This document shows, piece after piece, positions 1-64,000 of a DNA stretch of 64,000 nt (positions within the stretch are counted from its first letter, which is position 1; every line of letters begins with the position of its first letter). This stretch comes from Streptomyces sp. NBC_00271. Lineage in GTDB: Bacteria > Actinomycetota > Actinomycetes > Streptomycetales > Streptomycetaceae. Under the pieces are notes generated by a model. It had not been told where the DNA came from and ran no database searches. It was given only the letters and a program-made list of their open reading frames with translations. The position numbers and the translations under genes were made by a program. Where the stretch lies: NCBI RefSeq assembly GCF_036178845.1, contig NZ_CP108070.1, forward strand, positions 8,246,001 through 8,310,000. Reading direction: 5' to 3'.

Positions 1-1324
1 AGCCGGTGAGGCGGCCCTCGACCTTCAGCGGGACCGTGACGACCGAGCGCATGCCGGTGCCGGCCAGCAGAGGTACGGCGCCGGGGACGACCGTCAGGTC
101 CTCGTGGACGGCGGGCATGCGGGCCGAGCCGTAGCGGCCGGGGCCCGCCTCGACGGGGACGCGGGCGAAGCGTTGGCGGGCGGAGGGCAGGCCCGTCGAG
201 GCTCGTACCTCCAACTCCGTCTCGTCGTCGGTCGCGAGGAGCAGGAAGGCGGAGTCGCCGTCGAGCATGTCGCGGGCGCGCTCCACCGTGCGCTGGAGGA
301 GGCCGTCCAGGTCGTCCGGGGCGGGGGAGCCGATGAAGACCTCGAAGGGGTCCGTGGCCTGGCCCTCGGAGCTGGTCGTCGTGTCGGTGGCCGACGCCCG
401 CAACGGGGTCTGCAGGACGGCGCGTTCGTGGTCGCGTACGAGGAGGCAGACCGTGGAGGGTTCGCCGCCCGTGTCGCGTACGCGGAGGTGGGAGGCGTAG
501 ACCGGGGTCACGCGGCCGCTCGCGCCCCGGAGCCCGTAGGTGCCCTCCCAGCGCGAGAGTTGGAGGGCCTCGACGATGCCGGTGCTGGTGCCCGGGGTGT
601 GCGGCCAGGCCGCGAGGTCGGTGAGGGGCTTGCCGATGACCTGTTCGGCGGCGTACCCGAAGAGGTCCTCCGCGTCCTCGTTCCAGGCGGAGATGGCGCC
701 GACACGGTCGATCTGGATCACCGCGACGCGGACGCGGCCGTCGGCGAGCGGAAGGAGGTCGGCGGGGAGGGAGGGGCCCGCGGTGCGGGTGCCGACCGGG
801 CGATCGGGGAGGTCGAGGTGGAACCAGACCTGCTTGTGCGTGGGGGAGTAGTCGACGCCCCAGCGGCCGGCCAGGGCGGCGCACAACTGGAGTCCGCGTC
901 CGCCCTCGCGGTCGGGGCTGCCCATGTTCACAGCCGTCGCCTGGAGTGGAATCTCACGCTCCGGGTAGCGGTCCGCCACCTCGATGCGTACGCCTTCGTC
1001 GCTGCGCAGACACAGGACATCCGCGGAGGTGCCCGCATGCACGACAGCATTGGTGACGAGTTCGCTGGTCAGGACCACCGCGTCGTCGACGATGTCGGCG
1101 AAGCCCCAGCCCTGGAGGGTGTCGCGGACGAAGGATCTGGCGGTCGCGACCGATCGCCCGACGGGATCGAAACTGGCGGCCGCGCGCGCGGTGATCACAG
1201 CACTCCTTGTCCGGTTGTCGGCGTGGAGGGCCCCATGGTCGACCCGCTCCTGCCGGGGCAGTGCCTGGTTCCCCGTCGGCCGAGGATCCTGGGGCTGTCC
1301 CCCAGGATGCAGTCCGGTGGTCAT
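1..1324 (-). CDS. osaC: OsaC-like regulator: RsbW-type ATPase + PAS + GAF (partial)
   Basis: The gene runs off the left edge. Reading from ATG at 1324 (GGAGGGG about 9 nt upstream) there is a short low-complexity N-terminus, then an anti-sigma-factor-type HATPase domain (about residues 45-170, with ELVTNAVVHAG as N-box and REGGRGLQL as G-box), a PAS domain (about 190-290, WNEDAEDLFGY), and a GAF domain (from about 320). Family knowledge: this order followed by a PP2C/SpoIIE phosphatase describes OsaC, the multidomain regulator divergent from osaAB in S. coelicolor that helps switch off SigB after osmotic stress; the phosphatase would lie outside the window. An internal GTG near 1191 is a less likely start. 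Divergent position to osaA supports the name; the exact role here is inferred. Confidence 0.82.
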   Translation of the reverse strand, partial: MTTGLHPGGQPQDPRPTGNQALPRQERVDHGALHADNRTRSAVITARAAASFDPVGRSVATARSFVRDTLQGWGFADIVDDAVVLTSELVTNAVVHAGTSADVLCLRSDEGVRIEVADRYPEREIPLQATAVNMGSPDREGGRGLQLCAALAGRWGVDYSPTHKQVWFHLDLPDRPVGTRTAGPSLPADLLPLADGRVRVAVIQIDRVGAISAWNEDAEDLFGYAAEQVIGKPLTDLAAWPHTPGTSTGIVEALQLSRWEGTYGLRGASGRVTPVYASHLRVRDTGGEPSTVCLLVRDHERAVLQTPLRASATDTTTSSEGQATDPFEVFIGSPAPDDLDGLLQRTVERARDMLDGDSAFLLLATDDETELEVRASTGLPSARQRFARVPVEAGPGRYGSARMPAVHEDLTVVPGAVPLLAGTGMRSVVTVPLKVEGRLTG

Positions 1325-1454
1325 GGTGCGGTGCCCCTCCGATGCCTGCCCGCTCGTTCTTGTGCCACCGCCCAGGCCGGACAAACCGGTGTGGCTGGAC
1401 AGCCGCATGCAAGGTTACTTACCTTCGCCGTCCATGCGGATGCCGGTCACCAGT

Positions 1455-1509
1455 GTTTCCGTCGGGAGAGGGGCAGAGTTTCCGTTCGGACAGGTGCCTG
1501 TGTTTCCGT
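1455..1509 (+). repeat. Three GTTTCCGT direct repeats
   Basis: GTTTCCGT occurs at 1455-1462, 1478-1485 and 1502-1509, that is, at intervals of 23 and 24 bp (slightly over two helical turns). Spacing close to a whole number of turns places the copies on nearly the same DNA face, as expected for a regulator that binds direct repeats. No known operator is recognised. Confidence 0.5.
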
Positions 1510-1652
1510 CCTGACGAGGCTGTGCCCGCCTCCGGGCGGTGTGCGGACGATGTGCGAAGCTGCCGAACTGTTATGGCCTGGTTCAGCCGGGGTGAAACAC
1601 TGGGCAAGCTCCAGTGAGAAGGTCGGACAGGCCGAGAGCCTGCCAGTTCGCC

Positions 1653-1720
1653 GAGCAAGTAGTACCTGAGCACGAGCAGTAGTACCCGAGCAAGCAGTAC
1701 CCGAGTACGCCGAGCAGTAA
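1653..1720 (+). repeat. GAGCA...AGTACC direct repeats in the osaA leader
   Basis: Copies read GAGCAAGTAGTACC (1653-1666), GAGCAGTAGTACC (1674-1686), GAGCAAGCAGTACCC (1688-1702) and a truncated GAGCAGTAA (1712-1720). They lie immediately upstream of the osaA ribosome binding site (GGGAGG at 1735-1740). The array could bind a regulator or shape the 5' leader; it could equally be slippage-generated. Confidence 0.6.
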
Positions 1721-1746
1721 TGGTCGACCCTTGCGGGAGGGACACA

Positions 1747-7242
<5,496 letters not shown>

Positions 7243-7543
7243 GCGGGATGGGTGTCGCCGGGTGGTGTCGGCGGCCGGGAAGCCCGGCTGTGCGCGCCGA
7301 GTCGGCGGCGCGGGGCGCCCGACGTCGTATAACTGACGGTGGCCGAAGCCGTGTAGAAGTGCGGGATTCGGGGAACCTTCTGGTCTCCCGCTACGTTTCT
7401 GCTACGTGCACAGTGACATCGCGGTGACAGGGTGTGGCGACAGGCGGGGTGCGGCTACCATGACCGGCACAAGGACGGGCGACGCAAGGGAGTCGTCCTC
7501 TGGGGCGGCGCCCGGTGCACTGCCGGGGCGAGGAGGGCGGGCC
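7243..7543. other. osaA-osaB intergenic region
   Basis: About 300 bp without a supported gene. It is long enough for osaB to have its own promoter. TACCAT lies just before an in-frame ATG at 7460, a possible alternative upstream start of osaB. I see no strong -35/-10 pair or stable terminator. Confidence 0.5.
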
Positions 7544-8227
7544 ATGGTGCAGAAGGCCAAGATCCTTCTGGTCGATGACCGGCCGGAGAATCTGCTGGCG
7601 CTGGAGGCGATCCTCTCCGCGCTCGATCAGACACTGGTACGGGCATCGTCCGGAGAGGAAGCGCTCAAAGCGCTACTGACCGACGACTTCGCGGTCATTC
7701 TGCTGGACGTCCAGATGCCTGGAATGGACGGTTTCGAAACCGCGGCGCACATCAAGCGGCGTGAGCGGACTCGGGACATCCCGATCATCTTTCTCACGGC
7801 GATCAACCACGGCCCGCACCACACCTTCCGGGGGTACGCGGCGGGTGCGGTGGACTACATCTCCAAGCCGTTCGACCCATGGGTGCTGCGCGCGAAGGTC
7901 TCGGTCTTCGTCGAGCTCTACATGAAGAACTGCCAACTGCGCGAGCAGGCAGCGCTGCTGCGGCTGCAGCTGGAGGGCGGCGGCAAGACGGCGCTCGGCT
8001 CGGCCAAGGAGCCGGCCGGTCTCCTCGCCGAACTCTCCGCGCGGCTCGCGGCCGTTGAGGAGCAGGCCGAGGCGCTGTCCAAACAGCTCGACGACGACTC
8101 GGCGGACGCGGCTGCGGTGGCGACCGCGGCCCATCTCGAACGCAAACTCACGGGACTGCGCCGGGCGCTGGACGCGCTGGAGCCGGGCACGGGAAGCGGC
8201 GCACCGTCGGTGCCGTCGCAGAACTGA
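7544..8227 (+). CDS. osaB: OsaB-type response regulator with coiled-coil C-terminus
   Basis: A 227-aa protein. The N-terminal receiver (residues 4-125) has acidic pocket LVDDRPEN, phosphoacceptor Asp55 in LLDVQMPGMDG and the conserved Lys in SKPF. Instead of a DNA-binding domain the C-terminus is an Ala/Glu/Leu-rich predicted coiled coil (about 130-215), as known for OsaB, which needs it for oligomerisation. It is the expected partner of the hybrid kinase immediately upstream. ATG7544 is preceded by AGGAGG 7 nt away; an in-frame ATG at 7460 would add 28 residues that look non-conserved. Output through protein-protein contact rather than DNA binding is inferred. Confidence 0.88.
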   Translation: MVQKAKILLVDDRPENLLALEAILSALDQTLVRASSGEEALKALLTDDFAVILLDVQMPGMDGFETAAHIKRRERTRDIPIIFLTAINHGPHHTFRGYAAGAVDYISKPFDPWVLRAKVSVFVELYMKNCQLREQAALLRLQLEGGGKTALGSAKEPAGLLAELSARLAAVEEQAEALSKQLDDDSADAAAVATAAHLERKLTGLRRALDALEPGTGSGAPSVPSQN

Positions 8228-8271
8228 CCTCCGAGGAGGCCGTCGTTCGCGGTGAGCGCGCGTCAGTTCTG
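8219..8271 (+). terminator. Inverted repeat at the end of osaB
   Basis: CAGAACTGAC (8219-8228) and its exact complement GTCAGTTCTG (8262-8271) flank a 33-nt loop and overlap the osaB stop codon. Its position fits a terminator without a U-tract, as is common in Streptomyces. Confidence 0.45.
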
Positions 8272-8351
8272 GTCCCTGGTGCGGGCGACACGAACGGGTG
8301 AAGCAGTAGGCACACGTGTCCGCTGTCGTCTCCACCGGTAACCTCACACTC

Positions 8352-11090
8352 ATGGCCTCACGTCAGTCCGCAGCCAAGAAGCCGCCCGCGAAGAAGGCGG
8401 CCGCTCCGACGAAGGCTCCGGCGAAGAAGGCCCCCGCGAAAAAGGCAGCCGCCAAGAAGGCGCCCGCCAAGAAGGTCGCGGCGAAGAAGGCCCCACCCGC
8501 GTCGGCGCCCAACCCCACCGCGGGCGTGTACAAGCTTGTACGCGCCGTGTGGCTGGGCCTCGCGCACGCCGTCGGCGCGATGTTCCGCGGCATAGGTCGG
8601 GGCGCAAAGGGGCTCGACCCGGCGCATCGCAAGGACGGGCTCGCGCTGCTGCTGATCGGGATCGCGCTGATCGTCGCGGCGGGCACGTGGTCCAACCTGC
8701 ACGGTCCCGTCGGTGACCTCGTCGAGATGCTGGTGACGGGTGCCTTCGGCCGCCTCGACCTGTTGGTGCCGATACTGCTCGCGGTCATCGCCGCCCGCTT
8801 CATCCTGCATCCCGAGAGGCCGGAGGCCAACGGGCGCATCGTGATCGGCCTGTCCGCGCTCGTCATCGGCGTGCTCGGCCAGGTCCACATCGCCTGCGGG
8901 GCGCCCGCGCGCAGCGACGGCATGCAGGCGATAAGGGACGCGGGCGGGCTCATCGGCTGGGCGGCGTCGACGCCGCTGACGTACATGATGGGCGACGTCC
9001 TCGCGGTGCCGCTGCTCGTGCTGCTCACGATCTTCGGCCTGCTGGTCGTCACGGCGACCCCCGTCAACGCGATCCCGCAGCGGCTGCGGCTGCTCGGGCA
9101 GAAGCTGGGCGTCGTCCAGGCCGATCCCGACGGGGACGACTTCGGCGAGGACGACGAGCGCTACGACGAACAGTGGCGTGAGGCGCTTCCCGCCCGCTCC
9201 CGGCGGCGTTCACGCGCCCCTGAGGGATACGACGCGGAGAGCGCCGAGGAGGAGGCGCTCACCAGGCGCCGCGGCCGTCCCCGGCGGCCCGGTGTGCAGC
9301 AGCCCGACATGAGCCGGCCCATGGATGCGGTGGACGTCGCCGCGGCCGCGGCCGCCGCGCTCGACGGCGCCGTGCTGCACGGGATGCCGCCCTCCCCGCT
9401 GGTCGCCGATCTGACGCAGGGCGTCACGGCGGAGCGTGACGGCTACGAGGAGACGACCCCGGTGCCGGCCGCGCGCGCCAAGGCCGTCCCGGGCGCCAAG
9501 CGGCCCAAGCAGGAGGCCCTGGCCGTCGAGTCCGTCGTGCCCGACCTCACCAAGTCCGCGCCCGACGCACCCCGCGACCTGCCCCCGCGCGCGGAGCAGC
9601 TCCAGTTGTCCGGCGACATCACCTACTCCTTGCCGTCGCTCGACCTCCTGGAGCGTGGTGGGCCCGGCAAGACGCGCAGCGCCGCCAATGACGCGGTGGT
9701 CGCCTCGCTCCAGAACGTCTTCATGGAGTTCAAGGTCGACGCCGCCGTCACCGGCTTCACGCGTGGTCCGACGGTCACGCGCTACGAGGTCGAGCTCGGC
9801 CCCGCCGTGAAGGTCGAGCGGATCACGGCGCTGACCAAGAACATCGCGTACGCCGTCGCAAGCCCCGACGTGCGGATCATCAGTCCGATCCCCGGCAAGT
9901 CGGCGGTCGGCATCGAGATCCCCAACACCGACCGCGAGATGGTCAACCTCGGTGACGTGCTGCGCCTCGCGGACGCGGCCGAGGACGACCACCCGATGCT
10001 GGTCGCGCTCGGCAAGGATGTCGAGGGCGGCTATGTGATGGCCAACCTGGCGAAGATGCCGCACGTGCTCGTCGCCGGAGCCACCGGTTCCGGTAAGTCC
10101 TCGTGCATTAACTGCCTGATTACGTCCGTCATGGTCCGGGCGACCCCCGAGGACGTCCGGATGGTCCTCGTCGACCCCAAGCGGGTCGAGTTGACGGCGT
10201 ACGAGGGCATCCCGCACCTGATCACGCCGATCATCACCAACCCGAAGCGGGCCGCCGAGGCGCTGCAGTGGGTCGTACGGGAGATGGATCTGCGCTACGA
10301 CGACCTCGCGGCGTTCGGCTACCGGCACATCGACGACTTCAACGAGGCCATCAGGAACGGCAAGGTGAAGCTGCCCGAGGGCAGCGAGCGCGAGCTGACG
10401 CCGTACCCGTATCTGCTGGTGATCGTCGACGAGCTCGCCGACCTGATGATGGTCGCCCCGCGCGACGTCGAGGACGCGATCGTGCGCATCACGCAGCTCG
10501 CGCGTGCGGCCGGCATCCACCTGGTGCTCGCCACCCAGCGGCCGTCCGTGGACGTCGTCACCGGTCTGATCAAGGCGAACGTGCCGTCCCGGCTCGCCTT
10601 CGCCACGTCGTCGCTGGCGGACTCGCGCGTCATCCTCGACCAGCCGGGTGCCGAGAAGCTGATCGGCAAGGGCGACGGGCTCTTCCTGCCGATGGGGGCC
10701 AACAAGCCCACCCGTATGCAGGGTGCCTTCGTCACCGAGGACGAGGTCGCGGCCATCGTGCAGCACTGCAAGGACCAGATGGCTCCGGTCTTCCGGGACG
10801 ACGTCACCGTGGGCACCAAGCAGAAGAAGGAGATCGACGAGGACATCGGCGACGACCTCGACCTGCTGTGCGCTGCCGCCGAACTGGTCGTCACCTCGCA
10901 GTTCGGGTCCACCTCGATGCTCCAGCGCAAGCTGCGGGTCGGCTTCGCCAAGGCCGGGCGGCTGATGGACCTCATGGAGTCCCGCGGCATCGTCGGGCCC
11001 AGCGAGGGCTCCAAGGCGCGTGATGTTCTTGTGAAGGCCGACGAGCTGGATGGAGTGCTCGCCGTGATTCGTGGGGAAGCTGAAGCGTAG
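8352..11090 (+). CDS. ftsK: FtsK/SpoIIIE DNA translocase
   Basis: A 912-aa hexameric DNA pump that clears chromosomes from closing sporulation septa. Order: a Lys/Ala/Pro-rich histone-H1-like tail (about residues 6-45), membrane segments (about 95-240), an acidic and proline-rich linker (about 255-420), the FtsK alpha/beta motor with Walker A GATGSGKSS near residue 576 and Walker B LLVIVDELADLMM, and a C-terminal gamma winged helix (AAELVVTSQFGSTSMLQRKL). ATG8352 has no Shine-Dalgarno sequence, but TAACCT lies 7 nt upstream, consistent with a leaderless message; GTG8316 is an alternative. The usual Streptomyces context downstream of osaB supports the call. Confidence 0.95.
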   Translation: MASRQSAAKKPPAKKAAAPTKAPAKKAPAKKAAAKKAPAKKVAAKKAPPASAPNPTAGVYKLVRAVWLGLAHAVGAMFRGIGRGAKGLDPAHRKDGLALLLIGIALIVAAGTWSNLHGPVGDLVEMLVTGAFGRLDLLVPILLAVIAARFILHPERPEANGRIVIGLSALVIGVLGQVHIACGAPARSDGMQAIRDAGGLIGWAASTPLTYMMGDVLAVPLLVLLTIFGLLVVTATPVNAIPQRLRLLGQKLGVVQADPDGDDFGEDDERYDEQWREALPARSRRRSRAPEGYDAESAEEEALTRRRGRPRRPGVQQPDMSRPMDAVDVAAAAAAALDGAVLHGMPPSPLVADLTQGVTAERDGYEETTPVPAARAKAVPGAKRPKQEALAVESVVPDLTKSAPDAPRDLPPRAEQLQLSGDITYSLPSLDLLERGGPGKTRSAANDAVVASLQNVFMEFKVDAAVTGFTRGPTVTRYEVELGPAVKVERITALTKNIAYAVASPDVRIISPIPGKSAVGIEIPNTDREMVNLGDVLRLADAAEDDHPMLVALGKDVEGGYVMANLAKMPHVLVAGATGSGKSSCINCLITSVMVRATPEDVRMVLVDPKRVELTAYEGIPHLITPIITNPKRAAEALQWVVREMDLRYDDLAAFGYRHIDDFNEAIRNGKVKLPEGSERELTPYPYLLVIVDELADLMMVAPRDVEDAIVRITQLARAAGIHLVLATQRPSVDVVTGLIKANVPSRLAFATSSLADSRVILDQPGAEKLIGKGDGLFLPMGANKPTRMQGAFVTEDEVAAIVQHCKDQMAPVFRDDVTVGTKQKKEIDEDIGDDLDLLCAAAELVVTSQFGSTSMLQRKLRVGFAKAGRLMDLMESRGIVGPSEGSKARDVLVKADELDGVLAVIRGEAEA

Positions 11091-11403
11091 AGCTTTTGGC
11101 GGAGGAAAACAGGACAGGTCGGTCACCGTACGGGTGAGATCTCGGCGGCTCGGTCATGGCGCGGACGGTTCGCTCCGTGACATGTGGATATTCGAACGTG
11201 ACTTACCCGTAAGGGAAAGACGGGCAACCGTTTCCCTTCGTCGTACGTCAAGTTGAGCGAGGGGACAGGTCCTTGTCCCAACATCAGGGTGACCGGCCAT
11301 TCTGATGGCGTACAAAGTCCCACCGCCCGGTTGCCCCACCCTTTCGTACCCCCCCTAAACTGAACCTCCAGCACAGGTGGCTACACGCTCGAAAGGCGCC
11401 CCC
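11091..11403. other. ftsK-rodZ-like intergenic region with candidate promoter
   Basis: About 310 bp without a gene. Near its right end TTGCCC (11331-11336) and TAAACT (11356-11361), 19 bp apart, form a plausible promoter for the downstream HTH gene, with transcription starting near 11368. Confidence 0.45.
11211..11238 (+). terminator. Hairpin downstream of ftsK
   Basis: AAGGGAAA (11211-11218) and TTTCCCTT (11231-11238) form an 8-bp stem with a 12-nt loop about 120 bp after ftsK. It may terminate ftsK; the stem is modest. Confidence 0.35.
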
Positions 11404-12258
11404 GTGTCCATCGGCAACTTCCCTGACGGCAACTCCCCCGAAGACGAGCGCCCGTTCGACGAGCATCGCGAAGAAGGCCTCTCGGTCGGTCGTTCCCTGC
11501 GGCAGGCCCGCATCGAGGCAGGACTGACCGTTGACGACGTCAGCAACGCCACCCGGGTCCGTATCGCCATCGTGCAAGCGATCGAGCAGGACGACTTCGC
11601 CCCCTGCGGCGGTGACGTGTACGCGCGCGGCCACATCCGGACGCTGGCCCGGGCCGTGCACATCGATCCGGCCCCGCTGCTCGCCCGCTACGACGCCGAA
11701 CACGGCGGGCGGCCCGCGCCCACCCCCGCCGCCCCGATGTTCGAGGCGGAACGGATCCGTCCCGAGCGCCGCGGGCCGAACTGGACCGCCGCCATGGTCG
11801 CGGCGATCGTCGCCGTGATCGGCTTCGTCGGATTCACCGTGGTCAAGGGCAGCGGTGGAAGCGACTCGAAGTCGTCGGTCGCCGAGGGCTCCACACCGAC
11901 CGCCAGTACGTCCACCACCTCGGCCACCCCCAAGATCAGCAAGCCCGCCGACCCGAAGCCCGAGCCCACCGACAGCGCCATCGCGGCAGCCCCGCAGGAC
12001 AAGGTGACCGTCCAGGTGAGCGCCCCCGACGGGCGCAGCTGGATCTCCGCCAAGGACCACAACGGCCGGCTCCTCTTCGACGGTCTGCTCAAGCAGGGCG
12101 AGTCCAAGACCTTCCAGGACAAGACGAAGATCGACCTGGTCCTCGGTGACGCGGGTGCCATCAAGCTGTACGTGAACGGCAAGAAGATCGACGACCAGTT
12201 CCAGCCCGGCCAGGTCGAGCGACTGACGTACACGAAGGGCGACCCCGTCGTCGGATGA
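11404..12258 (+). CDS. RodZ-like HTH membrane protein (DUF4115)
   Basis: A 284-aa protein: an N-terminal XRE/HTH_25 domain (about residues 22-95, LRQARIEAGLTVDDVSNATRV), one transmembrane segment (about 125-143, AAMVAAIVAVIGFVGFTVV), a Ser/Thr/Pro-rich linker and a C-terminal DUF4115 beta domain (about 200-284). This is the RodZ architecture, a cytoskeleton/envelope adaptor in other bacteria; its role in Streptomyces is not established. GTG11404 has AAAGG 8 nt upstream; GTG11377 would sit only about 9 nt after the predicted transcription start. It lies between ftsK and rimO, as in other actinomycetes. Confidence 0.82.
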   Translation: MSIGNFPDGNSPEDERPFDEHREEGLSVGRSLRQARIEAGLTVDDVSNATRVRIAIVQAIEQDDFAPCGGDVYARGHIRTLARAVHIDPAPLLARYDAEHGGRPAPTPAAPMFEAERIRPERRGPNWTAAMVAAIVAVIGFVGFTVVKGSGGSDSKSSVAEGSTPTASTSTTSATPKISKPADPKPEPTDSAIAAAPQDKVTVQVSAPDGRSWISAKDHNGRLLFDGLLKQGESKTFQDKTKIDLVLGDAGAIKLYVNGKKIDDQFQPGQVERLTYTKGDPVVG

Positions 12259-12331
12259 CTTCGGACGGCCGTGAGGGTCGCACGAAAGGCTTACGAAGCG
12301 GGCGCACAAAGGGCGCACCGCACAGGCGGGT

Positions 12332-12361
12332 ACGGGGTTGGCCAAGATCGGCCAACCCCGT
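12332..12361 (+). terminator. Perfect 12-bp hairpin between rodZ-like gene and rimO
   Basis: ACGGGGTTGGCC (12332-12343), loop AAGATC, and GGCCAACCCCGT (12350-12361) form a perfect stem. It is probably the terminator of the upstream gene, just ahead of the rimO promoter. Confidence 0.65.
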
Positions 12362-12400
12362 CGACGTGGGCTGTCAGTGAGACAAAGTAGTCTTGAGCCC

Positions 12401-13888
12401 ATGCCTGAACGCCGTACCGTCGCACTCGTCACCCTTGGCTGCGCCCGTAACGAGGTGGACTCGGAGGAGCTCGCAGGCCGCTTGGAGGCGGACGGCTGGC
12501 AACTCGTGGAGGACGCCGAAGAAGCGGACGTCGCCGTCGTCAACACCTGTGGCTTCGTCGAAGCCGCCAAGAAGGACTCCGTCGACGCCCTCCTGGAAGC
12601 CAATGACCTCAAGGGGCATGGCAGAACCCAGGCCGTCGTGGCGGTGGGCTGCATGGCCGAGCGGTACGGCAAGGAGCTCGCCGAGGCCCTCCCCGAGGCC
12701 GACGGCGTGCTCGGCTTCGATGACTACGCGGACATCTCCGACCGCCTCCAGACCATCCTGAACGGCGGCATCCACGCCTCCCACACCCCCCGTGACCGGC
12801 GCAAGCTGCTGCCGATCAGCCCCGCCGAGCGGCAGAGCGCGGGCGAGGAGGTGGCCCTTCCCGGCCACGGCGCGCCCGCGGACCTCCCGGAGGGCGTCGC
12901 CCCGGTCTCTGGCCCGCGTGCGCCTCTGCGTCGCCGCCTGGACGGCTCCCCGGTGGCCTCGGTGAAGCTCGCCTCCGGCTGCGACCGGCGCTGCTCCTTC
13001 TGCGCCATCCCGTCCTTCCGCGGCTCCTTCATCTCGCGCCGCCCCAGCGACGTGCTGAACGAGACCCGCTGGCTGGCCGAGCAGGGCGTCAAGGAGATCA
13101 TGCTGGTCTCCGAGAACAACACCTCGTACGGCAAGGACCTGGGCGACATCCGCCTCCTGGAGACCATGCTGCCCGAGCTCGCCGAGATCGACGGCATCGA
13201 GCGCGTGCGCGTGAGCTACCTCCAGCCCGCCGAGATGCGCCCCGGGCTCATCGACGTGCTGACCTCCACGCCGAACATCGCGCCCTACTTCGACCTGTCC
13301 TTCCAGCACTCCGCGCCCGACGTGCTGCGCGCGATGCGGCGCTTCGGCGACACGGACCGCTTCCTGGAGCTGCTCGACACCATCCGCTCCAAGGCCCCGC
13401 AGGCCGGCGTGCGGTCCAACTTCATCGTGGGCTTCCCCGGCGAGACCGAGGCCGACCTCGCGGAGCTGGAGCGCTTCCTCACGGGTGCACGCCTCGACGC
13501 CATCGGCGTCTTCGGGTACTCCGACGAGGACGGCACGGAAGCGGCGACGTACGAGAACAAGCTCGACCAGGACGTGGTCGACGAGCGCCTCGCGCGCGTG
13601 TCCCGGCTCGCCGAGGAGCTGGTCGCGCAGCGCGCCGAGGAGCGCGTCGGTGAGACCGTCCACGTGCTCGTCGAGTCGCTCGGCTCCGCCGACGGGGAGG
13701 AGTGGGGTGCGGTCGGCCGTGCCGCGCACCAGGCCCCCGAGACCGACGGTCAGGTGCAGTTCACGAGCGGCGAAGGTCTGACGGTGGGCCGTATCGTCGA
13801 GGCCAAGGTGGTCGGTACGGAAGGTGTCGACCTGGTGGCCGAGCCGCTCCTGGGCTCGCTCCCGTGTACTGAGGAGGCGGCCAGATGA
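12401..13888 (+). CDS. rimO: RimO, ribosomal protein S12 methylthiotransferase
   Basis: A 495-aa radical-SAM methylthiotransferase that adds a methylthio group to the conserved Asp of ribosomal protein S12. It has the N-terminal MTTase domain with cluster cysteines in LGCARNE, NTCGF and VGCMAE, the radical-SAM CxxxCxxC motif at C194/C198/C201, and a C-terminal TRAM domain. RimO was preferred to MiaB because a clear MiaB is present at 59.9 kb and the N-terminal sequence is of the RimO type. A Streptomyces-type insertion of about 30 residues precedes the radical-SAM core. TAGTCT lies 7 nt before the ATG with no Shine-Dalgarno sequence, suggesting a leaderless mRNA. Its stop overlaps the pgsA start (ATGA). 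Confidence 0.93.
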
Positions 13889-14598
13889 CCGGAGCCCCGG
13901 CGTCCGCGGCGGGCGGCTCCCCCAGCGCGAACGGCGCGGCGGGCGCTCCCGGCGTTCCCGGAGGCTCCAAGCCGGCGCGGGGCGGGAAGCTGGGCGCTGT
14001 GGCCGTCAATCAGGCCAGCCTCTGGAACATCGCGAACATCCTGACCATGATCCGGCTCGTCCTGGTGCCGGGTTTCGTGGCGCTGATGCTGGCCGACGGC
14101 GGGTACGACCCCGCGTGGCGTGCCTGGGCGTGGGCGGCCTTCGCCGTCGCCATGATCACCGACATCTTCGACGGGCACCTGGCGCGTACGTACGACCTGG
14201 TCACCGACTTCGGGAAGATCGCCGACCCCATCGCCGACAAGGCGATCATGGGTGCCGCGCTGGTCTGCCTGTCCTACCTCGGTGATCTGCCGTGGTGGGT
14301 GACGGGAGTGATCCTCGGGCGCGAGCTCGGGATCACCCTGATGCGCTTCCTGGTGATCCGCTACGGAGTCATTCCGGCCAGCCGCGGCGGCAAGCTGAAG
14401 ACCCTCGCGCAGGGCACCGCGGTCGGGATGTACGTCCTGGCGCTGACAGGGCCACTGGCCACCCTGAGGTTCTGGGTGATGGCCGTGGCGGTCGTCCTGA
14501 CCGTCGTCACCGGGCTCGACTACGTGAGACAGGCCATTGTGCTGCGCAGGAGCGGGATCGCCGAGCGGCAGGCGGCGGCCGAGGAGGCAGAACGGTGA
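13885..14598 (+). CDS. pgsA: CDP-alcohol phosphatidyltransferase (PgsA)
   Basis: A 237-aa integral membrane enzyme expected to form phosphatidylglycerol phosphate from CDP-diacylglycerol and glycerol 3-phosphate. The CDP-alcohol phosphotransferase signature is complete in residues about 92-118: DG..AR then G...D...D ([12 protein letters not shown], then [12 protein letters not shown]). Several hydrophobic helices follow. The first ~45 residues are an Ala/Gly/Pro-rich tail. The start overlaps the rimO stop by four bases and the stop overlaps cinA, so the three genes are probably translationally coupled. Substrate is inferred from synteny with actinobacterial pgsA3; other CDP-alcohol transferases share the motif. 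Confidence 0.88.
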
Positions 14599-15140
14599 GT
14601 TCTACGGCCGCCGAAGTGCTGCGACTACTCACGGTGAGGGGCGAGACGCTCGCCGTCGCCGAGTCGCTGACCGGTGGTCTGGTGGCGGCGGAGATCACCG
14701 CGACGCCCGGGGCCTCCCAGGCCTTCCGGGGCTCCGTGACGGCGTATGCCACCGAACTCAAGCACGAACTGCTGGGTGTCGACGCCACTCTGTTGGCCGA
14801 GCGTGGTGCGGTGGATCCGCAGGTAGCGGCCCAGATGGCGGCCGGGGTGCGCAAGGCGCTCGGCGCGGACTGGGGGATCGCGACCACCGGTGTCGCGGGA
14901 CCCGAACCCCAGGACGGGCAGCCGGTCGGGACGGTTTTCGTGGCCGTCGACGGGCCGTCCCGAGCATCTTTTCATGCTGCCGGCGGCGGGAAAGTGGTAC
15001 CGCTGCGGTTGAACGGCGACCGGGCGGAAATCCGTATGGAGAGTGTACGGAGCGTACTCGCACTGCTCCTGCAGGAGCTGGCGGGCGAACAGACCGGGAA
15101 TGAGCGGGCACAGGATACGGAACAGAACGGGGGGTTTTGA
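14595..15140 (+). CDS. cinA: CinA C-terminal domain protein (nicotinamide nucleotide amidase)
   Basis: A 181-aa stand-alone CinA C-terminal domain, a family shown in other bacteria to deamidate nicotinamide mononucleotide (PncC activity). Family motifs seen are ETLAVAESLTGGL, GVDATLLAERGAV, IATTGVAGP and GTVFVAVDG. The N-terminal COG1058 domain of longer CinA proteins is absent, as usual in actinomycetes. GTG14595 overlaps the pgsA stop (GTGA). The last ~20 residues are hydrophilic and look lineage-specific. Confidence 0.9.
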   Translation: MSSTAAEVLRLLTVRGETLAVAESLTGGLVAAEITATPGASQAFRGSVTAYATELKHELLGVDATLLAERGAVDPQVAAQMAAGVRKALGADWGIATTGVAGPEPQDGQPVGTVFVAVDGPSRASFHAAGGGKVVPLRLNGDRAEIRMESVRSVLALLLQELAGEQTGNERAQDTEQNGGF

Positions 15141-15249
15141 TGTTTGCAGCCCTGAGTGAACACGACATCGCTCCCCGCACGGCCGCGGCGCAAGGCGGTA
15201 CGGTGGGGCGTGAAGGATGCGGCTACGCGGTCCGAGGAGGGAGCCACCG

Positions 15250-15627
15250 ATGATTCTGCTCCGTCGCCTGCTTGGTGACGTGCTGCGTCGGCAGCGCCAG
15301 CGCCAGGGCCGTACTCTGCGCGAAGTCTCCTCGTCCGCCCGAGTTTCACTCGGCTATCTCTCCGAGGTGGAGCGGGGGCAGAAGGAGGCATCCTCCGAGC
15401 TGCTCTCCGCCATCTGCGACGCGCTGGACGTACGGATGTCCGAGCTCATGCGGGAAGTGAGCGACGAGCTCGCTCTCGCCGAGCTGGCCCAGTCTGCAGC
15501 GGCCACCGAGCCGGTGCCCACACCGGTGCGCCGTCCGATGCTGAATTCCGTATCGGTCACCGGCGTACCACCGGAACGGGTCACCATCAAGGCGCCAGCC
15601 GAGGCGGTCGACGTCGTCGCCGCCTGA
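15250..15627 (+). CDS. clgR: ClgR, XRE-type regulator of clp/lon protease genes
   Basis: A 125-aa regulator with an N-terminal XRE helix-turn-helix (about residues 5-70, [20 protein letters not shown]). The sequence and its place downstream of pgsA-cinA match ClgR, which activates clpP1P2, clpC and lon in Streptomyces and relatives. The C-terminus ends in VDVVAA; family knowledge says ClgR carries a C-terminal Ala-Ala signal degraded by the ClpP proteases it controls, and that tail is intact. ATG15250 follows GAGGAGGGAGC; an upstream in-frame start at 15217 lacks a ribosome binding site. Confidence 0.9.
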
Positions 15628-15665
15628 CGCTCACGAGTTCACGCTCATGAGCTGAGCACGCTTGT

Positions 15666-15724
15666 GAAAGCCCCTGCCGGGGCTGCTCCAGGGGAAACCT
15701 GGAGCGGATTCGGCAGGGGCTTTC
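15666..15724 (+). terminator. Nested stem-loop after clgR
   Basis: An outer perfect 14-bp stem (GAAAGCCCCTGCCG at 15666-15679 with its complement at 15711-15724) encloses an inner perfect 8-bp hairpin (GCTCCAGG, loop GGAAA, CCTGGAGC at 15685-15705). It most likely terminates clgR; the two-tier structure is unusually elaborate for a terminator. Confidence 0.7.
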
Positions 15725-15779
15725 GCTGTCTCCGGGTCCACTCGCTCCAGGTGACCCGAATTGTGCGTATATGCCATGG

Positions 15780-15821
15780 TTGATGAGGTCGTGATGGATG
15801 AGGCCGTTGTTGATGAGGTCG
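15780..15821 (+). repeat. 15-bp tandem repeat in the dps leader
   Basis: Three units with period 15: TTGATGAGGTCG (15780), TGGATGAGGCCG (15795) and TTGATGAGGTCG (15810). They lie between a possible -10 (TATATG, 15768-15773) and the dps ribosome binding site (GGAG about 15829). Confidence 0.6.
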
Positions 15822-15840
15822 AGTGGATCGGAGAATCCCG

Positions 15841-16311
15841 ATGTACGTCGTGAAGAGCCCGTTGTCCGACGCGGATCTTAGGACCGTGTCCGGCGCCCTC
15901 CAGGGAGCGCTGGTCGACCTGGTGGATCTCTCCTTGGTGGCGAAGCAGGTCCACTGGAACGTGGTCGGACCGCGTTTCCGCTCCATCCACCTCCAGCTCG
16001 ACGAGGTCGTGGACACCGCGCGGCTGCACTCCGACACGGTGGCGGAGCGCGCCGCGACGCTCGGAGTTTCGCCCGACGGACGGGCCGCGACCGTGGCCAC
16101 CACCAGCGGTATCGGCGTGACGCCCGAGGGCTGGATCAAGGACACCGACGCCGTGGGGGAGCTCGTGGACGCGCTGAGCGCGGTGATCAGCCGGATGCGG
16201 GTGCGAGTGGACGCGACGGGCGAAGCCGATCCGGTGAGTCAGGACATCTTCATCCAGATCACCGCCGACCTCGAGAAGCATCACTGGATGTTCCAGGCGG
16301 AGAACGGGTGA
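15841..16311 (+). CDS. dps: Dps-family DNA-protection ferritin
   Basis: A 156-aa four-helix ferritin-like protein of Dps length. The di-iron ligands sit in the family pattern LVAKQVHWNVVG (His) and HLQLDEVVD (Asp/Glu). Dps dodecamers oxidise and store iron and protect DNA in stationary phase or under oxidative and osmotic stress. Among S. coelicolor Dps paralogues the position after clgR corresponds to the DpsB type. ATG15841 is preceded by GGAG 8 nt away; an upstream GTG at 15823 lies inside the leader repeat region. There is no long Lys-rich DNA-binding tail. Confidence 0.93.
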   Translation: MYVVKSPLSDADLRTVSGALQGALVDLVDLSLVAKQVHWNVVGPRFRSIHLQLDEVVDTARLHSDTVAERAATLGVSPDGRAATVATTSGIGVTPEGWIKDTDAVGELVDALSAVISRMRVRVDATGEADPVSQDIFIQITADLEKHHWMFQAENG

Positions 16312-16475
16312 CGCCCGGAGGCGGGCGGCTCACGGTGGTGGCCGACGGGCGCCCTGTGGTGGCCGCGGGGCGCCATGGTCGGCTTCGGATGTGCTTTGGG
16401 TGCGCCTCTGTGCCGTTGGTGCGCCCTGCCGGTGGGTGAGAGCGCGGGTCTAGCTTCGGGCTGGAGGTGGACACC

Positions 16476-16736
16476 ATGGCAGGGCGGATAGCGCGCTGGG
16501 GGGCAGCGCTGGGGCTCGGTGCGCTGTGGTGGTGGGGCGTCCTCCGGCTCGCGCTGGCGCCCGATGCCGGGGCGCTGGAAGGGGCGGTCGCGGCCGGTGG
16601 GTGGGGGTTGAGCCTGCTGCCGGTGCACTGTGTGCCGAAGGCGGGGGTCGTGCGCGCCGGCGCTGGGGCGCACGGGCGGCGGGAGGGGTGGCTACGGCGT
16701 GGGGCGCGTGGGGGGCGCGAGCCGGGGGCTTCGTAG
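16476..16736 (+). CDS. Small hypothetical membrane protein
   Basis: An 86-aa protein with hydrophobic stretches near residues 5-22 (WGAALGLGALWWWGVLRLA) and 33-48, followed by a basic Arg/Gly-rich tail. I do not recognise a family. ATG16476 has GGAGG about 8 nt upstream, which supports expression. The C-terminal third runs into extremely G-rich DNA and may be poorly conserved. It is isolated, with dps upstream and a convergent SDR gene downstream. Confidence 0.55.
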   Translation: MAGRIARWGAALGLGALWWWGVLRLALAPDAGALEGAVAAGGWGLSLLPVHCVPKAGVVRAGAGAHGRREGWLRRGARGGREPGAS

Positions 16737-16949
16737 GGGCGGGGCGCTCGGTGGAGGGGGTGGGGGACGGGTACGGCGCGTTTGGGGACGCGTGGTGCCT
16801 GGGGCTCGGCGCGGGAGGGGCTGAGATTCAGAGGGGCGGGTGCTCGGAGGGGGCGGGTGCAGGGGAGAGATGCCGTAGGGCGGATGCCCGGCGGCGGTGT
16901 GGGGGTGTTGCTGGGTTGCTGGGGGCCGCGTGGGGGTGCTGCTGGGGGG
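16737..16949 (+). other. G-rich tract with quadruplex-forming potential
   Basis: About 210 bp without a supported gene, with a strongly G-biased + strand. Runs of 3-6 G are repeatedly spaced by short loops, for example around 16752-16776 and 16900-16950, satisfying the G3+N1-7 quadruplex pattern. It lies between convergent genes, just past the SDR stop codon. Confidence 0.6.
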
Positions 16950-17711
16950 CTACCAAGGCATCGCTACGCCGCCGTTCGGGCGCAGGATCTGCCCCGTCGT
17001 GAACGCCGAGGCGTCGGAGGCCAGATGCAGCACGGCGTGGGCGATGTCCTCGGGTTCGCCGACCCGCCCGAGCGGCGACAGCCGGGCCATGACCGCTTCA
17101 GTGCGCGCCTGGGCGTCCCCGTGACGGTCGGTCATCGGCGTACGTGTCCAGCCGGGCGCGACCGCGTTGACACGGATGCCGTGCGGGCCGATCTCGGTCG
17201 CCAGGGTCTTCGTCAGCTGCACGACGGCCGCCTTCGACGCGCCGTAGCAGAGCAGACCGGGGCCGCCGGTGTCGATGGCGCCGGACGCCATCGTGATGAT
17301 GCTCCCGCGGACGCTCTTCGCGATCATGAGGCGGGCGGCCTCCTGGCAGGCGTACAGCACGCCCTTGAAGTTGACCCCCAGCACGCGGTCGAGGTCCTCG
17401 TCGCGGGTCTCCAGGACCGGGCTGCTGTGCATGATCCCGGCGACCGCCGCCATGACGTCGAGCCGTTCGCAGGACGCGACGGCCTGTCGGAGCTGCGCAC
17501 GGTCGCTGACGTCGAGCGGATGTGTGTGGGCCGTACCGCCCTGAGCCTTGATGAGGGTCGCCGTCTCGTGCAGGCCCTGCGGGTCCCGGTCCGCGCAGTG
17601 GACGGCGGCCCCCGCCTCCGCCAGCAGGACGGCTGACGCGCGGCCGATCCCGCTGGCGGCGCCGGTGACGAATGCGGTGCGTCCGGTGAGGTCGTACGCC
17701 TTGACGGGCAT
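16950..17711 (-). CDS. Short-chain dehydrogenase/reductase
   Basis: A 253-aa classical SDR: cofactor motif TGAASGIG near residues 15-22, acidic CADRD at the end of beta-2 (suggesting NAD preference), NFKG..., catalytic Ser in TMASGAID and YGASK (Tyr/Lys), and PGWTRTPM. The substrate cannot be inferred. ATG17711 was chosen over an upstream in-frame start at 17747 because a good promoter (TTGACG, 18 bp, TACCGT) ends 6 nt before it, implying a leaderless message. Confidence 0.85.
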   Translation of the reverse strand: MPVKAYDLTGRTAFVTGAASGIGRASAVLLAEAGAAVHCADRDPQGLHETATLIKAQGGTAHTHPLDVSDRAQLRQAVASCERLDVMAAVAGIMHSSPVLETRDEDLDRVLGVNFKGVLYACQEAARLMIAKSVRGSIITMASGAIDTGGPGLLCYGASKAAVVQLTKTLATEIGPHGIRVNAVAPGWTRTPMTDRHGDAQARTEAVMARLSPLGRVGEPEDIAHAVLHLASDASAFTTGQILRPNGGVAMPW

Positions 17712-17717
17712 GTAGGG

Positions 17718-17747
17718 ACGGTACGAGGGTTTCTGACGGGTCGTCAA
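17718..17747 (-). promoter_or_regulatory. Promoter of the SDR gene
   Basis: On the minus strand, -35 TTGACG (17747-17742) and -10 TACCGT (17723-17718) are separated by 18 bp, with the ATG only 6 nt beyond. This is a good housekeeping-sigma match and predicts initiation at or next to the start codon. Confidence 0.6.
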
Positions 17748-17766
17748 TTAGTCGTACGGCAAGGAG

Positions 17767-17796
17767 TTGCACGACGAGGAGTTGTACGACGAGGAG
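17767..17796 (+). repeat. Two-copy 15-bp tandem repeat
   Basis: TTGCACGACGAGGAG (17767-17781) is followed directly by TTGTACGACGAGGAG (17782-17796) in the short gap between nei and the SDR gene. No function is evident. Confidence 0.5.
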
Positions 17797-17798
17797 AT

Positions 17799-18635
17799 TT
17801 ACGGGAGGGGCCGGCGCTCGGAGGGCGGGATACGGCCCGGGGGCGGAGTCGGGCCCGTCTGGCATGTCGGGCACCAGTACGTGGGGCGCTCTCGGGAGCC
17901 GTCGCCCTGGTCGCCCCGGCGGATCGAGGTGCCGCAGCGCAGACAGGGGCGGGGCGCACGGCCGTACACGAAGAGGTTCTGGTCGCGGCGGCCGGTGGTG
18001 ATGCGGGTCGGGCGGTCGCGGTTGGTCTCCAGGAGCTTCTTGGCCAGGGCCGGGAGCAGGGTGGTGCGGTCGGCGGGAAGCTCACCGATGGGCAGCCAGG
18101 GGGTGACCCGGAGGAGGAAGCACAGCTCGCTCTTGTAGACATTGCCGATCCCGGCGAGGTTGCGCTGGTCGAGGAGGGCCTCGCCGAGGGGGCGGGCGGG
18201 GTCTTGGAGGAGGTTCTCCAAGGCGCTGTCGGGGTTCCAGTCCGGGCCGAGGAGGTCGGGGCCGAGGTGGCCGACGGCGCGGTCCTCGTCCGCGGTGCGG
18301 AGCAACTCCAGGACGGGGAGCCGGTAGCCGACGGCCGTGCGGTCCGCGGTGCCGAGGATGGCCCGGATCTGGTGGGCGGGGCCGCCGCTCCAGCGCCGGC
18401 CGTTCGCGTACACCTTCCAGGAGCCGTCCATCCGCAGATGCGAGTGCAGGGTCAGGCCGCCCTCGATCCGGGTGAGGAGGTGCTTGCCGCGCGGGGTGAC
18501 GTCCAGGACGGTGCGGCTGGTGAGGTCGGCGGTGGCGTACTTGGGCACCCGTAGATCGGAGCGGGTCAGCACTTTGCCCGCGAGGGCGGTGTGCAGCCGC
18601 CTCGCGGCTTGCCAGACGGTGTCTCCTTCGGGCAT
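17799..18635 (-). CDS. nei: Fpg/Nei-family DNA glycosylase/AP lyase (Nei2 type)
   Basis: A 278-aa base-excision-repair enzyme for oxidised pyrimidines. After removal of Met1 the catalytic Pro2-Glu3 is exposed (MPEGDTVW, diagnostic of actinobacterial Nei). The helix-two-turn-helix region (LAGIGNVYKSE) and a C-terminal zinc finger (CLRCG ... YWCPTC) are present. The proline-rich tail after the finger is probably disordered. It lies next to lhr in the same orientation, an association also found in mycobacteria, suggesting a shared repair role. CACCCT 7 nt before the ATG and no Shine-Dalgarno sequence suggest a weak leaderless start. Confidence 0.92.
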   Translation of the reverse strand: MPEGDTVWQAARRLHTALAGKVLTRSDLRVPKYATADLTSRTVLDVTPRGKHLLTRIEGGLTLHSHLRMDGSWKVYANGRRWSGGPAHQIRAILGTADRTAVGYRLPVLELLRTADEDRAVGHLGPDLLGPDWNPDSALENLLQDPARPLGEALLDQRNLAGIGNVYKSELCFLLRVTPWLPIGELPADRTTLLPALAKKLLETNRDRPTRITTGRRDQNLFVYGRAPRPCLRCGTSIRRGDQGDGSRERPTYWCPTCQTGPTPPPGRIPPSERRPLP

Positions 18636-18716
18636 GGGTCCCAGGGTGGCACGAGTGGGGGTGGAGGTGCGGCGGGGTGGGGTGCGGGTACGCGGGGGTG
18701 CGTGTGGGTGGGGTGC

Positions 18717-23654
<4,938 letters not shown>

Positions 23655-23869
23655 GCGTCCATCCTGCACCCGGCCACTGACAATTGCTCTGACCTGCGAG
23701 AACGCGTCCGCTAGGGGCGATGCGCCTGCTGGCGGTGGTGGGTCGGGGCCGGGCCGGGGGTATCCGTCCTCGGTCAGGCGCGGAATCGGTCGATCAAACG
23801 ACTTGGCGGCGTTGACGCGCCAGCCGCTGCGGACGGACACCCCCGCCCCGTCCCCTTCCGCGAGTGCGC

Positions 23870-23902
23870 GGCCGCGGGCTGGTGGGGGTGCCTCCCGCGG
23901 CC
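23870..23902. repeat. Inverted repeat in the lhr-araC divergent region
   Basis: GGCCGCGGG (23870-23878) and CCCGCGGCC (23894-23902) form a 9-bp stem with a 15-nt spacer about 30 bp before the AraC gene. The 280-bp divergent region otherwise shows no gene. It could be an operator or a structured leader. Confidence 0.35.
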
Positions 23903-23934
23903 CCTCGGCGAGGGCGTGGCGGAGAATGGGGGGC

Positions 23935-24930
23935 GTGGCAGGTTCAGGGCAGGAACGGGCGCGGCACTGGCGGTACGCGGAGTTGCCGGGTGTCGATCTG
24001 TTGCGGGCGCGGTTCGTCGAGAAGATCTTTGTGCGGCACACCCACGAGAACTTCGTGATCGCCGCCATCTCCGACGGTGTCGAGGTCTTCCACCACGGCG
24101 GCGCCGACCAGTACGCGGGTCCGGGCGCGCTCGCGCTGGTCAACCCCGACACCCCGCACACGGGCCGGGCGGGTGTTCCCGAAGGCTGGCGGTACGGGGC
24201 GGTGTACCCCTCGCCCGAGCTGGTGGCGGAGATCGCCGCGGAGACCACCACGATTCGTGGAACCCCCGGATTCGTCAGCCCCGTGCTCGACGATCCGTAC
24301 GCGGCGGGTCTGGTTCACGAAGTGCTTCGGGCCGCCGAGGAGGGCAACGCGCTCGCGGCCGACACGCTGCTACGGGTCGCGGTGACCCGGCTGCTGCGCC
24401 TGAACGGGGGTCCGCTGCCGCAGCGGGGTGTGCACACCGCGGGCGCCCGTGTCGCCGCACGCGCGCGTGCCGTGCTGGAGGAGCGGATGGCCGAGCCTCC
24501 GACCCTGGAACGGCTCGCAGCCGACCTCGGCACCAGCCCGTTCGCCCTGCTGCGCGCGTTCCGCGAGACCTACGGCATGCCGCCCCACACCTGGCTGACC
24601 GACGCCCGGGTACGCCGGGCACGCCACCTCCTGGACGCCGGTTCAGCGCCCGCCGAGGCGGCCGTCGCCGTCGGCTTCACCGACCAGCCCCATCTCAACC
24701 GTCACTTCACCCGGATCGTGGGCGTGCCTCCGGGCGCCTACCAGCGCGAGCGCAAGAACGTACAAGACGCCGACGGGCAGCCGTACCTACCGTCCGGGGT
24801 GTGGCAGAACAGACAGCTCTCGCAGACATACGCAGTGAAGAAGGCGGCGGAAAACCCGACGCGGCCGTCGTCCGGGACGCCCTGGGAGTCGGGGTCGCCG
24901 TCGGACTGTCCGGTTTCGCCTTCGGAGTGA
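23935..24930 (+). CDS. AraC-family transcriptional regulator
   Basis: A 331-aa regulator with an N-terminal cupin-like AraC ligand domain (about residues 20-150, HTHENFVIAAISDG, NPDTPHTG) and a C-terminal double HTH (about 175-275, LERLAADLGTSPFALLRAF and AVGFTDQPHLNRHFTRIVG). It presumably controls the azlCD exporter genes that follow. GTG23935 is preceded by GGAG; ATG23926 is an alternative. The normal AraC end is near residue 280; the last ~50 residues are encoded by the same DNA as the azlC start in another frame and are Ser/Pro-rich, so this tail is unusual. Confidence 0.85.
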   Translation: MAGSGQERARHWRYAELPGVDLLRARFVEKIFVRHTHENFVIAAISDGVEVFHHGGADQYAGPGALALVNPDTPHTGRAGVPEGWRYGAVYPSPELVAEIAAETTTIRGTPGFVSPVLDDPYAAGLVHEVLRAAEEGNALAADTLLRVAVTRLLRLNGGPLPQRGVHTAGARVAARARAVLEERMAEPPTLERLAADLGTSPFALLRAFRETYGMPPHTWLTDARVRRARHLLDAGSAPAEAAVAVGFTDQPHLNRHFTRIVGVPPGAYQRERKNVQDADGQPYLPSGVWQNRQLSQTYAVKKAAENPTRPSSGTPWESGSPSDCPVSPSE

Positions 24931-25568
24931 CCTCGGCCGGCAGCGGGCTCACCGTGCTGCAGACCTGCGCGCTCAGCCTCCTGGTGTTCACCGGTGCCTC
25001 GCAGTTCGCGCTCGTGGGCGCGCTCGCGGGCGGCGGCAATCCGCTCACGGCGGCCGCGGGCGCGTTCTTCCTCGGGGTGCGCAACGCGTTCTACGGACTG
25101 CGGCTGTCACAACTGCTGGCCCTCCCGCGCGCGGTACGCCCGTTCGCCGCGCAGTGGGTCATCGACGAGACCACGGCCGTCGCGCTCGCCCAGCCCACCC
25201 GCCGCAGCGTCCGGATCGGCTTCACCGTCACCGGGCTCACCCTGTACGTGCTGTGGAACCTCACCACGCTGCTGGGCGCCGTCGGGGCCGAGGCCATCGG
25301 GGACACCGACGCGTGGGGGCTGGACGCCGCCGGGCCCGCCGTCTTCCTCGCGCTGCTCGCACCGATGCTGAAGACCACCACGGAGCGCGCGGTCGCCGGT
25401 GCCGCGGTTCTTCTGGGGCTCGGTCTGCTGCCTGTGCTGCCCGCCGGAGTCCCCGTCCTCGTGGCGGCGCTGGCCGCTCCCGCCGCCCTCTACATAGAGG
25501 GCCGACGCGCTCCGAAGCCCGCCGGTCGTATGAAGGCCGACAACGACGCACCAAGGGACGACCGTTGA
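24801..25568 (+). CDS. azlC: AzlC-type branched-chain amino acid exporter, large subunit
   Basis: A 255-aa membrane protein with about seven hydrophobic helices. AzlC motifs seen are GFAFGVTSAGSG, FTGASQFALVG and FFLGVRNAFYGLRLS. With AzlD it forms an exporter of branched-chain amino acids or similar compounds in other bacteria. The only plausible start, GTG24801, lies 130 bp inside the AraC reading frame, so the genes overlap in different frames. Its stop overlaps the azlD start (TTGA). Confidence 0.85.
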   Translation: MAEQTALADIRSEEGGGKPDAAVVRDALGVGVAVGLSGFAFGVTSAGSGLTVLQTCALSLLVFTGASQFALVGALAGGGNPLTAAAGAFFLGVRNAFYGLRLSQLLALPRAVRPFAAQWVIDETTAVALAQPTRRSVRIGFTVTGLTLYVLWNLTTLLGAVGAEAIGDTDAWGLDAAGPAVFLALLAPMLKTTTERAVAGAAVLLGLGLLPVLPAGVPVLVAALAAPAALYIEGRRAPKPAGRMKADNDAPRDDR

Positions 25569-25873
25569 ACATCTGGATCGCGATCGGGGCGACCGCCGTC
25601 GGCTGCTACGCCGTCAAGCTCATCGGCCTGCTGGTCCCCGTCGGCGTCCTGGAGCGGCCGCTCGTCAAGCGCCTCGCCGCCCTGCTGCCCGTCGCCCTCC
25701 TGGCCGCGCTCACGGCTCAGCAGACCTTCGCCGACGGGCGCGTCCTGGTCGTGGACGCGAAGGTCGCAGGACTCGCCGCGGCCGCCGTCGCCCTGCTCCT
25801 GCGCGCCCCCTTCCTGCTCGTGATCGGCGCGGCCGTGGTCGTGACGGCGGGAGCGCGGGCGCTGACAGGCTGA
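25565..25873 (+). CDS. azlD: AzlD-type exporter small subunit
   Basis: A 102-aa membrane protein of AzlD length with about four hydrophobic segments (AVGCYAVKLIGLLVPV, LLPVALLAALTAQQTF, AAAVALLLRAPFLLVIG). It starts at TTG25565, overlapping the azlC stop, and is the last gene of the araC-azlC-azlD unit, ending before a strong hairpin. The TTG start is dictated by the lack of upstream alternatives. Confidence 0.85.
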   Translation: MNIWIAIGATAVGCYAVKLIGLLVPVGVLERPLVKRLAALLPVALLAALTAQQTFADGRVLVVDAKVAGLAAAAVALLLRAPFLLVIGAAVVVTAGARALTG

Positions 25874-25887
25874 CGCTCGGTACGCGG

Positions 25888-25915
25888 ACGGCCCGCACAC
25901 GTGTGTGCGGGCCGT
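25888..25915. terminator. Bidirectional terminator between azlD and a convergent gene
   Basis: ACGGCCCGCACA (25888-25899), loop CGTG, TGTGCGGGCCGT (25904-25915): a perfect 12-bp stem between convergent genes. Confidence 0.8.
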
Positions 25916-25932
25916 CGAACCGGCGGGCTCGC

Positions 25933-26886
25933 TCAGCCGATGGGCCGCCCGTACGCCCGTAAGGTGCGCAGGGCCTCGATCGTCACCATGGGGCGGCACT
26001 CCAGGGCGGTACCCGGTGCCCACTGGCGCCAGCGGATCGGCCAGCCGCCGTCCTCACGCTGCTCGCCCGCCAGGAAGTCGAGCGAGCGCGCCATCTCCTC
26101 GTCGGTGAACCACGCGCGCGCGAGCGACCCCGGGGTCTTCGCGTAGTCGTGCGGGAAGTGGTGCTCGTCCGGCGCGTATCCGGGCGCCACCGGAAACGCC
26201 TCCAGGTGCGCCGGGTCCAGTGCCGCGAGCCGGTGCTCGCGCACCAGGCGGCCCAGCCGGTCGGCGGCTGCCTCCGCGCGCGGGCGGTCGGGGGCGGAGT
26301 CCAGGAAGGCCACGGCCGCCTCGATCTCGTACGGGTGGGACTTGTCCAGGGACTCGACCGCCCGCCAGCAGAAGTCGGTGGCCCGGAACAGCCAGGCGTG
26401 CCACACCTCATTGCGGTGCAGCAGGCCCACCACGGGCCCGGTGGCGAGGAGTTCACTCGGCGGGTCGTCGACGATGGGCACGAAAGGAGCGTGCGGATAG
26501 CCACGCTGACTGGGATGGACCGCCGGCAGTGCGCCGTCCGCCGTCGACACCGAGGTCAAGTAGCGGCACACACGCTCCACGCGCTGTCCGCCGCACCGCC
26601 CGATCGAGTCGAGGACGCGCAGCGCGTGCCCGGTGTGCAGCGGCTGGCTGACCGGGCCGCGGAGATCGGGTTCGAGCGCGTGACCGTATCCCTCGTCGTC
26701 GTTGTGGTAGGCGGCCAGCGCGGTCTCCACCGCGTCGGCGGCACCGACGTCGCTGTTCAGGAAGTGGTACGCGAAACGGCGCTGCTCCAGCACGCGTGCG
26801 GTGAGCCAGATGAAGTGCTCGGCGCGCGAGAGCGGGGTGTGCGCCGGGGGCGTCGGGGGGAGTGGGGATGCTCCTGATTCGGCCAT
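25933..26886 (-). CDS. Conserved hypothetical protein
   Basis: A 317-aa soluble, mostly helical protein without signal peptide. Repeated features such as LDSIGRCGGQRVERVCRYL, FLDSAPDR and FLAGEQREDGGWPIRWRQW recall the alpha/alpha toroid of terpenoid cyclases or prenyltransferases (QxxDGGW-like motif), but I see no catalytic DxDD motif, so enzymatic activity is uncertain. It stands alone, transcribed away from the DUF3046 gene. Confidence 0.7.
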   Translation of the reverse strand: MAESGASPLPPTPPAHTPLSRAEHFIWLTARVLEQRRFAYHFLNSDVGAADAVETALAAYHNDDEGYGHALEPDLRGPVSQPLHTGHALRVLDSIGRCGGQRVERVCRYLTSVSTADGALPAVHPSQRGYPHAPFVPIVDDPPSELLATGPVVGLLHRNEVWHAWLFRATDFCWRAVESLDKSHPYEIEAAVAFLDSAPDRPRAEAAADRLGRLVREHRLAALDPAHLEAFPVAPGYAPDEHHFPHDYAKTPGSLARAWFTDEEMARSLDFLAGEQREDGGWPIRWRQWAPGTALECRPMVTIEALRTLRAYGRPIG

Positions 26887-26893
26887 GTCTCAG

Positions 26894-26921
26894 ACCGTAG
26901 GACGGAAAGCGGTCTCGGCAA
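26894..26921 (-). promoter_or_regulatory. Promoter of the hypothetical protein at 26886
   Basis: Minus strand -35 TTGCCG (26921-26916) and -10 TACGGT (26899-26894) are 16 bp apart, and the ATG follows 7 nt later, again predicting a leaderless transcript. Confidence 0.55.
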
Positions 26922-26966
26922 GGGGTCCCGGCTCGGGCCCACTCTCAGGGGCGGGATACTGGAGTC

Positions 26967-27161
26967 ATGCGGTTGACGGTCTTCTGGCAGCGGATGGCGG
27001 ATCACTTCGGTGAGGCGTACGCCGACACCTTCGCGCGCGATCATGTGATGACGGACCTCGGTGGACGGACCGTGCACGAGGCGCTGAACGCCGGCTGGGA
27101 GGCCAAGGACGTGTGGCGCGTGGTGTGCGCGACCATGAACGTTCCGTACGAAAACCGCTGA
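26967..27161 (+). CDS. DUF3046 protein
   Basis: A 64-aa actinobacterial protein of unknown function found next to recA. It matches DUF3046 along its whole length (MRLTVFWQRMADHFGEAYA, then GGRTVHEALNAGW and WRVVCATMNVP). GATACT ends 6 nt before the ATG, suggesting a leaderless transcript, although GGAG is also present 2-3 nt away. Confidence 0.9.
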   Translation: MRLTVFWQRMADHFGEAYADTFARDHVMTDLGGRTVHEALNAGWEAKDVWRVVCATMNVPYENR

Positions 27162-27221
27162 CGGACCCCGAAGATCCGGGGCCGGGCACAGATTGTCGGT
27201 GGAGTGGGCGAGACTTGCTCC

Positions 27222-28436
27222 GTGGCCCCGACAGACGAGACCGCGCAGGTCGACCAGCAGACATCCCCCTTCGGCACGACGCCGCCCACTCCGCCCCCGG
27301 GCGGGGATGCCCCCGGGCAGGGCGCGCGCATGCCGCGCTGGCTGCCGCGCGCGATGGTGCTCGCGCTCACCCTCGTCGCCCTGTTCCAACTGGGCAGTTG
27401 GGCGTTCCACCAGCTCATCGGGCTGTTGATCAACATTCTGATCGCGTTCTTCCTGGCGCTCGCCATCGAGCCCGCGGTGAGCTGGATGGCCTCGTACGGT
27501 ATGCGCCGAGGGCTGGCCACCTTCCTCGTCTTCTTCGGTCTGCTGATCGCGACGGCCGGATTCATCACGCTGCTCGGCTCGATGCTCGCGGGCCAGATCA
27601 TCAAAATGATCGAGGGCTTCCCCGAGTACCTGGACTCGGTGATCAACTGGATCAACTCGAGTTTCCACACCCACGTGAGACGGGTGGACGTCCAGGACAG
27701 CCTGGTGCACTCCGACTGGCTGCGGAAGTACGTGCAGAACAGCGCGACCGGCGTCCTGGACGTGTCCGCGCAGGTGCTCGGCGGCCTCTTCAAGCTGCTG
27801 ACGATCACGCTGTTCTCGTTCTACTTCGCGGCCGACGGGCCCCGGCTGCGGCGCGCGTTGTGCTCCGTGCTGCCGCCCGCGCGACAGGCCGAGGTGCTGC
27901 GCGCGTGGGAGATAGCCGTCGACAAGACCGGTGGCTATCTGTACTCGCGCGGTCTGATGGCGCTGATCTCCGGCATCGCGCACTACATCCTGCTGCAGGC
28001 CCTGGGCGTGCCCTACGCGCCCGTGCTCGCCGTCTGGGTGGGTCTGGTCTCGCAGTTCATCCCCACCATCGGTACGTATCTCGCCGGCGCCCTGCCGATG
28101 CTGATCGCCTTCACCATCGACCCCTGGTACGCGCTGTGGGTGCTGATCTTCGTCGTGGTCTACCAGCAGTTCGAGAACTACGTACTGCAGCCCAAGCTGA
28201 CCGCCAAGACCGTGGACATCCACCCCGCGGTCGCCTTCGGCTCGGTCATCGCGGGCACCGCCCTCCTCGGGGCCGTCGGCGCCCTGATCGCCATCCCCGC
28301 GGTCGCCACCCTCCAGGCCTTCCTGGGGGCCTATGTGAAGCGGTACGACGTCACGGACGACCCCCGGGTGCACGGTCACCGGACCAGGACGTCGCCCTCC
28401 TTCCGCGCCCGTCTGCGGGGGCTGCTCGGCCGCTGA
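27222..28436 (+). CDS. AI-2E-family (PerM/UPF0118) membrane permease
   Basis: About 404 aa. A Pro-rich cytoplasmic N-terminus (residues 1-45) is followed by eight predicted membrane helices with the family layout: two early helix pairs, a soluble region (about 135-180), then the conserved block VSQFIPTIGTYLAGALPML and YQQFENYVLQPKL. The family (TqsA/PerM) has been linked to autoinducer-2 export and Na+/H+ transport; the substrate here is unknown. GTG27222 has GAGACT 6 nt upstream; GTG27204 would add six residues. Confidence 0.85.
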   Translation: MAPTDETAQVDQQTSPFGTTPPTPPPGGDAPGQGARMPRWLPRAMVLALTLVALFQLGSWAFHQLIGLLINILIAFFLALAIEPAVSWMASYGMRRGLATFLVFFGLLIATAGFITLLGSMLAGQIIKMIEGFPEYLDSVINWINSSFHTHVRRVDVQDSLVHSDWLRKYVQNSATGVLDVSAQVLGGLFKLLTITLFSFYFAADGPRLRRALCSVLPPARQAEVLRAWEIAVDKTGGYLYSRGLMALISGIAHYILLQALGVPYAPVLAVWVGLVSQFIPTIGTYLAGALPMLIAFTIDPWYALWVLIFVVVYQQFENYVLQPKLTAKTVDIHPAVAFGSVIAGTALLGAVGALIAIPAVATLQAFLGAYVKRYDVTDDPRVHGHRTRTSPSFRARLRGLLGR

Positions 28437-28458
28437 GGCCGATGAGGTTCACCAGGGT

Positions 28459-29299
28459 TCACCAGGTGAGGGCCGCCCACACTCCGGCGCCCAGGACCGC
28501 CGCCGCGTAGCAGCCGACCGCCGCATGGATGACCCGCTGCCGTGTCCGGTCGCTCCATGGCGTGTGCGACAGCAGCCAGGCCAGCGCGGGCAGGACCAGC
28601 ACGGCGTGCAGGCTCACTCCATGCAGCGGCTTGAGCGGGGCCGTCGAGTGGTACGCCGCCTCCTGGTGACCGGTGCGGGTGAGGACGACCCCGCGCGCGA
28701 TCATCGCGGCGCCCGACGCCAGCGCGACGAGCAGGATCGCGAACCCGGAGCGCAGCGCGAGCGGCATCCCCAGGGGGGCCCGTGGGCCGGTTCCGGAAGG
28801 AGGCCACCGCGAACACGGTGAGCAGCATCACGAGAACCCCGCCGCCCACCGCGAGTGTCATCGACACCGCCGTGTCGAAGCCGGTCTCCATGTTGAGGTG
28901 CGAGGGCACCCGGCGCCACGCCTGAAGAGTGATCCCGCCCACCTCCACGACACAGTCGGCGGCGAACACGACGAGCAGCGCCGAGCGCAGACGCGTTCCG
29001 ACCCGCAGATACGACGTGACCCACGTGATCGCGATCAGTGTCAGCCCGAAGGAGAGCCCGAACGTGATGGGCTTGCGCCAGGAGACGGGGCCGTCCCAGG
29101 GGCCGCCGTCCACGGCGAAGACGACCAGATGCGCCAGCCCGGAGAGCACCAGCACGGCGCCGGTCACGTGGCAGAACCGCTCGGTGGGACGCACTCCGCG
29201 CCACGCCCCAGGCCACACGGGGCGCACCGGAGACGGTCGTGCCGGTGGGGCGACGGCGGTGGTCACGGCGGGAGCGGGGGTTCCGCTGCGGCTCTCCAT
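28459..29299 (-). pseudogene. Integral membrane protein gene with apparent 1-bp frameshift
   Basis: Two adjacent frames together encode one ~280-aa protein with about seven membrane helices. From ATG29299 the first frame reads through VTGAVLVLSGLAHLVVFAV to LLTVFAVASFRNRP, then loses hydrophobic character. The second frame continues LALRSGFAILLVALASGAA to GAGVWAALTW and the stop at 28459. The switch falls at a run of six G (28773-28778, + strand); one base fewer restores a single frame. This is either a sequencing/assembly error or a real recent mutation. I do not recognise the family. It converges with the AI-2E permease gene. Confidence 0.75.
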
Positions 29300-29625
29300 G
29301 AGGTCCAAGCTTCGGCGGCCAGGGCCCTGAGGTCGTCGTACGGCCGAAGAATCCGGTGGTACGCCCCGTGGAGTAGGCGGGGACCCCGGCCGTTGTCGGT
29401 CCGCGAACGTAGGCTCGGAGGTGCCGCGTGGTGCGCTTGACACCAAAATCGAACATCCATTCTTATGGAATCTCCGGCTGGGCTCTCGGCGGGGATTCGG
29501 CAGGGTTTTCACGGAGATGTACCCGAGTTATCCACAGGCTGGACGGGCGTCGGGGCGCATTGTCAGTGGCAGGCGTTAGCGTCTTTGACGTGAAGCGATC
29601 GACTCAAGCAAACCGGGTGGAACCC
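29300..29625. other. recA upstream region
   Basis: About 325 bp between the divergent membrane protein gene and recA. It holds the recA SOS promoter (29437-29466) and a ~155-nt recA leader; nothing else is recognisable. Confidence 0.7.
29437..29466 (+). promoter_or_regulatory. recA promoter with LexA (SOS) box
   Basis: -35 TTGACA (29437-29442) and -10 TCTTAT (29461-29466) are 18 bp apart. Between and overlapping them lies GAACATCCATTC (29451-29462), a Gram-positive/actinobacterial SOS box (GAAC-N4-GTTC type, one mismatch). LexA bound here would block polymerase. Confidence 0.85.
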
Positions 29626-30750
29626 ATGGCAGGTACGGACCGCGAGAAGGCGCTCGACGCCGCGCTCGCACAGATTGAACGGCAATTCGGCAAGGGCGCG
29701 GTGATGCGCCTGGGCGAGCGGCCGAACGAGCCCATCGAGGTCATCCCCACCGGATCGACCGCGCTCGACGTGGCCCTCGGTGTCGGCGGCCTGCCGCGCG
29801 GCCGAGTGGTGGAGGTGTACGGCCCGGAGTCCTCCGGTAAGACGACGCTGACGCTGCACGCGGTGGCGAACGCGCAGAAGGCCGGCGGCCAGGTGGCCTT
29901 CGTGGACGCCGAGCACGCCCTCGACCCCGAGTACGCGAAGAAGCTCGGTGTCGACATCGACAACCTGATCCTGTCCCAGCCGGACAACGGCGAGCAGGCG
30001 CTGGAAATCGTGGACATGCTCGTCCGCTCCGGCGCGCTCGACCTGATCGTCATCGACTCCGTCGCCGCCCTGGTGCCGCGCGCGGAGATCGAGGGCGAGA
30101 TGGGCGACTCGCACGTGGGTCTGCAGGCCCGTCTGATGAGCCAGGCCCTGCGGAAGATCACCAGCGCGCTCAACCAGTCGAAGACCACCGCGATCTTCAT
30201 CAACCAGCTGCGCGAGAAGATCGGCGTGATGTTCGGGTCCCCGGAGACCACGACGGGTGGCCGGGCGCTGAAGTTCTACGCCTCGGTGCGACTCGACATC
30301 CGCCGCATCGAGACGCTGAAGGACGGCACCGACGCGGTCGGCAACCGCACCCGCGTCAAGGTCGTCAAGAACAAGGTCGCGCCGCCCTTCAAGCAGGCCG
30401 AGTTCGACATCCTCTACGGGCACGGCATCAGCCGCGAGGGCGGCCTGATCGACATGGGCGTGGAGCACGGCTTCGTCCGCAAGGCCGGCGCCTGGTACAC
30501 GTACGAGGGCGACCAGCTCGGCCAGGGCAAGGAGAACGCGCGCAACTTCCTGAAGGACAACCCCGACCTCGCCAACGAGATCGAGAAGAAGATCCTGGAG
30601 AAGCTGGGCGTCGGTGTGAGGCCGACGGAGCCCACCGCCGAGCCGGGCGCGGACGCGGCGGTCTCGACCGCCTCGGACGAGGCCGCGAAGACGGTGCCCG
30701 CTCCGGCGGCCAAGGCCACCAAGTCCAAGGCCGCGGCGGCCAAGAGCTAG
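29626..30750 (+). CDS. recA: RecA recombinase
   Basis: A 374-aa RecA: Walker [10 protein letters not shown] (from residue 66), Walker [12 protein letters not shown]1/L2 loops ([20 protein letters not shown] and [20 protein letters not shown]) and a Lys/Ala-rich C-terminal tail typical of Streptomyces. It catalyses homologous strand exchange and stimulates LexA self-cleavage. ATG29626 follows GGGTGG weakly; upstream in-frame codons precede the conserved N-terminus. An SOS box lies in its promoter and recX follows 3 bp downstream. Confidence 0.99.
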
Positions 30751-30753
30751 TCC

Positions 30754-31677
30754 ATGACGCGACGAACCGACTGGGCCGAGTACGCCTACCCCGTCCCCCC
30801 GCGGGGGCAGGGGCACGGGGGGAACGGCGACTCGGCCGGAGACGGTGAAAGAGCGCACGGCGGGGACGGGCCGTACGGGGACGAGACGTATGGCGGCTCC
30901 TCCGCGTACTCCGGTGATACGTATGGCCCCGAGGGGTTCCACGGCGGGGATCCGTACGGCAGTGACGGTCCGGCGGGCCACGGCGAAGGCGACGGTCTGA
31001 CGGACGGTCACGGTTCTCCGGGCGGTGGATCGCGCCGTGGCGGTGGGCGGCGCGGCGACGGGGGGCCGCGAGGTGGACGAGGGCGTCGGAGGCGTGGCGG
31101 TTTCGGTGAGCCGTCCGACGACCCACAGGACGGAGGCACTCCTTCCTCGTCGAGGGCCGAGAAGGGGGAGCCCCCAGGGGACCCGGCTGAGCGGGCGCGG
31201 GCGATCTGTCTGCGCCTGCTCACCGGGACCCCGCGCACGCGGAAACAGCTCGCGGACGCGTTGCGCAAGCGTGAGATCCCCGACGATGTGGCGGACGAGG
31301 TGCTGTCACGGTTCGAGGAGGTCGGGCTGATCAACGACGGTGCCTTCGCGGACGCCTGGGTGGAGTCCCGGCACCACGGCCGAGGTCTGGCCCGGCGGGC
31401 GCTCGCGCGGGAGCTGCGGACCAAGGGCGTGGACTCGACGCTGATCGACGAGGCCGTCGGGCAGCTCGACTCCGAGCAGGAAGAGACGACGGCGCGTGAG
31501 CTCGTCGCGCGCAAGCTCCGCTCCACGCGCGGTCTCGACCGCGACAAGCGGCTGCGACGCCTCGCGGGCATGCTCGCCCGCAAGGGCTACTCCGAGGGCA
31601 TGGCGCTGCGCGTGGTTCGCCAGGCGCTGGAGGAAGAGGGGGAGGACACGGAGGGCTTGGGGGACGAGGGGTTTTGA
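30754..31677 (+). CDS. recX: RecX, RecA regulator
   Basis: A 307-aa protein. The C-terminal ~165 residues are the RecX three-helix repeat domain ([53 protein letters not shown]). RecX binds RecA filaments and limits their activity. The N-terminal ~135 residues are Gly/Asp/Tyr-rich then Arg/Gly-rich and probably disordered, an extension common in Streptomyces. The start is three bases after the recA stop, indicating one transcript. Confidence 0.95.
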
Positions 31678-32148
31678 GCCTTGGGGGCGACGGGTTTCCG
31701 GGGTCGAGGGGGCGCGGTCCGAGGGGCTGAGTCCGTAAGGCCGTGGATGGGAGAAGGTCGGCTCAGGAGGGCTCGAGGGGCGGCTCGGTAGCAGAGCGGC
31801 ATCTGTTCGGGGCGATGACCTGCGCGAGCGTCCGGCCCCAGGTCTCGATATTGATCCCGGCCCCCGGGCTAGGTGTCTCCTGTCTTCGCCTGCGCTCTCG
31901 AACGCGATTCCGATTCCAACTTCGGCCCTGATCCCGACTCCGGCCTCGAACCAGGCTCGGCCTCGATCCGCCCCCGGTTTCGCCCCGGCCCCTGAACCCG
32001 GCCTCTGACCCTCCCCTTCTCCCGTCTCCCCACCCCCGCCCGCCCCTGGATTGTCCAGCTCCCCTTCGTGAGGGTGGGGTTAACCCCCGGAGGGAGACGC
32101 CGGGTTGCCGCAATGCACAGGTGTCTGTGCACAGAGGACTGTGTACGC
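31678..32148. other. Gene-free region after recX
   Basis: About 470 bp. It includes an irregular purine/pyrimidine-biased stretch (31890-32040) with quasi-repeats of CGATTCCGATTCC type and the leader of the ArsR-like gene. I found no credible gene, tRNA or terminator. Confidence 0.5.
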
Positions 32149-32880
32149 ATGGCACAGGAACCCGGCGCGGAACCCTTGGCGGGGCGGGGCGAGGAGACTT
32201 CGCGTGGCCCCACAGAGCTCTCCGACCTCGCCACGCTCAAGGCCCTCGCGCAGCCCCGTCGGCAGCGCATGCTTCAGCACCTCACCGTGCACGGCCCCGC
32301 CACCTCGGCGACGCTCGCCCGGGCGCTCGGGCTCAACACCGGAGCCACCAGCTACCACCTGCGTGAGCTCGCTCGGTACGGCTTCGTGGAGGAAGTGGAC
32401 CGACCGGCTGAGGCGGGCGGCCACGGCAGGGAGCGCTGGTGGCGGGCCGTCCCCGGCGACCGCCGCTTCCCGCCGCGCAGTCGGCAGAGCCCCGAGATGC
32501 GGCTCGTCATGGACGAGCTGAACCACCACGCGTACGCCGCCGACCTCGAACTCTTCGAGCAGATGCAACTGCAGACGCAGGCGCAGAGGCAGCTACGGAC
32601 GCGGGGCGCGGACGGGGAGGTGGGCGAAGCCGATCCCTGGGTCGACGCCTTCCCCTACTCGCGCGGCAGCATCCGGCTGACGCTCCCCGAACTCCGCGCG
32701 TTCTTCGAGGAGTACATCGCGCTCCTCAACCGCTACAAGCGCCCCGAGGCCGACACTCCGCCCGGCGCCCGCACCGTGCTCACCCGGTTCCTCGCCTTCC
32801 CGGCCCCCGACGCCGCGCCCGACACCGCGCCTGAGAACCGCCCGGCACCCCACGACAGACCAGGGAGCGACCCCTCATGA
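32149..32880 (+). CDS. ArsR-type winged-helix regulator
   Basis: A 243-aa regulator. An ArsR/HTH_20 winged helix spans about residues 18-110 (LATLKALAQPRRQRMLQHL, TSATLARALGLNTGATSYHL, LARYGFVEEV). The remainder is helical and ends in an Ala/Pro-rich tail. No metal-binding Cys motif is seen. The stop overlaps the ATG of the FtsX-type permease gene (ATGATG/TGA), so it probably controls that permease. ATG32149 has GAGGA about 10 nt upstream. Confidence 0.8.
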   Translation: MAQEPGAEPLAGRGEETSRGPTELSDLATLKALAQPRRQRMLQHLTVHGPATSATLARALGLNTGATSYHLRELARYGFVEEVDRPAEAGGHGRERWWRAVPGDRRFPPRSRQSPEMRLVMDELNHHAYAADLELFEQMQLQTQAQRQLRTRGADGEVGEADPWVDAFPYSRGSIRLTLPELRAFFEEYIALLNRYKRPEADTPPGARTVLTRFLAFPAPDAAPDTAPENRPAPHDRPGSDPS

Positions 32881-35429
32881 TGCTGCGTTACGCCCTGCGG
32901 ACCGTCCGAGCCCGCAAAGGTGGCTTCCTCGGTGCCTTCTTCGCCTTGATGTGCGCGGCCGCTCTCATCACCGCCTGCGGCACCCTCCTGGAGACGGGCC
33001 TGCGCGGCACGATCGCCACCGAACGGTATGCCGCGACGCCCGTCGTGGTCTCCGCCGACCAGAACGTCCACCAGACCACCGTCAAACACAAGAAGGGCAA
33101 GACCAAGGTCAAGCACAAGGCCAAGCCGATCGCCGAACGGGCCTGGCTCCCGGACGACCTCGCCACCGAGCTCCGGAAGGTGCCCGGCGTACGTGAGGTC
33201 GTCCCCGAACTGACCTTCCTGGCCGAGCCCTTGGCACCCGGCGGAGCCGTCGACAAGGACCGGCCCGCCTACGGGCACGCCTGGGACTCCGCCGCGCTGA
33301 CCCCGTACACCCTCACCACCGGCACCGTCCCCAAGGCCGACGGTGATCTCGTCATCGACCGCCGTCTCGCCGAGCGCGCCCATCTAGAGCCCGGCGACCG
33401 GCTCACCGTCCAGTCGACGCAGAGCCCGCGGACCTACCGGGTGACCGGAATAGCCGCCCCCGCTCACGAGGTGCGGCACCAGACCGCCCTCTTCTTCTCC
33501 ACCGCCGAGGCCCGCCGCCTCGCCGCCCACCCCGGACAGGTCACCGCCTTCGGGGTGCTTCCCGCCAAGGGCACGGACGCGGCCGTGCTGAAGCGATCGG
33601 TCAGCACGGCGCTGCACGGAACCAAGGCGCCGCACGGTACGAGCGCGCAGGTCAGCGCCGGTGACGGCCGAGGGCCCGTGGAGTTCCTGGACGCGGCCGC
33701 CGCGCGTACGAAGCTGGTCAGCATGGGCGGTGCGATGGGCGGCACCTCACTGCTCGTGGCCGTCCTCGTGGTGGTCGGGACCTTCGCGCTCTCCGTGCAG
33801 CAGCGCCATCGCGAACTCGCCCTGCTGCGCGCCATCGCCGCCACGCCGGGCCAGATCCGGGCGCTCCTCGGCCGTGAGGCACTGATCGTCGGGGCCGCCG
33901 CGGGTACCACCGGCGCGCTGGCGGGGCTGCCGCTGGGGAGTTGGCTGCACCGCCGGTTCGTGGCCATGGGCGCCGTGCCGGCCACGCTTCAGCACACCGT
34001 GAGCGTCTTCCCGCCGTTCGCCGCGCTCGCCGCGACACTGCTCGGCGCCTGGGCCGCCGCCCGTATCTCCTCGCGCCGGATCGCCCGGATCCGCCCGGCC
34101 GAGGCGCTCGCCGAAGCCAGGGCCGAGCGCACCCGCCCGGCGTGGGGACGGATCCTCGCGGGTGTCGCCCTGCTCGCCGGTGGTGCCGTCCTCGTCGCCG
34201 TGCTCAGTGTTCTGCGCACGGAACCCGCCTCGACTCCCGTGACCTTCCTGGCCGTCGTGGTCCTCGCCTCCTCGGTCGCGCTGCTCGGTCCGCTGCTGGT
34301 CAGGGCGGCCGTGGCCGTACTCGGAGGTCCGCTCGCGCTGACCGGGCCCAGCAGTCGGCTGGCGCGTGCCAACCTCCGTGGCCATGCCGCCCGGATGGCC
34401 TCCGTCGTCACCCCTCTGACCCTCCTCATCGGCATGACCTGCACCGTTCTCTTCGTCCAGCCGACCCTGGGCAACGCGGCCCGCGCCCAGGCCCGCGAGG
34501 GCATCCGCGCCGACTGGGTGGTGGCCGCCCAGGGCCCGGGCGTACCGGCCGAGGCCGCACGGCGGCTGCGTACGCAGCACGACACCGTCACCGAAGTGGT
34601 CCGCACGACCGTCCGGGTGGGACTCGACAAGTACGCGGCGCAGGGCGTCACCCCCGGGGGCCTCACCCGCACCTGGGACCCGGACGTCACAGCCGGCTCC
34701 CTGAAGAAGCTCACCGAGGACACCGTCGCCGTCAGCCAACTCGCCGCCGACCAGCTCCACCTGAAGCCCGGCAGTCCCCTGAAACTCACGCTCGGCGACG
34801 GAACACCCGCCACGCCGACCGTGGTGGCCGTCTACGCCAAGGGCCTCGGCTTCGGCGACCTCACCTTCGCCCATGACCTGATCGCCCGCCATGTGGACAA
34901 CCCGCTCGCGGCCTCCGTCCTCGTCAGCACCGCCCGTACACAGACACAACTCGCGACTACTCTCCGTGAGTTCCCGGGGATCCACGTCCTCGCTCCGGCC
35001 GCCGCCGACTCGATCCAGGCCGCACGGCAGCAGGCGAACGCCGAGGTCAACTACCTCGCCATGGGACTCGTCCTGGCCTTTACCGCCATCGCCGTCGTCA
35101 ACACGCTGGCCATGTCGGTCTCGGAGCGTGTCCGCGAGTTCGCGCTGCTGCGCCTCGCCGGGGCGACCCGGCGCCAGGTGCTGGGGATGCTGCGCACGGA
35201 GGCGCTCTCGGTCCTGCTGCTCGCCACCGCGCTCGGCAGCGGAATCGCGCTCGCCGTCCTGACCGCGTTCAGCGTCGGCATGACGGGCGAGGCGGCTCCG
35301 GCGGTCACACCCCTGGTGTACGTCGCCGTGGTCGCGCTCGCCGGGCTGCTCGCGCTCGTCGCCACCGCGTTGCCGGGCCGGGTGGCGTTGCGGGTGAGCC
35401 CGGTCACGGTGGCCACGGCCAAGGAGTAA
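32877..35429 (+). CDS. FtsX-type ABC transporter permease without adjacent ATPase
   Basis: An 850-aa membrane protein with two FtsX/MacB-type units. A membrane helix near residues 15-40 leads to an extracellular domain (about 45-270), three helices (about 285-400), further helices (about 420-475, 500-530), a second extracellular domain (about 540-710) and three final helices (about 725-845). This resembles permeases that export peptides or lipids or act as mechanotransmitters with a MacB-type ATPase. No such ATPase gene is adjacent. The first extracellular domain carries an unusual basic segment (VKHKKGKTKVKHKAK, about residues 64-82). Translationally coupled to the ArsR-type gene upstream. 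Confidence 0.85.
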   Translation: MMLRYALRTVRARKGGFLGAFFALMCAAALITACGTLLETGLRGTIATERYAATPVVVSADQNVHQTTVKHKKGKTKVKHKAKPIAERAWLPDDLATELRKVPGVREVVPELTFLAEPLAPGGAVDKDRPAYGHAWDSAALTPYTLTTGTVPKADGDLVIDRRLAERAHLEPGDRLTVQSTQSPRTYRVTGIAAPAHEVRHQTALFFSTAEARRLAAHPGQVTAFGVLPAKGTDAAVLKRSVSTALHGTKAPHGTSAQVSAGDGRGPVEFLDAAAARTKLVSMGGAMGGTSLLVAVLVVVGTFALSVQQRHRELALLRAIAATPGQIRALLGREALIVGAAAGTTGALAGLPLGSWLHRRFVAMGAVPATLQHTVSVFPPFAALAATLLGAWAAARISSRRIARIRPAEALAEARAERTRPAWGRILAGVALLAGGAVLVAVLSVLRTEPASTPVTFLAVVVLASSVALLGPLLVRAAVAVLGGPLALTGPSSRLARANLRGHAARMASVVTPLTLLIGMTCTVLFVQPTLGNAARAQAREGIRADWVVAAQGPGVPAEAARRLRTQHDTVTEVVRTTVRVGLDKYAAQGVTPGGLTRTWDPDVTAGSLKKLTEDTVAVSQLAADQLHLKPGSPLKLTLGDGTPATPTVVAVYAKGLGFGDLTFAHDLIARHVDNPLAASVLVSTARTQTQLATTLREFPGIHVLAPAAADSIQAARQQANAEVNYLAMGLVLAFTAIAVVNTLAMSVSERVREFALLRLAGATRRQVLGMLRTEALSVLLLATALGSGIALAVLTAFSVGMTGEAAPAVTPLVYVAVVALAGLLALVATALPGRVALRVSPVTVATAKE

Positions 35430-35476
35430 GCGGCGGTACGCAATGGTGGGCGCCCCTTACATCAGGAGGCGCCCAT

Positions 35477-35507
35477 CAAGTACGTACCGCGACCAAGTAC
35501 GTACCGC
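35477..35507. repeat. Two-copy 14-bp direct repeat
   Basis: CAAGTACGTACCGC occurs at 35477-35490 and 35494-35507, period 17, each copy containing the palindrome GTACGTAC. It lies between convergent genes, after a short hairpin (TGGGCGCC/GGCGCCCA, about 35447-35476) that may terminate the permease gene. Confidence 0.55.
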
Positions 35508-35531
35508 CACACGGTGATCGTGAGCCCAGAG

Positions 35532-35927
35532 CTAGGCCGTCACCGGGAGACCGGCCGCCTTCCACGCCTGGAAGCCGCCGACCAGGTCGGTCGTCCGGTG
35601 CAGTCCGAGCTGGTGGAGGGAGACGGCGGCGAGGCTGGACGCGTACCCCTCGTTGCAGATCACCACGACCCGCAGATCGTGGCTCGTGGCCTCCGGGGCG
35701 TGGTGGCTGCCCTGCGGGTCGAGCCGCCACTCCAGTTCGTTGCGCTCGACGACGAGGGCGCCGGGGATCAGTCCGTCGCGCTCGCGCAGGGCGGCGTACC
35801 GGATGTCGACTAGGAGGGCTTCGCCGGCCTGCGCGGCGGAGTACGCCTCCTCGGCCTCCACCCGGTCGAGTCCCTCGCGGACCCGTTCCAGCAACGTGTC
35901 GATGCCCACCGGGCGGGGTGCGCTCAC
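35532..35927 (-). CDS. Rhodanese-like sulfurtransferase
   Basis: A 131-aa single rhodanese domain (LVDIRYAALRERDGLIPGAL; active-site Cys in VVICNEGYASS; GGFQAWKAAGLPV). It likely handles sulfane sulfur from cysteine breakdown. GTG35927 overlaps the cysteine dioxygenase stop (GTGA), so the two are co-transcribed and coupled. This pairing is frequent in Streptomyces. Confidence 0.92.
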   Translation of the reverse strand: MSAPRPVGIDTLLERVREGLDRVEAEEAYSAAQAGEALLVDIRYAALRERDGLIPGALVVERNELEWRLDPQGSHHAPEATSHDLRVVVICNEGYASSLAAVSLHQLGLHRTTDLVGGFQAWKAAGLPVTA

Positions 35928-36466
35928 TGCCAGTCCTCCGGACGCTCGACGTGCTCCAGGCGCAGCACCTGTCCCGTGCGGCTGTAGCGGCGGATCCGGG
36001 GCAGGGGCGGGTAGTACGCGTGGACGGAGATCGCGTGCTCCTCGGTGGACTCGTTGAGCACCTCGTGCACGTGGTGGCGGCCGAAGGAGCGGCCCTCGCC
36101 GGCCGGCAGCCGACGTTCGCGGTCGACGTCCTCGGAGAGTTCGAGGGTCTTCCAGCCGTCGGTGGGCAGGCGGGCGGCGAGCGAGTATTCCTTGAGCTCG
36201 CCCGCGGCGGCGACGAAGGCACCGACCGAGTCGGCGTGGTCGTGCCAGCCGGTCCCGGTGCCGGGGGGCCAGCCGATGAGCCAGGCCTCGCTGCCACCGG
36301 GGCCCTCAAGGCGCACCCAGGTGCGGCCCTCGGGGTCGAGGGGGAGGGAAGCGATCAGCTCGGCGTCGGCGGCGGTGCGGCGCACGAAGTCGAACAGGTC
36401 GGCCTGGGTGGGGGCCTGGACCGGTGCGGAGGAGGAAGGCGTGGTGGAGGGGGTGGACACAGACAC
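35924..36466 (-). CDS. Cysteine dioxygenase (type I)
   Basis: A 180-aa cupin iron enzyme converting cysteine to cysteine sulfinate. Iron ligands fit the family pattern: WHDHADSVGAF (two His) and the later His in FGRHHVHEV. A Ser/Thr/Pro-rich N-terminus of ~20 residues precedes the cupin. GTG36466 has AGGACGG 5 nt upstream; longer frames upstream run through the leader region. It is the first structural gene after the Cys leader peptide at 36549-36596, which suggests control by cysteine supply. Confidence 0.92.
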   Translation of the reverse strand: MSVSTPSTTPSSSAPVQAPTQADLFDFVRRTAADAELIASLPLDPEGRTWVRLEGPGGSEAWLIGWPPGTGTGWHDHADSVGAFVAAAGELKEYSLAARLPTDGWKTLELSEDVDRERRLPAGEGRSFGRHHVHEVLNESTEEHAISVHAYYPPLPRIRRYSRTGQVLRLEHVERPEDWQ

Positions 36467-36548
36467 GGGTACCGTCCTGGGCGTTCGCGTGGGCGCGCGC
36501 GGCAGCCGACAGGCAGAGGCGGCGCGCGGGGAGAGAAGAGCTGCGAAT

Positions 36549-36596
36549 TCAGCAGGACGGGCGACACACGCAGCCCGCATAGCGGACGAGGTCCAT
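36549..36596 (-). CDS. Cys-containing leader peptide upstream of cysteine dioxygenase
   Basis: A 15-codon ORF, MDLVRYAGCVCRPSC, starts at ATG36596 behind a strong ribosome binding site (GGAGGG, 5 nt spacing) and stops 82 nt before the dioxygenase start. Three of its last seven codons are Cys (TGC, TGT, TGC), the final one next to the stop. Actinobacteria are known to use short Cys-rich leader ORFs to attenuate expression of sulfur operons by ribosome stalling; the context (cysteine catabolic genes) fits. A GC-rich inverted repeat at about 36492-36534 could provide the alternative RNA structure. Confidence 0.8.
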   Translation of the reverse strand: MDLVRYAGCVCRPSC

Positions 36597-36642
36597 ATGG
36601 ACCCTCCGCCACAGGCGCACACAGGTGTCGGTCACGATCCGG

Positions 36643-36671
36643 AGTACACCATGGCGGTCCGGGCCGGTCAA
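36643..36671 (-). promoter_or_regulatory. Promoter of the leader-cysteine dioxygenase-rhodanese operon
   Basis: Minus strand -35 TTGACC (36671-36666), 17-bp spacer, -10 TGTACT (36648-36643). Transcription would begin near 36636, about 40 nt before the leader peptide start. Confidence 0.6.
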
Positions 36672-36678
36672 CTCACTG

Positions 36679-36701
36679 TCACTATGTGGACCATTCGGTG
36701 A
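36679..36701. promoter_or_regulatory. Palindromic operator-like site upstream of the cysteine dioxygenase promoter
   Basis: A 23-bp inverted repeat of form TCAC-N4-TGG-T-CCA-N4-GTGA (minus-strand reading) lies 8 bp upstream of the -35 box. The position suits an activator. The cognate regulator is not encoded next to it and is not identified. Confidence 0.5.
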
Positions 36702-36775
36702 CCGAGGGTGCCGCGATGGCCGTGGCTCCGCCCCTCCGGACGGGTTCGGCCGGACGGGTTCGGCGACCTGAGCCC

Positions 36776-36801
36776 GGTGGTCCGGGGCGGGCCGGACCAC
36801 C
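36776..36801 (-). terminator. Terminator of the flavin monooxygenase gene
   Basis: GGTGGTCCGG (36776-36785), loop GGCGGG, CCGGACCACC (36792-36801): a perfect 10-bp stem starting 8 nt beyond the stop codon. Confidence 0.75.
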
Positions 36802-36808
36802 AGGGTCC

Positions 36809-38677
36809 TCAGGTCGTACTCGCCGCGGTCTCCGCTTGCGCTTCCGCCGTGGCGGGGCCGCCCAGTGTCGTCTCGGCCGCCGCGTACAGGTCGGCCGGGC
36901 GCACCCCGCTCAGCGCGGTGACCAGGTGACCGTCGGGGCGCACCAGGAGCACGGTGTGTGCCGCCGCGCCGGGGTAGCTCTCGGCGACCAGCAGCTCGGC
37001 GCGGTGCGGCAGCGCGGTCACGGCGGCCGCGAGCCGGGGCATGATCCCGGCCGTCACCCAGTGCTTGCGCGCCCACACGCCCGTACCCGGAGCGATCAGT
37101 ACGACGAGCAGCACCCCGCGACCGAGCCGCTCCCGCAGCTGTACGAACGAGCCGTCCTCCGCGGTCACGCGTACGTCGACGACCGGCGCACCGGGTGCCG
37201 TGTCCACCGGGGTCTGCGACTCGGTGTGCGCGGGCGCGAGCGGCGAGTCGGCGTACGTCCCCGGCGCACCCAGCGGGCCGCGTCCCAGGTGGCCGTCCGT
37301 GAGCAGCGCGTCGTGGCCACGGCCCGACCCGGGGACGTACGAGCGCAGGCCTCCGCCGCTGCGCAGCAATGGCAGCGCCTGGTCGGCGGCGCGCAGCCGG
37401 GCGGCGACGACGGCCCGCCGCTCCGCCTGGTAGCTGTCGAGCAGCGCCTCGTGCGGGCCGTGGTGCCAGGCGAGCGCCAGCTTCCAGGCGAGGTTGTCGG
37501 CGTCCCGCAGGCCCTCGTCCAGGCCCTGGGTGCCGAGCGCGCCGAGCAGGTGCGCGGCGTCCCCGGCGAGGAAGACCCGGCCGGCCCGCCAGCGGCGGGC
37601 GAGGCGGTGGTGGACGGTGTGGACTCCGGTGTCGAGCAGCTCGTACGGGGGTGTGGAGCCCGCGTTCCAGCCCGCGAGGGTCTCCCGGATGCGCGCCACC
37701 AGCAGGTCGGGCGTGACCAGGTCCTTGCCGGGCGGCAGCAGCCAGTCCAGCCGCCACACGTCGTCGGCGAGGGGGCGCGCGGTCACCTCCCCGCTCGCGG
37801 GGCCGGACGTCCGCCACGGAGGCATCCGGTGCAGCAACGCCTGGCCGGGCCAGGGAAGTTCCGTACGCAGCGCCGCCACGGCGTATCGTTCGACGGCTGT
37901 ACGTCCGGGGAAGCGGATGTCCTGGAGCTTGCGCACGGTCGAGCGCGGTCCGTCGCAGCCGACCAGGTAACTGCCGCGCCACCACGTGCCGTTGGGGCCG
38001 CGGGTGTGCGCCGTGACGCCCGAGGACTCCTGCTCGATCGAGTCGAGGCGGCTGCCCACGGCGACCTTGATCAGCCGCTCGTGGATGATGGCCTCGCGCA
38101 GGGCGCCGGTCAGCGCGTGCTGGGCGAGATGCAACGGGGCGGCCGCGTCGGCGCCCTCGGAGTCCTGCGCGACCGCGGTCGGGCCGAGCCCGGCGCTTTT
38201 CAGGCTCTGCGCGCTCCCCTTCGGGATGCGTGCGCTCCCCTCGATGCGCTGAGCGCCGATCCCCGAGCCGTGCGCGCCGCCTCCAGAGGCCTGCGCGCTG
38301 CCTACCGCGCCGCCCCCAAAGGCCCGGGCGCCGCTCACCGCGCCGTGCGCCGCGCCCCCGGGGCCGTGCGCATCGGCTTCGAAGTCCGGCGAGTCCGTGT
38401 CGGACGCCCGGGCAGCGAAGTCGATCTCGCGCATCACCTGCTTGCGCCGCATCGACCGCCATCCGGCCCAACGGAAACCGGCATCGGCGAGAGGCAGGCC
38501 CGTCAGGCGCTCGACGAGCGCGGCCGTGTCCTCGCGCAGCACCGCCGTCCGCGCGAGCCGTTGTTCGTCCTTGCCCGGCCCCTCGTCGAGGACCACGCAG
38601 GGGACCTCCTGGCGGGCCAGCGCAAGGGCCAGCGTGAGGCCCACGGGCCCCGCGCCGACGATGATCACCGGGTCCAC
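36809..38677 (-). CDS. FAD-dependent aromatic monooxygenase (PheA/TfdB-like)
   Basis: A 622-aa class A flavoprotein hydroxylase: FAD-binding GxGxxG at residues 8-13 (IIVGAGPVGLTLALAL), DG motif GCDGPRSTV, GD motif FLAGDAAHLLGALGTQGLD, and a C-terminal thioredoxin-like domain (about 480-600). Relatives hydroxylate phenols, polyketides or antibiotics such as rifampicin; the substrate is unknown. A Gly/Ala/Ser-rich, collagen-like insertion (about residues 100-165) with an underlying DNA repeat interrupts the FAD domain. GTG38677 has a G-rich ribosome binding site; an upstream TTG would add 30 residues. Monocistronic. Confidence 0.85.
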   Translation of the reverse strand: MDPVIIVGAGPVGLTLALALARQEVPCVVLDEGPGKDEQRLARTAVLREDTAALVERLTGLPLADAGFRWAGWRSMRRKQVMREIDFAARASDTDSPDFEADAHGPGGAAHGAVSGARAFGGGAVGSAQASGGGAHGSGIGAQRIEGSARIPKGSAQSLKSAGLGPTAVAQDSEGADAAAPLHLAQHALTGALREAIIHERLIKVAVGSRLDSIEQESSGVTAHTRGPNGTWWRGSYLVGCDGPRSTVRKLQDIRFPGRTAVERYAVAALRTELPWPGQALLHRMPPWRTSGPASGEVTARPLADDVWRLDWLLPPGKDLVTPDLLVARIRETLAGWNAGSTPPYELLDTGVHTVHHRLARRWRAGRVFLAGDAAHLLGALGTQGLDEGLRDADNLAWKLALAWHHGPHEALLDSYQAERRAVVAARLRAADQALPLLRSGGGLRSYVPGSGRGHDALLTDGHLGRGPLGAPGTYADSPLAPAHTESQTPVDTAPGAPVVDVRVTAEDGSFVQLRERLGRGVLLVVLIAPGTGVWARKHWVTAGIMPRLAAAVTALPHRAELLVAESYPGAAAHTVLLVRPDGHLVTALSGVRPADLYAAAETTLGGPATAEAQAETAASTT

Positions 38678-38853
38678 GGCGCGCGGCCCCCTGCCCGGAG
38701 CGGTGTCCTGAGGAACGGTCGGGAACAGGCAGTTGGAACGGGGTGCACGATCACAGAACGTATGCAACCCATTGCCGGTGCTTGCGTCAAGTGACGGGGG
38801 CAGTGGCGATCATGCCACTGCCCCCGTTGACGCCGACGAAGAGTGAGGATCCG

Positions 38854-39756
38854 TCAGATGGAGATGCCGCCGCCCGTACCGCCCGCGCCGGTCGACTCCG
38901 TGCCCCCGACCGCGGCCGGCGCGAGCACCACGCCCGTCGACTTCTTGCCGCGCCGCAGTCGACCCTCCAGCCAGCTCGCGAAGCTCGTGAGGCTGAAGTT
39001 GAGCGCGATGTAGATCAGGGCCACGACGGTGAAGCTGGCGATGGTGTTCGCGCCGTAGTACGCGCTCATCGGGCCGACGGAAGCAAGCAGCTCGGGGAAG
39101 GTGAGGACCGCGCCGCCGATCGCGGTGTCCTTCACGATCACGACGAGCTGGCTGACGATCGCCGGCAGCATCGCGGTGACCGCCTGCGGCAGCAGGATGA
39201 ACCGCATGACCTGGTTCTTGCGCAGACCGACGGCCATGGCCGCCTCGGACTGCCCCTTGGGCAGCGACAGGATGCCCGCGCGGACGATCTCCGCGAGGAC
39301 CGAGGAGTTGTAGAGCACCAGTCCCGTGAAGACCGCGTAGAGCGGACGGTCGTCCGGGCCGATGTTCGTGTACTCGGAGTACGCGGCGAGGGCGAAGATC
39401 ATCAGGACCAGCACCGGGATGGCGCGGAAGAACTCCACGATCGCGGCCGCGGGTATCCGGATCCAGGCGTGGTCGGAGAGCCGGGCTATGCCGAAGAAGG
39501 CGCCGAGCGGCAGGGCGATGACCATGGCGAGGGCCGCGGCCTTCAGGGTGTTCTGCAGGCCCGGCCAGAGGTACGTGCTCCAGGCCTCGCCATGGACGAA
39601 GGGCTTCCACTTCTCCCAGGCGAGCTGGTCCTTGTCATTGAGGCTGGTGATCACCCACCACAACAGGGCCGCGAAGGCGACCAGGAACAGCGCCGAGTAG
39701 AGGATGTTGCGCCGCTTGGCGCGAGGGCCCTGGGCGTCGTACAGGACGGACGTCAT
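38854..39756 (-). CDS. gluD: GluD, glutamate ABC transporter permease
   Basis: A 300-aa inner-membrane permease of the His/Glu/Gln family, with membrane helices from about residue 17 and the BPD EAA motif (EIVRAGILSLPKGQSEAAMAVGL). A Gly/Ala-rich tail follows the last helix. ATG39756 overlaps the gluC stop (ATGA). The layout gluA-gluB-gluC-gluD matches the glutamate importer of Corynebacterium and S. coelicolor. Confidence 0.92.
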   Translation of the reverse strand: MTSVLYDAQGPRAKRRNILYSALFLVAFAALLWWVITSLNDKDQLAWEKWKPFVHGEAWSTYLWPGLQNTLKAAALAMVIALPLGAFFGIARLSDHAWIRIPAAAIVEFFRAIPVLVLMIFALAAYSEYTNIGPDDRPLYAVFTGLVLYNSSVLAEIVRAGILSLPKGQSEAAMAVGLRKNQVMRFILLPQAVTAMLPAIVSQLVVIVKDTAIGGAVLTFPELLASVGPMSAYYGANTIASFTVVALIYIALNFSLTSFASWLEGRLRRGKKSTGVVLAPAAVGGTESTGAGGTGGGISI

Positions 39757-40418
39757 CGCTTCACCGCCACCTTCTTGCCCACCCAGCCGAGGAGGAGGCC
39801 GGTCGGCAGCGTCAGACACATGAACCCGAAGGCGAAGACGGCGGAGATCGCGATGAGTTGGGCCTCGTTCTCGATCATGGACTTCATCAGGGTGGCCGCT
39901 TCGGCGACACCGATCGCGGCCGCCACCGTGGTGTTCTTCGTCAGGGCGATCAGCACGTTCGTCAGCGGACCGACGACCGAACGGAACGCCTGGGGAAGCA
40001 CGATCAGGGTGAGGACCTGGGTGAAGTTCAGACCGATGGCGCGGGCCGCCTCCGCCTGCCCGACGGGCACGGTGTTGATGCCAGAGCGCAGCGCCTCACA
40101 GACGAAGGCCGAGGTGTACGCGATCAGACCGAGCACGGCCAGCCGGAAGTTGATCGTATCGAACTTGTCCGCGCCGAGACTGACCCCGAGGGTCTGGTTG
40201 AGGCCCAGCGAGGTGAACAGGATGATCACGGTCAGCGGGATGTTCCGCACGATGTTCACGTAGGCGGTGCCGAAACCGCGCATGAGAGGCACCGGACCGA
40301 CCCGCATACCGGCCAGCAGGGTTCCCCATATGAGGGAGCCGACGGCTGAGAGGACGGTGAGCTTCACCGTCATCCAGAACGCTCCCAGCAGGTCGTAACC
40401 TTGAAGAAAGTCGAACAC
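39753..40418 (-). CDS. gluC: GluC, glutamate ABC transporter permease
   Basis: A 221-aa permease with about five membrane helices and the EAA motif (EALRSGINTVPVGQAEAARAIGL). GTG40418 has GGGAA 5 nt upstream. It would form a heterodimer with GluD in the membrane. Confidence 0.92.
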   Translation of the reverse strand: MFDFLQGYDLLGAFWMTVKLTVLSAVGSLIWGTLLAGMRVGPVPLMRGFGTAYVNIVRNIPLTVIILFTSLGLNQTLGVSLGADKFDTINFRLAVLGLIAYTSAFVCEALRSGINTVPVGQAEAARAIGLNFTQVLTLIVLPQAFRSVVGPLTNVLIALTKNTTVAAAIGVAEAATLMKSMIENEAQLIAISAVFAFGFMCLTLPTGLLLGWVGKKVAVKR

Positions 40419-40451
40419 GATTTCCCGCGCTTCCGCGTGTGGTGATGCCCG

Positions 40452-40479
40452 GGTGCGCCGCCCCCGAGGGCGGCGCACC
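40452..40479 (-). promoter_or_regulatory. Intercistronic hairpin between gluB and gluC
   Basis: GGTGCGCCGCCC (40452-40463), loop CCGA, GGGCGGCGCACC (40468-40479): a perfect 12-bp stem in the 74-bp gap after gluB. In comparable operons such hairpins stabilise the upstream binding-protein message or attenuate permease transcription. Confidence 0.75.
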
Positions 40480-40492
40480 GGCGGGCCCTACA

Positions 40493-41329
40493 TCAGCTGA
40501 CGATGTTGCCGATCTTCGGAGCGGGCTCGTTCTTGTACTGCGCCGGACCGAAGTTCTTGTCCACGGCCTTCTGCCAGGAACCGTCGGAGACCATCGCCTC
40601 GAGCGCCGTGTTGATCTTGGCCTTGAGGTCGCTGCCCTTCTTGACGCCGATGCCGTAGTTCTCGTTGGTCATCTTGAAGCCGCCGAGCTTGAACTTGCCC
40701 TTGAAGGCGGCCTGTGAGGCGTAACCGGCGAGGATCGAGTCGTCCGTCGTCAGGGCGTCGATCGCCTTGTTCTGCAGACCCGTCAGGCAGGCCGAGTACG
40801 TCGGGAGATTCTGGAGCTGGGCCTTGGGCGCCAGCGTGTCGTGCACGTTCTGCGCCGAGGTCGAACCGGTCACGGAACACAGCTTCTTGCTGTTGAGGTC
40901 CGACGGCGACTTGATGGTGGCGTCGTCGGCGCGGATCAGCACGTCCTGGTGGGCGAGCAGGTAGGGGCCGGCGAAGTCGACCTTCTGCTGGCGCTTGGGG
41001 GTGATCGAGTAGGAGGCGGCGATGAAGTCGACGTCACCGCGCGAGAGCGCGTTCTCGCGGTCGGCGCTCTTCGTTTCCCTCCACTGGATCTGGTCGGGCT
41101 TGTAGCCGAGCTTTCCGGCGACGTAGGTGGCGACGTCGACGTCGAAGCCCGCGTAGCCCTGCGGGGTCTTCTGGCCGATGCCCGGCTGGTCGAACTTGAT
41201 GCCGACGGTGATCTTCTTGTCGCCGCCGGAGGAGTCGCTGTCCTTCTTGTCGTCCGAACCGCACGCCGTGGCGGTCACGGCGAGCGCGAGCACGACGGCC
41301 GAGGCGGCGGTGACCTTACGGAGCTTCAT
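40493..41329 (-). CDS. gluB: GluB, glutamate-binding lipoprotein
   Basis: A 278-aa solute-binding protein of the SBP_bac_3 family. A lipoprotein signal peptide ends in the lipobox ATAC-GSDD (Cys about residue 23), followed by a Ser/Gly/Asp linker. Family motifs are GFDVDVATYVAGKLG, FIAASYSITPKRQQKVDFAGPYL and the C-terminal GSWQKAVDKNFG. It binds glutamate outside the membrane and delivers it to GluCD. ATG41329 follows AAAGGATG. It is separated from gluA by a repeat-bearing gap. Confidence 0.93.
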   Translation of the reverse strand: MKLRKVTAASAVVLALAVTATACGSDDKKDSDSSGGDKKITVGIKFDQPGIGQKTPQGYAGFDVDVATYVAGKLGYKPDQIQWRETKSADRENALSRGDVDFIAASYSITPKRQQKVDFAGPYLLAHQDVLIRADDATIKSPSDLNSKKLCSVTGSTSAQNVHDTLAPKAQLQNLPTYSACLTGLQNKAIDALTTDDSILAGYASQAAFKGKFKLGGFKMTNENYGIGVKKGSDLKAKINTALEAMVSDGSWQKAVDKNFGPAQYKNEPAPKIGNIVS

Positions 41330-41387
41330 GGTGAACATCCTTTGGGTGGGGAGGAGATGCAGGTCTTCAGGCATGGGCTTCAGTGAT

Positions 41388-41537
41388 GAACGCAAGCGAT
41401 GGACGTCAGTTCAGGAACGCAAGCGATGGCGTCAGTTCAGGAACGCAAGCGATGGCGTCAGTTCAGGAACGCAAGCGATGGCGTCAGTTCAGGAACGCAA
41501 GCGATGGACGTCAGTTCAGGAACGCACTTCAGTGAGG
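41388..41537 (-). repeat. 26-27-bp tandem repeat between gluA and gluB
   Basis: Five complete head-to-tail copies of GAACGCAAGCGATGGCGTCAG plus TTCAG (units at 41388, 41415, 41441, 41467, 41493) and a partial sixth (41520). The first and last full copies carry one extra A (27 bp), the three middle copies are identical 26-mers. It fills most of the 223-bp gap and lies in the gluA-gluB transcript; on the mRNA strand each copy can fold a small ACGC/GCGT hairpin. Confidence 0.95.
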
Positions 41538-41552
41538 AAGAAGCGCAGGCCG

Positions 41553-42329
41553 TCAGTGGTGAAGGATCTTCGACAGGAAGTCCTTGGCGCGGTCGCTGCG
41601 GGGATTGCTGAAGAACTGCTCCGGCACGGCCTCTTCGACGATGCGACCGTCGGCCATGAAGACCACGCGGTTGGCAGCCGAACGAGCGAAGCCCATCTCA
41701 TGAGTGACGACGATCATCGTCATGCCGTCGCGCGCGAGCTGCTGCATGACCTCCAGGACCTCGTTGATCATCTCGGGGTCGAGCGCCGAGGTCGGCTCGT
41801 CGAAGAGCATGACCTTGGGGTCCATCGCCAACGCCCGGGCGATCGCGACCCGTTGCTGCTGGCCGCCCGACAACTGCGCGGGGTACTTGTCCGCCTGGGT
41901 GCCCACACCCACCCGGTCGAGCAGTCCGCGGGCCTTCTCCTCGGCCGCCTTCTTGTCGGCCTTGCGGACCTTGATCTGACCCAGCATCACGTTCTCGAGC
42001 ACCGTCTTGTGCGCGAAGAGGTTGAAGGACTGGAAGACCATGCCCACGTCGGCCCGCAGCCGGGCCAGTGCCTTGCCCTCGTCGGGCAGCGGCTTGCCGT
42101 CGATGGTGATGTCGCCCGAATCGATCGTCTCCAGGCGGTTGATGGTGCGGCACAGGGTGGACTTCCCGGACCCTGAGGGCCCGATGACCACGACGACCTC
42201 GCCGCGCGCGATCGTCAGGTCGATGTCCTGGAGCACGTGCAACGCGCCGAAGTGCTTGTTGACGCTCTTCAGGACGACCAGGTCCTCGGTCGCGGCCACG
42301 GCATCCTTGGCCACCGATACTTCGGTCAT
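41553..42329 (-). CDS. gluA: GluA, glutamate ABC transporter ATPase
   Basis: A 258-aa ABC ATPase: Walker [10 protein letters not shown] (residues 50-58), Q-loop FQSFNLF, signature [15 protein letters not shown], Walker [13 protein letters not shown] and switch His in VTHEMGF. It energises glutamate uptake through GluBCD. It is first in the operon and divergent from gluRK, whose response regulator likely acts in the shared 297-bp region. Confidence 0.94.
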
Positions 42330-42426
42330 CGCTCTGGGGCTCCGTCCTCCTCGGTTTCGGTGGACAGTAGTGACCCCGTGCGACCAGCGTCATTACATCT
42401 GAGGGGAACTTGAGCATCACGATCCG

Positions 42427-42457
42427 GTAGCAATCGGACACGTGTCGTAGCAGTTGT
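42427..42457. promoter_or_regulatory. Candidate GluR operator between gluA and gluR
   Basis: GTAGCAATCG (42427-42436) and GTAGCAGTTG (42447-42456) are direct repeats with period 20, separated by the palindrome GACACGTGTC (42437-42446). OmpR-type regulators such as GluR normally bind direct repeats spaced by whole helical turns. The 297-bp gap has no gene. Confidence 0.5.
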
Positions 42458-42626
42458 CGCGCGGCCCCGTGCCGGCCGCGTACCGGGTGGGTAACGGAAG
42501 CCCTCCGCGACCCGAAGCCTCTTGACGCGGTCGTGATCCATCGGCGTGACTTCCTTGGTGCACACGCGTGTGCGCCGCGATCCAACAGGATCGGACCGTA
42601 CGACCGATGAACCGGAGGGGGCCGGA

Positions 42627-43313
42627 ATGAGACTGCTGCTCGTCGAGGACGACAACCACGTCGCGGCGGCCCTGTCCGCGGTGCTGGCGCGACACGGCTT
42701 CGACGTCACGCACGCCCGCAGCGGCGAGGAGGCCCTGCAGGCGCTGGTTCCGGAGAGCGACGGCTTCGGTGTGGTCCTGCTCGACCTGGGCCTGCCGGAC
42801 CAGGACGGCTACGAGGTCTGCGGCAAGATCCGCAAACGCACCAGCACTCCGGTGATCATGGTCACCGCCCGCTCCGACGTACGGTCCCGGATCCACGGCC
42901 TCAACCTCGGCGCCGACGACTACGTGGTGAAGCCCTACGACACCGGGGAACTGCTCGCCCGTATCCACGCCGTCAGTCGGCGCAGCGTCCCCGACGACAC
43001 CGGCGGCTCCGGGGACACCGCGCTGCGGCTCGGGCCGGTCCGCATCGAACTGCCCACCCGCCAGGTCAGCGTCGACGGTTCGGTGGTCCAACTGACCCGC
43101 AAGGAGTTCGACCTGCTCGCGCTGCTCGCCCAGCGGCCCGGGGTGGTCTTCCGCCGGGAACAGATCATCAGTGAGGTGTGGCGGACCAGTTGGGAGGGGA
43201 CCGGGCGCACCCTGGAGGTGCATGTCGCGTCCCTGCGTTCCAAGCTGCGCATGCCGGCGCTGATCGAGACCGTGCGCGGCGTGGGGTACCGGCTCGTCGC
43301 TCCCACGGCGTAG
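42627..43313 (+). CDS. gluR: GluR, OmpR-family response regulator
   Basis: A 228-aa regulator: receiver domain (2-115) with phosphoacceptor Asp53 in LLDLGLPDQDGYE and Lys in VKPYD; C-terminal winged helix (130-225, LTRKEFDLLALLAQRPG, LEVHVASLRSKL). Position next to gluABCD and the cognate kinase matches GluR of S. coelicolor, reported to sense glutamate with GluK and regulate gluABCD. ATG42627 is preceded by GGAGGGGGCCGGA. Confidence 0.9.
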   Translation: MRLLLVEDDNHVAAALSAVLARHGFDVTHARSGEEALQALVPESDGFGVVLLDLGLPDQDGYEVCGKIRKRTSTPVIMVTARSDVRSRIHGLNLGADDYVVKPYDTGELLARIHAVSRRSVPDDTGGSGDTALRLGPVRIELPTRQVSVDGSVVQLTRKEFDLLALLAQRPGVVFRREQIISEVWRTSWEGTGRTLEVHVASLRSKLRMPALIETVRGVGYRLVAPTA

Positions 43314-43322
43314 CGTGCACCG

Positions 43323-44732
43323 GTGCGCACCCGCCTCCTTCCGCTGCTCATCGTCCTGATGGCAGCCGTGCTGCTCGCGCTCGGCATTCCGCTCGCCGTG
43401 AGCGTCGCGGCCGCCGAGCAACAGCGTGTGGTCGTCGACCGCATCGACGACACGGCACGCTTCGCCGCCCTCGCGCAGTTCGTCACCGAGCAGCCGGCCG
43501 GCGGCTCCCGAGTGGGCACGACGGACGAGCGCGGGGAGACCCTGCGCAAGGAACTCGTCGCGTACTACGAGGTGTACGGCATCCGTGTCGGCGTCTTCTA
43601 CCGCGACCTGGCCCCCATGGCCAACGCGCCCGAGAACTGGTACATGGTCGCGAAGGGCGAGGGGCGCGAGGCCTTCAACGAGGCGCTCCTGGGCCGCCGC
43701 AGCCACGACCCGGAGCAGGTCTGGCCGTGGCAGCGCGACCGGCTCGTCGTCGCCTCGCCGGTCATCCGGGACGGTGACGTCATCGCGGTCGTGGTCACCG
43801 ACTCGCCCACCGGACAGATGCGTTCGAAGATCCTGCACGGCTGGGTGATCATCGGCGCGGGCGAGGTCGCCGCGATGCTCCTCGCCCTCGGCGCGGCGCT
43901 GCGGCTGACCGGCTGGGTGCTCAAGCCCGTACGCGTCCTCGACGCCACCACCCACGACATCGCGACCGGGCGGCTGAAGTCGCGGGTCGCGGTCGCGGGC
44001 GGTCCGCCGGAACTCAGGCGCCTGGCCCGGTCGTTCAACGAGATGGCGGACAACGTCGAAGACGTCCTGGAGCAGCAGCGCGCCTTCGTCGCCGACGCCT
44101 CCCACCAGTTGCGCAACCCGCTCTCGGCGCTGCTGCTGCGCATTGAACTGCTCGCGCTCGAACTGCCGGAGGACAATGAGGAGATCGCGTCGGTCCGCAC
44201 CGAGGGCAAGCGCCTCGCCGAGGTCCTTGACGACCTGCTCGACCTGGCGCTCGCCGAGCACGCCGAGGCGGACCTGCGGCTGACCGACATCGGTGAGCTG
44301 GCGGCCGAGCGCGTCGCGTCCTGGTCACCACTGGCCGACAGCAGGGGTGTACGCCTCACCGGCACCTGCCCGGCCACCACCGCCTGGGCCGACCCGGTCA
44401 CCCTGTCCAGCGCTCTGGACGCGGTGATCGACAACGCGCTGAAGTTCACGCCCGAGGGCGAGGACGTCGAGGTGGCGGTCGCGTCGAACGGCGAGGTCTC
44501 GACGGTGGTCGTCACCGACCGCGGTCCGGGCCTCAGCGACGAGGAACTGGCCCGCATCGGCGACCGCTTCTGGCGCAGCGCGGGGCACCAGAACATCAAG
44601 GGCTCGGGCCTCGGCCTGTCCATCTCGCGGGTGCTGCTGTCGGCGGGCGGCGGCTCCATCGCGTACGCCCGTCACGAGCCGCACGGCCTCAAGGTGACGG
44701 TGACGGTGCCCAGGTCGCGGCCCGAGTCGTGA
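43323..44732 (+). CDS. gluK: GluK, sensor histidine kinase
   Basis: A 469-aa membrane kinase: N-terminal helix (residues 5-27), extracellular sensor (about 28-165), second helix (about 172-195), HAMP (about 197-250), HisKA with His261 in DASHQLRNPL, and HATPase (DNALKFTPEG, DRGPGLS, GSGLGLSIS). It likely senses extracellular glutamate and phosphorylates GluR. GTG43323 lies 9 bp after gluR. Confidence 0.9.
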   Translation: MRTRLLPLLIVLMAAVLLALGIPLAVSVAAAEQQRVVVDRIDDTARFAALAQFVTEQPAGGSRVGTTDERGETLRKELVAYYEVYGIRVGVFYRDLAPMANAPENWYMVAKGEGREAFNEALLGRRSHDPEQVWPWQRDRLVVASPVIRDGDVIAVVVTDSPTGQMRSKILHGWVIIGAGEVAAMLLALGAALRLTGWVLKPVRVLDATTHDIATGRLKSRVAVAGGPPELRRLARSFNEMADNVEDVLEQQRAFVADASHQLRNPLSALLLRIELLALELPEDNEEIASVRTEGKRLAEVLDDLLDLALAEHAEADLRLTDIGELAAERVASWSPLADSRGVRLTGTCPATTAWADPVTLSSALDAVIDNALKFTPEGEDVEVAVASNGEVSTVVVTDRGPGLSDEELARIGDRFWRSAGHQNIKGSGLGLSISRVLLSAGGGSIAYARHEPHGLKVTVTVPRSRPES

Positions 44733-44801
44733 GCGGGGCGGCCACGACCGGGGGTTGCGGCCGGGGCGCGGCAGGGTGGTGCGGCCGGGAGGCGGCCCTC
44801 G

Positions 44802-45800
44802 CTACGGCTTGACCGATCGGTAGTAGCGCCGAGCGCCCTCGTGCAGGGGCAGCGGGTCCGTGTAGATGGCCGTGCGCAGGTCCACCAGCTGGGCCGCGTG
44901 CACCTGACGGCCGATGCCGTCGCGGCTGTTGATCACCGTACGGGTGAGTTCCTCGGTGAGCCGGGCGTCCGAGTCCTCCCGGGTGATCAGGAAGTTCGCC
45001 ACCGCCAGCGTCTGCACGGACGAGCCCTGCTGGGCCTCGGGGTAGGCGTCGGCGGGCATCACCGCGGACCGGTAGTAGCGGGACGCGCCGCCCTGCTCGT
45101 GCAGCTTCGCGACGAGGTCGCCGGCGATCGGCACCAGCCTGACGGCGAAGCGCTTCGAGAGCTGCTGCACCGCGCTCGTCGGCAGACCGCCCGACCAGAA
45201 GAAGGCGTCGATCTTGTGGTGTACGAGCAGGTCCGGCATGGTGCCGATGCCGTCCGGAAACGGCTTGATGTCCTTCGCGGAGTCGAGCCCGGCCGCCTGC
45301 AGGACATGCTCCGCTATCAGCCGTACCCCGGAACCGTCCGGCCCCACGGCGACCCTTTTGCCCCGCAGGTCCGCCACCGACTGCACGGACGAGGAGCGCG
45401 GGACGACCAGGTGCACATAGTCGTCGTACAGCCGGGCGCAGCCGCGCAGTTGGCCCGATCCCGGCTTGTTCTCCAGGATGTACGTCTCCACCGCGTCGGC
45501 CGCCGCGATGGTGAAGTCGGCCTGGCCCGTGGCCACCCGGCGGACGTTCTCCTGCGAGCCGTCGCTGTTCTTCAGCCGGACGTCCAGGCGCGGCATGTCC
45601 TTGGCGAGCGCGGTCTGCAGGAGCGTGCCGTACTTCTGATACACCCCGGTCGGGGTGCCCGTGCTGAACGTGATCCTGCCGCCCGGCGACTCCTCGCCCA
45701 GCGGCAGCAGCCACCACAACAGCAGCCCGAACACCACGAGCGCGGCGGCCGAGCCGAACAGCGCGCGGCGCCGGTCGATACGGGGGAGTGGCAGGAACAT
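44802..45800 (-). CDS. TAXI-family (TRAP-associated) solute-binding protein
   Basis: A 332-aa protein with an N-terminal signal anchor (about residues 12-32) and a TAXI-type binding domain: FSTGTPTGVYQKYGTLLQ, VATGQADFTIAAADAV, DLRGKRVAVGPDGSGVR. TAXI proteins usually work with fused TRAP permeases, but none is encoded nearby, so it may act as a sensor or share a permease. It converges with gluK; a link to glutamate-type ligands is speculative. Confidence 0.85.
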   Translation of the reverse strand: MFLPLPRIDRRRALFGSAAALVVFGLLLWWLLPLGEESPGGRITFSTGTPTGVYQKYGTLLQTALAKDMPRLDVRLKNSDGSQENVRRVATGQADFTIAAADAVETYILENKPGSGQLRGCARLYDDYVHLVVPRSSSVQSVADLRGKRVAVGPDGSGVRLIAEHVLQAAGLDSAKDIKPFPDGIGTMPDLLVHHKIDAFFWSGGLPTSAVQQLSKRFAVRLVPIAGDLVAKLHEQGGASRYYRSAVMPADAYPEAQQGSSVQTLAVANFLITREDSDARLTEELTRTVINSRDGIGRQVHAAQLVDLRTAIYTDPLPLHEGARRYYRSVKP

Positions 45801-45910
45801 GCGCGCGATCCTGCCAGCCGGGGGGCCGTCCTGACCAGGGCGGGGCCGAGAGAGGGCGAGAGGGGGGCGGGAGAGGTGCGGCAGCGGGCCGGCGGGGGCG
45901 GGGCACCGGG

Positions 45911-46102
45911 CTCGGCACGGTCGACGGGGGAGGGGGACCGGGCTCGAAATGGTCGGTGAGGGCAGGGAATCGGACTCGGAATGCTCGACGAGGGAGGGGA
46001 GCCGGGCTCGGAATGCTCGACGAGGGCGGGGAATCGGGCTCGGAATGCTCGACGAGGGCGGGGAATCGGGCTCGGTATGGTCGGCGGATGCAGACCTCGC
46101 CC
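45911..46102 (+). repeat. 32-bp tandem repeat upstream of the MazG-like gene
   Basis: Six units with an exact period of 32 bp begin at 45911, 45943, 45975, 46007, 46039 and 46071; the core is CTCGGAATGCTCGACGAGGG. The first two are degenerate, the middle ones nearly identical. The last unit runs into the start of the MazG-like gene and supplies the TATGGT box (46076-46081). Confidence 0.9.
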
Positions 46103-46549
46103 GAGTCCCCGGTCACTTCTTCCGCGTCTCCCGATCTCTCCCCCGCGTCTCCTTCCCCCGCTTCCCTGGTCCGTGAGTTCCACCTCGCCTTCGGGCTCGA
46201 CGCGCGCAGCACACCGACGGAGGTCTCCCCGGCGCTCGCCGCCCACCGTGGTGAACTGCTCGCCGAGGAGGCCGCCGAAGTCGCCGAGGTCTCGGTCTCG
46301 GGCCCGCTGGACCGGCTGGCGCACGAGCTGGCCGACGTCGTGTACGTGGCGTACGGCACCGCGCTCGTCCATGGCATCGACCTCGACGCGGTGATCGCCG
46401 AGGTCCACCGCTCCAACATGACGAAGCTGGGCCCCGACGGCCGCGTCGCCCGCCGGGCCGACGGCAAGGTCCTCAAGGGGGAGCACTACCGGGCGCCGGA
46501 CGTGTCGGAGGTACTGCGGGGGCAGGGGTGGAGGGGCGCGGACGCGTAG
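46088..46549 (+). CDS. MazG-like nucleotide pyrophosphohydrolase
   Basis: A 153-aa protein with a MazG/phosphoribosyl-ATP pyrophosphohydrolase-like all-alpha core. Metal-binding acidic helices are LLAEEAAEVAEVS and RLAHELADVVYVAYG, followed by VIAEVHRSNMTKLGPDG. These enzymes hydrolyse nucleoside triphosphates to monophosphates; the substrate is unknown. The first ~28 residues are Ser/Pro-rich. The ATG is preceded 6 nt upstream by TATGGT, with no Shine-Dalgarno sequence. Confidence 0.82.
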   Translation: MQTSPESPVTSSASPDLSPASPSPASLVREFHLAFGLDARSTPTEVSPALAAHRGELLAEEAAEVAEVSVSGPLDRLAHELADVVYVAYGTALVHGIDLDAVIAEVHRSNMTKLGPDGRVARRADGKVLKGEHYRAPDVSEVLRGQGWRGADA

Positions 46550-46573
46550 GCTCCTCTGCCCGATCGGCCTGGC

Positions 46574-47833
46574 TCAGTCCCCGACGGCGGTCTGCTGTCG
46601 TGCCTCGCCCTCCGCCTCGGGCTGTTCCGGTTCGGCCTCCTCGGGCCGTGCCGCGGGGCCCCGGCGCTCGGGGAGACCGAACCGGGCCGTGAGCCGATCG
46701 GCCAGCGGCTGGGTGTAGCGGGCGGTGAGCGGGCCGAGTACGACCAGGATCAGCACGTACGCCGTGGCCAGCGGGCCGAGTGAGGGTTCGATGCCGGCCG
46801 TGACCGCGAGCCCGGCGATGACGATGGAGAACTCGCCGCGCGCGACCAGCGCGCCGCCCGCTCGCCACCGGCCACCCACGGAGATACCGGCCCGGCGCGC
46901 CGCCCAGTACCCGGTGGCGATCTTCGTCAGAGCCGTGACGACGGCCAGCGCGAGCGCGGGCAGCAGCACCGGCGGAATGCTCGCCGGGTCGGTGTGCAGC
47001 CCGAAGAAGACGAAGAAGATCGCCGCGAAGAGATCCCGCAACGGGCTGAGCAGCGTGTGCGCGCCCTCCGCGACCTCCCCGGACAGGGCGATGCCGACCA
47101 GGAACGCCCCGACGGCGGCGGAGACCTGGAGCTGCTGTGCGAGGCCCGCGACGAGGATCGTCAGGCCCAGCACGACGAGCAGCAGCTTCTCGGGGTCGTC
47201 GCTGGAGACGAAGCGGGAGATGACACGGCCGTAGCGGACGGCCACGAACAGGACGAGTCCGGCGGCTCCCAGGGCGATCGCGAGCGTCACACTGCCCGCG
47301 GCCAGCCCGACCCCGGCCACCAGCGCGGTGACGATGGGCAGGTAGACCGCCATCGCCAGGTCCTCCAGGACGAGGATGCTGAGGATCACCGGTGTCTCCC
47401 GGTTGCCCACCCGCCCCAGGTCGCCCAGCACCTTGGCGATGACACCGGACGAGGAGATCCAGGTGACGCCCGCCAGGACCACGGCGGCCACCGGACCCCA
47501 GCCGAGCAGCAGCGCGGCGGCCGCGCCGGGCAGGGCGTTGAGGGCGCAGTCGACCAGGCCCGAGGGGTAGTGGGCCTTGAGGTTGGAGACCAGATCGCTG
47601 GCCGTGTACTCCAGGCCGAGCATCAGCAGGAGCAGGATGACGCCGATCTCGGCGCCGGTGGCGACGAACTCCTCGCTCGCGCCGAGCGGGAGCAGCCCGC
47701 CCTCGCCGAAGGCCAGACCGGCCAGCAGATACAGCGGGATGGGGGAGAACCGCAGCCGGGCGGCGGCCCGCCCCAGCAGCCCGAGACAGAGGATGATGGC
47801 GCCGAACTCGATCAGCAGAACAGCAGAGTGCAC
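46574..47833 (-). CDS. CPA2-family cation/proton antiporter
   Basis: A 419-aa membrane protein with about 12-13 helices of the Na+/H+ exchanger/KefB type (LLMLGLEYTASDL, GVTWISSSGVIAKVL, VLEDLAMAVYLPI, GAFLVGIALSGEVAE). A charged Glu/Pro-rich tail follows. With the TrkA-C protein encoded immediately upstream (4-bp gap) it resembles the KhtTU K+/H+ antiporter. GTG start. Confidence 0.9.
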   Translation of the reverse strand: MHSAVLLIEFGAIILCLGLLGRAAARLRFSPIPLYLLAGLAFGEGGLLPLGASEEFVATGAEIGVILLLLMLGLEYTASDLVSNLKAHYPSGLVDCALNALPGAAAALLLGWGPVAAVVLAGVTWISSSGVIAKVLGDLGRVGNRETPVILSILVLEDLAMAVYLPIVTALVAGVGLAAGSVTLAIALGAAGLVLFVAVRYGRVISRFVSSDDPEKLLLVVLGLTILVAGLAQQLQVSAAVGAFLVGIALSGEVAEGAHTLLSPLRDLFAAIFFVFFGLHTDPASIPPVLLPALALAVVTALTKIATGYWAARRAGISVGGRWRAGGALVARGEFSIVIAGLAVTAGIEPSLGPLATAYVLILVVLGPLTARYTQPLADRLTARFGLPERRGPAARPEEAEPEQPEAEGEARQQTAVGD

Positions 47834-47837
47834 GCGC

Positions 47838-48323
47838 TCACTCCCGTCCGAGTATCGTCGCGGCGCCGTCGACGCCTTCTCGGGTGCCGACGACGATCAG
47901 GGTGTCCCCGCCCGCCAGCCGGAAGTCCGGGGCCGGCGAGGGGATGGCCTCGGCGCGGCGCAGCACCGCCACCACCGAAGCGCCGGTCTCGGTCCGCATC
48001 CGGGTCTCGCCCAGCACCCGGCCGTTCCAACGGGAGGTCGCGGCGATCTCGATGCGCTCGGCGATCAGCCCGAGGTCGGTGGTGTAGAGCAGGCTCGGGC
48101 TGTGGTGGGAGGGCTTCAGCGCGTCGATCAGCGAGGCCGCCTCGCCGCTCGTCAGCCGCAGCGACTGGGCGCAGGAGTCGGGGTCGTCGGCGCGGTACAC
48201 GCTCACGGTGCGGGCGCCGTCGCGGTGCGCCACCACCGACAGGTGGCGCTGTTCGCGCGTCATGAGGTCGTACTGGACCCCGATGCCCGGCAGTGGCGTC
48301 GCCCGAAGGCGTGGCGTGGACAT
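47838..48323 (-). CDS. TrkA-C domain regulator of the antiporter (KhtT-like)
   Basis: A 161-aa cytoplasmic protein with an N-terminal KhtT-type domain and a C-terminal RCK_C/TrkA-C domain (about 95-160, LGETRMRTETGASVVAVLRR, GGDTLIVVGTREGV). KhtT-like subunits gate the partner antiporter in response to pH or nucleotides. ATG48323 follows GGGGAGACC. Confidence 0.88.
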   Translation of the reverse strand: MSTPRLRATPLPGIGVQYDLMTREQRHLSVVAHRDGARTVSVYRADDPDSCAQSLRLTSGEAASLIDALKPSHHSPSLLYTTDLGLIAERIEIAATSRWNGRVLGETRMRTETGASVVAVLRRAEAIPSPAPDFRLAGGDTLIVVGTREGVDGAATILGRE

Positions 48324-48332
48324 GGTCTCCCC

Positions 48333-48356
48333 TTGTTCATCGAGTTGTTCATCGAG
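48333..48356 (-). repeat. Two-copy 12-bp tandem repeat in the KhtT-like leader
   Basis: TTGTTCATCGAG occurs twice in succession (48333-48344, 48345-48356) just upstream of the ribosome binding site of the TrkA-C gene. Confidence 0.6.
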
Positions 48357-48453
48357 TCGGTTGGTCGTCGCGTCGCGTCGTGTCGCTCGTCGAGTGGCGG
48401 TCCTGCGTTCCCGTGCAAAACGGTCATGCTGCCATCCCCCGTACGGTGGCGAC

Positions 48454-49623
48454 ATGGGTGTTGGCACGGATGGACACGACCGCTCGACAGGCGCGAAGCT
48501 GACCGGGACAGCGGCGTCGCCGCAGCTCGGAAGGGCCGGAGGGACAGGAAGGGACGGACAGAAGAACGTGTCGCTGTTCCGGCGGATCTTCCTGCTCAAT
48601 GCCGCGGGCCTGACCGTGGCCACCGCGCTGCTGCTGGGCCCGGTCACCGTGTCGACGCCGATACTGCCGGGCGAGGTGCTGGTCGTCGTCGCGGGACTCG
48701 CGGTGCTGCTCGTCGTCAACGCGCTCGTGCTGCGGATAGGACTGGCCCCGCTGCAACGGCTCGGCCGGGCCATGGCCACCGCCGACCTGCTGCATCCCGG
48801 GGCCCGGGCACCCGTCACCGGGCCCGCGGAGGTCGCCGGGCTGATCACCACGTACAACACCATGCTCGACCGGCTGGAGACCGAGCGCGCCACCAGCTCG
48901 GCCCGCGCGCTCTCCGCGCAGGAGGGCGAGCGCCGGCGTATCTCCCAGGAGCTCCACGACGAGGTGGGCCAGACCCTGACCGCCGTGCTGCTGCAGCTCA
49001 AACGGGTCGCCGACCAGGTGCCCGGGGAACTGCGGGAGGAGGTGCGGCAGGCACAGGAGGCGACCCGCGGCAGCCTGGACGAGATCCGCCGTATCGCCCG
49101 CCGGCTGCGCCCCGGGGTCCTGGAGGAACTCGGTCTGCACAGCGCGCTGCGGTCGCTGGCGGCCGAGTTCACCACGCACGGCCTGTCCATACGCCACCAC
49201 CTCGACGGAGATTTGCCGCCGCTGACCGAGGAGACGGAACTCGTGGTCTACCGGGTGGCTCAGGAAGGGCTCACCAACACGGCCCGGCACGCGGGCGCCG
49301 ATCGCGCCGAACTGCGGTTGCGGCGGGTCGTCGGCGCGGACGGTGATGACGGCGGCGACGGCGTCGAGCTCCTCGTACGGGACAACGGCAAGGGCCCCGG
49401 CCGGCTGCGGGAGGGGGCGGGGATCAGCGGTATGCGGGAGCGCGCCCTGCTGATCGGCGCCGCGCTCTTGGTCGGGGCCGGGCCGGGGGCGGGGACCGAC
49501 GTACGGCTGTGCATCTCGACGAAGTCAGGCGCGTCGGAGACCGGCGTATCGACGACAGGCGCATCGGAGACCGGCGTACCGCCGCAGTTCCGCGCCGCGA
49601 CCGCTTTCGAGGGAGACCGATGA
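48454..49623 (+). CDS. NarL-type sensor histidine kinase
   Basis: A 389-aa kinase. A hydrophobic pair of helices (about residues 45-65 and 72-90) is followed by HAMP, a HisKA_3 domain with His168 in ISQELHDEVGQTL, and a HATPase (EGLTNTARHAGA, VRDNGKGPG, GISGMRERA). The C-terminal ~38 residues contain a duplicated GASETGV. ATG48454 has TACGGT 6 nt upstream; GTG48568, just before the first helix, is a real alternative. The stop overlaps the response regulator start. Confidence 0.88.
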   Translation: MGVGTDGHDRSTGAKLTGTAASPQLGRAGGTGRDGQKNVSLFRRIFLLNAAGLTVATALLLGPVTVSTPILPGEVLVVVAGLAVLLVVNALVLRIGLAPLQRLGRAMATADLLHPGARAPVTGPAEVAGLITTYNTMLDRLETERATSSARALSAQEGERRRISQELHDEVGQTLTAVLLQLKRVADQVPGELREEVRQAQEATRGSLDEIRRIARRLRPGVLEELGLHSALRSLAAEFTTHGLSIRHHLDGDLPPLTEETELVVYRVAQEGLTNTARHAGADRAELRLRRVVGADGDDGGDGVELLVRDNGKGPGRLREGAGISGMRERALLIGAALLVGAGPGAGTDVRLCISTKSGASETGVSTTGASETGVPPQFRAATAFEGDR

Positions 49624-50351
49624 CGTCGTCCGTGCCGCCCAGGTCGTCCGTTCCGTCCATGTCGTCCATGTCGTCCGTGCCCGACCGGCAGCCCGGCGGG
49701 GGCCGGCCCACTCGGGTTCTGCTCGCCGACGACCACACACTCGTGCGCCGTGGCGTACGGCTCATCCTGGACGGCGAACCGGATCTGAACGTCGTGGCCG
49801 AGGCCGGGGACGGAGCCGAAGCGGTCGCGCGGGCCCGCGACACGGACGTGGACCTCGCCGTCCTCGACATCTCGATGCCCCGGATGACCGGGCTCCAGGC
49901 GGCCCGCGAACTCTCCCGCCGCCTTCCCGACCTGCGCATCCTCATCCTGACGATGTACGACAACGAGCAGTACTTCTTCGAGGCGCTCAAGGCGGGGGCC
50001 TGCGGATACGTACTGAAGTCGGTCGCCGACCGCGACCTGGTCGAGGCGTGCCGTGCGGCGATGCGCGACGAGCCGTTCATCTATCCCGGCGCCGAGACCG
50101 CGCTCGTACGCACCTATCTGGAGCGGATGCGGCGCGGCGAGGCACTGCCCGTGCGGACCGTCACCGACCGCGAGGAGGAGGTACTCAAGCTGGTCGCCGA
50201 GGGCCATACGACGAAGGAGATCGCCGAACTGCTCTACATCAGCGCCAAGACCGTGGAGAGCCACCGGGCGAACCTGCTGCAGAAGCTCGGCCTGCGCGAC
50301 CGCCTCGAACTCACCCGGTACGCGATCCGGGCCGGGCTCATCGAGCCATGA
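49620..50351 (+). CDS. NarL/LuxR-type response regulator
   Basis: A 243-aa regulator: Ser/Pro/Met-rich N-terminal extension (residues 1-30), receiver with Asp83 in VLDISMPRMTG and Lys in LKSVAD, and a C-terminal LuxR-type HTH (TDREEEVLKLVAEGHTTKEI, SAKTVESHRANLLQKLGL). It is coupled to the kinase upstream (ATGA overlap). The signal is unknown. Confidence 0.92.
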   Translation: MTSSVPPRSSVPSMSSMSSVPDRQPGGGRPTRVLLADDHTLVRRGVRLILDGEPDLNVVAEAGDGAEAVARARDTDVDLAVLDISMPRMTGLQAARELSRRLPDLRILILTMYDNEQYFFEALKAGACGYVLKSVADRDLVEACRAAMRDEPFIYPGAETALVRTYLERMRRGEALPVRTVTDREEEVLKLVAEGHTTKEIAELLYISAKTVESHRANLLQKLGLRDRLELTRYAIRAGLIEP

Positions 50352-50369
50352 CCCGGGCCGGACAGGGAA

Positions 50370-50397
50370 AGGGCCGACCCGTGCACGGGTCGGCCCT
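50370..50397. terminator. Bidirectional terminator after the response regulator gene
   Basis: AGGGCCGACCCG (50370-50381), loop TGCA, CGGGTCGGCCCT (50386-50397): a perfect 12-bp stem followed by CTCTCTT, between convergent genes. Confidence 0.85.
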
Positions 50398-50417
50398 CTC
50401 TTGGCGGTGCCGCCGGA

Positions 50418-50894
50418 TCACTTCACCGTCACGACGACGGTGGGCGAGACGATCTTGCCCGCCATGACCCGAAGCTGCTCCTTGCCCTTGTTGTTGAACT
50501 TGGTGACCAGGGAGTAGCTGCTGCCGTTCTTGAGCACGGTGCTGGACTTCAGAGGAGTCCACTTACCGTTGTGCATGTGCAGCAGCACCACCTTGGTGCC
50601 GACCTTCACTCCCTTGGCGCGTCCGGTGAACGTCACCGACTGGCCGGGCTTCACCTGGACCTTGCTCACCCTGGCAGTGATCGAACCGTTGGCCATGGGC
50701 GAGCCGGACTTGCTCGGCTTCGCGGTGCTGGTCCCGGTCGGCTTCGCGCTGCTGGTCATGATCGGCTTCGGACGCGGTGAGGCCGCGCTCGGGGACGCGG
50801 CGAAGGCGCCCGCCGTCCCGGCCGACAGCAGAGCGACGGAGAGCGCGCCGGCGCCGATCGCCTTGGCACAGCGGCTGCGGAGTGTGGAATTCAC
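50418..50894 (-). CDS. Secreted Ig-like beta-domain protein
   Basis: A 158-aa exported protein: Sec signal peptide (residues 1-32, AIGAGALSVALLSAGTAGAFAA), a Lys/Ser/Thr/Pro linker (about 35-68), then a single beta-rich domain (about 70-158, VSKVQVKPGQSVTFTGRAKG) like Ig-fold or SH3-like repeats of cell-surface proteins. No enzyme motif. GTG50894 follows AGGAGT. Function unknown. Confidence 0.8.
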   Translation of the reverse strand: MNSTLRSRCAKAIGAGALSVALLSAGTAGAFAASPSAASPRPKPIMTSSAKPTGTSTAKPSKSGSPMANGSITARVSKVQVKPGQSVTFTGRAKGVKVGTKVVLLHMHNGKWTPLKSSTVLKNGSSYSLVTKFNNKGKEQLRVMAGKIVSPTVVVTVK

Positions 50895-51131
50895 GTGTGA
50901 CTCCTGACGTGACGGGTCCCCCCACAAACGGATCACGCCCATATGGGCGAAATGTTCGCTTTTGAGGTTATCCACGTGAGGGCCGAGCCTGCGACCGGAC
51001 GAGTGTTCCATCCCTGTGCGAAAAGCATCAAAAAACCCTCAGTATCGGACAAAAACGCCTGGTCGGCGGCGTTCGCGGAGGGTTATCAACTTCTTACCCA
51101 GCGTCCATTGTGTCGTCGCGGTCCGCGGAGG

Positions 51132-52136
51132 TCAGGAGGTCTGGAGGCGGGGACGCATGTCCGCGCCGTACACCGTGCGGTAGTCCGGTACGACGATCCG
51201 GCTCGCCGGGGACTCCCGGTGCACCTGGGCGAGGAAGCCGTCCAGGTCCATCGACGGGTCGCGGCGCGGTGGCTCGCTCAGGGGCTCCTCGAAGTTGTCC
51301 CAGTGGACGGGTACGACGACGCCGGGGTTGCCCAGGGCGCGCAGCAGCCGGGGTACGTAGTGGTAGGTGGCGGTGCTGGAGGGCACGGCGACCATGGCGA
51401 GATCGGGGCGGAGTCCCTGGACCGCCCGCTCGGAGAAGTCGCTGGCCCCCATGAGGAACGCCGAGGGTCCACCGCTGCCGGCCGTCACCTGGAAGGCGAG
51501 CGTGTCGCCCTCCGGCAGCTCCGCGATGGTCCTCGGAGGCGCCGCGGGCGGGGTGTCGAGCGTGCCGGGGGCGAAGTAGGCGTACTTCTTGTTGCGGCTG
51601 TGCAGCCCGGCCGCGACCTCGACGATGATGCCGTCGAAGTCCAGCACCTCGCCCCCCTTCACCACGGAGATCTGGCCAGGGTCGACGCCGAACGCGACCA
51701 GCAGGTGGTAGGTGGTCTCCGTGCCGACGACGCGGGCGCCGGTCGACTTCGCGATGTACGGCACGTCGGCGAGGTGGTCCCAGTGGGAGTGGCTGACCAG
51801 GACGAGTTCGGGGGCTCCGATGTGTTCCCGAACCACCTCGGAGTCGGTGCTCAGCTCCGTGTCCGCGCGGAAGGCGCCGTCGAAGAGGCCGGTCTTGAAC
51901 CGGGTGAGGTACGGGTCGAAGAGTACGGTCCGGCCGTCGACGTCGATGCGCCAGCCGGAGGTGCCGAGCCAGCGTAAAGACGCCGATGCCGACGCCGACG
52001 CCGATGCGGTGGCAGTGGCGGTGGCGGTGGCGGTGGCGGCGGGAAGGAGTGGGGCGGCCGCGCCGAGCGCGGCACCTCGCAGCAGGCTGCGTCGGCCAAG
52101 CATCGGGTCTCTCTGCGTGTCTGCGGTGTCGCTCAT
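51132..52136 (-). CDS. Tat-exported metallo-beta-lactamase-fold hydrolase
   Basis: A 334-aa protein. A twin-arginine signal (GRRSLLRGAALGAAAPLL, about residues 14-32) is followed by alternating Thr-Ala and Ser-Ala dipeptides (about 33-54). The rest is an UlaG/MBL-type domain with SHSHWDHLAD (HxHxDH), a later HSRN, GASDF and PVHWDNFEEP; it begins WLGTSGWRIDVDGRT. The substrate is unknown. ATG52103 is an alternative start with a better ribosome binding site that retains the Tat motif. Confidence 0.85.
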   Translation of the reverse strand: MSDTADTQRDPMLGRRSLLRGAALGAAAPLLPAATATATATATASASASASASLRWLGTSGWRIDVDGRTVLFDPYLTRFKTGLFDGAFRADTELSTDSEVVREHIGAPELVLVSHSHWDHLADVPYIAKSTGARVVGTETTYHLLVAFGVDPGQISVVKGGEVLDFDGIIVEVAAGLHSRNKKYAYFAPGTLDTPPAAPPRTIAELPEGDTLAFQVTAGSGGPSAFLMGASDFSERAVQGLRPDLAMVAVPSSTATYHYVPRLLRALGNPGVVVPVHWDNFEEPLSEPPRRDPSMDLDGFLAQVHRESPASRIVVPDYRTVYGADMRPRLQTS

Positions 52137-52219
52137 GGCGTCAGCAGATCAGGGATCGACCTCCCGCGTCCAAGATCGAAACGGTGTCCTCGCGATACGC
52201 GAGGGCATATGAGACCTGG

Positions 52220-53119
52220 TCAGACGCCCGCGCTCCGCAGGAAGTCGACGGCCATTGCGGCCGCGGCGCCGATCGCGGCGTCCACCCTCGGCCGGGTGGC
52301 GGTCAGCTCACGGGTACGGGCGAAGACGGACACCGCGTAGCACCCGCCGTCGGGATACCGGACGACTCCCGTCTCCATGTGCAGCCCCGGCAGGGTCCCG
52401 GTCTTGGCCGCGATCGTCACGTCGTCCGGGAACCCCGACACCAGCCGGTGCCGAAAGACCTGACGGCTCATCAAGTCTCGTAAGTGGGAACAGGCTTCCG
52501 GAGCGCCCGCTTCGTCGCGCCAGATCAGACGCAGCAGTTCGCTGGTCTCGCGGGGCGTGCTCGCGTTGGTGCGCAGGGGATCCAGCACGGCCAGCCGTCT
52601 CTTGCGGTCGTCCGGCAGGGCGGGGTACCGGACGGCGAACTCCCGCTCGTCGCCCGCCCCGACCTCGGCGAGCATCGACTCGAGCACGTCACGCGGGCCG
52701 CCCACGATCCTGGTCCGGTCGAGCCCGAGCTCCTTGGCGAGCAGCCGTACGGTGTCCAGCCCGACCCGGTCCAGCAGCAGATCCGCCGCCGCGTTGTCAC
52801 TGACCGACATCGCGAAGAAGGCCAGATCGCGCAGCGACAGCTCGACGTCGTCCGCGCAGCCCGCCGTGCCCCAGCCGCCGAGCCGGTCGGCCGCCGTCAC
52901 CCGTACCCGTTCCCGGGGGTCGAGCTGTCCGGCCGCCGCCTGCCGGGCGAACTCCAGGACCAGCAGCACCTTGAAGATCGACGCGATCACGACGGGCTCG
53001 TCCGCGCCGACGGCCACCTCCCGCGCCTCCCCCGGTGGCCGGGTGCCGACGGGGACCGCGTGCAGGAGACCCTCGGCGCCCGCTCTCGCGAAAACCTCGC
53101 GGATCCGCTCCTCGACCAC
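52220..53119 (-). CDS. Class A beta-lactamase-like serine hydrolase
   Basis: A 299-aa protein with the penicillin-recognising enzyme motifs SIFK (Ser47, Lys50), SDN (107-109) and KTGT (near 235). No signal peptide is present and the usual Omega-loop ExxLN is not evident, so beta-lactam hydrolysis may be weak or absent. It is divergent, by only 35 bp, from a LysR gene, the arrangement used by LysR-controlled beta-lactamase genes. GTG53119 has a G-rich ribosome binding site. Confidence 0.8.
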   Translation of the reverse strand: MVEERIREVFARAGAEGLLHAVPVGTRPPGEAREVAVGADEPVVIASIFKVLLVLEFARQAAAGQLDPRERVRVTAADRLGGWGTAGCADDVELSLRDLAFFAMSVSDNAAADLLLDRVGLDTVRLLAKELGLDRTRIVGGPRDVLESMLAEVGAGDEREFAVRYPALPDDRKRRLAVLDPLRTNASTPRETSELLRLIWRDEAGAPEACSHLRDLMSRQVFRHRLVSGFPDDVTIAAKTGTLPGLHMETGVVRYPDGGCYAVSVFARTRELTATRPRVDAAIGAAAAMAVDFLRSAGV

Positions 53120-53154
53120 TCGTTCGCCCGCCCCCTCGCGTAAGGTCCCTCACC

Positions 53155-54171
53155 GTGGATCTCTTGCGCCACCTGCGTCTTTTCGTCACCGTAGCCGAGG
53201 AACTGCACTTCAGCCGGGCCGCCGACCGGCTGGGCATGGCCCAGCCGCCGCTCAGCCAGGCCGTACGGAGGCTGGAGAAGGAGCTCGGTGCCGAGCTGTT
53301 CGACCGGGCGCACCGCCGGATCCGGCTGACCGCCGCCGGAGCGGTCATCCTGGACGAGGCCCGTGAACTCCTCGCCCGTGAGGAGCGGTTGCGGGTGCTG
53401 GCCCGGCGTGCCGGGGACGGCGCCCTGGGGACCCTGCGCGCGGGCGTGCCGCCCGACACCACGGCCGCGGTGCTGTCCGCGCTGCTCGCCGCCTGTGCGG
53501 AGCGCTCTCCGGGGCTGTCCGTCGACCTGCAGGAGGTCACCACGGAGGAGCAGGTGCGGCTGCTGGCCTCCGGCGGACTCGACGTCGGGCTCGTCCATCA
53601 GCCCGTGGACGCCACCGAACTGCGGCTCGGTCCCGAGGTCCCGATGGATCTCGGAGTCGTCCTGCCCCGCACCTCACCGCTGGCCGGGCTGCCCGAGGTG
53701 GCGCTCGGCGAGCTGGCTGGCCACGATCTCGTGCTCTTTCCGCGGGCCCACGCCCCCGGTTGGTACGACCGGATTCTCGACGTCTGCCGCGGCGCGGGCT
53801 TCGTGCCCGGTCGGCTGCGGCACGCGTCGAACTCCGAGTTCCTGCTGGCCCTGGTGACGGCGGGGCACGGAATCGCCTTCGACCAGGGGTCGATGGCCCG
53901 CAAGGAGCCCCGCGTCGCCTGGCGCCCCCTGGCGGGCCGTCCCCTCACCCAGCGGCTGAGTGGCGCGTGGCCCGCCGGCCGCGCCGTCCACCCGGCCGCG
54001 CGCCCCTTCGCGGAACTCGCGGCCGACGTACTGACCCGCGACCGCACCGCGACCTCGAGCCGAGACGACCGGGCGCGCCCCGCGGCACCGGGGAGTGCGG
54101 ACGGGGACCGCCCGGCGGACGGACCGACCCGCCCGTGGTCGGTCGTGTACGGCGAGGGCTTCGGCCCGTAG
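53155..54171 (+). CDS. LysR-family transcriptional regulator
   Basis: A 338-aa regulator: N-terminal winged HTH (1-60, FSRAADRLGMAQPPLSQAVRRLEKELG) and a LysR substrate-binding domain (about 90-295). The last ~40 residues are Arg/Pro/Asp-rich. It probably autoregulates and controls the divergent beta-lactamase-like gene through the 35-bp gap. TAAGGT ends 8 nt before GTG53155, consistent with a near-leaderless message. Confidence 0.9.
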   Translation: MDLLRHLRLFVTVAEELHFSRAADRLGMAQPPLSQAVRRLEKELGAELFDRAHRRIRLTAAGAVILDEARELLAREERLRVLARRAGDGALGTLRAGVPPDTTAAVLSALLAACAERSPGLSVDLQEVTTEEQVRLLASGGLDVGLVHQPVDATELRLGPEVPMDLGVVLPRTSPLAGLPEVALGELAGHDLVLFPRAHAPGWYDRILDVCRGAGFVPGRLRHASNSEFLLALVTAGHGIAFDQGSMARKEPRVAWRPLAGRPLTQRLSGAWPAGRAVHPAARPFAELAADVLTRDRTATSSRDDRARPAAPGSADGDRPADGPTRPWSVVYGEGFGP

Positions 54172-54222
54172 GCGTGGGTCAATCGGTGGGCGTGGGTCGA
54201 CCGGTGGGCGTGGGTCGATGTC
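54170..54222 (+). repeat. 18-bp tandem repeat after the LysR gene
   Basis: Three units of GGGCGTGGGTCRAYCGGT type (about 54170, 54188, 54206) start at the LysR stop codon. Confidence 0.7.
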
Positions 54223-54252
54223 ACGACCCTGATCACGCACGCACGTCCGGTC

Positions 54253-54298
54253 GTCGGTTCGCCGCGGATGACATCCCGAGGGGTCGACCGCGGCGAAC
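54253..54298. terminator. Inverted repeat between lysR and the M1 peptidase gene
   Basis: CGGTTCGCCGCGG (54253-54265) and CCGCGGCGAACCG (54286-54298): a perfect 13-bp stem with a 20-nt loop between convergent genes. Confidence 0.7.
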
Positions 54299-54308
54299 CG
54301 GCGCCGAA

Positions 54309-56168
54309 TCAGCCGTCGATGCGGTGCTGGGTCCAGAACGAGGTCAGGTCCGTGGTCGTGGCGGCCTGGGCGGCCGCCTTGAACTCGGCCGTGGTCGAGA
54401 CGCCGTACCAGTGCGAAGTGGCGTAGTCCTTCAGCAACTTCGCCATGGCGGTGTCACCGAGGACGCGCCGCAGATCGTGCAGGGCGCACTTGCCGTAGCC
54501 GTAGACGACGGTGGAGTACCGGGACGAGTGGGCGTCCCAGTAGGCCATCGAGTTGGTGATCTTCTCCGCCGTCGAGGCCCAGGAGACGCTGTTCCAGCAG
54601 TTCGTGCCGGTACTGCCCAGCGCCAGGTCGGTGGCGTAGTCGGTGAACGCCTCGTCCAGCCACGGGCTGTTGTACTCGTCGTCGCCGACGATCCCGTAGA
54701 ACCACTGGTGGCCGATCTCATGGGTGAGCGCCGTGGTGGAGACCAGGTCGAGGACGAACCCCGGGTACTCCATGCCGCCGAACCAGAAGTTGTTGTCGAT
54801 CACGGCGTCCAACTCGCCGTACGGGTAGGCGCCGAAGCGGCCCGCGTGGGCGTCCACCGCGGTCTTCGCGGTGGTGAGCATGGACTGTGCGCTGGACGAA
54901 CTGATCCCCGAGACCGAGTAGATGTTGATCGGGGTGCCCGCCGTCGACGTCCCCGAGATCTTGGTGAACGGGCCCGCCGCCCACGCGAAGTCACGGACCT
55001 TGGAGGCGGTGGCCGTGGTGACCGTGCGTCCGCTGGAGCCGGGGGTGTCCACCGAGGCGCCCGTGGCCGGAACCAGCAGGGTGGTCGGGTGGTCGAGGGT
55101 CACCTTGAAGTCGGCGGCCAGTGAGTAGAACGACTCGCCGTTGTTGGTGTACGGGTCCAGGTGCCAGCCCGAGCCGTCCTTGATGGCGAGAACCGGCAGC
55201 GCGTTGCCGATCATGCTGAACGCGCCGTCGTAGCCGAAGCGGTCGGCGCCGCTGGGGACGGTGATCCCCAGGTCGAAGCCGATCGTGGCCGACTGACCCT
55301 GCGCCAGCGGGGTCGGGAGCGCGATCTGGAGGGCCGTGCAGCCGACCGACAGGGCGCCCGCGGTGCCCCCGGTGACGTTGCTGACCGCGATCGGCATCGC
55401 GGAGCAGGTGCCGTGGTAGTTGTCCCACAGCCTCAGGTACACCTCGCTGAGCGCGGTGGAGGAGGCGTTGGTGAACGTCGCGCTCTCGTGGCCCGTCCAG
55501 ACCGTGCCGCTCGTGTTGCTGCTCAGGCTGACGGTGTACGAGGGGGCGGCCGGCGTGCGCGTGGAGTCCGCCGGCGGGGTCGTGCCGCCGGAGGTGGCGA
55601 GGGCGATGTCGTCGAGGACGAAGCTCGTCTGGAGGCTGGAGTCCTCGGTCCCGGTGAAGGCGAGGCTCACGGTCTGGCCCGCGAACGCCGACACGTCGAA
55701 CGACTTCTGTACGTAGCCGGTGGCCTTGTTGAGGTTCGAGTACGTCGCCAGGGTCGTACTGCCGATCTTCGCCGTCAGCTTGTCGTACGCGGTCGACGAG
55801 GTCGTCTCGGCGGTGTCGATGTGCAGCCAGAAGGTGAGCGTGGCGCTACTGCACCCGGACGGGATCGTGACGCTCTGCGAGAGGCTGTCGGTGTGCGTAC
55901 TGCCGACACCGTTCAGCCAGGCGAAGCTGGTGCCGCCGTGGGCGCTCTGACCGGAACGGCTGGTGATCACGGTCGACGACGACTGGGTCCAGGACGAAGT
56001 CCCGCTCTCGAAACCACCGTTGGTGACCACCTGGGCCGGAGTGCAGTCGGCGGCCAGTGGTGCCGTGGGCGGCGCGGCTGCCGCCGGGGTGACGGGGAGC
56101 AGGGCGGCGGCCAACGCGGCGATGCCCAGTGCGCTCGCGGCGAGGGCCTTGTGGGGGGTCGGTCTCAC
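54309..56168 (-). CDS. Secreted M1-family metallopeptidase with N-terminal carbohydrate-binding-like domain
   Basis: A 619-aa exported protein. A signal peptide (residues 1-32, ending TPAAAA) precedes a jelly-roll-like module (about 42-200, [14 protein letters not shown] ... SFVLDDIAL). The M1 aminopeptidase part includes the substrate-recognition motif FGGMEYPG, zinc site HEIGHQ (near 482) with the third ligand Glu in WLDEAFTDY, and a catalytic-Tyr candidate in VVYGYGK. GTG56168 follows AAGGAG with 6 nt spacing. It probably degrades extracellular peptides. Confidence 0.9.
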
Positions 56169-56500
56169 ACGAAACTCCTTTGAGGCGGCCGGGATTCCGG
56201 CCTGCTCGGTGGCCGCCCTGACGGCCGGGGTGCGCCGGGGGCAGCCGGGGGCTGCGCGCATCGCTTGCGCGATCGCTGGGGTGAGATTTCCGTTGCGTCT
56301 CCCTGTGGTCAGGGCAACGGCTGCGGGAAGCCTGGCAGATTTGACCGGGGCATGCCATCAGTGACGGGTAAAAGTGTTCGCTGACCTGAAGGGTTCGGGC
56401 TCCGCCCGCGGTCGTGGTCGGTACGAATGGGTCGAACTCGGTGATCAGTGCTGCGTGTTGAGAGCTGAGTGTTCAGAGCTGAGTACTGAGCGTTGAGTGC
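56169..56500. other. Intergenic region upstream of the M1 peptidase gene
   Basis: About 330 bp with the peptidase promoter region and, at its right end, the 14-bp repeat described separately. I see no gene. Confidence 0.5.
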
Positions 56501-56502
56501 TC
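56461..56502 (-). repeat. 14-bp tandem repeat at the end of the DUF6817-like gene
   Basis: Three units, period 14: AGAGCTGAGTGTTC (56461), AGAGCTGAGTACTG (56475), AGCGTTGAGTGCTC (56489). The last overlaps the stop codon of the gene at 56501. Confidence 0.7.
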
Positions 56503-57124
56503 AGTGATCCGGGAGCGTGGCGTGCGGGCCGAGTTGCCGGGTGCAGGCGTCCCGGGCCGGGGCGGACAGCAGGTCGCCCGCTCCGGTGAACAGCCGGTAC
56601 AGGGACGGGCCGTACCGCTCGGCCAGTTCCGCGTTGTGGGCCAGTACGTCGAGCTCGTTGGCGGCGGTGATCTCCAAGAACGCGCGCAGGTCGTCGTCCG
56701 CGGGGATGTGCTCGCGGCCGGTGAAGCGATCACGGAAGACCACGGGCCGATCGCCCCCGATCCGGGGAAGGACGGCGCCGCGGTCGCAACTCGCGTACAG
56801 GTACACCAGCGCCTCGGCCCGGTCGCCGATCAGCTCCGCCAGGGTCGCCCGCTCGGCGACCGGCAGCAGGTACGTGTCGAAGCCGTCGGTCCCGTACGCG
56901 GCATGGCACAGCCCCGCCGCCTGGACCGTGGGGTCACCGCCCCAGTCGGCCAGGAGCCGCCGGACACGGCCGAGGTGCTCCAGCAGCGTGCCGCCCGGAT
57001 GCGGCATCTCGGCGGTTCCCCGCGCACGCAGGAAGGCTTCGGCACGCGACCACCGGGACGCGTCACCGTCGCCGGTCTCTTCGGGAACTTCGCGTACGTC
57101 GGGTGCTTCAGGCATTTCGGTCAC
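56501..57124 (-). CDS. DUF6817-like hypothetical protein
   Basis: A 207-aa helical protein with HD-domain-like features: AEMPHPGGTLLEHLGRVRRLL, AAGLCHAAYGTDGF and AELIGDRAEALVYLYASCDR, resembling uncharacterised DUF6817 proteins. The HD signature is incomplete, so activity is unknown. GTG57124 is preceded by AAGGGG; ATG57115 is an alternative. It is divergent from the GNAT gene. Confidence 0.75.
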   Translation of the reverse strand: MTEMPEAPDVREVPEETGDGDASRWSRAEAFLRARGTAEMPHPGGTLLEHLGRVRRLLADWGGDPTVQAAGLCHAAYGTDGFDTYLLPVAERATLAELIGDRAEALVYLYASCDRGAVLPRIGGDRPVVFRDRFTGREHIPADDDLRAFLEITAANELDVLAHNAELAERYGPSLYRLFTGAGDLLSAPARDACTRQLGPHATLPDH

Positions 57125-57266
57125 TTCAGCCCCTTCTGGATGGGGATTCAACGTCTCGGCAGGCCACTGAGAGACTCCCACCATGGAGACGAGTGCGGGG
57201 GCGGACCGGACAACGCCGGGGCGGGCGCTGCCCGGGAACGGGTCGGGCCGAGGGGCGGGCCGTTCC

Positions 57267-57761
57267 ATGGAATGGGCGCTGCGCTCCGCCGAACAGGCGG
57301 ATGTCGAGGTGATCGCCGAGCTGCGGGCGACGGTGATGCGCCCGGACCTGGAGCGGTTGGGCCGGTTCGACGAGCGCCGGGTCCGCCGACGGCTGCGGGA
57401 GTCCTTCTCCCCGGGGCACACGTCGGTCGTCATCGCCGAGGGCGACTTCGCGGGCTGCGTCACGCTGAGGCCGGCCGAGGACGGGCTGTGGCTGGAGCAC
57501 TTCTATCTCGTCCCGGACCTGCAGGGCCGGGGGCTCGGTTCGGCGGTTCTGCGCACCCTGCTGGAGCGCACCGACGCCGACGGTCTGCCCGTCCGTCTGA
57601 ATGTCCTGCAGGGCAGCGCCGCCCGGCGACTGTACGAGCGCCACGGGTTCGCCGTGGAGGTTCAGGACCCGGTCGACGTCTTCATGGTGCGACGACCGGG
57701 TGCGGGCATCCTCGCCCTAGGAGGGGAGAGGCCCATGAGAGATGAAGAGGTCTGTTCCTAG
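57267..57761 (+). CDS. GNAT-family N-acetyltransferase
   Basis: A 164-aa acetyltransferase: acetyl-CoA loop LQGRGLGSAVLRTLLER, beta-4 strand LEHFYLVPDL, and C-terminal LQGSAARRLYERHGF. The substrate is unknown. ATG57267 follows GAGGGG; ATG57183 would add 28 residues. The stop codon (in CTAG) overlaps the stop of the convergent kinase gene. Confidence 0.88.
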   Translation: MEWALRSAEQADVEVIAELRATVMRPDLERLGRFDERRVRRRLRESFSPGHTSVVIAEGDFAGCVTLRPAEDGLWLEHFYLVPDLQGRGLGSAVLRTLLERTDADGLPVRLNVLQGSAARRLYERHGFAVEVQDPVDVFMVRRPGAGILALGGERPMRDEEVCS

Positions 57762-59707
57762 GCCGCGTTGCGCCAGACCTTCACGTCCAAGGTGGCGTAC
57801 GTCGTCCCGGACGAACCCCGATACGTCACGAGCCCCACGTGCCCCGTCCCGCTGACCACGCACATCTGCTGGCCGACGGCGAGGTCCTTGACCCAGATGT
57901 AGCTCTTGTAGCCGGTCGCCGCCTTGCACGCGTCCAGGCTTCCCTGCCGCCCCACGGGCAGCAGGGCGAGGGAGCTGCCGGAGTCGGTGCCGGGGGCGAG
58001 GACCGCCCCCGAGGAGTAGACGGCGTACGTCAGATCCTCGTCGGAGGTCCCGGTGTCCGCCTTGGACCGCACCGGGGTGTCCGCGAGATACAGGTCGTGG
58101 CTCGCGGTCATCCGGATCCCGGAGTACGTCACCGGGACGGGGGCCGTCGGGGCCGCGGGCTTGCTGGACGCGGCGGTCGGGGGAGCAGAGGTAGCGGTCC
58201 GCGTGGGCGTCGGGGGCCCCGAAGGGCTGGGCGGCAGAGCGGACTTGGCGGTCTTGGGCTTCTTCGAGGCCCGGGGCGACGGGGAGCCGGACGCCGACGG
58301 CGAAGCCTCGACGGACGTGGCCGACTGCGACGCGGCCACGTCCTGTGCACGGCTGTCCTTCTTGTCGCCGTCCCCAGGGACGAGCAGCAGCGCGGCGGCC
58401 GCCCCACCGGCGACGAGTACGACCGCGGCTGCCGCCCATACCCAGCTCCGGGCCCTGCGTCCCTTGCCGCCCGTGCCCACCGAGGAGGTCTGCGTGGCGT
58501 CCGGCTCCTGCGACTGCGGCCAGGGATGCGGAGCGTACGGACCGGGCGCGGCCCCTGGCCCCATCACGAAGGGCCCGGGCAGCGAGGCATGGGACGGCGC
58601 GGTGGGGGAGTAGGCCATCGGAGGCCCGAAAGCGCCGGGACCGGCGTGACCGGCGTGACCGGCGGGACCGGCGGGACCGGCGTGACCGGCGTGACCAAAG
58701 GTGCCGGATCCAGCAGGTCCGAAAGTCCCCGAAGTCCCCGAAGCCCGGGAGGTCCCCGAAGGCCCCGAAGCGTGGGCGTCCGGAACCGCCTCCGCCCGGG
58801 CCCGATCGGCGCCTTCGGCCCGAGCCGCGATACCCGCCGCCAGCTCACCCGACAGCCACGCCCCCGACGCGGACCGCGCTTCGGCACCGAGATCCGCCTG
58901 GATCGTCTGGACGGAGCGTATGACCTCCTCGACGGAAGGCCGCTCGGCGGCGGGCTTGCGCAGACACCGTGCCACCAGCTCCCGTATCTCCCCCGGCACG
59001 CGGCTGAGATCGGGTTCCTCGTGCACCACCCGGTAGAGCACCGCGTGCGGATCCCCGTCCCCGAAGGCGGCGTGGCCCGTCGCCGCGAACACCGCGGTCT
59101 GCCCGAGCGCGAACACGTCGGCCGACGGCATGGCATCCCCGCCGAGCACCTGCTCCGGCGCCATGTAGGCGACGGTTCCGAGGGCCGTGCCGCTCATCGT
59201 CACCGACGTGGCGTCCGCGGCCCGCGCGACACCGAAGTCGATGACCCGCGGGCCGTCGGCGGCGAGCAGTACGTTCGACGGCTTGAGGTCCCGGTGCACG
59301 ATGCCTTCGCGGTGCACCGCCTGCAGGGCCTCCGCGACACCGGCGATCAGCCGCAGCACGGTGTCGAGGGGCAGCGGCCCGTGATCGCGTACCGCGTCGG
59401 CGAGGGAAGGCCCCGGCACATAGGCGGTCGCGCACCACGGCATCGACCCCCCGGTGTCGCTGTCGACGACCGGAGCCGTGTAGAGCCCGTGCACCCGGCT
59501 CGCGGCGGCCACCTCGGCCTGGAACCGCTTGCGGAACTCGGCGTTCTCGGCCAGCTCCGGCCGGATCACCTTGACCGCGACGGCCCGCCCGCCCGGCGTG
59601 TGTGAGAGATAGACCCGTCCCATGCCCCCGGACCCGAGCCGTGCCACCAGCCGGTAGCCGCCGACGACCCGAGGATCGCCGTCCTCCAGAGGCTGGAAGC
59701 TCTCCAT
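57758..59707 (-). CDS. Membrane-bound Ser/Thr protein kinase
   Basis: A 649-aa PknB-type kinase. The kinase domain (about residues 15-270) has [10 protein letters not shown], Lys in AVAVKVIRP, catalytic loop [18 protein letters not shown] and APEQ. A linker with collagen-like G-H/P-A triplets (about 345-375), one membrane helix (about 420-442, [19 protein letters not shown]), a Ser/Pro/Thr-rich stalk, and an extracellular C-terminal domain (about 525-649) follow. ATG59707 has GGGG 6 nt upstream; starts at 59770 or 59728 are possible. The ligand is unknown. Confidence 0.9.
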
Positions 59708-59886
59708 ATCGGCCCCACCGTCGCTCAACACGCCCCACTCCACCCCGAGATCCGTTCTGTGGTGCCCCATTGCATCACGGGCCCACTCGGCCCGGTGGGG
59801 ACGGCCACCTACCTCGTGGCCGGGCCCCGCCCGCTCCTCGAAACCCTCGGACGGGGGCTCTCCCGGAACCGCCTACCCTTGGAGGC

Positions 59887-61416
59887 ATGACCAGCAGCAG
59901 CGACCGGAGTCAGGCAGTGGACGTTCAGGAACCCAAGACCTACGAGGTGCGCACCTACGGGTGCCAGATGAACGTCCACGACTCCGAACGGCTCTCCGGG
60001 CTCCTCGAAGGCGCCGGTTACGTGCGCGCGCCCGAAGGGTCCGACGGCGACGCGGACGTCGTCGTCTTCAACACCTGCGCCGTCCGGGAGAACGCCGACA
60101 ACAGGCTGTACGGCAACCTCGGCCGCCTCGCGCCGATGAAGACGAAGCGCCCCGGGATGCAGATCGCCGTCGGCGGCTGCCTGGCCCAGAAGGACCGCGA
60201 CACCATCGTGAAGAAGGCGCCCTGGGTGGACGTCGTCTTCGGTACGCACAACATCGGCAAGCTGCCGGTCCTCCTGGAGCGCGCCCGCGTGCAGGAAGAG
60301 GCGCAGGTCGAGATCGCCGAGTCGCTGGAGGCGTTCCCGTCCACGCTGCCGACCCGCCGCGAGAGCGCGTACGCGGCCTGGGTGTCCATCTCCGTGGGCT
60401 GCAACAACACCTGCACCTTCTGCATCGTCCCGGCGCTGCGCGGCAAGGAGAAGGACCGCAGGACCGGCGACATCCTCGCCGAGATCGAGGCACTGGTCGG
60501 CGAGGGCGTCTCCGAGATCACACTGCTCGGGCAGAACGTCAACGCGTACGGCAGCGACATCGGCGACCGCGAGGCGTTCAGCAAGCTGCTGCGGGCCTGC
60601 GGGCAGATCGAGGGCCTGGAGCGGGTCCGGTTCACCTCCCCGCACCCCCGGGACTTCACCGACGACGTCATCGCCGCCATGGCCGAGACTCCGAACGTGA
60701 TGCCGCAGCTGCACATGCCGCTGCAGTCCGGTTCGGACCCGGTCCTGAAGGCGATGCGCCGGTCCTACCGGCAGGACCGCTACCTCGGGATCATCGAGAA
60801 GGTGCGCGCCGCCATTCCGCACGCCGCCATCACCACCGACATCATCGTGGGCTTCCCCGGCGAGACCGAGGAGGACTTCGAGCAGACCATGCACGTGGCG
60901 CGGGAGGCCCGCTTCTCGGCGGCGTTCACGTTCCAGTACTCCAAGCGTCCCGGCACCCCGGCCGCCACCATGGAGAACCAGGTCCCCAAGGAGGTCGTCC
61001 AGGCGCGCTACGAGCGTCTCGTCGCCCTCCAGGAGCAGATTTCCTGGGACGAGAACAAGAAGCAGGTCGGCCGCACCCTGGAGCTGATGGTCGCCGAGGG
61101 CGAGGGCCGCAAGGACGGCGCCACCCACCGCCTCTCCGGCCGTGCCCCCGACAACCGCCTGGTCCACTTCACCAAGCCCGACCAGGAAGTACGGCCCGGT
61201 GACGTGGTCACCGTCGAGGTCACCTACGCCGCCCCGCACCACCTGCTCGCCGAGGGCGCCGTCCTGGACGTGCGCCGCACGCGCGCGGGGGACGCCTGGG
61301 AGAAGCGCAACGCGGCCGAGGCGCCGAAGCCCGCCGGCGTGATGCTGGGGCTGCCGAAGATCGGTGCCCCGGAGCCGCTGCCGGTCGCCACCGGCAGCGG
61401 GTGCGGCTGCGACTGA
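59887..61416 (+). CDS. miaB: MiaB, tRNA-2-methylthio-N6-isopentenyladenosine synthase
   Basis: A 509-aa radical-SAM methylthiotransferase acting on i6A37 of tRNA. N-terminal cluster cysteines lie in YGCQMN, NTCAVRE and GGCLAQKD; the radical-SAM motif is at C172/C176/C179 (GCNNTCTFC); TRAM domain near 375-440; Cys-rich end SGCGCD. It works after MiaA, encoded 1.8 kb downstream. TACCCT ends 7 nt before ATG59887 and the nearby GGAGG is too close to act as ribosome binding site, so the mRNA may be leaderless; GTG59917 with GGAG is an alternative. Confidence 0.95.
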
Positions 61417-61467
61417 CCTCGCGACGGGGGGCTCCTGGACGGGTCGCGCGGGGTTACGCTGCCGATC

Positions 61468-62187
61468 ATGCTTGTAGCCGCCGCAGTCTGCCCCTGTCCG
61501 CCGCTGCTCGTCCCCGAGGTCGCCGCCGGTGCGGCACCGGAACTGGCCGCCGCGCGCGCGGCCTGCACGGACGCACTGGGGGTGCTGGCCGCCTCGCGCC
61601 CCGACCTGCTGGTCGTCGTCGGCCCCGCCGACGAGAGCGGGCGCGGGTCGTTCCCGGAGGGGGCGCCGGGCTCGTTCCGCGGGTTCGGTGTGGACCTCGA
61701 CGTACGCCTCGGGGGCGGGGCGTCGCTCTCCGGAGCGCCGGAGCGTCCGCTTCCGCCCTCGCTCGCCGTCGCCGCCTGGCTGCTGGAACGCACGGGCTGG
61801 TCCGACGCCCCCGTCGAAGGCCTTGGGGTGGGAGAACCCCTCGAGGCGGAGCGCTGCGTCCGGACCGGGGCGGGGATCGTCGCGCGGGCCGACCGGGTGG
61901 CCCTGCTGGTGATGGGCGACGCCAGCGCGTGCCGGACGCTCAAGGCGCCCGGCTATCTCGACGAACGCGCGGCGGGCTTCGACGCTGAGGTCGCGCGGGC
62001 GCTGGGTGCGGCGGACGTGGCGGCCCTGAAGGCGCTGGACGCCGAGCTGGCGTACGAACTGAAGGTCTCCGGGCGGGCCCCCTGGCAGGTCCTCGCGGGC
62101 GCGGCCGAGGGCGCGGACCTCGGCGGCGCCCTGCTGTACGAGGACGCACCGTACGGGGTGGGGTACATGGTGGCGGCCTGGTCCTAG
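61468..62187 (+). CDS. Class III extradiol dioxygenase (LigB-like) domain protein
   Basis: A 239-aa protein with the fold signature of the LigB/MEMO superfamily (AAAVCPCPPLLVPEV, DLLVVVGPAD, VALLVMGDASA, APYGVGYMVAAW). Conserved His ligands of active dioxygenases are largely missing, so catalysis is doubtful. This gene sits between miaB and miaA in actinomycetes. TACGCT ends 7 nt before ATG61468. Confidence 0.8.
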   Translation: MLVAAAVCPCPPLLVPEVAAGAAPELAAARAACTDALGVLAASRPDLLVVVGPADESGRGSFPEGAPGSFRGFGVDLDVRLGGGASLSGAPERPLPPSLAVAAWLLERTGWSDAPVEGLGVGEPLEAERCVRTGAGIVARADRVALLVMGDASACRTLKAPGYLDERAAGFDAEVARALGAADVAALKALDAELAYELKVSGRAPWQVLAGAAEGADLGGALLYEDAPYGVGYMVAAWS

Positions 62188-62348
62188 GGGCCCTCGAGGT
62201 CCTGGGGATCCAGGGCGTCCTAGCGGTCCTGGGACTCCGCCCGAGAAGGCCGTCGGCCGACAGAGCCGAGCCTCGATACGGCCGGCTGGACACGGTGGCC
62301 CGGACCCCGCGGCGCGGACAGGGTGGCCCGGACCCGGCGGCCCGGACA

Positions 62349-62392
62349 CGGCGGACGGCCGGGAGCCCGGTGTGCTCCGCGGCCGTCCGCCG
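62349..62392. terminator. Bidirectional terminator after the LigB-like gene
   Basis: CGGCGGACGGCC (62349-62360) pairs with GGCCGTCCGCCG (62381-62392); inner GAGC/GCTC extends the stem. It lies between convergent genes. Confidence 0.7.
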
Positions 62393-62423
62393 ATGTGTAC
62401 TGATATCTACTGATGCGCGCCCG

Positions 62424-62687
62424 TCAGGGCGTCGGGGGCGGTGGGGGCATGTCCGGCGGCGGCGTGGCGCCGTCGGTTTCCTTGTGCGCGAGTCGGTCCA
62501 TGGCGCCCTTGGCCTTGCCCGTGCCCGTCTGGATCTTGTCGCTGTACTTGTGCTTGGTCTTTTCGTCGACCACCTTCGCGGCCTTGTCGAGACCGTGAGT
62601 GACCTTGTCCCCGTGCTGTTGCGCGAGGTCCGAGACCTTGTCCTTGGCGGGTGCCAGCTTGGCTTTCAAATTGTCCAGGAGACTCAT
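62424..62687 (-). CDS. Rv0909-family antitoxin-like small protein
   Basis: An 87-aa hydrophilic helical protein (MSLLDNLKAKLAPAKDKVSD, then KVTHGLDKAAKVVDEKTKHK) ending in a poly-Pro tail. It resembles small actinobacterial proteins annotated as Rv0909-type antitoxins, but no toxin gene is adjacent. ATG62687 follows GGAAGGTGG. It may share a transcript with the upstream acidic protein (24 bp gap). Confidence 0.8.
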   Translation of the reverse strand: MSLLDNLKAKLAPAKDKVSDLAQQHGDKVTHGLDKAAKVVDEKTKHKYSDKIQTGTGKAKGAMDRLAHKETDGATPPPDMPPPPPTP

Positions 62688-62711
62688 GGTCCACCTTCCC
62701 TCGCGGGACAG

Positions 62712-63005
62712 TTACGTGCGGGCGCTTTCGCCGGCCTCGTTGTCCGCGGCCTTTTCGGCGGTCTGCTGCTGGGGGATCTCGACGTCATCCTTGGCGGTGG
62801 CCTCCGCGGGCTCGCTCGCCGCGGCCCCGCCTTCGCTCTCGGAGCCTCCCGGGCTCTCGGAGCCTTCGGACTTCTCGGACGAATCCTTCGCCTCCTCCGT
62901 CACCTCCGCCTCGGTATCGGCCGTTGGTGTGTCGGCCTGCACCGCGGCGGTTGACGCCTCCTCCGTAGCCTTCGACCTTCCAAGAAGTCGTGCAAAAACG
63001 CCCAT
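62712..63005 (-). CDS. Acidic low-complexity protein (annotated 'gliding motility' in relatives)
   Basis: A 97-aa protein, MGVFARLLGRSK followed by a Glu/Ser/Ala/Thr-rich, strongly acidic, probably disordered tail. Streptomyces orthologues are often labelled gliding motility protein, without functional support that I know of. ATG63005 has GGAG about 5 nt upstream; a GTG two codons earlier is possible. It is divergent from miaA. Confidence 0.75.
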   Translation of the reverse strand: MGVFARLLGRSKATEEASTAAVQADTPTADTEAEVTEEAKDSSEKSEGSESPGGSESEGGAAASEPAEATAKDDVEIPQQQTAEKAADNEAGESART

Positions 63006-63188
63006 ATCCACTCCATACGTTACTCGTGAGAGCGAAATTCCGCGTCACCCGGTGCGTCCCATTGCGTCGCACGGGTCACCGGCTCTCGAAAACCGGCGGC
63101 TGGAACCTCGCAACAGGCAACGACCCCGGGCCCGTGGCGTCACGTAGCTCGTTCGAGAAGAGGCCCCGAGGTTTGCGAGACTGGGGCG

Positions 63189-64000
63189 GTGAGTAGCGCA
63201 CCCCCCGCCCCCCGGGTCATCGCCGTCGTAGGACCGACCGCCGCAGGAAAGTCCGATCTGGGCGTGTACCTCGCCCAACGGCTCGGCGGCGAGGTCGTCA
63301 ACTCCGACTCCATGCAGTTGTACCGAGGGATGGACATCGGTACCGCCAAACTGACGCCGCAGGAGCGCGGTGGGATCCCGCACCACCTCCTGGACATCTG
63401 GGACGTGACCGTCACGGCCAGCGTCGCCGAGTACCAGCGGCTCGCCCGCGCCCGCATCGACGCGCTGCTCGCCGACGGCCGCTGGCCGATCCTGGTGGGC
63501 GGCTCCGGGCTGTACGTCCGTGGGGCCGTCGACAATCTGGAGTTCCCCGGCACCGACCCCGAGGTGCGGGCCCGGCTGGAGGAGGAGCTCACGCTGCGTG
63601 GCTCCGGAGCGCTGCACGCGCGTCTGGCCACGGCCGATCCGGAGGCCGCGCACGCGATCCTGCCCAGCAACGGCCGCCGTATCGTCCGCGCCCTCGAGGT
63701 CATCGAGATCACCGGGAAGCCCTTCACCGCCAACCTCCCCGGCCACGACTCCGTCTACGACACCCTGCAGATCGGCGTCGACGTCACGCGCCCCGAGCTC
63801 GACGACCGCATCGCGCGCCGCGTCGACCGGATGTGGGACGCGGGGCTCGTCGACGAGGTGCGTGCGCTGGAGGCGCACGGATTGCGGGAGGGGCGTACGG
63901 CATCCCGTGCGCTCGGATACCAGCAGGTGCTCGCGGCGCTCGCCGGGGAGTGCACCGACGCGGAGGCGCGCGCCGAGACCGTACGCGCCACCAAACGCTT
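63189..64000 (+). CDS. miaA: MiaA, tRNA dimethylallyltransferase (partial)
   Basis: The first ~270 codons; the gene runs off the right edge. MiaA transfers dimethylallyl to A37 of tRNAs, giving the substrate of MiaB. The P-loop GPTAAGKS (residues 15-22), VNSDSMQLYRGMDIGTAK, HHLLDIWDV, VGGSGLYVRG and SRALGYQQVL are all present. GTG63189 has GAGACT 6 nt upstream and G-rich sequence close by. Good agreement with the family over the visible part. Confidence 0.96.
   Translation, partial: MSSAPPAPRVIAVVGPTAAGKSDLGVYLAQRLGGEVVNSDSMQLYRGMDIGTAKLTPQERGGIPHHLLDIWDVTVTASVAEYQRLARARIDALLADGRWPILVGGSGLYVRGAVDNLEFPGTDPEVRARLEEELTLRGSGALHARLATADPEAAHAILPSNGRRIVRALEVIEITGKPFTANLPGHDSVYDTLQIGVDVTRPELDDRIARRVDRMWDAGLVDEVRALEAHGLREGRTASRALGYQQVLAALAGECTDAEARAETVRATKR

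Follow-up and report, generated by a model that had tools for sequence, protein, structure and literature searches.

The window, here the whole analysed stretch of 64,000 nucleotides from Streptomyces sp. NBC_00271, carries on its minus strand, in this order, a palindrome, the hexamers TTGACC and TGTACT, a short ORF ending in a Cys codon, a CDO_I gene and a rhodanese gene (Table 1). The stop codon of the short ORF, hereafter the leader, lies 82 nt before the dioxygenase GTG (36466) on the same strand.

Table 1. Features of the leader and dioxygenase locus, in window coordinates; codon and motif counts are over the compared loci.
Feature	Position	Strand	Observation
23-bp palindrome TCAC-N4-TGG-T-CCA-N4-GTGA	36679..36701		Exact in sequence; possible regulator site upstream of the -35
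-35 hexamer TTGACC	36666..36671	-	TTGA[CA][CAG] at the expected place in 140/141 loci
-10-like hexamer TGTACT	36643..36648	-	17-nt spacer; conserved; not a consensus -10
Leader ORF, 28 codons, V/M-TDTCVRLWRRVHMDLVRYAGCVCRPSC-stop	36549..36635	-	NF042934 match; window and 141/142 loci
GGAGGG	36602..36607	-	Arg-Arg-Val codons and predicted hairpin stem; possible internal SD; in 133/141
Internal ATG (start in the original prediction)	36594..36596	-	ATG 106, CTG 28, CTC 4, GTG 2, TTG 1 of 141
Cys1 codon TGC	36570..36572	-	TGC 133, TGT 5, other 3 of 141
Cys2 codon TGT, proposed sensor	36564..36566	-	TGT in 141/141, plus L017
CCGTCCTG, anti-SD arm in the Pro-Ser-Cys codons	36553..36560	-	Pairs with 36472-36479 in MFE and centroid; helix cells paired 92.6%
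TTCGC, inner stem arm after the leader stop	36543..36547	-	Pairs with GCGAA 36484-36488
GCGAA, inner stem arm before the SD	36484..36488	-	Pairs with TTCGC
CAGGACGG, dioxygenase SD sequestered by the leader	36472..36479	-	Predicted pairing
Cysteine-dioxygenase-family gene (CDO_I), 180 aa	35924..36466	-	PF05995, E 1.7e-49
Rhodanese-domain gene	35532..35927	-	PF00581, E 1.4e-13; GTGA overlap with the dioxygenase stop

The two genes encode the products that the original prediction had named, a cysteine dioxygenase (168.1 bits against a PF05995 gathering score of 23) and a rhodanese (PF00581). Their GTGA/ATGA overlap is retained in 79 of 80 related loci, and a strict rhodanese motif stands downstream of the dioxygenase in 56 of the 80. 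By fold and sequence, the nearest solved structures are those of ergothioneine dioxygenase. The Thermocatellispora tengchongensis enzyme (PDB 8QFL-8QFR) is only about one third identical to the Streptomyces one, and the likeness does not fix the substrate.

A RecA motif is found at 29820 of the window, and the synteny argument is built on the SCO numbers around recA in S. coelicolor. From this synteny and from the label 'putative cysteine dioxygenase' that SCO5772 bears in PMC3087709, we infer that the window dioxygenase is the orthologue of SCO5772.

For comparison, genome contigs were scanned for dioxygenase loci and the best 80 of 507 were kept, all but one of them named Streptomyces. The leader is present in all 80 and in the window, in 21 of 22 further loci of the same genus (L122-L143) and in all 40 orthologues taken from family genomes of greater divergence, the family having a dioxygenase match in 275 of 297 genomes. 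This makes 141 of 142 related loci. The sole locus lacking the leader (L143/L174) has a truncated dioxygenase, without its N-terminal half in the fetched DNA.

The leader regions number 142 with the window, 137 of them distinct since five are exact duplicates of another, and codon counts use 141 because L017 misses the upstream part of its leader. Within 400 nt, chance alone yields an ORF that ends in Cys and has no more than 45 codons in 2.9% of windows (86 of 2954). Among the titles and abstract openings of a literature search, none dealt with a leader peptide upstream of a cysteine dioxygenase in Streptomyces, though this is not proof that no such report exists.

The leader had been predicted as a 15-codon ORF, MDLVRYAGCVCRPSC with a stop (36596-36549, minus strand). 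That sequence and its distance to the dioxygenase stand but its start is not supported, as the conserved frame runs 13 codons upstream of the predicted ATG to GTG/ATG at 36635. Exactly 12 codons ahead of His, 89 of the 141 loci have GTG and 44 have ATG. With in-frame indels allowed, a GTG or ATG start is found in 141/141, and 6-7 nt after the -10-like hexamer in 135/141, the start being picked partly by that hexamer; the window GTG is 7 nt past it. Because the start sits just after the -10 box, the 28-codon ORF is probably leaderless.

GGAGGG, earlier read as a strong ribosome site, is present as claimed, and we reread its role as that of Arg-Arg-Val codons within a predicted hairpin around the internal ATG. 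One leader, that of L017, retains only the portion from the internal ATG onward and would need internal initiation. Internal initiation may thus occur in some lineages.

The 28-residue leader matches the NCBIfam family NF042934, 'putative leader peptide', with 37.1 bits against a cut-off of 27 (residues 6-24 on profile positions 1-19) and, like the family, is a short ORF upstream of and codirectional with a gene. Against NF042933 (Ms5788A) it scores 17.9 bits, below the cut-off of 45. Departures from the common codon are synonymous/nonsynonymous in 26/0 cases at His, 40/0 at Leu, 17/0 at Arg and 66/2 at Tyr. Over the whole core they are 180/117, and most of the nonsynonymous ones are Met/Leu or Val/Leu swaps. 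From these codon patterns, the leader looks translated and its peptide looks constrained at the amino-acid level.

The hexamers had been predicted as a promoter. Their letters and conservation hold, but a consensus scan of 36400-36860 finds no sigma-70-type promoter, so we speak of a promoter on the ground that the -35 and the -10-like hexamer are conserved (promoter counts omit L017 and L132, with 140 of 142 used). The same scan finds no intrinsic terminator (0 terminator-like sites), and the locus is thus without the terminator after the leader that marks a classical transcription attenuator of the trp type.

The palindrome is exactly where the original prediction had placed it, but its role as a core part of a switch is not supported. 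A half-site like GTCCACAT.GTGA occurs in 67/80 close, 8/20 intermediate and 0/40 diverged genomes. The dyad score (arms of 10) is at least 9 in 24/80, 5/20 and 3/40 loci, respectively, and the window's own gapped palindrome scores just 6. By this distribution, it is outside the conserved core and may be a lineage-specific regulator site. As a regulon-wide operator it was rejected, with one exact place in the 12.3-Mb genome and 26 sites within two mismatches versus 16 for the reversed-pattern control.

The Cys codons lie near the 3' end of the leader, as in attenuators of the mycobacterial kind, and the second (Cys2) is TGT throughout. The baseline is far from this: among the 123 Cys codons of 28 long window ORFs, 22 are TGT. 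The last residue, to which importance had been given, is Cys in only 111/141, so by its conservation the third Cys is dispensable. The tail codons before it are conserved even at silent sites, CCG in 113/141 and TCC in 126/141.

The TGT preference extends to the family, whose leaders score above the cut-off in 45 of 60 genomes across the class (Actinomycetia). We read 77 leaders (12 of this genome, 65 of others), related leaders not being independent. All but one (L106) have the core Cys, and its codon is TGT in 72 of these 76 by script; the remaining four are dioxygenase leaders for which Cys1 was picked and whose Cys2 is TGT. Hence it is TGT in every NF042934-type leader read that has it (L101-L115 in this genome; L215-L283 across the class), while the other Cys codons of the same leaders are 66 TGC and 21 TGT in a first count. 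As the flanking bases are not fixed, the constraint looks codon-specific. We know of no earlier report of an invariant UGU core codon in this leader family.

In the predicted RNA from 36635 to just beyond the dioxygenase start, both the MFE and the centroid fold contain CCGUCCUG:CAGGACGG and UUCGC:GCGAA, so that the Pro-Ser-Cys codons of the leader cover the dioxygenase SD. The fold has a z of -2.17, and 5 of 200 shuffles are as stable. A search of Rfam gave two chance-level matches, both below gathering.

The pairing recurs in 130 of 142 loci, those with an RPSC-type tail, where the leader-SD duplex averages -22.5 kcal/mol against -12.5 to -13.0 for shuffled sequences. Permuting the partners gives a mean of -21.5 (sd 0.15), and none of 2000 permutations is as low (119 distinct pairs, kinship uncorrected). 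The inner helix combines TTCGC/CTCGC with GCGAA in 106 genomes and TGATC with GATC in 16, and seven others do not fit. Classed as crossed, L192 holds both motifs and pairs normally.

Changes that look compensatory occur in L137, with AGGTCCTG in the leader and CAGGACCT before its SD, and in L196/L211, with CCTTCCTG and CAGGAACGG. Covariation by fixed columns is weak (score 0.042 versus 0.031 shuffled, 18 of 500 as high) since the SD itself hardly varies, and three pairs are changed on both sides versus 2.0 in shuffles (155 of 500). Sliding the structure by -1 to -3 columns raises the covariation to 0.054 to 0.082 but leaves only 36 to 49% of cells paired, against 86.3%. RNAalifold predicts 0 pairs on a gappy alignment of 54 sequences of at most 125 nt each, made up of the window plus 53 stem-class loci out of the remaining 129 (8/80 close, 18/21 of L122-L142 and 27/28 diverged).

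When a ribosome with Cys2 in its A site is masked, the mean SD accessibility goes from 0.047 to 0.281 and rises in 129 of 130 genomes. Masks at Cys1, the stop codon and codon 10 give means of 0.113, 0.313 and 0.046. In the window alone it is 0.02 when free and 0.22 to 0.24 with Cys1, Cys2 or the stop masked, Cys1 and Cys2 being equal at 0.22. In L137 the modelled opening is small, from 0.29 to 0.37. Therefore, outside the exceptional class described next, the RBS-sequestering structure is opened in silico by a ribosome at the Cys codons, to an absolute accessibility that is modest even then (mean 0.28; window 0.22).

Twelve of the 142 genomes show neither a leader-SD stem nor an accessibility change, and all belong to one genus (g120), which we take to be Kitasatospora. 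The mechanism must therefore differ there. Their leaders (L175, L178-L182, L184, L185, L188-L191) are kept to C-V-C and then run into TAAR or a like tail; often, a GC-rich inverted repeat surrounds the stop. Their SD region differs too (e.g. CAGGGTGGT) and could form its own hairpin. Elsewhere, L206 has a self-complementary insertion of about 20 nt right after the leader stop, in the internal loop of the proposed stem.

The original prediction had looked to conservation across Streptomyces. The leader and Cys2 are conserved, as is the RNA pairing in the 130 loci, while the palindrome's half-site is missing from the diverged genomes. The claim of a translated-looking Cys-codon leader placed in cis before the operon is borne out, with conserved Cys codons, peptide and RNA pairing.

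The family NF042934 has 31 matches in this genome at E up to 10, eight of them above the cut-off, and we read the 15 best, the dioxygenase leader included. Among its 14 siblings, seven precede clear sulfur genes, for CysM, a nitrite/sulfite-reductase-family protein, SfnG dimethylsulfone monooxygenase, SsuC, an SsuA-like binding protein, a mercaptopyruvate-sulfurtransferase-like protein and a MetY-like sulfhydrylase. Three stand before plausible ones (two NtaA/DmoA-type monooxygenases and a flavin reductase) and four before no obvious sulfur gene (ROK regulator, sugar-type binding protein, 2-oxoglutarate dioxygenase and GST-like).

Over these 15 leaders, the pairing of each tail with its own SD beats the permuted pairing at P 0.009, or 0.035 without the dioxygenase. 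Three leaders, those of the dioxygenase, SfnG and the GST-like gene, come first in both directions, and no others do. The SfnG leader (L105) is a second clear SD-hiding one, its Cys codons CUCCUGUUGC being perfectly complementary to the SD region GCAACAGGAG. The GST-like one (L106; C1:9529967-9530011, minus strand) has no Cys and ends in SSAY and a stop, still pairs with its SD, and may sense another signal or be decaying.

Before distant dioxygenases, Cys-rich leaders are found in 5/29 cases on the sense versus 2/29 on the antisense strand, with chance at 2.9%, which is suggestive only. HVDL-type leaders precede two more distant dioxygenases. Distant homologues in L144, L147, L161 and L166 stand behind unrelated Cys-rich short ORFs, with ends such as RCCRCC, RCCCSSC and RCCC, and one of the four is a second paralogue in a genome of the genus Streptomyces. 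The antisense strand upstream of the distant dioxygenase of L158 carries a typical leader, RRHVDLCRLASSVCRRGC, which probably serves a divergent gene.

We hold with moderate confidence that the locus works as a leader-peptide attenuator with cysteine codons, the genome having about 15 related leaders of which this is one, and that it is ON when cysteinyl-tRNA is scarce. Conservation, pairing, accessibility change and family membership enter this reading as computed results, and leaderless initiation, stalling, direction and physiological role as what we infer. Transcription would start at or beside the GTG at 36635, and ribosomes would translate the 28-codon leaderless ORF. With plentiful cysteinyl-tRNA, the ribosome would complete the leader and depart, upon which the Pro-Ser-Cys codons would pair with the dioxygenase RBS, aided by the helix inside, and turn translation off. 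With scarce cysteinyl-tRNA, it would stall at the invariant UGU of Cys2 and cover CCGUCCU, opening the RBS.

By such a stall the operon would be coexpressed with sulfur acquisition at low cysteine, and the enzyme and the rhodanese might recycle sulfur, taking it to sulfite from a thiol that is related to cysteine or resembles ergothioneine. We place the ON state at low cysteine because the modelled stall frees the RBS, siblings stand before sulfur-acquisition genes and SCO5772 is coinduced with such genes. Still, it is physiologically odd that shortage of cysteine should induce an enzyme degrading it.

We take SCO3035 to be the second CDO of S. coelicolor. Published expression data touch both genes. 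After H2O2, RNA-seq of S. coelicolor finds SCO5772 8.0-fold up; SCO6094-6102, SCO4164 and SCO2910 lead the same list (PMC4991794, Table 1). The set counts 28 genes up at M of at least 1.5, ssu and cys genes and SCO3035 (6.5-fold) among them, and no gene is up-regulated after H2O2 in the HbpS-SenS-SenR mutant (PMC4991794). Because the response is at the RNA level and is lost in this mutant, it need not act via the leader.

In strain KK, the CdoI genes are 21.65- and 6.36-fold up at 96 h, with sulfate-assimilation genes variably up and cysM unchanged (PMC12763843). In feather medium, cdo1 and cdo2 are 50.2- and 8.3-fold up (PMC7181669), and nitrogen starvation induces Sven_5427/SCO5772, an effect that depends on GlnR (PMC3087709). 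The feather and nitrogen-starvation responses could be catabolic induction and, being at the RNA level, may act at the promoter. A GlnR-box-like pattern is absent from the window promoter and present in 12 of 141 promoters, versus about 1% of shuffled ones.

The original prediction had the opposite direction, in which abundant cysteine is the condition for opening the operon. On that logic, with the palindrome involved, expression would be favoured by translation running smoothly to the stop, or cysteine would be sensed by the nascent chain in the way TnaC does for tryptophan. The annotation of the product as cysteine-degrading and the rise of cdo1 and cdo2 in feather medium (PMC7181669) agree with this; a conserved HVDLxR-type peptide would suit a nascent-chain sensor, and the modelled ribosome at the stop codon opens the SD too (0.313). 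However, sulfur-acquisition genes follow at least 7 of the 14 sibling leaders, SCO5772 rises with cysteine-biosynthesis genes after H2O2 (PMC4991794) and the CdoI genes of strain KK rise alongside the variable up-regulation of sulfate assimilation (PMC12763843). Moreover, the SD is closed in free RNA and the palindrome is unconserved. We thus find it improbable and the predicted logic probably reversed, by the stall model, the sibling genes and the coinduction of SCO5772, with the feather-medium induction keeping it alive.

The leader might instead act mainly on transcription, with Rho terminating on a C-rich, G-poor stretch once the ribosome has gone from the stop and being prevented by a stalled ribosome or by translation of the dioxygenase. 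Over the 60 nt past the leader stop, C minus G averages 0.21 per base, a value reached by 4.9% of tiled windows (142 loci and 15 leaders of this genome), and the published induction is at the RNA level with no intrinsic terminator found. Such termination would also cover the leaders and the g120 genomes that have no SD stem. On the other hand, a stalled ribosome shields just about 12 nt past the A-site codon, 5' leaders of Streptomyces may often be C-rich, and the conserved silent CCG/TCC sites and the SD complementarity are left unexplained, so we consider it unlikely. It is highly improbable that the ORF yields a small protein with a function of its own, or that it is an upstream ORF which is conserved but unregulated: the amino-acid-level constraint would fit, but the position before the gene, the SD complementarity, the family link to sulfur genes and the position-specific UGU all point to cis regulation.

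Within the low-cysteine attenuator reading, the always-UGU core raises a further idea. A sulfur-containing modification can be carried by tRNA at position 37. Together with the conserved HVDLxR peptide, the core could make a nascent-chain-assisted pause at a wobble-read Cys codon, which would report sulfur via the charging or the position-37 sulfur modification of tRNA-Cys, and the dioxygenase-rhodanese operon would serve sulfur salvage, not cysteine disposal. We regard this as a speculation, with a doubtful but real chance of being right.

If the low-cysteine reading is true, a supposed cysteine-degrading enzyme sits inside a low-cysteine regulon, which would suggest that the thiol dioxygenases of Streptomyces serve to recycle sulfur and not to get rid of cysteine. 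Through the seemingly invariant UGU, one could ask in a simple, testable way how sulfur status is read by ribosomes at such leaders throughout a bacterial class, and the anti-SD stem brings the mechanism within reach of a few reporter constructs.

As to known systems, the leader belongs to an established family, and what surprises is its target enzyme and its always-UGU sensor codon. The common motif of NF042934 (cis_reg_atten) is of the R-x-HVDLxRxxSxxC type, in a short ORF upstream of a gene. The present leader forms its own subfamily, RRVH[ML]DL[VL]RYAGCVC, with two core Cys, an RPSC or TAAR tail and a thiol dioxygenase as target.

Canestrari et al. in 2020 reportedly described cysteine-responsive, leaderless polycysteine short ORFs in mycobacteria, at which a stalled ribosome was predicted to block an RNA structure hiding the RBS of the next gene. 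PMC13236596 and PMC9094748 cite this work. Predicted cys leaders of Actinobacteria also have Cys codons before cys genes without conserved terminator hairpins (BMC Microbiol 2005, PMC1262725). The passages of that paper considered here concern Mycobacterium, Propionibacterium acnes and Bifidobacterium longum and do not mention Streptomyces cys leaders or dioxygenases.

Our leader resembles the mycobacterial short ORFs in being a leaderless-looking ORF that ends in Cys codons and in having a predicted RBS-hiding RNA structure. It differs from them in ending with C-V-C-(R-P-S-C) and not a Cys run, in missing the Ms5788A cut-off and in preceding a gene annotated as cysteine-degrading.
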